DNA from: Granulosicoccus sp.
GTDB taxonomy: Bacteria > Pseudomonadota > Gammaproteobacteria > Granulosicoccales > Granulosicoccaceae
Length of the DNA: 39,403 nucleotides
Direction of reading: 5' to 3'
Assembly (NCBI GenBank): GCA_023300375.1
Contig: JALZWO010000036.1
Coordinates: forward strand, 1-39,403
Both the position numbers and the translations under genes were made by a program. Each line of letters starts with the position of its first letter. Positions within the stretch are counted from its first letter, which is position 1. Positions 1-39,403 of the stretch are shown in pieces. The notes beneath the pieces were generated by a model that had not been told where the DNA came from, made no database searches, and saw only the letters and a program-made list of their open reading frames with translations.

Positions 1-619
1 TAATGGCGCCGGTGGCGATGATGCGGGCGGCAACGATGACGGTAATGGCGCTGGTGGTGATGACGCGGGTGGCAACGGCGATGGTAATGGCGCTGGTGGC
101 GACAATGACGGCAGCAATGGAGTAATTGCCGATGAAACCACTGCTGCGGTGAGTGACCAATTTGAAGTCAATCAAGGCACTACACTACAGCTCGATGTGC
201 TGGCTAACGATATGGACGGTGCTGGGAATGGTCTCAGAATCATCGCTGTTTCGGAAAGCCCAAATGCAACCATCACCATCAGCGAAGATGGACAATCTGT
301 TATTTATAACCCCAATGCGGGTTATTTCAGCCCTGATGGGATGCCAGACACCTTCACGTACACGCTGGAAGACTCCGATGGAACTCAGCGTACAGGCAAT
401 GTAGCTGTCACTGTGATCAGATTCAGCGACCTGAATGGCAACGCGGTCAACGACTTCACAGAATGCAACTGCGATAACTTATTTCTTGAAACCGGGTTAG
501 ACGGCTCAGGTATTGGATCTATCTCCCGATACCTGTTATTACTAATCGCATTAATTGGTCTGGTTCGGTATTACTCAGGGTTCTCCCGAAAGTTGTCCCA
601 GTACAATGGAGCTGTGTAA
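1..619 (+). CDS. C-terminal part of a large repeat surface protein with Ig-like domain and C-terminal membrane anchor (5' truncated by window edge)
   Basis: The reading frame is open from base 2 and lacks its start, so only the last 205 codons are seen. In order it shows two and a half Gly/Asp/Asn-rich 14-residue repeats, then a domain of about 95 residues resembling cadherin-like or Big_9 Ig folds (short motifs VLANDMDG and TFTYTLEDSDG). A linker with an ECNCDN motif follows. The tail is a short Gly/Ser stretch (GSGIGS), one hydrophobic helix and a basic end (R, then FSRK), which resembles a GlyGly-CTERM-type sorting signal; that reading is inference. The protein is probably exported and held in the envelope. 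It ends 1 base before the OmpA-family gene and is probably cotranscribed with it. The function is unknown; adhesion or matrix binding are possibilities only. Confidence 0.75.
   Translation, partial: NGAGGDDAGGNDDGNGAGGDDAGGNGDGNGAGGDNDGSNGVIADETTAAVSDQFEVNQGTTLQLDVLANDMDGAGNGLRIIAVSESPNATITISEDGQSVIYNPNAGYFSPDGMPDTFTYTLEDSDGTQRTGNVAVTVIRFSDLNGNAVNDFTECNCDNLFLETGLDGSGIGSISRYLLLLIALIGLVRYYSGFSRKLSQYNGAV
2..121 (+). repeat. In-frame 42-bp tandem repeat (Asn/Gly/Asp-rich)
   Basis: Two full 42-bp units (2-43 and 44-85) and a diverging partial third unit encode NGAGGDDAGGN(D/G)DG. The array continues upstream beyond the window. The units are nearly identical at DNA level, so copy number could vary by slippage or recombination. 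The D/G-rich unit suggests a flexible, possibly calcium-binding linker. Confidence 0.8.
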
Positions 620-620
620 G

Positions 621-1727
621 ATGAATTTTAAGCAAAACCGATCAGGCATAGTGGTTTCAGCTTCCTCAGCGGCGTTCGCGTTGTTGCTAGGCCCAGCACA
701 CTTTGCAACCGTTCACGCGGACAATTTTAATAAGCGTGCCTACGTTGGAATCGGCGTTGGAGTCACCGAAGTAGATCCCGAGAGTTCCACAACTGCACTT
801 GCAGTCAGCGATGATTCTGATGTCGGCGCACACCTTGCGCTAGGGTACGATATCTCTCGCTTTCTAACCGTGGAAGGCTATATCGCAACGCTTGGAACTG
901 CTGAGGTTGAATTTCTAGGGACTGACGCAGGTAGCATTGATTACACCGTTTACGGCGTCAGTCTACTAGGTTACTTTTTTAACTCGCAAAGTGGTTTGAC
1001 TTTCGGTGATGACGATGTCACCGGGCTCTATCGCCGAGAAGGTGTGTCACTTTATGGCCGATTCGGTATTGGTCATTTGGAAAACGACTCTGAGCGAGTC
1101 GACTTCAGACGCGACAACCCTAATCATGCGGTCTTTGGTTTAGGACTTGAGTATGGTTTCTCAAACGGTATTGCCCTGCGCGCAGAGGCAACGGCCTTTG
1201 ACACTGATGCCAAGTACTTCAGTGTCGGTATTCTCAAACGATTCGGTGATGCGTCTGCAGCGCCATCACTGGCCGCTGCTGCCCCGTTAATTCCAACGGT
1301 AGCTGTTCTTGCCGAACCAGAGAAGCCTGCAGCGGCGTTACCAGAGGCTGTTGAGCGTAAGCTCTTCAACCCAATCCAATCCCCCGAGAGCTACTTTGCG
1401 GTAAATAGTTCAGATTTAACGCCTGAAACCATGCGTGAACTTGATGAATATGTTGTTCTTATGCAAGGTAATAGCTTGCGAATGCAAGTAGAAGGTCATA
1501 CCGATTCGGATGGGCTGGAGGCATACAATCTTGGCTTATCAGTTCGTCGTGCTGAGGCTGTGGCTGACTACATAGTAGGTGAAGGCATTGCGCGAAATAG
1601 AGTTACCATCATCGGTTATGGTGAAGCCCGACCAGCGAGTAATAATGACTCTGAAGAGGGTCGTGCGTTGAATAGAAGAACTGAAATTGAATTGCTCTCG
1701 CCTGCGGAACCACAAGCTTCACTGTGA
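621..1727 (+). CDS. OmpA-family outer-membrane protein
   Basis: A 368-residue porin-like protein. A signal peptide of about 35 residues (cut near VHA|DN) leads to an N-terminal eight-stranded beta-barrel of the OmpA-like beta-barrel class (about residues 38-205). A Pro/Ala-rich linker follows, then a C-terminal OmpA/MotB-type peptidoglycan-binding domain (about residues 255-355). That domain carries the GHTDSDG motif and the later NRRTEIEL motif, whose Asp and Arg bind diaminopimelate in known family members. The start at 621 was chosen because it begins a normal signal peptide and has GGAG just upstream, inside the previous gene; the longer frame from 555 gives a poor N-terminus. It probably links outer membrane to cell wall. 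Its pairing with the repeat surface protein suggests a shared envelope role (inference). Confidence 0.88.
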   Translation: MNFKQNRSGIVVSASSAAFALLLGPAHFATVHADNFNKRAYVGIGVGVTEVDPESSTTALAVSDDSDVGAHLALGYDISRFLTVEGYIATLGTAEVEFLGTDAGSIDYTVYGVSLLGYFFNSQSGLTFGDDDVTGLYRREGVSLYGRFGIGHLENDSERVDFRRDNPNHAVFGLGLEYGFSNGIALRAEATAFDTDAKYFSVGILKRFGDASAAPSLAAAAPLIPTVAVLAEPEKPAAALPEAVERKLFNPIQSPESYFAVNSSDLTPETMRELDEYVVLMQGNSLRMQVEGHTDSDGLEAYNLGLSVRRAEAVADYIVGEGIARNRVTIIGYGEARPASNNDSEEGRALNRRTEIELLSPAEPQASL

Positions 1728-1752
1728 TGTTGTATAGGCGCATTTTCTATTA

Positions 1753-2511
1753 ATGAGCCTGCTTTGGGAGCATCAACACCTCGATACGCATTACAGCGTG
1801 CGAAGCTCAGGGGGGGCAATACGGTTGTATACCAATCGTGTTTTTCACAGTCAGTGGAATCCACGAGTCCCCTTTTCTGGTGGTATTTGGGACTGTTTAA
1901 GCCTTCCTGCGCTACACAAACAACCGGGGCAGATAGGACGTGTTCTGTTACTGGGAGTAGGTGGTGGCGCGGTTATCAACCAGCTACAAGAAATTGACAG
2001 TTCTGTATCGGTGACAGCCATTGAACTCGATGGGCAGCATCTGAAAATTGCTCGAAACTGGTTCAAGGTAGGTGGTGAAAATATCTCGCTGATTCATGAC
2101 GACGCTATCAGCTGGCTATATAGCTATGATGGGCCGCCCTTCGACATCATAATAGATGATTTGTTTGGCCATGATGAGGGCGAACCCATTCGAGCCTGTG
2201 CGCTGGAACTATATTGGTTGGAGTTGATGTATCGGCATCTGAATGTTGATGGACTGCTGGTAGCAAACTGCATTAACAGTGTTGAGTTAATACAAGCTTT
2301 GCCTACTATTGGAGCTGCAGGCTTCAAGGCTGGATATCGTTGGCACTTGCCAACGTATGAAAACATCATTGGTGTTTTTGCCAAACAGTCCTTGCATGCC
2401 AGGCAATGGTCACGCAATCTTGAAACAAGCGATTTGAGCGTCAAGGATCGTAGTCAAGCACGGACAATAGTCAGGCGACCTTTGCGTGCCTTGACCGATT
2501 ATATGAATTAA
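1753..2511 (+). CDS. Spermidine synthase-like class I methyltransferase-fold protein
   Basis: A 252-residue protein with a Rossmann SAM-type fold of the SpeE/spermine synthase family. Visible motifs are the glycine loop LLLGVGGGAV (about residue 66), the acidic AIELDGQHL at the end of strand 2, DDAISWL, and IIDDLFG. The glycine loop differs from the GGGDGG signature of true spermidine synthases and the aminopropyl-acceptor residues are not evident, so the substrate is unknown; it may not be a polyamine. No strong ribosome binding site precedes the ATG (AGGCG is 12 bases away). It follows the OmpA gene by 25 bases and converges on the TraF-like gene. Confidence 0.75.
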   Translation: MSLLWEHQHLDTHYSVRSSGGAIRLYTNRVFHSQWNPRVPFSGGIWDCLSLPALHKQPGQIGRVLLLGVGGGAVINQLQEIDSSVSVTAIELDGQHLKIARNWFKVGGENISLIHDDAISWLYSYDGPPFDIIIDDLFGHDEGEPIRACALELYWLELMYRHLNVDGLLVANCINSVELIQALPTIGAAGFKAGYRWHLPTYENIIGVFAKQSLHARQWSRNLETSDLSVKDRSQARTIVRRPLRALTDYMN

Positions 2512-2556
2512 ACGCGGTTAAGCATCGAATTCAAAGCATAAGTTAGGCGTTGGTGT

Positions 2557-3915
2557 TTATTTGAAACTGTACGACAGTTGTGCGCTGATTTCAGTAGACT
2601 CAACTTCGCTAATCCGTGCTCCCACTTGCAAGATTCCTAAACCAAATCCGACGGTAAAGGCGGTATTGTCTTCGTCCCGTTCGGCGTCAAAAGCTATCCC
2701 CGCGCGAATGGCATATTTCTGGGTGCCGTACTCAACACCGATGCCAATCTTTTGCGTGTCAAAGTTATCCACCTTTGCACCATTCAAGGCCAGATCGCCA
2801 GTTAAGTTCAGCTTTCCTTGTTGGTAAGCCGCTCCTACGATTAATTGTGGTGTTGTTTCAAATTCAAAGCCGTTTTCCGTTTCAATTGATTCGGGCACCA
2901 AATTCCTAACAACTGCGGCTACTTGAACGGGTAGAGTGGGGAGGTCGGTAGAAAATCCGAGATCTACAGTGAAGGAGCTCTCAGTGTTCTCACTGTCATC
3001 GAATCTATCTTGAATCGAGCGTGAGGTTTCGTCCAGTTCTGTTTGAACATTGGCACTAACATCGGCAGCTCTGAGTGAAGATATCTTTGGTGTAATACCC
3101 ATATCGACTTTGTAACCCGCCACATTAAGTGTTCGGGCAAGGCTTATACCAAGCTGAACACGAATCAGCGCTGCTGCTTGTCCACTGGAGTTTAATACAG
3201 GTTCACCGGTTACCGGGTCGTTTTCGTCTGGCAGAACCACATCAACGGTGCCTAAGTTCGGATCAAAAGTAATAAAGTCGGGTTGCTCGTCCCTATTAAC
3301 CTCGCCGAACGTTAAATCGCCTTCGAGTATTTCAGCGAATTGACCGACGTAGACTCTGTCACCTTCAGGAATATCAGACGTCCCTGAAAATGTTCCACTT
3401 ACACTAAGGTTCACGCTGTAGGGTTTGTTGGTGTGCGTGAAAGCAATACCTAAATCGGTTTGTAAGTGACCCTCTACCGTCTCTCCGTCCAGCACATCTA
3501 AAATATTCAGGATGCGATCAGACAGCACTGAGATAGGGTCTGTGTCGGCTATACAAATAGTGTCATCGTTAGCTGTAAAGGGATTGCAGGTGATGCTCTG
3601 ACTATTGAGGTTTTCAATCTCATCCTCTAGATCATCAAATATTGTTTCGTTCGCAGAGTCGGTAACGGTGTCTACTAGATCGCTGTCAGCTCGGGCCTCT
3701 CCACTAAAGCCTAAAAGAACATGTGTGGTTTCACCACGACGGTGCATTTGCATCATGCTTGCAGGATTGGAAAGTACACCATGTGCACCATTGCCATTCG
3801 CTATAACCGCCCCCCCAAGAGCTATTGAGCGTGCATCTTTTGCAGAAACGTTGGTAGTTGCAGTGATTGTGCAAAGAGTGGTGATCATTGCTCCCAGCGT
3901 TACAAACCTATTCAT
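2557..3915 (-). CDS. TraF-like outer-membrane beta-barrel protein (conjugal transfer TraF_2 family), orphan
   Basis: A 452-residue secreted protein. The ATG at 3915 is preferred because it begins a clean signal peptide (MNRFVTLG ... NVSA|KDAR); an upstream TTG at 3969 adds 18 charged residues ahead of it. After the leader comes the ARSIALGGAVIANGNGAHGV segment, in the style of FadL/TraF-type barrels with an early N-P-A-S motif (SNPASMM). Alternating hydrophobic strands follow, ending in a terminal aromatic beta-signal (QLSYSFK). Residues about 85-125 are acidic and predicted periplasmic or coiled. The family is named after plasmid transfer, but no conjugation genes lie nearby. A transporter-like or structural outer-membrane role is more likely; the substrate is unknown. 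Confidence 0.65.
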   Translation of the reverse strand: MNRFVTLGAMITTLCTITATTNVSAKDARSIALGGAVIANGNGAHGVLSNPASMMQMHRRGETTHVLLGFSGEARADSDLVDTVTDSANETIFDDLEDEIENLNSQSITCNPFTANDDTICIADTDPISVLSDRILNILDVLDGETVEGHLQTDLGIAFTHTNKPYSVNLSVSGTFSGTSDIPEGDRVYVGQFAEILEGDLTFGEVNRDEQPDFITFDPNLGTVDVVLPDENDPVTGEPVLNSSGQAAALIRVQLGISLARTLNVAGYKVDMGITPKISSLRAADVSANVQTELDETSRSIQDRFDDSENTESSFTVDLGFSTDLPTLPVQVAAVVRNLVPESIETENGFEFETTPQLIVGAAYQQGKLNLTGDLALNGAKVDNFDTQKIGIGVEYGTQKYAIRAGIAFDAERDEDNTAFTVGFGLGILQVGARISEVESTEISAQLSYSFK

Positions 3916-4178
3916 AGAGTGTCTCTGCGTGTCTGGCGCTTTCACGCGGATAGTTTTAAGAGTTAGCAAGGTGTCTAAAGCTGTTATCGGAGATAACTAA
4001 CAGCATAAGTTTTAGCATGTAGCAGCAAAGCGCATGCCTAGCTTCTCTTGCCTAACAAGGCAGGAGTTATGTGAATACGAGAGGGCGATTAGTCTTCGGA
4101 TTCTGCAAGAAACTTTGTGTCTCGAGGACTGCTTAGCTTAGTGTGAAAGGCTGTACGGAATTGGATACAACACTTGGT

Positions 4179-6635
4179 TTAGGTTTTATCGGAAATAGCT
4201 AGGCTGATTGCCAGAATAGCGTGGCGCGAGGATTCAGGCAGTAGTGCGCGAGCTTCATCTTCGATTTTGAATAACGAGTGCATCGGACGAAGCTTGCCAT
4301 CGTTCAGTTCAATGTAACCTTGATGTTGCATCGATTCGACGAAACTATTGTGTAAGTGTTTGTCGTATAGCTCTGTTGCTACTTTACCGTGTGTGCTGGC
4401 GAGCCGATTTGCTGCTAGCTGACACCGTTTTTGCAACTCCTCGCTGTCGATTTCGTGATGAGTGCTTTGTGCGAGCAAACACGCGCACAAATAATCGCGC
4501 TCTAATGCTGGAGTTATCACGTTTGCCAGTCTGGCAAAGGCCACTGCCTCCAGTGAACCGGCAGTGGGGCGTGCCCAGACATTGTTGTCGTTTGTGATCA
4601 AGCCGGACTGTTCAAGTCCAGCCAGCACTTGTTGCAATGATTTCTGATTTACTTCGGTGGATAAAAAAAGTTCGCCTTGAATAAAAGGAAAACTCAGTTC
4701 GACCAGATGTGCTATCTCCTGCTCACTGCGATGTCGCCTATTGGTGAAGGTACAAGCCACCAGTGCTGGTAGTGTCAATAGATGAAGTATGTTGTTGCGG
4801 AAATAATTGAGTGGCGCTGCTTGTCCGGGCTTAAGAGCAACCAAAGGGCCGACCGCATCTTCGATCGTGTGTACAAATCCTAAACGTGAGCCATGAGCGA
4901 TGAGTTCTTGAGCATCAATTTCAGGAACAGTAATTCGTGAATCTTGATAGGTACTTTGCAATAGTGTTCTGAAAATTGTGACTTGCTGAATAAATTCATC
5001 ACAACTTATGCAGCCTCGAGGTGTCGCCAACATGGCGGTAGCTAGCAAGCTGATAGGTGTGACACTAGTGGCTTCATTTATTCGTTGCATGATGGTTTCA
5101 CCCAAGTCATCGACTACAGGTCTGATCCAGGCTGGGCGTTCACTATCCACTGTATAGCTGCGCCACTGCGGTTCATGTTGCTCAAGTAATGAATCCAGTT
5201 CAATCGGGGCGCCAAAGTTTACGTACACACGTCCGTAATCCTCTTTTAATGTACGTAGGGACTTTAGCAAGGCAAATACGGACTCTCTTTGCTTCTTGCC
5301 ACCAGCCAGTTCACTGGTGAAAGATCGTCCTTCAAGCAGACGTTCGTAGCCAAAGTACACTGGCACGAAAACCACAGGTGTTTCAGGTTTATGTAAATAC
5401 GCATGCACTGTCATTGATAGCATCCCGCCTTTGTGGGGTAGCAGACGTCCAGAGCGGCTCCTGCCACCTTCAATGAAATACCCTAGTGCGTGCCCACGTT
5501 GCAGTAGTTCTTTCATGTACGCATTGAACACAGCAGAATACAGAGGTTTGCCAGCAAAGCTTCTGCGCAGAAAAAACGCACCACCCCGACGTAAAATTCC
5601 CCCTACAAAGGGTAAGTTCAGATTAATGCCAGCGGCAATATGTGGCAAAGAGAAGCCTTGAACATAGAGTATGTAAGATAAGAGCAGGTAGTCGATATGA
5701 CTACGATGGCAGGGAACATACACAACTTCACGTCCATCAGCCACTGCTTTAAGTTGATCTATTCCATTGAGCTCAACACCATCGTACAACTCATTCCATA
5801 AGCGTTTGAGCAGCGTGTGCAGGACACGAATCGTCGGATAAGATACGTCAGCCGAAATTTCGTTAGCGTATGCTCTAGCTTGTTGACGGGCACGGTCTAA
5901 GGTGCTGGTGTTAGCCTCATTATTGATTGCGAGGCGAACCGCTGAGTCAGACAACACATGGTCCATCAGCATTCGCCTATGCGATTGGTCAGGGCCTAAA
6001 CTGGCGATACGACGCTGCCGAAAATGCACACGGAGGATACGCGATACCTTGCGAGGCAATAAATCGCTATTCCCGCCAGAGCGTTGTAGGGCTTCAAGTG
6101 ACAATGGCTCACTGATACTTAAGAGTGTATGTCTGCCATGCACAAGAGTTGTCAATAACTTGCGGGTGCGTCCAGCGAATTGCCAGTTCTCACTCAATAG
6201 CAATTTGACGATGGATGACTCCTTGTCAGGTGCCCGACCCCAGTAAACCGATACGGGGACGATCTGCAGTTCTCCGGCATCGCCATTTTCACTGGCTTTT
6301 ATCAAAGAGGTGAGTAACTCGGATGTGGTTGGGTGTCGCTTTGATCGCCGTTTCCAAAAAAACAGTTTGCGTCTCTGTCTGAGCACATCTACAGACGTCT
6401 TAAAGCGCGCTCCACCAAACAGCAGTTCCTTGTCTGGGTGGGGCAAGGATAATCGCTCAGCGGCTATTGTTAGCGCGGCTTTGTCAGCCAGACCACCTAC
6501 CTCCAGTATATAGAGTACGGGTATCTCCGGATTGATGAGTGAATTGGGCTCTTTAGGTAATACCTCTGGATTGATCCAGAATCGCATTACGCGTATCAAC
6601 AGGCTGTCAACGAAAGTTTGCAATGTCTGAGGCAT
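4179..6635 (-). CDS. plsB: Glycerol-3-phosphate 1-O-acyltransferase PlsB
   Basis: An 818-residue inner-membrane enzyme that transfers an acyl group from acyl-ACP or acyl-CoA to position 1 of glycerol-3-phosphate, the first step of phospholipid synthesis. All four acyltransferase blocks are visible: block I HRSHID with H310 and D315, block II GGAFFLRRSF, block III FIEGGRSRSG, and block IV VFVPVYFGYE. Length and architecture, with long N- and C-terminal helical regions, match Escherichia coli PlsB (about 807 residues). Its ATG lies only 21 bases from the divergent ATG of the AhpD-like gene, so its promoter must overlap that coding region. No rho-independent terminator is obvious downstream. Confidence 0.97.
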   Translation of the reverse strand: MPQTLQTFVDSLLIRVMRFWINPEVLPKEPNSLINPEIPVLYILEVGGLADKAALTIAAERLSLPHPDKELLFGGARFKTSVDVLRQRRKLFFWKRRSKRHPTTSELLTSLIKASENGDAGELQIVPVSVYWGRAPDKESSIVKLLLSENWQFAGRTRKLLTTLVHGRHTLLSISEPLSLEALQRSGGNSDLLPRKVSRILRVHFRQRRIASLGPDQSHRRMLMDHVLSDSAVRLAINNEANTSTLDRARQQARAYANEISADVSYPTIRVLHTLLKRLWNELYDGVELNGIDQLKAVADGREVVYVPCHRSHIDYLLLSYILYVQGFSLPHIAAGINLNLPFVGGILRRGGAFFLRRSFAGKPLYSAVFNAYMKELLQRGHALGYFIEGGRSRSGRLLPHKGGMLSMTVHAYLHKPETPVVFVPVYFGYERLLEGRSFTSELAGGKKQRESVFALLKSLRTLKEDYGRVYVNFGAPIELDSLLEQHEPQWRSYTVDSERPAWIRPVVDDLGETIMQRINEATSVTPISLLATAMLATPRGCISCDEFIQQVTIFRTLLQSTYQDSRITVPEIDAQELIAHGSRLGFVHTIEDAVGPLVALKPGQAAPLNYFRNNILHLLTLPALVACTFTNRRHRSEQEIAHLVELSFPFIQGELFLSTEVNQKSLQQVLAGLEQSGLITNDNNVWARPTAGSLEAVAFARLANVITPALERDYLCACLLAQSTHHEIDSEELQKRCQLAANRLASTHGKVATELYDKHLHNSFVESMQHQGYIELNDGKLRPMHSLFKIEDEARALLPESSRHAILAISLAISDKT

Positions 6636-6656
6636 AATGGCGGTTCAACAAGAGGG

Positions 6657-7208
6657 ATGCATCATACAGTGACCAGACTAAACACTATCGAAATCACCAA
6701 ATTATCGGAGGTCACTATCGAGGCGCTCGAGCCTTTTCGTCAGAATGGCAAGATTGCGCCGGTGTACCTGCAATTTGCCAATAGTGAGGTAGCATTGCAA
6801 GCTTATTTGCGAATGGAACAAAGCCTGAGCCTCGGAAGTCTCAGTACTCTCCAACTTGAGGCTGTCAAATTATGGGTCAGCCAGCAAACTGGCTGCGAAT
6901 TTTGTCTATCGGTACATTCGTTCAAAGCGCAAAGCGCCGGGCTGGATGAACCACAACAGATGGCCATCCGTACGGACGAGGAGACCGGTAATCAATCATT
7001 GGATGCCTTGCTAAGGCTTGCCAGAACTTTGTTTCGAACGCCGGGTAGTATTCCTCAAGATGTTTTGAGTGATGCGCGCGCCGCAGGCTTAAGTGATGAG
7101 AACATGGTTGATCTGGCCATGGCAATGAGCACGATATTCTTTACCAACCTGACTAACCATATTAACGACTCAAAGTCGCCGTTGAAAGCCGCTCCTGCTA
7201 TTTCATAG
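6657..7208 (+). CDS. AhpD-like carboxymuconolactone decarboxylase-family protein
   Basis: A 183-residue, all-helical protein of the AhpD/CMD family. The redox signature CEFCLSVH (CxxCxxxH) lies around residue 82, preceded by the family's conserved helix that supplies a Glu. Proteins of this kind act as alkylhydroperoxidases or thiol-disulfide partners. The start is uncertain: the ATG at 6657 touches the AGAGGG sequence, so the in-frame GTG at 6669, 12 bases beyond it, may be used instead. It is divergent from plsB. A role in peroxide detoxification is inferred from the motif only. Confidence 0.8.
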   Translation: MHHTVTRLNTIEITKLSEVTIEALEPFRQNGKIAPVYLQFANSEVALQAYLRMEQSLSLGSLSTLQLEAVKLWVSQQTGCEFCLSVHSFKAQSAGLDEPQQMAIRTDEETGNQSLDALLRLARTLFRTPGSIPQDVLSDARAAGLSDENMVDLAMAMSTIFFTNLTNHINDSKSPLKAAPAIS

Positions 7209-7322
7209 ATTCAACTTAGGATTGTCTTTTGGGGCCCTATTTTGGTACGAAATTGTGTCCTCCGCGCATGCTTATAGCGTTGCTCAAAAGTCTTGTATTG
7301 ATAACACGTGAAGCGAAAAACA

Positions 7323-7703
7323 ATGGCTCAAAAAAAAGTTCCAAAGAATATACTCGGGGAAGATCTCGTTACTTGCGGTTCTGACCCTATCACTGGATTC
7401 TATCGTGATGGGTGTTGCGATACAGGGCCAGAAGATGCAGGCTCTCACACAGTTTGTGTGGCTGTCACTGATGAATTTCTTGAATTCACTGCCTCAGTAG
7501 GGAACGATTTATCAACGCCTATGCCTGCCTATGGATTCCCTGGATTGAAGACAGGCGATCGCTGGTGTCTGTGCGCGAGTCGCTGGTTGCAGGCGTTCAA
7601 TGCAGGCCATGCGCCTAAAGTTTATGTACGCTCGACGCACGAGGCTGCTTTGCGAATAATCCCAATGGACGTGCTCACTGCATCGGCTGCTGATTTACAT
7701 TGA
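7323..7703 (+). CDS. DUF2237 family protein
   Basis: A 126-residue protein matching the widespread DUF2237 family. It carries the conserved short motifs GFYRDGCC, TGPEDAGSHTVC, GNDLSTP, FPGLKTGDRWCLC and an Ala/Trp-rich helix, with several conserved cysteines. The biochemical function is unknown; the family is typically cytosolic and single-domain. The ATG at 7323 gives the usual N-terminus (AQKKVPKNILG); a GTG at 7308 would add five residues. The 114-base gap upstream suggests its own promoter, though no convincing hexamers are seen. Confidence 0.85.
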   Translation: MAQKKVPKNILGEDLVTCGSDPITGFYRDGCCDTGPEDAGSHTVCVAVTDEFLEFTASVGNDLSTPMPAYGFPGLKTGDRWCLCASRWLQAFNAGHAPKVYVRSTHEAALRIIPMDVLTASAADLH

Positions 7704-7728
7704 TACAGCTTTTTAGATGTAACGACCT

Positions 7729-7763
7729 AAGGCCTGGACACTTGTCAGATGCCAAGAGGCCTT
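7729..7763. terminator. Possible weak terminator: 7-bp inverted repeat with 21-base loop
   Basis: AAGGCCT (7729-7735) and AGGCCTT (7757-7763) are perfect inverted repeats downstream of the DUF2237 stop and are followed by TCATTAGTT. The loop is long and the tail weak, so a terminator is only possible. It may instead be an operator for the ABC gene that follows. Confidence 0.3.
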
Positions 7764-7769
7764 CATTAG

Positions 7770-7798
7770 TTGAACTCAACTTCCCACCTTAGTATTAA
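7770..7798 (+). promoter_or_regulatory. Candidate sigma-70 promoter for the ABC exporter gene
   Basis: TTGAAC (7770-7775) and TATTAA (7793-7798) are separated by 17 bases, each matching four of six consensus positions. They end 19 bases before the start codon at 7817. The match is moderate and could be chance. Confidence 0.3.
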
Positions 7799-7816
7799 TA
7801 AGGCTGCTCTATTTCT

Positions 7817-9670
7817 ATGAAATTCATCTCGCGCCTGCTCAAGTGCTTCGAGACACAGATTGACCCGTTCCCAGATGAGCCGGCGCAACGCCCTCCAGAT
7901 CGGTTGGTTCCTTTTCTGTGGCATTACGCTAAGGATGCCTGGCCGTGGCTTAGTGCCTTGGCTTTGTTTTCTGGATTGATTTCGATTCTGGAAATCAGTT
8001 TGTTCGGCTTTCTAGGTAATTTGGTCGACTGGTTGGGTAGCAGAGATCCAGCCACTTTGTTGGCTCAGGAGTCGTCAAAGCTATTTTTGATGGCGCTGGT
8101 TATCTTGGTACTTCTGCCCGTGGCAGGTTTTGTTCAATCACTTGTGTTGCACCAAGTCATATTCGGTAACTTTGTTATGACCATTCGCTGGAAAGCGCAC
8201 CGGTGGATGTTGGGACAAAGTTACTCTTTCTATCAGGACGAGTTTGCTGGACGAGTAGCGACCAAGGTAATGCAAACATCTCTAGCCATTCGTGATGCTG
8301 TGTTGAAAGTACTGGATGTACTTGTATATGTTGCGGTCTATTTTTTTGGAGCTGTGGTGCTTGTATCTTCGTTCAGTGCGTGGATGGTGCTGCCTTTTGT
8401 GCTCTGGCTGTTTTGCTACATGTACTTGCTTGGATACTTTCTTCCGCGTTTGAAATCAGTCGCTCGACAGCAAGCCAATGCGCGTTCAGAAATGACTGGA
8501 CGTGTCGTTGATAGCTATACCAATATCATGACAGTTAAGTTGTTCGCGCATGCAGGTCATGAAGCTGGTTATGCCAAGGCCAGCATGAAGGGTTTTCTGC
8601 ATACCGTATACCCACAGTTTCGACTGGTTACCGGATTGAATCTGTTTCTCGATATCATTAACGCCTTGTTGTTGTTCAGTGTAGGCACCGCTGGTATTGT
8701 GCTTTGGATGAATGCTCAAGTGGGGGTAGGAGCTATAGCCGTCGGTGTTGCGTTAGTGCTGCGTTTGCATGGCATGTCGCGTTGGATCATGTGGGAGCTA
8801 TCGGGTTTGTTCGAAAGCATCGGTATTATTTACGATGGTATGAATATGTTGTCGACCCGTCGAAGTATTGTTGATAGTCACGATGCTACTGATTTGCCTG
8901 TGGATGTGGGTCGAATACAACTGCAAGAGGTGACGTTTCACTACGGGCGCGATAAGGGCGCTATCGAAAGGCTTAATCTTGATATTGCTGGAGGTGAGAA
9001 AATTGGATTAGTTGGGCGCTCGGGTGCTGGGAAAACAACCCTGACCAATTTGCTCCTCAGGTTATATGATATTGAACACGGGACAATACTCATTGACGGT
9101 ACCGATATACGTGGTGTCACGCAGGAGAGCTTACGGCGTAATATTGGTGTTGTTACTCAGGATTCCTCTTTATTACACCGTTCAGTGTTTGACAACATCG
9201 CTTATGGTAGCCGCGATGCTACTGCAGAGGATGTGACCGCTGCGGCAATACGTGCCAATGCGCATGAATTTATCCAAGATCTTGAAGACAGCGAAGGTCG
9301 GCGTGGATACGATGCGCACGTGGGTGAACGAGGTGTCAAACTGTCGGGTGGTCAGCGGCAACGTCTGTCCATTGCGCGTATGTTTCTAAAGGATGCTCCT
9401 ATACTTATTCTCGATGAAGCCACCTCTGCTCTGGATAGTGAAGTAGAGGCGGCTATTCAAGAGAATCTCAGTGGTCTAATGCAAGGTAAAACAGTTATTG
9501 CCATTGCTCATCGCCTGTCCACAATCGCGGCGATGGACAGACTGATCGTTATGGATGCAGGTGCCGTGGTTCAGGCAGGTAAGCACTCGACGCTAACTAA
9601 GGAAGACGGCTTATATCGCCAGTTGTGGACTCGTCAATCCGGAGGCTTCTTGGCCGATACTGAACGATGA
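7817..9670 (+). CDS. ABC exporter with fused membrane and ATPase domains
   Basis: A 617-residue half-transporter. An ABC type 1 transmembrane domain with about six helices (residues about 40-335) precedes an ATPase domain. The ATPase shows Walker A GRSGAGKTT (near residue 400), the Q-loop VTQDSS, the signature LSGGQRQR (near 508), Walker B ILILDEATSALD (near 530) and the H-loop AHR. The pattern fits MsbA-like or multidrug exporters of the inner membrane, working as a dimer. The substrate cannot be read from the sequence. It sits 37 bases upstream of the binding-protein gene of a sugar importer on the same strand, so it may be cotranscribed with it. Confidence 0.9.
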   Translation: MKFISRLLKCFETQIDPFPDEPAQRPPDRLVPFLWHYAKDAWPWLSALALFSGLISILEISLFGFLGNLVDWLGSRDPATLLAQESSKLFLMALVILVLLPVAGFVQSLVLHQVIFGNFVMTIRWKAHRWMLGQSYSFYQDEFAGRVATKVMQTSLAIRDAVLKVLDVLVYVAVYFFGAVVLVSSFSAWMVLPFVLWLFCYMYLLGYFLPRLKSVARQQANARSEMTGRVVDSYTNIMTVKLFAHAGHEAGYAKASMKGFLHTVYPQFRLVTGLNLFLDIINALLLFSVGTAGIVLWMNAQVGVGAIAVGVALVLRLHGMSRWIMWELSGLFESIGIIYDGMNMLSTRRSIVDSHDATDLPVDVGRIQLQEVTFHYGRDKGAIERLNLDIAGGEKIGLVGRSGAGKTTLTNLLLRLYDIEHGTILIDGTDIRGVTQESLRRNIGVVTQDSSLLHRSVFDNIAYGSRDATAEDVTAAAIRANAHEFIQDLEDSEGRRGYDAHVGERGVKLSGGQRQRLSIARMFLKDAPILILDEATSALDSEVEAAIQENLSGLMQGKTVIAIAHRLSTIAAMDRLIVMDAGAVVQAGKHSTLTKEDGLYRQLWTRQSGGFLADTER

Positions 9671-9707
9671 ACCTTGAAAATATTGTTCGATGTAAGGGAG
9701 AGATACT

Positions 9708-10955
9708 GTGAACAAATTCAAATTAGTCATGTTAAGTGGGGCGTGGTGTGCATTTGCCTTGGGCATGGTGCACAGCCAAGCGGTGGAGTTGGAAGTTACC
9801 CACTGGTGGACTTCTGGAGGCGAGGCTGCTGCGGTTAAAGTGTTTGCCGATGCGTTCAATGATGGCGGTGATGTTTGGGCTGACGGCGCCATTGCTGGGG
9901 GCGGAAGTATCGCTCGTCCAGTTATTATTAGCCGCATTCTGGGTGGCGAGCCTATGGGTGCTACTCAGCTAAATCAGGGTAGGCAAGCTGAAGAGCTGAT
10001 TGAAGAGGGATTGATGCTGGATTTGACGGAGCTGGCTGAAAAGGAGGGCTGGAGAGATTTTGTTCGCCCTGCCAAGCTTCTGGACAGTTGCACCTTAGAC
10101 GGCAAAATTTACTGCGTTCCGATCAATATCCACAGTTTTCAATGGATGTGGGTCAGCTTGGCTGCCTACAACAAGGCGGGTTTAGAGCCACCTGCTGATT
10201 GGTACGAGTTTGTCGCCTCGTCTCAAGCGTTACGTGGGGCTGGAATTGTACCTTTGGCTGTGGGTGGTCAGGCATGGCAACTGAGTGGTATGTTCGGAAC
10301 CCTCTTCGCGGGTCTTTCTGGGGTGGACAACTGGCGAAAGGTCTACATTGATCGTGATGAAGACGCCTTGCGTGGAGGGATTACTGCCAATGTGTGGAGA
10401 GCGTTTGGTGATGCGCGAGATTTGCAAGCGAAAAACAATACAGTTCAGAACTGGAATGATGCCACTACGCAAGTCATCAACGGGAAAGCCGGTGCGCAGA
10501 TTATGGGCGACTGGGCACAAGCAGAGTTTGCATTAGCGGGTTTAACAGCTGGTAAAGAGTACGATTGTCTTCCTGGCTTGGGTATTGCGCCGGTATTGGA
10601 TGCATCAGGTGATGCGTTCTATTTTCCAAAGGTAGATGACCCAGAGATTGTGCAAGCCCAGCTGCGCATGGCCAGTATGATGATGAGCGCTGAGATTCAG
10701 GTAGCATTCAATCTGGTCAAAGGCTCTTTACCGATAAGGGGTGATGTGGACATGGACGAGGCCAACGAGTGCATGAATAAAGGCCTTGCCGTTCTAGAAA
10801 ATGAAAATAATGTTTTACCGTCAGGGGATCAGACATTCAGCCCAGATACACAAGGGCAACTGGAGGATCTGATTATTGAATTTTGGTCAGATCCCGACAT
10901 GGATCCTGCAGACGCACAGGCAATTTTTGCGGATATCATTCTAGACGCTGACTAA
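9708..10955 (+). CDS. Carbohydrate ABC importer, periplasmic substrate-binding protein
   Basis: A 415-residue family 1 extracellular solute-binding protein. A signal peptide (MNKFKLV ... HSQA) leads to the mature start VELEVTHWWTSGGE, which is typical of glucose/mannose and osmolyte-type binding proteins of this family. A Cys pair around CTLDGKIYC may form a disulfide. The start is GTG at 9708, supported by AAGGGAG at 9694-9700 with seven bases of spacing; there is no better ATG. It is the first gene of a binding protein-permease-permease-ATPase set. The sugar is not identifiable from sequence; GtsA-like monosaccharide uptake or glucosyl-osmolyte uptake are both possible. Confidence 0.88.
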   Translation: MNKFKLVMLSGAWCAFALGMVHSQAVELEVTHWWTSGGEAAAVKVFADAFNDGGDVWADGAIAGGGSIARPVIISRILGGEPMGATQLNQGRQAEELIEEGLMLDLTELAEKEGWRDFVRPAKLLDSCTLDGKIYCVPINIHSFQWMWVSLAAYNKAGLEPPADWYEFVASSQALRGAGIVPLAVGGQAWQLSGMFGTLFAGLSGVDNWRKVYIDRDEDALRGGITANVWRAFGDARDLQAKNNTVQNWNDATTQVINGKAGAQIMGDWAQAEFALAGLTAGKEYDCLPGLGIAPVLDASGDAFYFPKVDDPEIVQAQLRMASMMMSAEIQVAFNLVKGSLPIRGDVDMDEANECMNKGLAVLENENNVLPSGDQTFSPDTQGQLEDLIIEFWSDPDMDPADAQAIFADIILDAD

Positions 10956-11034
10956 CTTGTAAGAGTTTGGTATTCCAGATAAACGCTGTTACAGTCACTG
11001 TTGGCAAGCATACGATGGGTGAAGGCTCTTTGGC

Positions 11035-11934
11035 ATGAATACTTCCAAGCGCCCGAATCTGTGGTTAAGAAACATGAGCGCCAAGGTGGCAGCAGTGCCA
11101 ATGATTGCCACAGCTCTTATTGTCTTCGTGGGCTGTTCCGTCTGGTCGGTTGTTTACTCATTCACCAGCTCTCGCAGTCTGCCAAAAGAGAACTTCGTTG
11201 GTCTCAAACAATACGAACGCTTGTTCTCATCTAATCGCTGGGTGGAGTCAGTAGAGAACGTCTTTATTTTCGGTATCTGTACTCTGGTTTTTTCATTAAT
11301 CGTAGGCTTTTCTCTAGCGGTTCTTTTAGATCAGAAAATTCGTTTTGAGAATACTTTCAGAACCATATTCCTATACCCATTTGCCCTGAGCTTCATGGTC
11401 ACCGGACTGGTGTGGCAGTGGATGCTTAATCCTCAGTTAGGCGTGGCCAGTGTTGTTCGTAATCTGGGATTCGAAAATTTTGAAATACTCCTGTTGTCCA
11501 GTCGTGAATATTCTATTTATGCGATTGTTATTGCTGGGTTATGGCAGGGTACAGGTCTTGTCATGGTCCTTATGCTCGCAGGTCTGCGCGGAATTGATCA
11601 AGATATCTGGAAGGCATCGAGAGTAGATGGTATTCCTGCGTGGAAGACTTATCTGTTTATAGTGGTACCCATGATGAGACCGGTTTTTGTCACAACTTTA
11701 GTCATCATTGCCTCAGGTATCGTCAAAGTCTATGATCTGGTGTTGGCTATGACTCAAGGTGGTCCAGGTATTTCCTCTGAAGTGCCTGCCAAGTATGTGT
11801 ATGACTATATGTTTGGTCGTGCAAATCTGGGGCAAGGTTTGGCGGCATCTACGGTCATGCTAAGCACAGTGCTCATTGTTCTCATTCCTTGGAGTTATAT
11901 GGAATTTCGAGACAAGCAGGAAAAGAGTGTATGA
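11035..11934 (+). CDS. Carbohydrate ABC importer permease, MalF type
   Basis: A 299-residue inner-membrane permease with about six helices. The EAA loop that contacts the ATPase is visible around residues 195-225 (KASRVDGIPAWKTY then LFIVVPMMRP). It is the first of two permeases and resembles the UgpA/MalF side of the CUT1 family. The last codons overlap the next permease start (ATGA at 11931), indicating translational coupling. The 79-base gap to the binding-protein gene holds no clear hairpin. Confidence 0.9.
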   Translation: MNTSKRPNLWLRNMSAKVAAVPMIATALIVFVGCSVWSVVYSFTSSRSLPKENFVGLKQYERLFSSNRWVESVENVFIFGICTLVFSLIVGFSLAVLLDQKIRFENTFRTIFLYPFALSFMVTGLVWQWMLNPQLGVASVVRNLGFENFEILLLSSREYSIYAIVIAGLWQGTGLVMVLMLAGLRGIDQDIWKASRVDGIPAWKTYLFIVVPMMRPVFVTTLVIIASGIVKVYDLVLAMTQGGPGISSEVPAKYVYDYMFGRANLGQGLAASTVMLSTVLIVLIPWSYMEFRDKQEKSV

Positions 11935-12836
11935 GAGGCGTGACTCCTACCACCGCGATAGGTCCGAGAGGTTCTAAGCCCAAGCGTATTCTTTCTACGC
12001 GCAACATTGTTGTCTATGGGGTTCTGACAGTGGCTGCTGTGTATTGGGTGATACCACTGTATGTAATGATCGTCACGTCTTTGAAAGGGTTGCCTGAAAT
12101 TCGCATGGGAAATATTTTTGCCCCACCTCTTCAAATCACTTTTGAGCCTTGGGTGAAAGCCTGGGATTCAGCTTGCACAGGCTTGTCTTGTGAAGGCTTG
12201 AAGGTGGGTTTCTGGAATAGTGTGAAAATACTCATACCCAGTACATTTATTTCAATTGCTATAGCCTCGGTAAATGGTTATGCATTGTCGTTCTGGAAAT
12301 TTAAAGGTTCGGAGGTTTTCTTTACACTCTTGTTGTTGGGTGCGTTTATCCCTTACCAAGTCATTATCTACCCGCTAGTTATTTTGTTAAGAGAGTTGGG
12401 TCTGTTCGCCTCCTTAGGGGGCATTGTATTGATCCATACAGTATTTGGCATGCCAATCCTCACCTTGTTGTTCAGGAATTATTTTGCCAGTGTGCCTATG
12501 GAATTGTTCAAAGCCGCACGTGTAGATGGTGCTGGCTTTTGGCGCATCTTCTTGCAAATCTTGTTACCAATGTCATTGCCAATTTTTGTTGTAGCGCTCA
12601 TTCTGCAGATAACCGGTATCTGGAATGATTTTTTCTTCGGTGTTATCTATGCAGGAACACTCAATTTTCCAATGACGGTTCAATTAAACAATATCGTTAA
12701 CACGACCCAGGGTGTGAAAGAATACAACGTAAATATGGCTGCAACGCTACTTACTGGTTTGTTACCACTAGTGGTGTACTTTATCTCTGGCAAGTTGTTT
12801 GTTCGGGGTATTGCAGCTGGAGCCGTTAAAGGATGA
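11931..12836 (+). CDS. Carbohydrate ABC importer permease, MalG type
   Basis: A 301-residue inner-membrane permease pairing with the preceding one. The EAA motif (FKAARVDGAGFWRIF, then ILLPMSLPIF) lies about residues 195-225, followed by the usual final helices and the short tail FVRGIAAGAVKG, which is conserved in CUT1 MalG-like permeases. The start at 11931 was chosen over an in-frame ATG at 11889, because 11931 overlaps the upstream stop as ATGA and gives a normal N-terminus. Its own stop overlaps the ATPase start in the same way. Confidence 0.92.
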   Translation: MRGVTPTTAIGPRGSKPKRILSTRNIVVYGVLTVAAVYWVIPLYVMIVTSLKGLPEIRMGNIFAPPLQITFEPWVKAWDSACTGLSCEGLKVGFWNSVKILIPSTFISIAIASVNGYALSFWKFKGSEVFFTLLLLGAFIPYQVIIYPLVILLRELGLFASLGGIVLIHTVFGMPILTLLFRNYFASVPMELFKAARVDGAGFWRIFLQILLPMSLPIFVVALILQITGIWNDFFFGVIYAGTLNFPMTVQLNNIVNTTQGVKEYNVNMAATLLTGLLPLVVYFISGKLFVRGIAAGAVKG

Positions 12837-13945
12837 GTAGTGTAGACATAGTAGATTTACACCTGAGTTTTGGCGCTACAAAGGTACTTGAAAATCTGCA
12901 CCTTAACGTAGCTGAGGGAGAGTTTCTGGTTTTGTTGGGGCCTTCAGGTTGTGGTAAATCCACACTACTCAATTGTATTGCTGGCCTGTTAGATATCAAT
13001 GATGGGCAAATTTTTATTGGTGAACATAACGTCACTTGGGCTGAGCCAAAAGATCGAGGTATTGGTATGGTCTTTCAATCCTATGCGCTATACCCACAGA
13101 TGAATGTAGAAAAAAATCTTTCGTTTGGGTTGCGAGTGGCGGGATTTTCAAAAGCGATAATCAGGCAAAAAGTTGCCGAAGTTGCGCACATTCTACAAAT
13201 TGAGGATTTGCTCAAGCGTAAACCCGCAGCGTTGTCAGGAGGGCAGCGGCAACGGGTTGCTATTGGTCGCGCCCTTGTTCGTGATGTCGGTGTTTTTTTG
13301 TTTGATGAACCGCTGTCAAATCTTGATGCGAAGCTTCGGACTGATCTTCGTATTGAGTTGAAGCGTCTACATCGCAAGTTAGGCAATACTATGATCTATG
13401 TTACGCATGATCAAATGGAAGCACTGACTTTGGCTGATAGAATTGCCGTTATGAAAAATGGAGTGATACAACAGTTAGACACGCCCAACGGAATCTATCA
13501 CCGACCCAAGAATCGATTTGTTGCCGACTTTGTTGGCTCTCCCAGCATGAATTTAATTCAGGGCACTCTATTCAAGCAAGATGAAGAGTGGTTGTTCAGA
13601 ATGCACAGTGAGGCGACGCAAGACGAGCAATGGGTAGGTATTTCACTGACCCATTACCCATTTACCGCAGCGCCTGCTGTGGGACAAAAAGTTGAGTTAG
13701 GCATAAGGCCTGAACATGTGATCCTGACTGAAAAAGCATCTAATTCAGTCTCTAGCTATCTGTTTTTGGTGGATCTAGTTGAGCCGATGGGACCAGACGT
13801 TGTGTGTTGGGGTAGTGTCGCTGGTGAGCCATTCAAAGTGCGAGTCAGTGCTGACTTCGTGTTCAAACCAGATACAACGCTGATGGCAAGTTTTGATCTC
13901 ACTCGTGCATCGATATTTGATATTGAAACAGGGGGGCGCATTTAG
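12833..13945 (+). CDS. Carbohydrate ABC importer ATPase, MalK/UgpC type
   Basis: A 370-residue ATPase that energises the two preceding permeases. Walker A GPSGCGKST spans residues 36-44. The Q-loop is VFQSYALYP, the signature is LSGGQ (134-138), Walker B is VFLFDEP with D158 and E159, and the H-loop is VTHDQ. The C-terminal third is the TOBE/OB regulatory domain typical of CUT1 importers (LGIRPEHV). It starts in an ATGA overlap with the MalG-type gene and is the last gene before a hairpin terminator. ATPases of this kind are sometimes shared between sugar importers. Confidence 0.95.
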   Translation: MSSVDIVDLHLSFGATKVLENLHLNVAEGEFLVLLGPSGCGKSTLLNCIAGLLDINDGQIFIGEHNVTWAEPKDRGIGMVFQSYALYPQMNVEKNLSFGLRVAGFSKAIIRQKVAEVAHILQIEDLLKRKPAALSGGQRQRVAIGRALVRDVGVFLFDEPLSNLDAKLRTDLRIELKRLHRKLGNTMIYVTHDQMEALTLADRIAVMKNGVIQQLDTPNGIYHRPKNRFVADFVGSPSMNLIQGTLFKQDEEWLFRMHSEATQDEQWVGISLTHYPFTAAPAVGQKVELGIRPEHVILTEKASNSVSSYLFLVDLVEPMGPDVVCWGSVAGEPFKVRVSADFVFKPDTTLMASFDLTRASIFDIETGGRI

Positions 13946-13963
13946 CGCCGAGATAAAAAACAA

Positions 13964-13990
13964 GGGAGCGCCTTGGTCTGCACGCGCTCC
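13964..13990. terminator. Bidirectional rho-independent terminator between convergent genes
   Basis: GGAGCGC (13965-13971) pairs with GCGCTCC (13984-13990) around a 12-base loop, with extra AAG/CTT pairing after a one-base bulge. Read on the minus strand, the stem is followed by a U-rich run (TTGTTTTTT); on the plus strand by TTATTT. It lies between the plus-strand ATPase gene and the minus-strand HNH gene, so it can serve both. Confidence 0.75.
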
Positions 13991-13994
13991 TTAT

Positions 13995-14297
13995 TTACTC
14001 TAAAGTATTTCTCGTTTTTTGCCGTGCTACCCAGCCCATATGCCGTGCAATGGTTTCATCATTTCGCAGTGTCTGTTCTGTATTAAAGCGCGTGCCAAGC
14101 TCCATCTCGTTGTACAAACGATGAAGCCCCTTGTGGCAAAGATGACAGAGCATGAGGCCTTTGTTTAATTGATCTTTCGAATACTGTTTTGCGAAACGTT
14201 TGCGTTTGTGAAGCTTACGCGGGATCAGGTGATGAAAGCTTAAATCGGTTGTGCGTTCGCACAGCGTACACATCCCGTGTTTGATTCGCTTAGACAC
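13995..14297 (-). CDS. Small HNH endonuclease-like zinc protein
   Basis: A 100-residue protein with a compact HNH-type zinc site: C10-x2-C13, the FHHLIPR core with H22 and H23, then C51-x2-C54-H55 and H59. This fits the beta-beta-alpha metal fold of HNH nucleases without any extra DNA-binding domain. The start is GTG at 14297, supported by AGAGGA at 14303-14308 five bases upstream. It lies 38 bases downstream of the glycosidase stop on the same strand and may be cotranscribed, although the functions look unrelated. Nuclease activity is inferred from the motif; the target is unknown. Confidence 0.75.
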   Translation of the reverse strand: MSKRIKHGMCTLCERTTDLSFHHLIPRKLHKRKRFAKQYSKDQLNKGLMLCHLCHKGLHRLYNEMELGTRFNTEQTLRNDETIARHMGWVARQKTRNTLE

Positions 14298-14335
14298 AAC
14301 AGTCCTCTGTGTACGCTAGCGCACTGTAAAAAATG

Positions 14336-17011
14336 CTAAGAATTGTCTTCCTCACCGTAGGCTTGCTGTAGCAGTAAAGCAATGAGTCCTGTCCAACCTG
14401 TTTGATGACTGGCTCCCAGTCCCTCTCCAGTGTCACCATTGAAGTATTCGAAAAATTGATGAAGGCCTTCATCAGCGCTCTGTGCGAGTTCCTTGTTGTT
14501 GCTACACCAAGGTCTGACGTTTTGATCATTCTTTTCAAATAAGCGGATAAGCCGTATGGTGATGTGATTCGCCACTTGATCCAAGTTCATCATGTTGCCA
14601 GATCCCGTTGGACATTCCACCGTAAAATTATCACCATGAAACGCGTGATAGCGTCTTAGAGATTCAATGATCAGGTAGTTAATCGGAAACCAGATGGGAC
14701 CTCTCCAGTTGGAGTTACCGCCAAACAGATTGGTCTCGCCTTCACCAGGCTCGTAGCTAACGCTGAGTGTTTTTCCGTTGTCCGTTGTATAGGAGAAAGG
14801 GTGCTTTTTATGGATTTTTGACAAACTTCGTATGCCGTAGTCAGAGAGAAATTCATCTTCATCCAGTAAGTAGGTGAGTACTCTCCGGAGTTTTTCCTCG
14901 CCCATAAAAGATAATAGGTGTTGGCGCTTATCGCTGCTTGCATCAAGGTTGGCAATACTTCCAGCAAGTTCTGGTCGATGATCCATCATCCAGCGCATGC
15001 GACGAGTGAAGTCAGGAAATTGCTCATAAACCTTATCATCAATGAGAGACACAGCAATAAGAGGCATCAGTCCAACCAGTGAGCGAACCTTGATAGGGGT
15101 TTGGCTGCCATTGGGCAGATCAAGCCGGTCATAGAAAAAGCCGTCCTTTTCATCCCATAGTCCAATGTGCTGATCATCCCCATTAATGGCGTAGGCAATT
15201 TGCAGGTAGTGATCGAGAAATTTGCTGGCAATATCTTCGTAAATAGGGTTATCGCTCGCTAGCTCAAGCGATATGCTGAGCATGCATTGTGAGAAAAACC
15301 CCATCCAGGCGGTGCCATCGGATTGATTGAGAACGCCACCTGTAGGAGGCTCTTCAGATCGGTCAAAAATACTGATGTTATCTAGTCCAAGAAAACCACC
15401 TTCAAAGATGGATTCTCCCCGTATGTCTTTTCGATTGACCCACCAAGTAAAGTTCATCAGCAATTTTTGGAAAACACCCTCGAGAAAAGCGCGGTCTCCA
15501 GTGTTGCCCTTTTTATCCATTTGGTACACGCTCCACGCAGCCCATGCATGTACTGGAGGATTGACATCGCCATAGGCCCATTCATAGGCTGGTAGTTGTC
15601 CATTGGGGTGCATGTACCATTCGCGCGTAATTAACGTGAGTTGGCGTTTGGCGTAGTCGGTGTCAACCATGGCTAGCGGTAGTGTATGAAACGCTGTGTC
15701 CCACACTGCATACCAGGGATATTCCCACTTATCCGGCATCGACATGATGTCAAAGTTATGCATGTGCTTCCAGTGAGAATTGCGGTCGTGTTTGCGCTTG
15801 TTAGGTGCTACTGGATCTCCATCAAGCCATTGCTTAACATCATAGTAGTAAAGTTGTTTGGACCACAACATTCCGGCCAATGCTTGTCGCTGAACAGTTT
15901 TGAGTGGCTCAGGTACTTCGGATGATTGCACTGAATTAAAAAATTGATTCAGTTCGTCATAGCGTTTGTCCATTGTGGGTTTGAAGCCGACAAATGGTTT
16001 GGATTTGTGCTCACTAGAAAGACGAAATTGGAATGTGCGACAGCTCCCTGCACCAAGTTTTACTGAGTAGTGCAATCCTGCTTTTGTGCCTTCTAGTTTT
16101 GGATTTATTGCGTTGGCGTCTTTGTTGACAACATATTCATGAAAGGCATCTTTAACAAATGGCGCAATATTAGGGTTCCCAAATAATGACTGCCTGTTTG
16201 TTTCATTGTTTGTCATCATCATTGTTGGGTCACCCTGCCAATAGAAATGATAATCGCCCAGTGCGGGATGCTGCGCTTTGAATGAGTTGCCAAGCCGATC
16301 ATGCGGTTCGCGAACAATAGATGGCATAGTCAGCACATCACCCATTGGGCCGTTGGGGTATCCCCAGCTCCATGTGTTTCTAAACCATAGTTGCGGTATT
16401 AGAGAGACCTGAGCAGCCTGCTTGGAGCGGTTAGTTATGCTGACACTAATTAAGAGATCATTCTCTGATGCTTTGGCGTAGCGCACCTGTACATCGAAAA
16501 AACGATTGTCTTTGAAGATTCCAGTGTCGCTGAGTTCGTATTCTCGGTCCTCATAGCCGCGTCTTGCATTCTCGTCGCGTAATTGATCGTAAGGAAAAGC
16601 CTTTTGTGGGTAGTGGTAACGCATACTGGCATAGCTGTGGGTGGGCGTGCTTTCCTCATACCAGTAGTGCTCTTTTACATCCTCACCATGATTGCCTTCT
16701 GGGCCGCCTAAGCCAAATAGGCGCTCTTTCAGGTAGGGATCTTGTCCGTTCCACAGAGCGATTCCGAAGCAAAGGTATTGGTTACGGTCACAAAAACCCG
16801 CGAGTCCATCCTCATTCCAGCGATAGGTTCGGCCGCGAGCCTGGTCGTGTGGAAAATATGACCACGCGTTGCCATCATCACTGTAGTCTTCTCGTACAGT
16901 TCCCCATGCACGCTCTGCCAGATAAGGTCCCCAGTTTTTCCAATGTGATCGGCGCGATCGGTGCGCACTAAGGCGCCTTTGTTCGGCGAGTAATTGACGC
17001 TTTGAGAGCAT
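14336..17011 (-). CDS. GH63-type (MGH1-like) glycosidase
   Basis: An 891-residue cytosolic protein with no signal peptide. The N-terminal half is a beta-rich domain; the C-terminal half is the (alpha/alpha)6 barrel of clan GH-G (GH63, mannosylglycerate hydrolase-like). Recognisable conserved sites are VWDTAFH with D438 in the likely general-acid region, FDRSEEPPTGG, and WRGPIW at about 769-774 in the catalytic cleft region. Family members cleave alpha-glucosides or glycerate-type osmolytes such as glucosylglycerate; the substrate here is not determined. It faces the sugar importer operon across a terminator, so it could process the imported sugar (inference). No clear ribosome binding site precedes the ATG. 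Confidence 0.8.
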   Translation of the reverse strand: MLSKRQLLAEQRRLSAHRSRRSHWKNWGPYLAERAWGTVREDYSDDGNAWSYFPHDQARGRTYRWNEDGLAGFCDRNQYLCFGIALWNGQDPYLKERLFGLGGPEGNHGEDVKEHYWYEESTPTHSYASMRYHYPQKAFPYDQLRDENARRGYEDREYELSDTGIFKDNRFFDVQVRYAKASENDLLISVSITNRSKQAAQVSLIPQLWFRNTWSWGYPNGPMGDVLTMPSIVREPHDRLGNSFKAQHPALGDYHFYWQGDPTMMMTNNETNRQSLFGNPNIAPFVKDAFHEYVVNKDANAINPKLEGTKAGLHYSVKLGAGSCRTFQFRLSSEHKSKPFVGFKPTMDKRYDELNQFFNSVQSSEVPEPLKTVQRQALAGMLWSKQLYYYDVKQWLDGDPVAPNKRKHDRNSHWKHMHNFDIMSMPDKWEYPWYAVWDTAFHTLPLAMVDTDYAKRQLTLITREWYMHPNGQLPAYEWAYGDVNPPVHAWAAWSVYQMDKKGNTGDRAFLEGVFQKLLMNFTWWVNRKDIRGESIFEGGFLGLDNISIFDRSEEPPTGGVLNQSDGTAWMGFFSQCMLSISLELASDNPIYEDIASKFLDHYLQIAYAINGDDQHIGLWDEKDGFFYDRLDLPNGSQTPIKVRSLVGLMPLIAVSLIDDKVYEQFPDFTRRMRWMMDHRPELAGSIANLDASSDKRQHLLSFMGEEKLRRVLTYLLDEDEFLSDYGIRSLSKIHKKHPFSYTTDNGKTLSVSYEPGEGETNLFGGNSNWRGPIWFPINYLIIESLRRYHAFHGDNFTVECPTGSGNMMNLDQVANHITIRLIRLFEKNDQNVRPWCSNNKELAQSADEGLHQFFEYFNGDTGEGLGASHQTGWTGLIALLLQQAYGEEDNS

Positions 17012-17051
17012 GGTGGGTGTTAGATGTTAGCGTGTAGGAATGAGGTGGTGA

Positions 17052-17699
17052 GTGTATCAATTAACTCAAGAGACAATGCTCCTCGCATTAAAGGAGTTGG
17101 TAAGGCGTGACATCGTCATGGCCGACATGTTTGAGCGATATGGCGTTCCGCCGTTGTGGATACGTTCGCAAAGCTTTGCAACTTTGGTGCACATCATTCT
17201 CGAGCAGAAGGTGTCAATTGTCAGCGCACAGGCGGTGATGACTCGTGTACGTGATTTGTGTCCGGCAATGCAGCCCAGCCTTTTTCTGGATGTGCCAGAT
17301 GAGCTATACCGTGCTGCAGGTCTGAGTAGTAGTAAGTTATCGTATTGCCGATCGATCGCAAAGGCTATTGTCGGAGGGTCACTCGATCTGGCAAATTTAC
17401 AAGAGCTGCCGACTGATCAGATCATCAACTCACTGACTCGGATACGAGGTATCGGCCCGTGGAGTGCGGGTGTGTACGTAATGATGGTTCTTCGAAGATC
17501 TGATGCTTGGGCAAGCGGTGATCGCGCCTTGGTTGTTAGCTATGCGCAGAATGCTGAGTTGGATGAGGTACCAAGCTATGCGCAATTCGATGAGATTGCG
17601 CAAGCCTGGAGTCCTCATCGAGGCGCTGCTGCTCGCTTGCTCTGGCATGCCTACTTGTGTAAGCGAGCTAGAAAAACACCGAGCTATAACGCCAGTTAA
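17052..17699 (+). CDS. HhH-GPD DNA glycosylase, AlkA-like 3-methyladenine glycosylase
   Basis: A 215-residue base-excision repair enzyme lacking the N-terminal domain of E. coli AlkA. The helix-hairpin-helix is LTRIRGIGPWSAG (about 128-140). The GPD loop follows with D157 (SGDRAL) at the position of the catalytic Asp, so the enzyme should be an active monofunctional glycosylase removing alkylated purines. The start is GTG at 17052, with GAGG six bases upstream. It is divergent from the glycosidase gene, and its stop overlaps the convergent dsbD stop by four bases. Confidence 0.88.
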   Translation: MYQLTQETMLLALKELVRRDIVMADMFERYGVPPLWIRSQSFATLVHIILEQKVSIVSAQAVMTRVRDLCPAMQPSLFLDVPDELYRAAGLSSSKLSYCRSIAKAIVGGSLDLANLQELPTDQIINSLTRIRGIGPWSAGVYVMMVLRRSDAWASGDRALVVSYAQNAELDEVPSYAQFDEIAQAWSPHRGAAARLLWHAYLCKRARKTPSYNAS

Positions 17700-20182
17700 G
17701 TCTGTGGTCGACCTATAGCTCCCTCTATGTGTGTAGAAAATTTATCAGCGTTCATGAAGCCAACAACCCGTGCAGGTGTTAGTTCAGCGCCTGCAGAGTT
17801 GTAGAAAATAATACCTGGTGGTCCAAACAAGTCGAAGTGCTTCAGCAATTCCTTGTCAAGCTTATCGTTGGCTGTAACATCTGCTTGCAAGACGATGGCG
17901 TTGCTGAGTAGTTGTTGCACCCGATTATCAGTGAATGTGAAGGCTTCCATCTCTTTGCAGCTGATACACCAGTCGGCGTAGAAATCAAGCATAACCGGAC
18001 GGCCTTGGGCAGTAGCGTCGCCGATCACCTGCTCAAGTTCAGACACACTTTTGACAACTTGAAAGGGTAGGGCATGTTCGCCATCGCGGTGATCAGCAGC
18101 CTCACCACCACCGCTAGCGGTACCGGTGAATCCGCCCAGAGGCTTCAGGTAACTGCCACCTCCAGCCAGTGCGCCAACCAACAAAGCTATGCCATAGAGA
18201 CCAACAGCTATACCTGCAGTTTTGCCGATCATCTGCCAGTTATTGCCGCGGGTTAGGCGTTCAAAAGCGCCAAGGTAGACGCCACTCATAATCGCTAGCA
18301 ATGCATAAAGTGCCATTGATACTGAGCTGGGCAAAAAGCGGGAGAGCATGTAGATCGCCATGGCGATCATCAAAATGCCAAAAATATGCTTAGTCGTATT
18401 CATCCATGCGCCAGCTCTGGGCACTAACTTGCCCGCGGATGTGCCAATAAGTAGCAGGGGAGCTCCCATGCCCAGTCCCAACGCAAACAGCGCTGCTCCG
18501 CCAACCACGGCATCTCCGGTTTTTGCGATATACAGCAGTGCGCCTGCTAACGGAGCTGTTATGCAAGGCCCAACGATGAGCGTAGAAATGAAGCCCATTG
18601 CAGCAACCCCACTAAATTGACCACCACCTTGCTTGTTCGACCATTGCGTGAGTTTATTTTGCACCTTGGTGGGCATTTGCAATTCATAGAAGCCGAACAT
18701 AGACAGAGACAACACAACAAACAACATTGCGATGCCTGTCAAAACGGCTGGATGCTGCAGAAACGCTTGTATGTTGTAGCCCGAAAGGCCAACGGCAATG
18801 CCCACCAATGCATAAGTACTTGCCATGACAAGCACGTAAACCGCGGAAAGCTGAAAAGCTCGACCTGTGCTTACTTTTTCACGTTGTCCAACAATTAGGC
18901 TTGAGAGAATGGGGATCATCGGCAATACACAGGGCGTAAATGCCAGTAACAAGCCTAGCCCGAAAAAAGTGGCAATGGTTAGCCAGATGCTAGAACTGCC
19001 CAGAAGGCTTGTCAGGCGATCTTGCTCAGATTGAAGAGGCAGCGTTGGCGAATCTGCGACACGCAATAAGGCACCTGAAGCCGAAGCCGTTTCAGCTGTG
19101 GTTATAAGGCCGCCGCCACCTGAATTGGTAGCAATAGAACCCACCAAAGCTATTAAATCAGCATCAGAGGGGCTGCTTGTGCCGGCGCTGAAGCTTAATG
19201 GAAGCGTTGTCGTGGTCGGTGGAAAGCAAACACCAATATCAGCGCAACCCTGATAATTAATGATGAGTTGCCCGTTGGCTGGAGCCGCCTTTGCAAAACC
19301 AGCTACGTCTGCGCCACCAAGATTCAAGCGCGCATCGGCTGTGTCTCTGAGCACATGTACATTGCCAAAAAATTCATCAAATTGCTCTTGACCTTCGCTG
19401 ACAAACTCAGAGCTTACCGCCAAGCCATCAGCCTGTTCTATGCTGAAACTAAGCTTATCCCGGTATAGGTAATAACCGTCTTCTATCTGCCAGCGTAGTT
19501 CGATAGCGTTGTGATGGGCGCTAACTACTTGAGGCAGAAATGCCAGCTCGGGGGGCAATATGCTGTCAGTTTGGTTATCAGACTCAAAAAATTGTGTCGA
19601 TGATGACTGCTGAACCACGGATACAAGGCTGCTGCTTGCATCGACATCCTGTTTTGCCGAGAAAAGGCCACCGCTGTTTACAGGGGCGTTTGCGTCGGGT
19701 AAATCAACATCCAGTGCCACAGTATTGGGCGGGTAGCAGAGCCCGATGTCTGCACAGCCCTGATACATAATGTTCAGGGTGAAGTTACTGATTGATTGAT
19801 CGCTTTCGTAAGGAAGGACGATTTCAGTGGTGCCCCGAAATATCGCTTGCTCGCCAAAAAAATCATCGTTTATGGTTGTCGCCTCTTCGAACACGGGAGC
19901 GCCGAGCACAATACTTGCGCTGGCGTCTGGCTCTGCACCCACCGAGAACGCCAGCTTGTCTCTGTACAAATAATATTCGTCTTCGATGGAGTACCTAATG
20001 GTGATGGAGTTGCTCTGTACGTCAGTAATTTCTGGGGCGAAAGCAACTTCTGGAGCTAGAGGTTGAGGAGCGTTGAATAAATCCTCACTAGCCCACGCGC
20101 CGTGTGACAACAAAGGTGTCGTCAGTGTCAAAGCAAATATCTTGGCGATGCTGCTCAAGTGCAGAGTGTGAAAAAAATTCAT
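17696..20182 (-). CDS. dsbD: Thiol:disulfide interchange protein DsbD with duplicated N-terminal alpha domain
   Basis: DsbD moves electrons from cytosolic thioredoxin across the inner membrane to periplasmic DsbC- and DsbG-type proteins. With the start at 20182, which begins a normal signal peptide (the frame opens at a GTG at 20200), the protein has 828 residues. It shows two alpha domains, each with a Cys-x5-Cys pair: CADIGLC at C143/C149 and CADIGVC at C313/C319. The membrane domain carries FTPCVLPM and VGPCITAP. The C-terminal gamma thioredoxin domain carries the WCISCK active site. E. coli DsbD is about 565 residues with one alpha domain, so this one is longer by one domain plus linkers. 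Both alpha copies keep the YYLYRDKL and cap-loop (FFG) motifs. Confidence 0.95.
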   Translation of the reverse strand: MNFFHTLHLSSIAKIFALTLTTPLLSHGAWASEDLFNAPQPLAPEVAFAPEITDVQSNSITIRYSIEDEYYLYRDKLAFSVGAEPDASASIVLGAPVFEEATTINDDFFGEQAIFRGTTEIVLPYESDQSISNFTLNIMYQGCADIGLCYPPNTVALDVDLPDANAPVNSGGLFSAKQDVDASSSLVSVVQQSSSTQFFESDNQTDSILPPELAFLPQVVSAHHNAIELRWQIEDGYYLYRDKLSFSIEQADGLAVSSEFVSEGQEQFDEFFGNVHVLRDTADARLNLGGADVAGFAKAAPANGQLIINYQGCADIGVCFPPTTTTLPLSFSAGTSSPSDADLIALVGSIATNSGGGGLITTAETASASGALLRVADSPTLPLQSEQDRLTSLLGSSSIWLTIATFFGLGLLLAFTPCVLPMIPILSSLIVGQREKVSTGRAFQLSAVYVLVMASTYALVGIAVGLSGYNIQAFLQHPAVLTGIAMLFVVLSLSMFGFYELQMPTKVQNKLTQWSNKQGGGQFSGVAAMGFISTLIVGPCITAPLAGALLYIAKTGDAVVGGAALFALGLGMGAPLLLIGTSAGKLVPRAGAWMNTTKHIFGILMIAMAIYMLSRFLPSSVSMALYALLAIMSGVYLGAFERLTRGNNWQMIGKTAGIAVGLYGIALLVGALAGGGSYLKPLGGFTGTASGGGEAADHRDGEHALPFQVVKSVSELEQVIGDATAQGRPVMLDFYADWCISCKEMEAFTFTDNRVQQLLSNAIVLQADVTANDKLDKELLKHFDLFGPPGIIFYNSAGAELTPARVVGFMNADKFSTHIEGAIGRPQT

Positions 20183-20390
20183 GAATCCGGCTTGGCTCAC
20201 AGTAATTTGACTCGGTTAACAGATGTATTGCTCTTTAATAGCGGCTTACTCTGTAAATAAATGATCTGAAACTAGTTTGATGCAAAAACACCCCATTAGC
20301 AAATAACAAGCCGCGTTTGTGGGGGCATCTTTTGGCCTAGGTGCTGAGACGGATACGCAACTAAAAATTGAATTGATATCTCCAAACCCC

Positions 20391-20412
20391 TAGCGCTTGT
20401 AAGAGAGCGCTA
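20391..20412. promoter_or_regulatory. Perfect inverted repeat in front of fxsA, possible operator
   Basis: TAGCGCT (20391-20397) and AGCGCTA (20406-20412) flank an 8-base spacer, 50 bases before the fxsA start. The right arm runs into TACAAT (20411-20416), a good -10 hexamer, but no -35 match is seen at the right distance. A regulator binding this palindrome could therefore control fxsA; the regulator is unknown. The rest of the 279-base gap between dsbD and fxsA shows nothing recognisable. Confidence 0.4.
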
Positions 20413-20461
20413 CAATCGATAGGTTCCCTCTATTATCACCAAGAACCACCGAGAAAATCGG

Positions 20462-20950
20462 ATGCCGTATTTATTAGTGCTTTTTATTGCCATGCCCATC
20501 ATCGAGATAGCCCTGCTATTGCGTGTTGGTGAAGTTTTTGGGTGGTGGCCCACATTACTCTATGTGATCGCGACAGCTATCCTAGGAAGCTCTATGTTGC
20601 GTCAACAGGGGCTGGCAACGCTGAACAAAGCCAGAACCAGAATGGATTCTGGTGAAATGCCCGCGCAGCAGCTGCTGGAGGGTGTGTTTATTATGATCGG
20701 TGGGGTTTTACTCTTAACACCGGGTCTAGTCACTGACTTGCTTGGATTTCTTTGCCTGATTCCAGTCACGCGCCAATGGGCGTCAGCCCAGCTTTCAACA
20801 CGTGCGTTTGTGGGTTTTTCTGGAGGAATGGGTGCTGCAGCTGGACCTTCCAGACAGAATACTGGGGCGTCTGGCAAGGTATCGCGGAAGGTCCCGGGCG
20901 GCGATCGGGGGGATATTATCGACGGTGACTTCGAGCGTATCGACGATTAA
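20462..20950 (+). CDS. fxsA: FxsA family membrane protein
   Basis: A 162-residue inner-membrane protein with a typical FxsA domain over residues 1-110. It has an N-terminal helix (YLLVLFIAMPIIEIALLL), a second helix after GWWPTLLYV, and the conserved hydrophobic GGVLLLTPGLVTDLLG segment. The C-terminal 50 residues are Gly/Ser-rich and polar. In E. coli the homologue (formerly yjeG) suppresses F-exclusion of phage T7 when overexpressed. As in E. coli, it lies close upstream of groES. Its normal role is unclear. Confidence 0.9.
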   Translation: MPYLLVLFIAMPIIEIALLLRVGEVFGWWPTLLYVIATAILGSSMLRQQGLATLNKARTRMDSGEMPAQQLLEGVFIMIGGVLLLTPGLVTDLLGFLCLIPVTRQWASAQLSTRAFVGFSGGMGAAAGPSRQNTGASGKVSRKVPGGDRGDIIDGDFERIDD

Positions 20951-21051
20951 TTGAGACTCCATTCAGCTCGGGTTTGTACAATTTCTGGCTGTGTACAGAT
21001 AGCTATTCAAAGATCGGTGAAATTTTTTTTTGCGGATTTTGCCTTTCAGGG

Positions 21052-21079
21052 TTGATATTACTCTCGGCGTCCTTAGAAT
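21052..21079 (+). promoter_or_regulatory. Sigma-70 type promoter of groES-groEL
   Basis: TTGATA (21052-21057) and TAGAAT (21074-21079) are separated by 16 bases and each matches five of six consensus positions. The expected transcription start falls inside the CIRCE element that begins at the end of the -10 hexamer. No sigma-32 -10 (CCCCAT-type) sequence is visible nearby. Confidence 0.7.
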
Positions 21080-21105
21080 TGGCACTCTGCGGCAGAGAGT
21101 GCTAG
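21079..21105. promoter_or_regulatory. CIRCE operator (HrcA binding site) of groESL
   Basis: TTGGCACTC, a 9-base spacer and GAGTGCTAG closely match the CIRCE consensus TTAGCACTC-N9-GAGTGCTAA. The inverted-repeat arms pair in seven of nine positions. It overlaps the transcription start of groES, which is where the HrcA repressor acts in other bacteria. The hrcA gene is not in this window. Confidence 0.92.
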
Positions 21106-21196
21106 AACTTGAGCCGCACTGACGTATCGTTTCAATCACTTTCTTTTATTTTAACGAAAATTAACGTTTCAACAACTAATTCGGAGTCGTCCAAGT

Positions 21197-21484
21197 ATGA
21201 ACATTCGTCCGTTGCATGACCGCGTGGTCGTCAAGCGCATGGAAGAAGAGCGCACGAGTGCCGGTGGCATTGTGATCCCTGATTCGGCTACAGAGAAGCC
21301 GGCTCGTGGTGAGATTCTTTCTATCGGTAAAGGCAAGATCGCTGAAAATGGTGATGTTCGCCCTCTAGACGTTAAAGTTGGCGATCAGGTACTTTTCGGC
21401 AAGTACTCCGGTACCGAAATCAAGGTTGATGGTGAAGAAGTTCTGGTGATGCGTGAAGACGACATCATGGGTGTTTTCGAGTAA
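21197..21484 (+). CDS. groES: Co-chaperonin GroES
   Basis: A 95-residue protein, essentially the standard length. It contains the N-terminal [14 protein letters not shown] motif, the mobile loop ([10 protein letters not shown]) that contacts GroEL, and the C-terminal [13 protein letters not shown] strand. It forms the heptameric lid of the GroEL cage. GGAG lies 10 bases upstream of the ATG. It is the first gene of the groES-groEL operon, controlled by the promoter and CIRCE element upstream, with a 106-base gap before groEL. Confidence 0.99.
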
Positions 21485-21575
21485 ATCGAGTTTTCGATAC
21501 TTATTCTGAAACAATCTGGGTGGTCTTCGGGTCGAGCAAATCGCTCCCTGGCGGGCTTACACCCAAAACATATAA

Positions 21576-23243
<1,668 letters not shown>

Positions 23244-23276
23244 TTAGTCCTGCCCTCTAGTTCTTCTAGTAGTACC

Positions 23277-23301
23277 AAACCCCCGGCAAGTCCGGGGGTT
23301 T
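23277..23301 (+). terminator. Rho-independent terminator of groES-groEL
   Basis: AAACCCCCGG (23277-23286) and CCGGGGGTTT (23292-23301) form a perfect 10-bp stem with a 5-base loop, 34 bases after the groEL stop. The right arm supplies a T-run and GTCGTTTTA follows. The A-rich left side could also let it work on the other strand. Confidence 0.9.
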
Positions 23302-23443
23302 GTCGTTTTAGCGTTAGATAACTATTTGTGTGCTGATCGAGCGAATAGCCTTAAGAGGATTGCCAGAGTGCCGATAGTCTTACAGTGGGGATGGGCGAGG
23401 ACGCTCATCGCAGCGTTTACCCAGGCTAATTAAGGCTATTCCA

Positions 23444-25540
23444 TTGACCTTCCGTGCATTGACAGCTAAAGCATTTCGATCGCCAACTGTGCTTGTGTTC
23501 TCAAGTATCGTTGCGATAAGTGTGCTCTTAATACAAGCACTCTTATTTGTTCCAGCGCTCGTTACACAACATCGACACGCTGTGCAAACAATGCACGCAT
23601 CAGAGCTAACACGATTAACAGAAATTTTTTTGTCGACTGACAAAAATGCCTTTGAAGTATCCGTGCCTCTCTTGGGCAAAAAGCTCGTTGGGCTGATCGT
23701 TTCGGACGACGATGGTCAATTGCTGCTGGATACAGGAGAGACTCAGCAGTACGAGCCTAACAACACAGCGCTGGAAGCATCCAGTTCGAAAAAATCACTG
23801 CGAATGGAGCTGCCGACGTCAACAGGGTCTGTCACAGTATTGGGTTTCTTCGATTTATCTGAGCAGTGGCTGACGTCAAAATCTCTTATTGTCTTCTTGG
23901 TCCTTGTGTCTTTGTCAGTGAGTGTAGTGGCCGGTGTTTGTTCAGCGTGGGCGACCATGCGTTACTTTATTTCACCTGTTGAAACATTATCCTTGGCGTT
24001 GCGTGAAAGTCGAGAAAGCAGTGAAGGACGCAGCCCCGAAACGATTGATGTTGATGCAAATTTGGATTTGAAGCTTATTGCAGAAGAATTCAATGCATTA
24101 ATAGAAGAGCAGCGAAAATCCTCCAGACAAGTAAAAGTGAAGCAACAGTACCTGGAATTTGCCGCTCATCATGACCCGCTAACGCATTTGCCAAACCGCT
24201 TGATGTTTGAAAATGCACTGAACACAACCGTTGAGGATGCTATTAGTCGTGATGTGCAGTTTGCTGTATTTTTAGTAGATTTGGATAATTTCAAATTTTT
24301 CAATGATCAATACGGTCATCTTGTGGGTGACAAAATGGTGGCTGAAGTTGGCAACCGCCTGCGCACCATGATGCGTGACGTTGATGTTGTGGCTCGATTG
24401 GATGGTGACGAATTTGTAGTTATCCAAAAAGATGTGCAAGACCCTTCATCCGCTGAAGAGGTTGCCAAGCGAATAATGAGCGTGGCAACGTCACCCTACG
24501 AGTATCGTGGTTTCACCCTCAAGGCGGCAGTTTCAGTGGGGATATCCAATTTTCCAAACGATGTGCATATTAGTCAGGATGAAAAGATGCTCGGAGAGGA
24601 AATTGTTAACAACGCGGCGGTAGCGTTGCAGGAAGCGAAGAGTAACGGCAAGAATCAATACCAGTTATTTACCGAAAAAATGCGTAGCAGACTTACTGCC
24701 CGCATTCGTCTAGAACAAGATCTCAAACTTGCCTTGCAAGATGAACAGTTTGAAGTGTTTTACCAGCCAAAGATCAATATTCATACTAGGCAATGTACTG
24801 GAGCTGAGGCTTTGGTTCGATGGCGCCACCCAGTGAACGGGTTCGTGTCCCCCGAAGCCTTTGTGCCGGTGGCGGAGGAAACTGGCATTATCATTGAGCT
24901 CGGCGAGTGGATATTGCAGACAGCCTGTAATAGGACCTACGAGTTACAGCAAAAAGGTTATGCAGATCTTAATGTCGCTGTCAATATATCCGCTGTTCAG
25001 TTTACTGATGGAAACTTGCTACCCATGGTTGCCAGGGCGCTTGAGGATTCCAAGCTTAAGCCTGGATCTTTAGAGCTGGAAATTACAGAAAGTGCGGTCA
25101 TGCACGATCCGGAAGAGGTCATCAGTTCGTTACACGAACTAAGCAAGTTTGGTATGCGCCTCGCCATTGATGATTTTGGCACGGGTTATTCATCTTTGGC
25201 ATATTTGAAACGATTTCCGGTAAACACCCTAAAAATTGATCGAGCGTTCATTACTGATATATCCAGTGATAATGATGATGTTGCGATAGTTGAAGCGGTG
25301 TTGGGGCTGGGTAAACATTTCAACATGAAAGTGGTAGCAGAAGGCGTTGAGGACGAAGAGCAACTCAATTTTCTCAAATCGCAAGGCTGTGATATTGCTC
25401 AAGGCTATTTCATCAGTAAGCCTTTGAACAGTGAACAATATTTAGCATGGCTTGAGCGCTGGCCTTATGGTGTACAGACTTCAGATAGCCATACTGAGAG
25501 TCTGCCCTCTGATGACGATGTCTATAAAACGGGTACTTGA
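23444..25540 (+). CDS. Membrane-bound GGDEF/EAL cyclic-di-GMP signalling protein
   Basis: A 698-residue protein. It has a transmembrane helix near residues 13-35, a periplasmic sensor of about 105 residues, a second helix (about 142-165), a HAMP-like linker, then GGDEF and EAL domains. The GGDEF motif is changed to DGDEF (320-324) while the inhibitory I-site RxxD (R311-D314) is kept. The EAL domain keeps EAL (455-457), the EITES motif, DDFGTGYSSL and the EGVED motif, so phosphodiesterase activity is likely. Cyclase activity is doubtful because of the Gly-to-Asp change. The start is TTG, the first possible codon after an in-frame stop, with TAAGG eight bases upstream. Confidence 0.93.
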   Translation: MTFRALTAKAFRSPTVLVFSSIVAISVLLIQALLFVPALVTQHRHAVQTMHASELTRLTEIFLSTDKNAFEVSVPLLGKKLVGLIVSDDDGQLLLDTGETQQYEPNNTALEASSSKKSLRMELPTSTGSVTVLGFFDLSEQWLTSKSLIVFLVLVSLSVSVVAGVCSAWATMRYFISPVETLSLALRESRESSEGRSPETIDVDANLDLKLIAEEFNALIEEQRKSSRQVKVKQQYLEFAAHHDPLTHLPNRLMFENALNTTVEDAISRDVQFAVFLVDLDNFKFFNDQYGHLVGDKMVAEVGNRLRTMMRDVDVVARLDGDEFVVIQKDVQDPSSAEEVAKRIMSVATSPYEYRGFTLKAAVSVGISNFPNDVHISQDEKMLGEEIVNNAAVALQEAKSNGKNQYQLFTEKMRSRLTARIRLEQDLKLALQDEQFEVFYQPKINIHTRQCTGAEALVRWRHPVNGFVSPEAFVPVAEETGIIIELGEWILQTACNRTYELQQKGYADLNVAVNISAVQFTDGNLLPMVARALEDSKLKPGSLELEITESAVMHDPEEVISSLHELSKFGMRLAIDDFGTGYSSLAYLKRFPVNTLKIDRAFITDISSDNDDVAIVEAVLGLGKHFNMKVVAEGVEDEEQLNFLKSQGCDIAQGYFISKPLNSEQYLAWLERWPYGVQTSDSHTESLPSDDDVYKTGT

Positions 25541-25627
25541 TGTCGTAAAAAAAACTGTTGTGGTTAATTCAACGATACGGCATTGCAGCTACACTAGGTG
25601 TTGATTTAATCTACGATATTTTTATCT

Positions 25628-26218
25628 ATGTCAGACAGTGACGCTGTCAACAAGCAATGCCCATGGTGCATGGGTAGTGAGCTGTATCGCCGCTATCATG
25701 ATCTTGAATGGGGTGTGCCTTGTAAAAATTCCAATGAGCTTTTTGAGCTTATTAATCTTGAGGGGGCTCAAGCGGGGTTAAGCTGGATCACTATCCTTAA
25801 CAAACGTGAATCTTATCGGCGTCTTTTTAAAAAGTTTGATCCCGTGAAAGTCGCTCGAATGACCGATCTACAGCTTGAGAAAATAACCACAGACGCTTCG
25901 ATCGTTCGCCACAAGGGCAAAGTGTTCGCTGTACGCTCTAACGCTCAGGCGATGCTCGCTATGCAGGCGCAAGGTGAGGATTTTGCAACCTTTGTCTGGA
26001 GTTTTGTTGACGGGCAAGTGTTGCATAACGGCATTGCGATCATGGACGATGTGCCCGTGAATACTCCGCAATCGCAGGCTATGAGCAAAGCGCTTAAGAA
26101 GCGCGGTTTCAAATTTGTTGGTCCCACCATCTGTTATGCCTTCATGCAGGCCGCCGGGTTGGTCAATGATCATTTGGTGTCCTGCCCGCGATACAAAACT
26201 GTAAAGGCTATGCGGTAG
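25628..26218 (+). CDS. tag: DNA-3-methyladenine glycosylase I (Tag)
   Basis: A 196-residue base-excision repair enzyme that removes 3-methyladenine. Zinc ligands fit the family: C11 and H24 at the N-terminus (CPWC ... YHDLEWGVP) and the H-x3-C pair in DHLVSC near the C-terminus. The conserved EGAQAGLSWITIL helix holds the catalytic Glu. It is unrelated in sequence to the AlkA-like enzyme at 17052, so the strain has two alkylation-specific glycosylases. No clear ribosome binding site is seen upstream of the ATG. Confidence 0.95.
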   Translation: MSDSDAVNKQCPWCMGSELYRRYHDLEWGVPCKNSNELFELINLEGAQAGLSWITILNKRESYRRLFKKFDPVKVARMTDLQLEKITTDASIVRHKGKVFAVRSNAQAMLAMQAQGEDFATFVWSFVDGQVLHNGIAIMDDVPVNTPQSQAMSKALKKRGFKFVGPTICYAFMQAAGLVNDHLVSCPRYKTVKAMR

Positions 26219-26296
26219 CGCCTTGCTACCTTAAAATGCAATGAACACATATCATCAAAACACCCTCAGCAAACCGCTGTTTGGAGCGTTTGACGG

Positions 26297-27067
26297 GTGT
26301 ACTGCACTGCCATGTTGAGTGATTCTGTTTTTTCGCAATTAGCGCTTTGGCAATTACTAGCTTTGGCAGTGGGCTTTGTCTGGAGTGGATTTGTTCGCTC
26401 TGGGCTGGGCTTTGGTGGTGCTGCCCTGACGTTGCCCTTGCTGTTGATGGTGCACAATGATGTGTTGCTCTACCTGCCGGCAATTTGTTGGCAGCTATTG
26501 ATCTTCTCTTCGCTGACTCTTGCGACGCGACTTGACAATATCAACTGGCGTTTTCTGGTTAAATTATCGTCGCTTTTGGCACTGCCTTTTGCGGCTGGGC
26601 TCTTTGGCTTGTTAAATCTCTCGCTGCAGGTCTTGTCCTTATTTGTTTATACAGTGACATTGGTCTACGGTGTGCTTTACGCGCTCGATCGGGTTCTTGT
26701 CAGCAAAAACCGATTCATCGATAGTCTTTGTATCATTGGAGGTGGTTACGTGAGTGGGGTCTCGCTTATGGGGGCACCGCTGATAATGGCTTATAGTGCT
26801 GCTAGATTGCCAGCTTCGCAATTACGGGACACGTTGTTTGTCATGTGGATCGTGTTGGTTATTGGCAAGTTAGCTACTTTTTCGGCTGCGGGTGTCAATT
26901 TGCAGTGGCAGCTATCTGCGCTGACATTGCCATTGGTCGGTTTGGGGCACTATTTAGGTCTCAAGGCTCACGTAAATCTGATAAGTGCAAACCGTCGACA
27001 ATTTTCACTTATCATTGGAATAGGTCTTTGCAGTGTGTCGCTGTTCGGGCTTTGGGCAGCGCTTTGA
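26297..27067 (+). CDS. TauE/SafE family (TSUP) membrane transporter
   Basis: A 256-residue integral membrane protein with about eight hydrophobic helices and the glycine-rich family motif GFVRSGLGFGGAALTLPLLL near the N-terminus. A second repeat-like segment follows at GGYVSGVSLMGAPLIM. TSUP proteins move sulfite, sulfoacetate or other organosulfur anions; the substrate here is unknown. The GTG at 26297 has GGAG 10 bases upstream, whereas an ATG at 26312 does not, so the start is uncertain. It lies 69 bases before bioY but appears functionally separate. Confidence 0.85.
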   Translation: MYCTAMLSDSVFSQLALWQLLALAVGFVWSGFVRSGLGFGGAALTLPLLLMVHNDVLLYLPAICWQLLIFSSLTLATRLDNINWRFLVKLSSLLALPFAAGLFGLLNLSLQVLSLFVYTVTLVYGVLYALDRVLVSKNRFIDSLCIIGGGYVSGVSLMGAPLIMAYSAARLPASQLRDTLFVMWIVLVIGKLATFSAAGVNLQWQLSALTLPLVGLGHYLGLKAHVNLISANRRQFSLIIGIGLCSVSLFGLWAAL

Positions 27068-27136
27068 TATACTCTCCGCGAACTGACCTAATCTAACCCT
27101 TTTTTACATCCTGACTTTTTGCTGGAGAATATTTCT

Positions 27137-27751
27137 ATGGCCATTGCTAGTGTGCAAGCCTCATCATCTGTCGCGCCGACGCTCTTCGATACATTAGTGC
27201 CCCAAGGGCGCGATGTTAGTGCGTCTTGGCTGCGCAAAGTGGCTGTCGTGATTGCAGGAAGCTTGTTGCTGACCCTCTCAGCAAAAGCCTCTATTCCGTT
27301 TCTGCCTGTGCCCATGACTCTGCAAACGCTGGTAGTACTGAGCTTGGGGATGGTTCTGGGGCCGCGGCTAGGTGCTGCAGCGGTACTGGCTTATCTTGCC
27401 CAGGGAGCCATTGGCTTGCCTGTATTCGCTGGGACCCCCGAGAAGGGTATCGGTATTGCCTACATGATTCAGCACACGGGCGGATACCTTGTAGGATTCG
27501 TGGTTGCTGCGTTTACCGTTGGTCTGCTTGCTCAACGCAAGTGGGATCGTTCGATGCTAACCACTATTGCAGCTATGTTGATCGGAAATGCCATCATTTA
27601 CGCATTTGGCTTGTTATGGTTGGGTGCACTTATTGGATGGGACAAGCCTGTAGTGGCTTTAGGTATGACCCCATTTTTGCTAGGTGATCTCGCTAAAACA
27701 CTCATTGCTGCGGCCTTACTTCCTACTTTGTGGAAGGTAATCAAGCCATGA
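27137..27751 (+). CDS. bioY: Biotin transporter BioY
   Basis: A 204-residue inner-membrane S component of the ECF-type biotin transporter, with six helices. Conserved features include PVPMTLQTLVVL, YLAQGAIGLPVFAG and the GGYLVGF motif of the biotin pocket. No bioM or bioN partner is seen nearby; solitary BioY proteins are known to function in other bacteria. The ATG at 27137 has GGAGAA seven bases upstream. Its stop overlaps the next gene as ATGA, so the two are translationally coupled. Confidence 0.93.
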   Translation: MAIASVQASSSVAPTLFDTLVPQGRDVSASWLRKVAVVIAGSLLLTLSAKASIPFLPVPMTLQTLVVLSLGMVLGPRLGAAAVLAYLAQGAIGLPVFAGTPEKGIGIAYMIQHTGGYLVGFVVAAFTVGLLAQRKWDRSMLTTIAAMLIGNAIIYAFGLLWLGALIGWDKPVVALGMTPFLLGDLAKTLIAAALLPTLWKVIKP

Positions 27752-28482
27752 AACTGCGCTCTCAACTGGCGCTGGGCCTGGTAGTCGGATCTATTGTAGG
27801 GTGCGCTAGCACTCCGCAATTAAGTGACATTTCTGCAGCGGCTCAGAGCGTGTTGGGTGGTGATGCCACAGGCGCGCTGAGTACTGATGAAATAACACGA
27901 GGCTTGAAAGAGGCGCTTGCGACAGGGTCCTCGGCCGTTGTCGGACAGCTAGGTCAGGCCAACGGTTTTAGTGCTGACCCTATCATTCGTATTCCGTTAC
28001 CAGCCTCATTGGTAAAGGCCCGCGACTTGGCGGCTAAAGTTGGCCTTGAAGGTTCATTTGACGATCTTGAACTCAAACTTAATGAGGCAGCAGAAGCTGC
28101 TACGCCTAAGGCAAAAGAGCTGTTTCTCGGAGCTATCCAGAGCATGAGTGTTGATGACGCCAAAGGCATCCTACAAGGGCCGGAGAACGCAGCGACAGAG
28201 TATTTCAGAGGTGAAACTGGCGACACGTTGAAGACGCAAATGCGCCCTATCGTGGACCAGGCGCTAGCGCAAGTTGGCGCAGTCAGCTCACTCAATCAAG
28301 TGCTTGACCGGTACAACAATATTCCGTTTGCCCCTGAAGTCAATGCTGATCTCACTGAGCATGTTGTAGAGAAAGGCAGCGAAGGTATTTTCTACTACCT
28401 TGCAGAGGAAGAAAAAGCGATTCGTGAAAATCCATTGAAACGGACTTCAGAAATTCTTCAACGTGTATTTGGAAGTCAATAA
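27748..28482 (+). CDS. DUF4197 lipoprotein
   Basis: A 244-residue protein with an N-terminal lipoprotein signal (lipobox IVGC, Cys19). The DUF4197 domain over residues about 35-240 is mostly helical, with recognisable [14 protein letters not shown] and [10 protein letters not shown] motifs. The family is periplasmic or lipid-anchored and of unknown function. It overlaps the end of bioY (ATGA) and ends four bases before fabA, so it sits in a tight operon-like run with biotin uptake and fatty acid synthesis. A role in fatty acid synthesis is not shown. Confidence 0.85.
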
Positions 28483-28486
28483 AGGC

Positions 28487-29017
28487 ATGAACCCACCAGA
28501 CCTTTCAAATCGGCATGCGTTTAATCGGGAAGAGCTTCTCGAGTGTGGGCATGGAAAATTATTTGGCGAAGGCAATGCGAGATTGCCATTACCTAATATG
28601 TTAATGATCGACCGTGTCACCAGTATCACTGCTGATGGCGGAACAGCTGGCAAAGGTCAGATAATTGCAGAGTTGGATATCACTCCAGATCTATGGTTTT
28701 TTGACTGCCATTTTGAAGGAGATGCGGTCATGCCCGGTTGTCTTGGGCTAGATGCCTTGTGGCAGCTGGTCGGGTTTTTTCTTGGATGGAAAGGCAATCC
28801 CGGGCGAGGTCGTGCGCTAGGCTCCGGAGAAGTTAAGTTCTTCGGGCAGGTGTTGCCAAGCGCCAGCGTGGTACGTTATGAATTGGACATCACAAGACTC
28901 ATTGAACGCAAGTTGGTTATGGGTATAGCCGATGGCCGAATGCTGGTAGATGATCGTGAAATCTACACCGCAAAAAATTTGCGTGTAGGTCTGTTTACAT
29001 CCACTGAAAATTTCTGA
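28487..29017 (+). CDS. fabA: 3-hydroxydecanoyl-ACP dehydratase/isomerase FabA
   Basis: A 176-residue enzyme that dehydrates 3-hydroxydecanoyl-ACP and isomerises the trans-2 product to cis-3, the entry to unsaturated fatty acids. The hot-dog fold motif [20 protein letters not shown] carries the catalytic H75 and D89, corresponding to His71 and Asp85 of E. coli numbering. The ATG at 28487 was chosen; a GTG at 28463 overlaps the upstream gene. It is followed by fabB 14 bases later, the normal partner arrangement. Confidence 0.98.
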
Positions 29018-29031
29018 AGAGACGTACGTGC

Positions 29032-30255
29032 ATGGCTGAGTTAAGACGAGCAGTAATTACTGGCATAGGCATTGTTTCCTGCCTAGGTAACGATAAGGCT
29101 AGCGTCACTGAATCTCTGCGCCATGCGCGTTCGGGTATCAGTAGTCGAGAGATCTACAAAGAGATGGGCATGAGGAGTCATGTGGCAGCTGCTCCTGATA
29201 TCGACTTAAAAGAACTCATCGACCGCAAGCAGTACCGATTTATGGGTGGGGCGGCGGCATACGCATACGTGGCCATGCAAAGAGCTATTGAAGATGCTGG
29301 ACTAACAGAGGCAGAAGTGTCCAACGAGAGAACAGGCATTATTGCAGGCTCTGGTGGTGGGTCATCTTTGAGTCAAGTGGAGGCGGCTGACATTCTAAGA
29401 GAGAAAGGCATTCGGCGAGTTGGGCCTTATAGAGTTACTCAGACCATGGCGAGCACTGTGTCAGCTTGCTTAGCCACGCCTTTTAAAATCAAAGGTATTA
29501 ACTACTCTATTGCGTCTGCCTGTTCAACCAGCGCACATTGCATTGGCAATGCGCTTGAGCTTATTCAGTTGGGCAAGCAAGACAGGATAATTGCTGGTGG
29601 TGGTGAGGAAGAGCATTGGACTCTCAGTTGCCTGTTCGATGCTATGGGTGCGCTCTCAACTAAATATAACGATACCCCAGCAGTTGCATCACGTGCTTAT
29701 GACGCTAACCGCGATGGATTTGTCATTGCAGGTGGCGGTGGCATGGTTGTAGTAGAGGAGCTGGAAGCTGCCAAGGCTCGGGGCGCCACTATTTATGCTG
29801 AGGTTGTGGGCTATGGAGCCACTTCAGATGGGCACGATATGGTTGCCCCTTCTGGCGAAGGGGCAGCACGTTGTATGAGGCTGGCCGCGGCAACAGTTGA
29901 TACACCTATTGATTACATCAATGCGCATGGCACCAGTACTCCAGTGGGCGATATGGCAGAGTTAGGTGCTGTTAAAATGGCATTTGGTGACAATCTACCT
30001 TACATCGGCTCCACCAAATCTTTATCTGGCCATTCGCTAGGAGCTGCAGGGGTGCAAGAGGCGATCTATACGTTGCTGATGCAGCAGGCAGGTTTTATAG
30101 CTGAGTCTGCTCACATAGAGACCCTAGATGAAGCTGCTGAGGGCATGCCTATTGTTCGACAGCGCATCGAGCAACCGCTGAGGACTGTGATGTCCAACAG
30201 TTTCGGGTTTGGCGGAACAAACGCCTCTCTGGTGTTTCGATCACTGGAAGATTAG
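29032..30255 (+). CDS. fabB: 3-oxoacyl-ACP synthase I FabB
   Basis: A 407-residue condensing enzyme that elongates the cis-3-decenoyl-ACP made by FabA. The catalytic triad is intact: C164 (SACSTSAHC), H299 (NAHGTSTP) and H334 (SGHSLGAAG). The C-terminal [10 protein letters not shown] motif is also intact. Length fits KAS I. It forms an operon with fabA; no FabR- or FadR-type site could be identified with confidence. It is the last gene before a hairpin. Confidence 0.98.
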
Positions 30256-30265
30256 TCTAGCAGGG

Positions 30266-30285
30266 AGCCTGTCTGAGGACAGGCT
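30266..30285. terminator. Perfect 8-bp hairpin after fabB, possible terminator
   Basis: AGCCTGTC (30266-30273) and GACAGGCT (30278-30285) form a perfect stem with a 4-base TGAG loop, 11 bases after the fabB stop. No T-run follows, so it may be a rho-dependent end, an mRNA-stabilising hairpin or a simple palindrome. The remaining 200 bases to the next gene show no other clear structure. Confidence 0.4.
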
Positions 30286-30489
30286 GACCGAGCCGATGGT
30301 TTACTAGAAAAATTACGCCATCCCCGATAGGCAGCTGTATGTGTCGCTGGACAGGGTATTTCCAGAGTGTAGTGCCGGTTTGCATCATGATAATTTGAGA
30401 AGTTAATGGTTACATATGGCCATTTTTTCCTTCAGAAGGCACGAAAAGTGGCCGTTATCCGTACGTATCTTCTACGCGGAAAGCATCCC

Positions 30490-30852
30490 ATGAAAGTAAT
30501 GATTGTCGACGATTCAAAGTCCATGCGCATGATTGTCAAGCGCACGCTCAAGCAAGCAGGCTTCGATGATATGGAATTCGAAGAAGCTGACGATGGTACG
30601 GATGCTTTGGCGAAAATTGATGGCTACGAGCCTGAGCTAGTCTTGTGTGACTGGAACATGCCAACCATGAACGGTATTGATTTCTTGATAGCGATTCGAG
30701 AAGCGGGCAACACGGTAAAATTTGGCTTTGTTACTACCGAGTCTACCGCTGATATGCGTGCTGCTGCAAAACAGGCTGGCGCACAATTCATGATTGCCAA
30801 GCCCTTTACCGCTGAGAGCTTCGAAAAAGCTCTTCGCCCAATAATTGGTTAA
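30490..30852 (+). CDS. CheY-like stand-alone response regulator
   Basis: A 120-residue receiver domain with no output domain. All phosphorylation residues are present: acidic pair D7/D8 (VDDS), acceptor D54 (CDWNMPTMNG), T82/T83 and K104 (AKPF). The start at 30490 was chosen over a frame from 30406 because it gives the standard MKVMIVDDS beginning and has GGAAAG a few bases upstream. The gene precedes a CheX-like protein by 11 bases. The partner kinase is not in the window, so the input signal is unknown. Confidence 0.93.
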   Translation: MKVMIVDDSKSMRMIVKRTLKQAGFDDMEFEEADDGTDALAKIDGYEPELVLCDWNMPTMNGIDFLIAIREAGNTVKFGFVTTESTADMRAAAKQAGAQFMIAKPFTAESFEKALRPIIG

Positions 30853-30863
30853 GGCGCAAAAAA

Positions 30864-31313
30864 ATGAACTATAAAAAACCAGAAGCTAGTCAGTTCACCG
30901 GCATGTTGCAATTGTTTGTGGGTCCCGCTGCTGAGGCAAAAAGTGCCGACAAAGTCAGTAGTTCAGACTTCACTCATACGGCCGTGTACATCAACGGTGA
31001 AGGCGAGTCTGTAGCCACTTGCTCTCTGGCTCTTCCAACTGCGGCCGCACTAGGTTGCGCGTTATCCATGATTCCGGCTGGTGGGGCAGAATGTATGGTG
31101 GAAGACAAGGAGCTGAGCGAGATGGCGACTGATAATCTCTACGAAGTGATGAATATGCTATCCAGTCTGTTGATGAGTGATGCCACGGCTCACTTGAAGC
31201 TGGCTAGAGTGGAGCCTGGCAGTTCTGCCCGCATCGAAACTGAATCTGAAGAGGCTTACTCGTTGGATTTGGGAGGTTACGGAAAGGGTGAGGTGTTGTT
31301 TAACATCTCTTGA
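30864..31313 (+). CDS. CheX-like protein, possible CheY-P phosphatase or chemotaxis partner
   Basis: A 149-residue protein that I place tentatively with the CheC/CheX/FliY-type fold. The helix DNLYEVMNMLSSLL carries an E-x2-N pair (E94, N97), as in the phosphatase motif of CheX. Only one such helix is seen. It follows the CheY-like gene by 11 bases and is almost certainly coexpressed with it, so a phosphatase or partner role is a reasonable inference. The motif similarity alone cannot prove activity; it could be a structurally unrelated partner. Confidence 0.6.
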   Translation: MNYKKPEASQFTGMLQLFVGPAAEAKSADKVSSSDFTHTAVYINGEGESVATCSLALPTAAALGCALSMIPAGGAECMVEDKELSEMATDNLYEVMNMLSSLLMSDATAHLKLARVEPGSSARIETESEEAYSLDLGGYGKGEVLFNIS

Positions 31314-31336
31314 TCTGGTTTGAAAAATTGACGAGT

Positions 31337-32440
31337 TCAGTAGTTCAGCCAAGGTTCGTTCAGTGCTGACCGTTGCTCGCGCAATGACTGGATATGCTCG
31401 TCCCAAAATCTAGCCTCAGCGAAAAATGGGAAGGCTCGGCTAAATGCTGGGTCTTCCCAGCGTCGTGCGATCCATGCGGCGTAGTGCACTATGCGTAGTG
31501 TTCTTAAGGGTTCGATCAGGGCAATTTCACGCTCATCGAAGCGTCGAAATTCGTTGTAGCCATCGAGTAAGTCGCCAAGTCGCGCCTCGGCATAGCGCCT
31601 ATCGCCTGATATAAACATCCATAAATCTTGAATGGCAGGCCCTGTGGCTGCATCATCAAAATCGAGCAGCTGGGGGCTGTTGTCGTTTCCCCAAAGGATG
31701 TTGCCCGGATGAAAATCGCCGTGCAAACTTATTTCACGATAGTTGATATTGTCCATCTGAGCGTGAACCTCGTCTAGGAGGTCATCGATTATAGATTCGT
31801 AGATTCCGGCCTGGTCATCCGGTAATAAGGGTGAATCGAGCAAAAAGTTGGCTGATTCTTCACCCAGTCTGTCCACGTCAATAAACGGTCGATGCTCGAA
31901 GGTATGAGTTGCCCCTATCAGGTGCAATCGTGCGATGGTTCGGCCAATTGCAGCAAGCTGTTGCGGGTTGTCGAGTTCTGGCGCGCGGCCACCGCTCTTT
32001 GGGAAAAGACAAAAGCGAAAAGGACCATGGGTGTGCAGACTGCTGCCATCAGCTGACTTTAATGGGCAAACTACTGGCAAGTCACGTTCCGCCAAGGCGT
32101 CGCAAAAGGTGTGTTCCTCAAGAATACTCTCATCGCTCCAACGTGCTGGACGATAGAATTTGGCGACGAGTGAATTGCCGTCGTCCAGTCCAATGGTGTA
32201 GACACGATTTTCGTAACTGTTCAACGCGCTCACACGTCCATCGCATTGCCAACCGACACTATCGATGGCATCCAGAATCTGATGCGGGTCAAGTGTCTGG
32301 AATGCGACGGTGGCTTCATCTTCGTTAATGTTAGTTACTCCGTCAGGTCGATAAATGTCGTTAATTGTATGTAAAAGTACTCGTTTTGATGCTATCGTTC
32401 CGTCGCTGGACAATTTCAGCGAGCAGCTAGCAGGCATCAT
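31337..32440 (-). CDS. srkA: Stress-response protein kinase SrkA (YihE/RdoA family); start uncertain
   Basis: A cytosolic Ser/Thr kinase with an aminoglycoside-phosphotransferase fold. The catalytic loop is HGDFHPGN (H240, D242, N247 when counted from 32440) and the metal-binding Asp is in LLDFDDA. E. coli SrkA is 328 residues and begins close to the FQTL motif. The longest frame here (ATG 32440) is 367 residues and adds about 37 non-homologous residues with no ribosome binding site. An ATT codon at 32327-32329 has GGAG eight bases upstream and would give 330 residues. The shorter form is therefore likely; see the separate regulatory entry. Confidence 0.9.
   Translation of the reverse strand: MMPASCSLKLSSDGTIASKRVLLHTINDIYRPDGVTNINEDEATVAFQTLDPHQILDAIDSVGWQCDGRVSALNSYENRVYTIGLDDGNSLVAKFYRPARWSDESILEEHTFCDALAERDLPVVCPLKSADGSSLHTHGPFRFCLFPKSGGRAPELDNPQQLAAIGRTIARLHLIGATHTFEHRPFIDVDRLGEESANFLLDSPLLPDDQAGIYESIIDDLLDEVHAQMDNINYREISLHGDFHPGNILWGNDNSPQLLDFDDAATGPAIQDLWMFISGDRRYAEARLGDLLDGYNEFRRFDEREIALIEPLRTLRIVHYAAWIARRWEDPAFSRAFPFFAEARFWDEHIQSLREQRSALNEPWLNY
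32327..32369 (-). promoter_or_regulatory. Candidate promoter -10, ribosome binding site and ATT start codon of srkA
   Basis: Read on the minus strand, TACAAT lies at 32364-32369, then GGAG at 32338-32341, an eight-base spacer, and ATT at 32327-32329 in frame with srkA. No ATG, GTG or TTG gives the expected N-terminus. ATT initiation is known for a few genes such as infC and pcnB of E. coli. The -35 region is poor, so the promoter part is weak. Confidence 0.5.
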
Positions 32441-32486
32441 TTTTACGTAAAGATGCCATCATTACCATTAATTGGAGTAACGCATT

Positions 32487-32942
32487 ATGTTACAGGTATT
32501 GGTGCTCAACGGCCCAAACCTTAACCTGCTAGGCAGCCGCGAGCCGGATAAATACGGCACGCTATCTTTGTCTGACATACAGGATGGTCTGACTTCGCTC
32601 GCTGGAAAGCTGGATATTGGCATCGAGTTCTATCAAAGCAACAGTGAAGGTGCGCTGGTAGATCGGGTTCAACAGGCGGGATTAGGTAGTGTGGACATAG
32701 CTATTGTAAATCCGGCTGCGTATACGCACACCAGTGTGGCATTACGAGATGCCTTTCTTGGTGTGTCTTTGCCATTCATTGAGGTCCATTTGTCCAACAT
32801 TTACAAGCGCGAAGCGTTCAGACACCACTCGTATTTTTCTGACATTGCTATTGGCACTATCGCAGGCTTCGGCGCTGCTGGGTACGCGATGGCACTAGAT
32901 GCTGCAGTGAACTATCACAAAGAACAGCTTCCAACTTTCTAA
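32487..32942 (+). CDS. aroQ: Type II 3-dehydroquinate dehydratase AroQ
   Basis: A 151-residue shikimate-pathway enzyme that converts 3-dehydroquinate to 3-dehydroshikimate. The N-terminal [10 protein letters not shown] motif, catalytic Tyr23 (DKYG), the [13 protein letters not shown] strand and EVHLSN motif with the catalytic His are all present. It acts as a dodecamer in known members. GGAG sits nine bases before the ATG. It directly precedes accB (44-base gap), the arrangement found in many gammaproteobacteria. Confidence 0.98.
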
Positions 32943-32986
32943 TATCAACAAATTACTCCGGTTACGACTGGAACAAGGGATAAACC

Positions 32987-33457
32987 ATGGATATCCGTAA
33001 GATCAAGAAGCTCATCGAGCTACTCGAAGAATCGGACGTTTCAGAGATTGAAATTGTCGAGGGCGAAGAGTCGGTGCGGATTGCGCGCAACAACGGTGTG
33101 GCGATGGCACAGCCAATCGCTAGTTATACAGCTGCAGCTCCCGTTGCGCCAAGTAGCGCCTCTGCTATGGCGGTGCCATCTCCATCACCTGATATTGGAG
33201 GGGCAGAGGAGCTATTGCCTCCAGGAACCATTATGGAATCTCCAATGGTGGGCACTTTTTATCGAGCTTCGTCGCCCACAGCAAAAGCCTTTGTCGAAGT
33301 GGGTCAAAGTGTCAAAAAGGGCGACACGGTTTGTGTCATCGAAGCTATGAAAATTATGAATCAAATTGAAGCTGAAATCAGTGGCACAGTGAAGGCCATT
33401 CTGGTGGAAGACGGTCAGCCTGTGGAGTATGGCGAGCCACTAATTGTGATCGATTAG
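32987..33457 (+). CDS. accB: Biotin carboxyl carrier protein of acetyl-CoA carboxylase (AccB)
   Basis: A 156-residue protein. The N-terminal dimerisation segment ([17 protein letters not shown]) is followed by an Ala/Pro/Ser-rich linker (about 40-75) and a biotinyl domain with the EAMKIMN motif. The biotinylated Lys is K122, the same number as in E. coli. AAGGGA sits six bases before the ATG. It carries CO2 from AccC to the AccAD transferase for malonyl-CoA synthesis and is cotranscribed with accC (13-base gap). Confidence 0.98.
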
Positions 33458-33470
33458 CCGGAGCGTACCG

Positions 33471-34823
33471 ATGGAAACTCCTATCAAAAAAATTCTGATC
33501 GCTAACCGCGGTGAGATTGCGCTGCGCATCATGCGCTGTTGTCGTGACTTAGGCATAAAGACAGTGGCTGTGTATTCCACGGCCGATCGTGACTTAAAGC
33601 ACGTGCGTCTGGCGGATGAGGCTGTATGTATCGGCCCTCCTGCGTCAGCCAAAAGCTACCTGAATGTTCCAGCGATCATCAGTGCTGCGGAAATCACTCG
33701 GTCTGAGGCTATTCACCCAGGCTATGGCTTTTTGTCTGAAAATGCAGACTTTGCGGAAAGAGTTGAGTCGAGTGGTTTTAAGTTTATCGGGCCCACATCA
33801 GATGTCATAAAAATCATGGGTGACAAAGTCGCAGCTATTGCTGAGATGAAAGCTGCAGGCGTGCCTTGTGTGCCTGGTAGTGATGGGCCACTGGGTAACG
33901 ACATCAACACTAATCTAAAGCTGGCTGAACAAATTGGCTATCCCATTATCATCAAAGCAGCTGGTGGCGGTGGTGGACGCGGCATGCGGGTAGTCAGGTC
34001 AGAGAACGAGCTCGAAGAATCAATTGCCATGACGCAGAATGAGGCAGGTGCCGCGTTTGGTAACCCTATTGTCTACATGGAAAAATTTCTGGAAAAGCCT
34101 CGCCACATTGAGTTCCAAGTAGTGTGTGATGAGCATGGCAACGCGATTCATCTGGGCGAGCGAGATTGTTCAATGCAGCGTCGTCACCAGAAAGTGGTGG
34201 AAGAGGCGCCGGCTCCAGGAATTGATGAGGCAACGCGACAAGATATGGGTGCACGCTGCGTGGCGGCTTGCAAGCGCATCGGCTATAGAGGAGTAGGTAC
34301 TTTCGAATTCCTTTTCGAGAATGGTGAGTTTTACTTTATTGAAATGAACACGCGGGTTCAAGTGGAGCATCCAGTCACCGAAATGGTCACGGGTGTTGAC
34401 ATCATTAAAGAGCAAATCTTTGCTGCAGAAGGGCGCAAGCTTCGCTACACGCAAGATGACATCAAGATTAATGGTCACGCTTTTGAATGCAGAATAAACG
34501 CTGAAGATCCTGTTACTTTCATGCCTTCACCAGGCACTATCGCCCAGTACCACCCAGCCGGTGGTTTGGGTGTTCGTGTAGAAACGCATATTTATAACGG
34601 CTACAAGGTTCCACCTCATTACGATTCAATGATCGCTAAGCTAATCGTCACTGCCAATTCGCGAGAATCAGCGTTGGCACGCATGCGAGGTGCTTTAGGA
34701 GAGGTTTTCATAGACGGTATCAAAACTAATATTCCTTTGCACATTGATATTTTCAACGATGAGGCATTCCAAAGAGGGGGCACCAATATTCACTACCTCG
34801 AGAAAAAACTGGGACTCGATTGA
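33471..34823 (+). CDS. accC: Biotin carboxylase subunit of acetyl-CoA carboxylase (AccC)
   Basis: A 450-residue ATP-grasp enzyme that carboxylates AccB-biotin. Visible features are the N-terminal [15 protein letters not shown] segment, the Gly-rich ATP loop (GGGGGRGM), the FEFLFENG strand and the [13 protein letters not shown] catalytic motif. GGAG lies seven bases before the ATG. Length matches E. coli AccC (449). It is followed by prmA after 24 bases; accA and accD are not in the window. Confidence 0.99.
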
Positions 34824-34847
34824 CGCAAGAGAAAATTGATCTTTGTT

Positions 34848-35783
34848 ATGAATGAATCTGCACAAGAGTTCTGGCTAGAAGCCCGTGTTGAGGCGCCAGA
34901 CACTGACGTCGCCGAGCTCGAAGACTGGTTTTTTGCTGCGGGGGCGCTGTCGGTGACGGTCAAGGATGCTGTGGGAGATGATGAACTCGAGCATGCTGTG
35001 CTGGAACCTCTGCCCGGTGAGGTGCGACTCTGGAAGAGCGTGTCCCTGGTGGGGCTGTTTGATAAAGGTTCCGGCGAGCAAGTAACAGTTGAAGCGCTGA
35101 AGCAATCAGCTCTCGACGCAGGGATGGTTTGTCCGGAATTCCAGATCGGTCGTCTGCGTGATCAGGTCTGGGAGCGTACTTGGATGGAGTCGTTCAAGCC
35201 GATGCGTTTTGGTCACCAGTTGTGGATCTGTCCCACTGCTATGGAACCGCCGGATGCGTCAGCTATAAACATACGTTTAGATCCGGGTATGGCGTTTGGT
35301 ACTGGTACACATGCCACGACTGCGCAGTGTCTTGAGTGGCTTGGAGAGCAGACGGTGAACGACTTGCAGCCCTTGAAAGATAAGCTAGTTATTGACTATG
35401 GGTGTGGGTCGGGAGTGCTTGGTATAGCCGCTTTATTGTTAGGTGCCAAACACGTTTGGGCCGTTGATATCGATGAACAGGCATTGCTTGCTACGCGCGA
35501 AAATGCGGTTACGAATAACGTGCAAGAGCGTCTGAGTATTGGGCAGCCAGAACTTATTCATGGTGTGGTCGCAGACATTGTTCTGGCTAATATATTGTTC
35601 AAGCCGTTGATGGATCTGGTGGATACTATTTCCGCCGGCACAGCCAGTGGGGGATCGTTGATCCTTTCAGGAATATTAGAGAATCAGATAGAACCGCTAA
35701 GCATGCGCTACACTGACGCCTTCGACTTTACTGCGGCGCGTGCCTCTGGCGGTTGGGCGTTAATGAGTGCGACAAGGCGATGA
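34848..35783 (+). CDS. prmA: Ribosomal protein L11 methyltransferase PrmA
   Basis: A 311-residue enzyme that methylates ribosomal protein L11. The N-terminal L11-recognition domain holds the EPLPGEVRLW motif. The SAM-binding domain holds the conserved RLDPGMAFGTGTHATT, IDYGCGSGVLGIAALL and VWAVDID motifs, with ANILFKPL further on. The ATG at 34848 was preferred to an in-frame TTG at 34836 because it matches the usual N-terminus. The accC-prmA order is widespread in gammaproteobacteria. Confidence 0.97.
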   Translation: MNESAQEFWLEARVEAPDTDVAELEDWFFAAGALSVTVKDAVGDDELEHAVLEPLPGEVRLWKSVSLVGLFDKGSGEQVTVEALKQSALDAGMVCPEFQIGRLRDQVWERTWMESFKPMRFGHQLWICPTAMEPPDASAINIRLDPGMAFGTGTHATTAQCLEWLGEQTVNDLQPLKDKLVIDYGCGSGVLGIAALLLGAKHVWAVDIDEQALLATRENAVTNNVQERLSIGQPELIHGVVADIVLANILFKPLMDLVDTISAGTASGGSLILSGILENQIEPLSMRYTDAFDFTAARASGGWALMSATRR

Positions 35784-35880
35784 CGGATTTAAGGGCTAGC
35801 GCTCGACTAAGCTTGGAGACAATTTTGGCGTCTTTAGTTAGGATGCTGCTGTTTCCACAGAGACAAGTGAGCGGCTAGCA

Positions 35881-37080
35881 ATGCCCAGTGATTCAATGCC
35901 CAAAGCGCGGTGTACGCACTGTCAGACAGTCTTTGAAATTTCGCCAGAATTTCTGACGTCCAGTGACACTCGAGCTCGCTGTGGCGAATGTATGAGTATT
36001 TTTGATGTGCTCAGCAACTTGCGCTACGACGACGTTGACGACGATGACAACGATCGTCCTAAAGCCGCCCAGGTTTTTGATGGTAGTTCAGGTAACGATG
36101 CCGATCAAGAGGTTCTCGAAGCTGATGAGATGATCGCCAGTTCTGAAGAATTTTTTTCGGCGAACGATTCTGCTGCCACTCATATCGATAGCGAAGAAGA
36201 TGACGGCATTCCCTCCGCTAACGAGACGCAGGTTCTGGATGCGACTTACTCGGATTTCGATCTGTTCTCTGCTGACGCCCATCTGCCCGAAGTCGCCTAC
36301 TTCGATCAGACTCAGAGTCCCGAATTATTGAGATATAACGAGCCCGATGGGGACGAGACATTTAGTGACACTCTTTTCAGTGATGACATGACGATTGAAG
36401 CACCAGTGTCGCCCATAGAGGATAAAGACACTCTGGCGATCACGCCTGAGGCGTTTGATACTAATGTGGATTTTATTACTGACGATGTTCCAAGTGATCC
36501 TCCAGCTTTTGTGTATCGCGATCCGCCATTGAGCACCGCGTCTGCGAAGCCGATCACCAAACAAGATTCGATTCCTGAGGCAATTCAGCTGGAACCCTCC
36601 AGCTCGAGCTCGGGTGGTCGATGGGCTCTTAAACTGATTCTGGGGTCACTCATGTTTTTTATTGCCGGAGGACTCTACGCGTACAAAGAACGGAATACGA
36701 TTTTTCAGAGCGTTGTTCTGCGGCCACACCTCATCAAAGTGTGTGATTTTGCAGGCTGTACTGTGCCTACTTACGTCGATCTTGAAGCGCTAAAAGTGCT
36801 GAAGCGCTCTGTGTTCTCTCACCCAACGGTCAAAAACGCTCTGGTTATTGATCTAGCGTTTACAAATGAAGCAGATTTTGGCCAGCCGCATCCGCTTCTT
36901 GAGATACGCCTGATGGATCGCAACGGTGGGCTGGTGGTGAAAAACAGTGTAAAGCCCTCTGAGTACCTTGATCAATGGCAAGAAGGGGATTCGTTGAATT
37001 CTGGAGAAAGGCTGGACGTGAGCTTGACAGTTGAAGATCCAGGGCAAACAGCAACCTCGTTTGAGCTTCAATTCCGTTGA
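35881..37080 (+). CDS. Zinc-ribbon and DUF3426 membrane protein
   Basis: A 399-residue protein. An N-terminal MJ0042-type zinc finger has two CxxC knuckles (C11/C14 and C34/C37). A long acidic, low-complexity region follows (about 45-240), then a transmembrane helix near 249-267, and a C-terminal DUF3426 domain (about 285-399) outside the membrane. It sits between prmA and dusB, a common neighbourhood for this family. The function is unknown; the acidic region suggests a disordered linker. The next in-frame ATG at 35896 (MPKARC) is an alternative start. Confidence 0.85.
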   Translation: MPSDSMPKARCTHCQTVFEISPEFLTSSDTRARCGECMSIFDVLSNLRYDDVDDDDNDRPKAAQVFDGSSGNDADQEVLEADEMIASSEEFFSANDSAATHIDSEEDDGIPSANETQVLDATYSDFDLFSADAHLPEVAYFDQTQSPELLRYNEPDGDETFSDTLFSDDMTIEAPVSPIEDKDTLAITPEAFDTNVDFITDDVPSDPPAFVYRDPPLSTASAKPITKQDSIPEAIQLEPSSSSSGGRWALKLILGSLMFFIAGGLYAYKERNTIFQSVVLRPHLIKVCDFAGCTVPTYVDLEALKVLKRSVFSHPTVKNALVIDLAFTNEADFGQPHPLLEIRLMDRNGGLVVKNSVKPSEYLDQWQEGDSLNSGERLDVSLTVEDPGQTATSFELQFR

Positions 37081-37329
37081 TAAGTTGTAGCTCTAAAAAA
37101 GGCTGGACAAATGTTTGGCTAGATCACAAACAATAATTGTAAAAAAATTACTGCTATCGCCTTTAGTCGATTATCACAAAGCTCATCTAAGTTGTTGTTG
37201 ACGATTATGATTTTGCTGTTCAATTTGGTTTAGCTTAGGGAGTTTTCGATCAACTGCTGTTGCCTTATACGGTACTTTTTATTGCCTACATGGTTTACGA
37301 TAGCCAACTCGAAATTGCGGTGATAATGA
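37081..37329 (+). other. AT-rich 249-base gap before dusB, probable promoter region of dusB-fis-purH
   Basis: This is one of the longer gaps. It is unusually A/T-rich, with short A-tracts at 37097-37102 and 37141-37147. A TTGACG (37198-37203) could be a -35, but no good -10 follows at 16-18 bases. No hairpin or gene is seen. In E. coli the dusB-fis promoter is stringently controlled; nothing comparable can be proved here. Confidence 0.3.
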
Positions 37330-38322
37330 ATGATTGAAATAGGAACACATGTCATTGACAATCCCGTGTTCCTTGCACCCATGGCGGGGGTCACCGACCG
37401 TCCGTTTCGAGAGGCGTGTACAACACAGGGAGCAGGATATGCTGCTTCGGAAATGATCTCGAGCGACACGCTGTTGCATTCAACTGCAAAGACTCGTCAC
37501 CGCATTTTGCGTGCCAACAATTCTGTTCCCCATGCGGTCCAAATCGCAGGCTCTGAACCCGGAGCCATGGCGGATGCTGCAAGCCTCAATGTTTCTCATG
37601 GTGCTCAGGTCATAGATATCAATATGGGTTGTCCAGCAAAGAAAGTCTGCAACCGACAAGCAGGCTCAGCACTGCTTGAATATCCTAAGCTGGTGCGTGA
37701 AATTCTGCGCAGCGTTGTCTCTAGGGTAGATGTACCGGTAACACTCAAGATTCGAACTGGCCCATCGCCGCAAATGAGAAACGGTGTAGAGATTGCGAAG
37801 CTTGCTGAAAGTGAAGGTATCGTTTGTCTAGCAGTTCACGGAAGAACGCGCAGCGACAGGTTCCAAGGTCATGCTGAATATGACACCATAGCGAGCATCG
37901 TTGATGCTGTTTCTATTCCTGTCATAGCCAATGGAGACATAGGCAGTGGCGAGCAAGCTGCAAGCGTGCTTTTACAAACAGGTGCTGCTGGAGTCATGGT
38001 TGGGCGTGCGGCACAAGGCAATCCGTGGATATTCAGAGAAATAACCGCACACTTGCATGATCTTCCTGTACCTTTGCGTCCTTCATTAGAGGAGGTTGGA
38101 AGCACGCTGATCACTCATTTGAAAGCTTGCCACCAGCTATACGGAGATTATCGGGGAGTGCGTATTGCTCGCAAACATATCGCTTGGTACTGTAAAGGAA
38201 TACGAAATGCCACGATTTTTAGACAGCATATCAATACCTTGGATCAACCTGCCGAGCAACTCAAACAAGTAGAGTATTTTTTTGCTCGACCCGAAAGCTT
38301 TGGAGTCGGCGATCTAACATGA
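37330..38322 (+). CDS. dusB: tRNA dihydrouridine synthase DusB
   Basis: A 330-residue FMN enzyme that reduces uridine to dihydrouridine in tRNA. It shows the PMAGVTDRPFR FMN loop, SEMISSD, the catalytic Cys C101 in INMGCPAKKVC, the HGRTR motif and ANGDIGS. The C-terminal helical tRNA-binding domain is present, and the length fits DusB. Its stop overlaps the fis start (ATGA), reproducing the dusB-fis operon known in E. coli. Confidence 0.97.
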   Translation: MIEIGTHVIDNPVFLAPMAGVTDRPFREACTTQGAGYAASEMISSDTLLHSTAKTRHRILRANNSVPHAVQIAGSEPGAMADAASLNVSHGAQVIDINMGCPAKKVCNRQAGSALLEYPKLVREILRSVVSRVDVPVTLKIRTGPSPQMRNGVEIAKLAESEGIVCLAVHGRTRSDRFQGHAEYDTIASIVDAVSIPVIANGDIGSGEQAASVLLQTGAAGVMVGRAAQGNPWIFREITAHLHDLPVPLRPSLEEVGSTLITHLKACHQLYGDYRGVRIARKHIAWYCKGIRNATIFRQHINTLDQPAEQLKQVEYFFARPESFGVGDLT

Positions 38323-38597
38323 TATCTAAAACTAAGAGTAACGGTCGCTCAACTGAATTACCGAAAAAGCCAGCCACAGCTATTGAGAAGTGCGTGCAAG
38401 CCGAACTGGAACGCTACCTGGAGCTTCTTGAAGGTGATGAGCCGTCTAATCTTTACCGGATGGTTGTCAGGCAGGCCGAGCATGCTGTCATAGAAATGGC
38501 AATGCAACAGTGCGGTGGCAATCAATCACGTGCTTCAGAATGGCTGGGTATTAGTCGCGGTAATCTGCGCACCAAGCTCTCAGACATGAACTATTGA
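38319..38597 (+). CDS. fis: DNA-binding protein Fis
   Basis: A 92-residue nucleoid-associated regulator. The C-terminal helix-turn-helix (about 65-90) has the family sequence NQSRASEWLGISRGNLRTKL. The central helices form the dimer, and the N-terminal 20 residues are polar and less conserved. It bends DNA and activates rRNA and other promoters in E. coli. It is translationally coupled to dusB by a 4-base overlap. Confidence 0.96.
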   Translation: MISKTKSNGRSTELPKKPATAIEKCVQAELERYLELLEGDEPSNLYRMVVRQAEHAVIEMAMQQCGGNQSRASEWLGISRGNLRTKLSDMNY

Positions 38598-38684
38598 TTT
38601 AGCATTCGCCAGCTAATTTTAGTAACTCAGCGTACGATATGTGCTGTGCTGAACACGGCACCTATTTTTATAGCGTAGCTAACC

Positions 38685-39403
38685 ATGCAGACATCAACAG
38701 AAAATCCTGTGAACAAGAAACAAGCTTACGCACTGATCAGTGTCTCCGACAAACGAGACATAGAAATTCTGGCCAAGGCTTTTGTCAGGGCAGGTGTTCG
38801 TATTCTTTCCACTGGAGGTACCTCTACCGTGTTGCGAGATGCGGGACTCGAAGTGACCGATGTGGCCGAGCATACGGGTGCTGCGGAGATGATGGCAGGG
38901 CGTGTCAAAACACTACACCCAACCATTCATGGTGGTATTTTGGCTCGCCGAGGCATGGATGAAGGTGTCATGGAGCAACGTGGTATTGCACCTATTGACT
39001 ACGTTGTTGTTAATCTTTACCCGTTCGCCGCCACTGTTGCCAAGTCTGGCACGACACTGTCTGAAGCGATAGAGAACATCGACATTGGCGGTCCTGCAAT
39101 GGTGAGATCAGCTGCCAAGAATCATGCGTCAGTCATGATTGTCACTGATCCCGCAGACTATGCAAGTGTCATAGAGTCTCTGGATAACGAGGCTATCCCC
39201 GTCGACGCCTTGCGCTTTGATCTGGCTGTAAAGGCGTTCGAACATACAGCTGCCTACGACGGCATGATCGCCAGCTACTTGGGCAAGCGAATCGGAGAGC
39301 ATTCTCACGAAAGTCCTAGCTTTTTTGCGCGTACCCTTAACCTGCAAATGCACCTGCGTCAAACTTTAAGGTATGGCGAAAATCCACATCAAGCAGCTGC
39401 GTT
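38685..39403 (+). CDS. purH: Bifunctional purine biosynthesis protein PurH, N-terminal part (truncated at window end)
   Basis: The first 239 codons are in the window. The N-terminal IMP cyclohydrolase (MGS-like) domain is seen with [33 protein letters not shown] and [17 protein letters not shown]. The beginning of the AICAR formyltransferase domain ([11 protein letters not shown]) follows. The full enzyme carries out the last two steps of IMP synthesis. The ATG at 38685 is used; a GTG at 38709 is possible. It follows fis by 87 bases. Confidence 0.97.

Follow-up and report, generated by a model that had tools for sequence, protein, structure and literature searches.

The dsbD gene of the window (the whole 39,403-nucleotide stretch of Granulosicoccus sp. 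DNA analysed here) encodes a DsbD with two distinct, conserved alpha domains, a variant of known DsbD that is common in Gammaproteobacteria. Disulfide isomerisation and cytochrome c maturation draw their reducing power from DsbD, and in the textbook protein one alpha domain chooses between the gamma domain and several clients. The E. coli protein is not the sole layout in its class, and a widespread two-alpha DsbD would allow mutations in the individual Cys pairs to probe how an alpha domain chooses its partners.

The longest dsbD frame opens at a GTG (20200) and encodes 834 residues; an in-frame ATG at 20182 would give a protein of 828 (Table 1). Pfam assigns to it two DsbD_N domains, DsbD_TM (320.7 bits) and Thioredoxin_7, which agrees with the original prediction of two complete alpha domains in tandem. 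NCBIfam assigns the protein to protein-disulfide reductase DsbD, PRK00293 (714.6 bits; cut-off 330). In the genome search with DsbD_N, alpha1 and alpha2 score 87.1 and 82.9 bits, respectively (cut-off 25), and the gamma domain matches 2fwe with an E value of 2.3e-33. The predicted Cys-x5-Cys pair, YYLYRDKL strand and FFG cap are present in both copies, the pair lying within QGCADIGxC. Exactly eight cysteines occur in the protein, making up four pairs, one each in alpha1, alpha2, the membrane domain and gamma. The sequence hallmarks of DsbD are in place, namely an alpha domain with Cys pair and cap loop, the membrane cysteines and the gamma CxxC, and the departure from the textbook form is the presence of two alpha domains. 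Because alpha number varies within the DsbD family, a single alpha is not taken as defining DsbD. The two window copies are only 38% identical, so the second is neither a recent duplicate nor an assembly artefact.

Table 1. Features of the window dsbD gene and its product (window positions).
Feature	Position	Strand	Basis
dsbD	17696-20200	minus	Pfam and NCBIfam matches, frame reading
Putative signal peptide region, residues 1-37	20090-20200	minus	hydrophobic stretch read from sequence
alpha1 (DsbD_N copy 1); Cys149/Cys155	19712-20068	minus	DsbD_N search, Pfam, AlphaFold2
alpha1 YYLYRDKL	19952-19975	minus	motif
alpha1 cap loop DDFFG	19853-19867	minus	motif
alpha1-alpha2 linker, predicted mostly disordered	19568-19711	minus	pLDDT below 50 in much of it
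alpha2 (DsbD_N copy 2); Cys319/Cys325	19202-19567	minus	DsbD_N search, Pfam, AlphaFold2
alpha2 YYLYRDKL	19451-19474	minus	motif
alpha2 cap loop DEFFG	19364-19378	minus	motif
Linker from alpha2 to membrane domain, partly disordered	18989-19201	minus	full-chain model
DsbD_TM membrane domain; Cys424, Cys546	18332-18988	minus	Pfam
gamma domain, thioredoxin fold, WCISC (Cys745/Cys748)	17723-18073	minus	Pfam Thioredoxin_7; match to 2fwe

In AlphaFold2 models, each alpha domain folds separately, with pLDDT above 90 in most 10-residue blocks. The tandem alpha model (mean pLDDT 85.4, pTM 0.52) falls below 50 at residues 152-165 and 167-173, and the full-chain model (mean pLDDT 82.9, pTM 0.60) is of low confidence at residues 136-174, 320-347 and 660-670. 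Across 120 proteins, the linker between alpha1 and alpha2 has a median length of 40.5 residues and is rich in A, L, P, G and S. When the PDB is searched with Foldseek, the 18 best matches are nDsbD chains, followed by 6c29, the N-terminal domain of ScsB. Together with the Pfam assignment, this identifies the second copy as a member of the same family as the first, as had been proposed, and not of another.

The solved nDsbD structures from E. coli and Neisseria meningitidis (1jpe, 1l6p, 3pfu, 6dnv, 6dps) share their alpha fold, Cys pair and cap loop with the window protein; the gamma thioredoxin domain is alike by solved domains, and the membrane domain by family. The difference is that these proteins have one alpha domain and the window DsbD has two. 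By profile, the E. coli and N. meningitidis alpha domains score only +2.2 and +3.4 bits towards alpha1, as compared to a median of 17 for true alpha1 domains, and neither is clearly alpha1 or alpha2. The nearest solved tandem fold is the N-terminal domain of Proteus mirabilis ScsB (6c29), which Foldseek aligns over 298 columns (E 5.4e-7), at 11% identity and with poor superposition (TM-score 0.23, rmsd 17.9). Judging by the title of Furlong et al. 2018, this region of ScsB is reportedly a tandem immunoglobulin fold. ScsB has been likened to DsbD in the accessible part of one report (PMC8900818). PDB sequence searches returned no ScsB chain, and the best family model for the protein is DsbD. 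The open-access papers searched yielded no account of a DsbD carrying two redox-active alpha domains, although other papers may contain one.

Tandem-alpha DsbD is common among Gammaproteobacteria and is not an oddity. Within a set of 82 Gammaproteobacteria genomes (one per family, the window's own included), 75 have a DsbD_N match and 29 carry tandem DsbD_N domains in one frame, these being the window's own genome and 28 confirmed from fetched loci. Outside this class, none of 68 genomes (those of other classes among 90 drawn from the phylum) has a tandem, and 23 of them have a DsbD_N match. A sample of 370 genomes contains many more side-by-side DsbD_N pairs among the matches listed. Nearer to the window, a DsbD_N match occurs in 55 of 57 genomes (its own and 56 relatives). 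Two matches lie side by side in 22 of 26 genomes of the same genus; the remaining four (63, 76, 94 and 81% complete) have a DUF255-type or similar weak match only, a reading checked in the sequence for one of them (G021). The nine genomes from other genera of the family divide into four with a tandem, three with a single-alpha DsbD and two with a weak match only, so alpha number varies even within the family.

The best 80 loci in a scan of named genomes are all tandem, which carries no information on frequency because the scan patterns were derived from tandem proteins. Their holders include Granulosicoccaceae, Xanthomonas, Luteimonas, Stenotrophomonas, Methylomonas, Thiobacillus, Thiocystis and others, with many metagenome bins. 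In the tandem proteins of Xanthomonas, Luteimonas, Methylomonas, Thiobacillus and others, a single frame spans both DsbD_N domains, and each domain has a Cys pair. In two Xanthomonadaceae proteins (L116, L129) the membrane domain is divergent, scoring 67 and 75 bits to DsbD_TM as compared to 321 in the window; its motif is MPCVLP...ACVVASPC, and the Luteimonas protein L098 has the usual motifs. Judging from these sequences, domain shuffling possibly joined tandem alphas to a divergent membrane domain in these two. In a plasmid search with 1785 matching records, both query pieces fell on one short stretch, as for a single alpha, in each of the 15 records inspected. The related-locus sets comprise 78 of 80 (A2, which mistakenly includes the full-length L099 row) and 45 of 75 (A3) eligible loci. 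The tandem-locus, linker and TlpA tallies leave out L256, L257 and L262, which have no alpha domain by profile, and the short frames L233, L265 and L266; L267 and L268 lie outside the analysed loci.

Both cysteines are kept in all 135 alpha1 domains, all 135 alpha2 domains and all 52 single alphas of an alignment of 135 tandem proteins and 52 singles (duplicates and frames below 400 residues dropped), counts that lean towards intact copies because L034-L093 were chosen from strong domain matches and one named-genome scan pattern contains the Cys pair, and that lean further in this direction everywhere because detection was profile-based. The Cys pair and cap motif are present in both copies at each of the 15 tandem loci examined (11 from the genus, 4 from the family). 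These observations bear out the proposed conservation of both active sites. No close relative was found in which one of the two copies lacks its Cys pair or cap loop, although three genomes of the family have a true single-alpha DsbD. A loss of C-x5-C in seven of 160 domains of the named set is only apparent: all seven keep both cysteines, spaced one or two residues further apart. The lengthened active-site loop (C-x6-C, C-x7-C) is found in alpha2 only (L162, L169, L149, L125), in alpha1 only (L156, L158, L135) or in both copies (L276).

A decayed second alpha was sought at 15 loci having long frames with one DsbD_N match, or weaker matches. Five of these (L174, L175, L176, L180, L181) matched the alpha profile and read as four upstream frame extensions and one long linker, with no decayed alpha among the five; the other ten gave no match to it. 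The family genomes with one match (G027, G030, G035) have true single-alpha DsbDs with no decayed copy. Both alpha domains are under purifying selection in most pairs tested. Neither alpha exceeds a dN/dS of 0.26 in 11 of the 13 pairs, similar to the membrane plus gamma domains, although some rows recur among the pairs and dS exceeds 1 for at least one domain in three or more of them, which makes those values rough. In L043/L061, for example, dN/dS is 0.15 and 0.13 for the alphas and 0.10 for the membrane plus gamma domains; L042/L067 gives 0.57 and 0.41, and L094/L096 gives 0.45 for alpha1, with the alpha2 value not computable. Mean column entropy is 2.10 for alpha1, 2.20 for alpha2 and 2.27 for singles.

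The two copies are distinguishable across the class. Alpha1 and alpha2 profiles classified 259 of 270 held-out domains correctly in cross-validation. When any protein reaching 50% identity in either of its alphas was excluded from training, 256 of 270 domains were right and 134 of 135 proteins were correctly ordered, which indicates that alpha1 and alpha2 are distinct and, it would appear, long-standing. With near relatives excluded, the window domains score +11.1 (alpha1) and -8.0 (alpha2). Along the sequence, several of the most divergent columns fall close to the cap loop and active site. These include R at column 120 (87% of alpha1 versus 15% of alpha2), F opposite E. coli F70 in the alignment (72% versus 27%), D after CA (94% versus 45%) and Q after CYPP (58% versus 16%). 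The window alpha2 carries the alpha1-typical R, F and D at three positions, and the window alpha1 carries the Y more typical of alpha2.

Trees give a less orderly picture. The profiles separate the copies, but the domain tree has neither an alpha1 nor an alpha2 clade (8 and 15 changes, with 53 of 99 inner branches weak). In this tree the groups that contain the window alpha1 and the window alpha2 are close together, and many alpha2 domains group, weakly, with single alphas; among the 41 tandem proteins of an initial set, 30 have an alpha2 that lies, on average, nearer to singles than their alpha1 does. In a quick core tree of the membrane plus gamma domains, tandem proteins are scattered; the state changes 16 times, and starred branches force at least five of these changes. 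This scatter probably reflects an old duplication with repeated loss. Several duplications, repeated gain, transfer or exchange between copies may also account for it, consistent with the lack of alpha1 and alpha2 clades and the proximity of the window groups in the domain tree.

The single alphas resemble either copy. By profile, 37 of 52 are alpha2-like, 6 alpha1-like and 9 unclear; when each is compared by BLAST with the three tandem proteins closest to it (n=51, the single L231 being without a core), alpha2 is the nearer copy for 15 and alpha1 for 17, and the two come within 5 bits of each other for 19. Under both methods 14 singles are alpha2-like and five (L087, L092, L238, L239, L255) alpha1-like; eight receive opposite answers. 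The occurrence of both types suggests that either copy can work alone in some lineages.

In E. coli, according to the accessible part of PMC7347389, cytoplasmic thioredoxin reduces the membrane Cys pair, which reduces gamma; gamma (cDsbD) then reduces alpha (nDsbD), which reduces DsbC, CcmG and DsbG (PMC7347389). The same part describes exchange between the immunoglobulin-fold alpha domain and thioredoxin-fold partners, with the cap shielding the reduced cysteines. By analogy, the window protein is very probably a working DsbD that carries its periplasmic output domain twice, on balance likely as independent tethered shuttles operating in parallel. Electrons would pass from cytoplasmic thioredoxin to the membrane Cys pair and on to gamma, as in the E. 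coli pathway, and gamma would, we infer, reduce either alpha in turn. On flexible linkers, the two alphas would act as independent, cap-protected shuttles, each handing electrons straight on to thioredoxin-fold clients in the periplasm, for example DsbC and CcmG. This arrangement would derive from an old gammaproteobacterial duplication that many families have kept and others have cut back to a single alpha.

The divergence of alpha1 and alpha2 around the cap loop and active site makes partly different client preferences plausible for the parallel shuttles. A true division of labour, with alpha1 serving, for example, a TlpA- or CcmG-like protein and alpha2 serving DsbC or DsbG, is fairly unlikely. 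Consistent with it are the residues by which the copies differ close to the active site and cap loop (column 120, the F70 column, CA, CYPP), three of which, R, F and D, are nevertheless shared by the window's two copies. A TlpA-like gene lies directly downstream at 19 of 28 tandem versus 14 of 44 single loci (Fisher p 0.004, a few genomes contributing two loci). On starred branches of the quick core tree, with the long branches L193, L228, L249, L250 and L261 dropped, this link reduces to three independent pairs (sign test median p 0.5), so it is not significant there and was rejected as evidence for a dedicated client, though it remains a lead. In addition, the 14 single-alpha loci also have this gene, and the window dsbD is without it.

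A second alpha that merely raises the local concentration of shuttle for the same partners is unlikely. Such a dosage effect would fit two complete and similarly constrained copies, and single-alpha proteins of either type; simple dosage would not, however, need copy identities to be kept apart across the class. It is quite unlikely that DsbD output across much of the Gammaproteobacteria is shared out between anciently duplicated alphas with different clients, with single-alpha proteins such as that of E. coli being reduced forms whose one remaining alpha serves all. The two-step relay raised in the original prediction, in which gamma reduces alpha2, alpha2 reduces alpha1 and clients meet alpha1 only, is permitted by the linear order alpha1-alpha2-TM-gamma but is highly improbable, because single-alpha DsbDs resembling alpha1 or alpha2 exist and the long alpha-alpha linkers are predicted to be disordered, and because the alpha exchange described in the accessible part of PMC7347389 is with thioredoxin-fold partners, the cap shielding reduced cysteines, with no precedent there for alpha-alpha exchange.

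Downstream of dsbD, and convergent with it, lies an HhH-GPD-like glycosylase gene (a weak match, 25.1 bits; cut-off 26.2). On the other side, fxsA (20462-20950) is divergent from dsbD, and the genes beyond it are, as we take them from their sequences, groES and groEL. Elsewhere in Gammaproteobacteria, a TlpA-like thioredoxin gene (WATWCPPC) directly follows many dsbD genes, both tandem and single (L190, L191, L195 and others). The window dsbD is the single DsbD_TM match in its genome (97.5% complete), which also has one DsbC_N match and five DsbE matches, one of these above cut-off. The third DsbD_N match of this genome (L003, 1-1857 on C120) was rejected as a DsbD. It is a DUF255-type protein, Thioredox_DsbH-like below the family cut-off, with a C-terminal DsbD_N-like domain that contains a C-x5-C. 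Many relatives likewise have weak DsbD_N matches in frames of about this length, and the example read in G021 (L274) resembles L003.

Further DsbD proteins occur within the window's genus. One genome (G017) has a second tandem DsbD (L023 and G017:C194), and another (G005) has a second DsbD that is single-alpha and sits at a contig end (L030 and L275). Two short proteins, L025 (G012) and L027 (G014), each combine a signal-like stretch with a single alpha domain whose Cys pair is intact; they are free-standing DsbD alpha domains.
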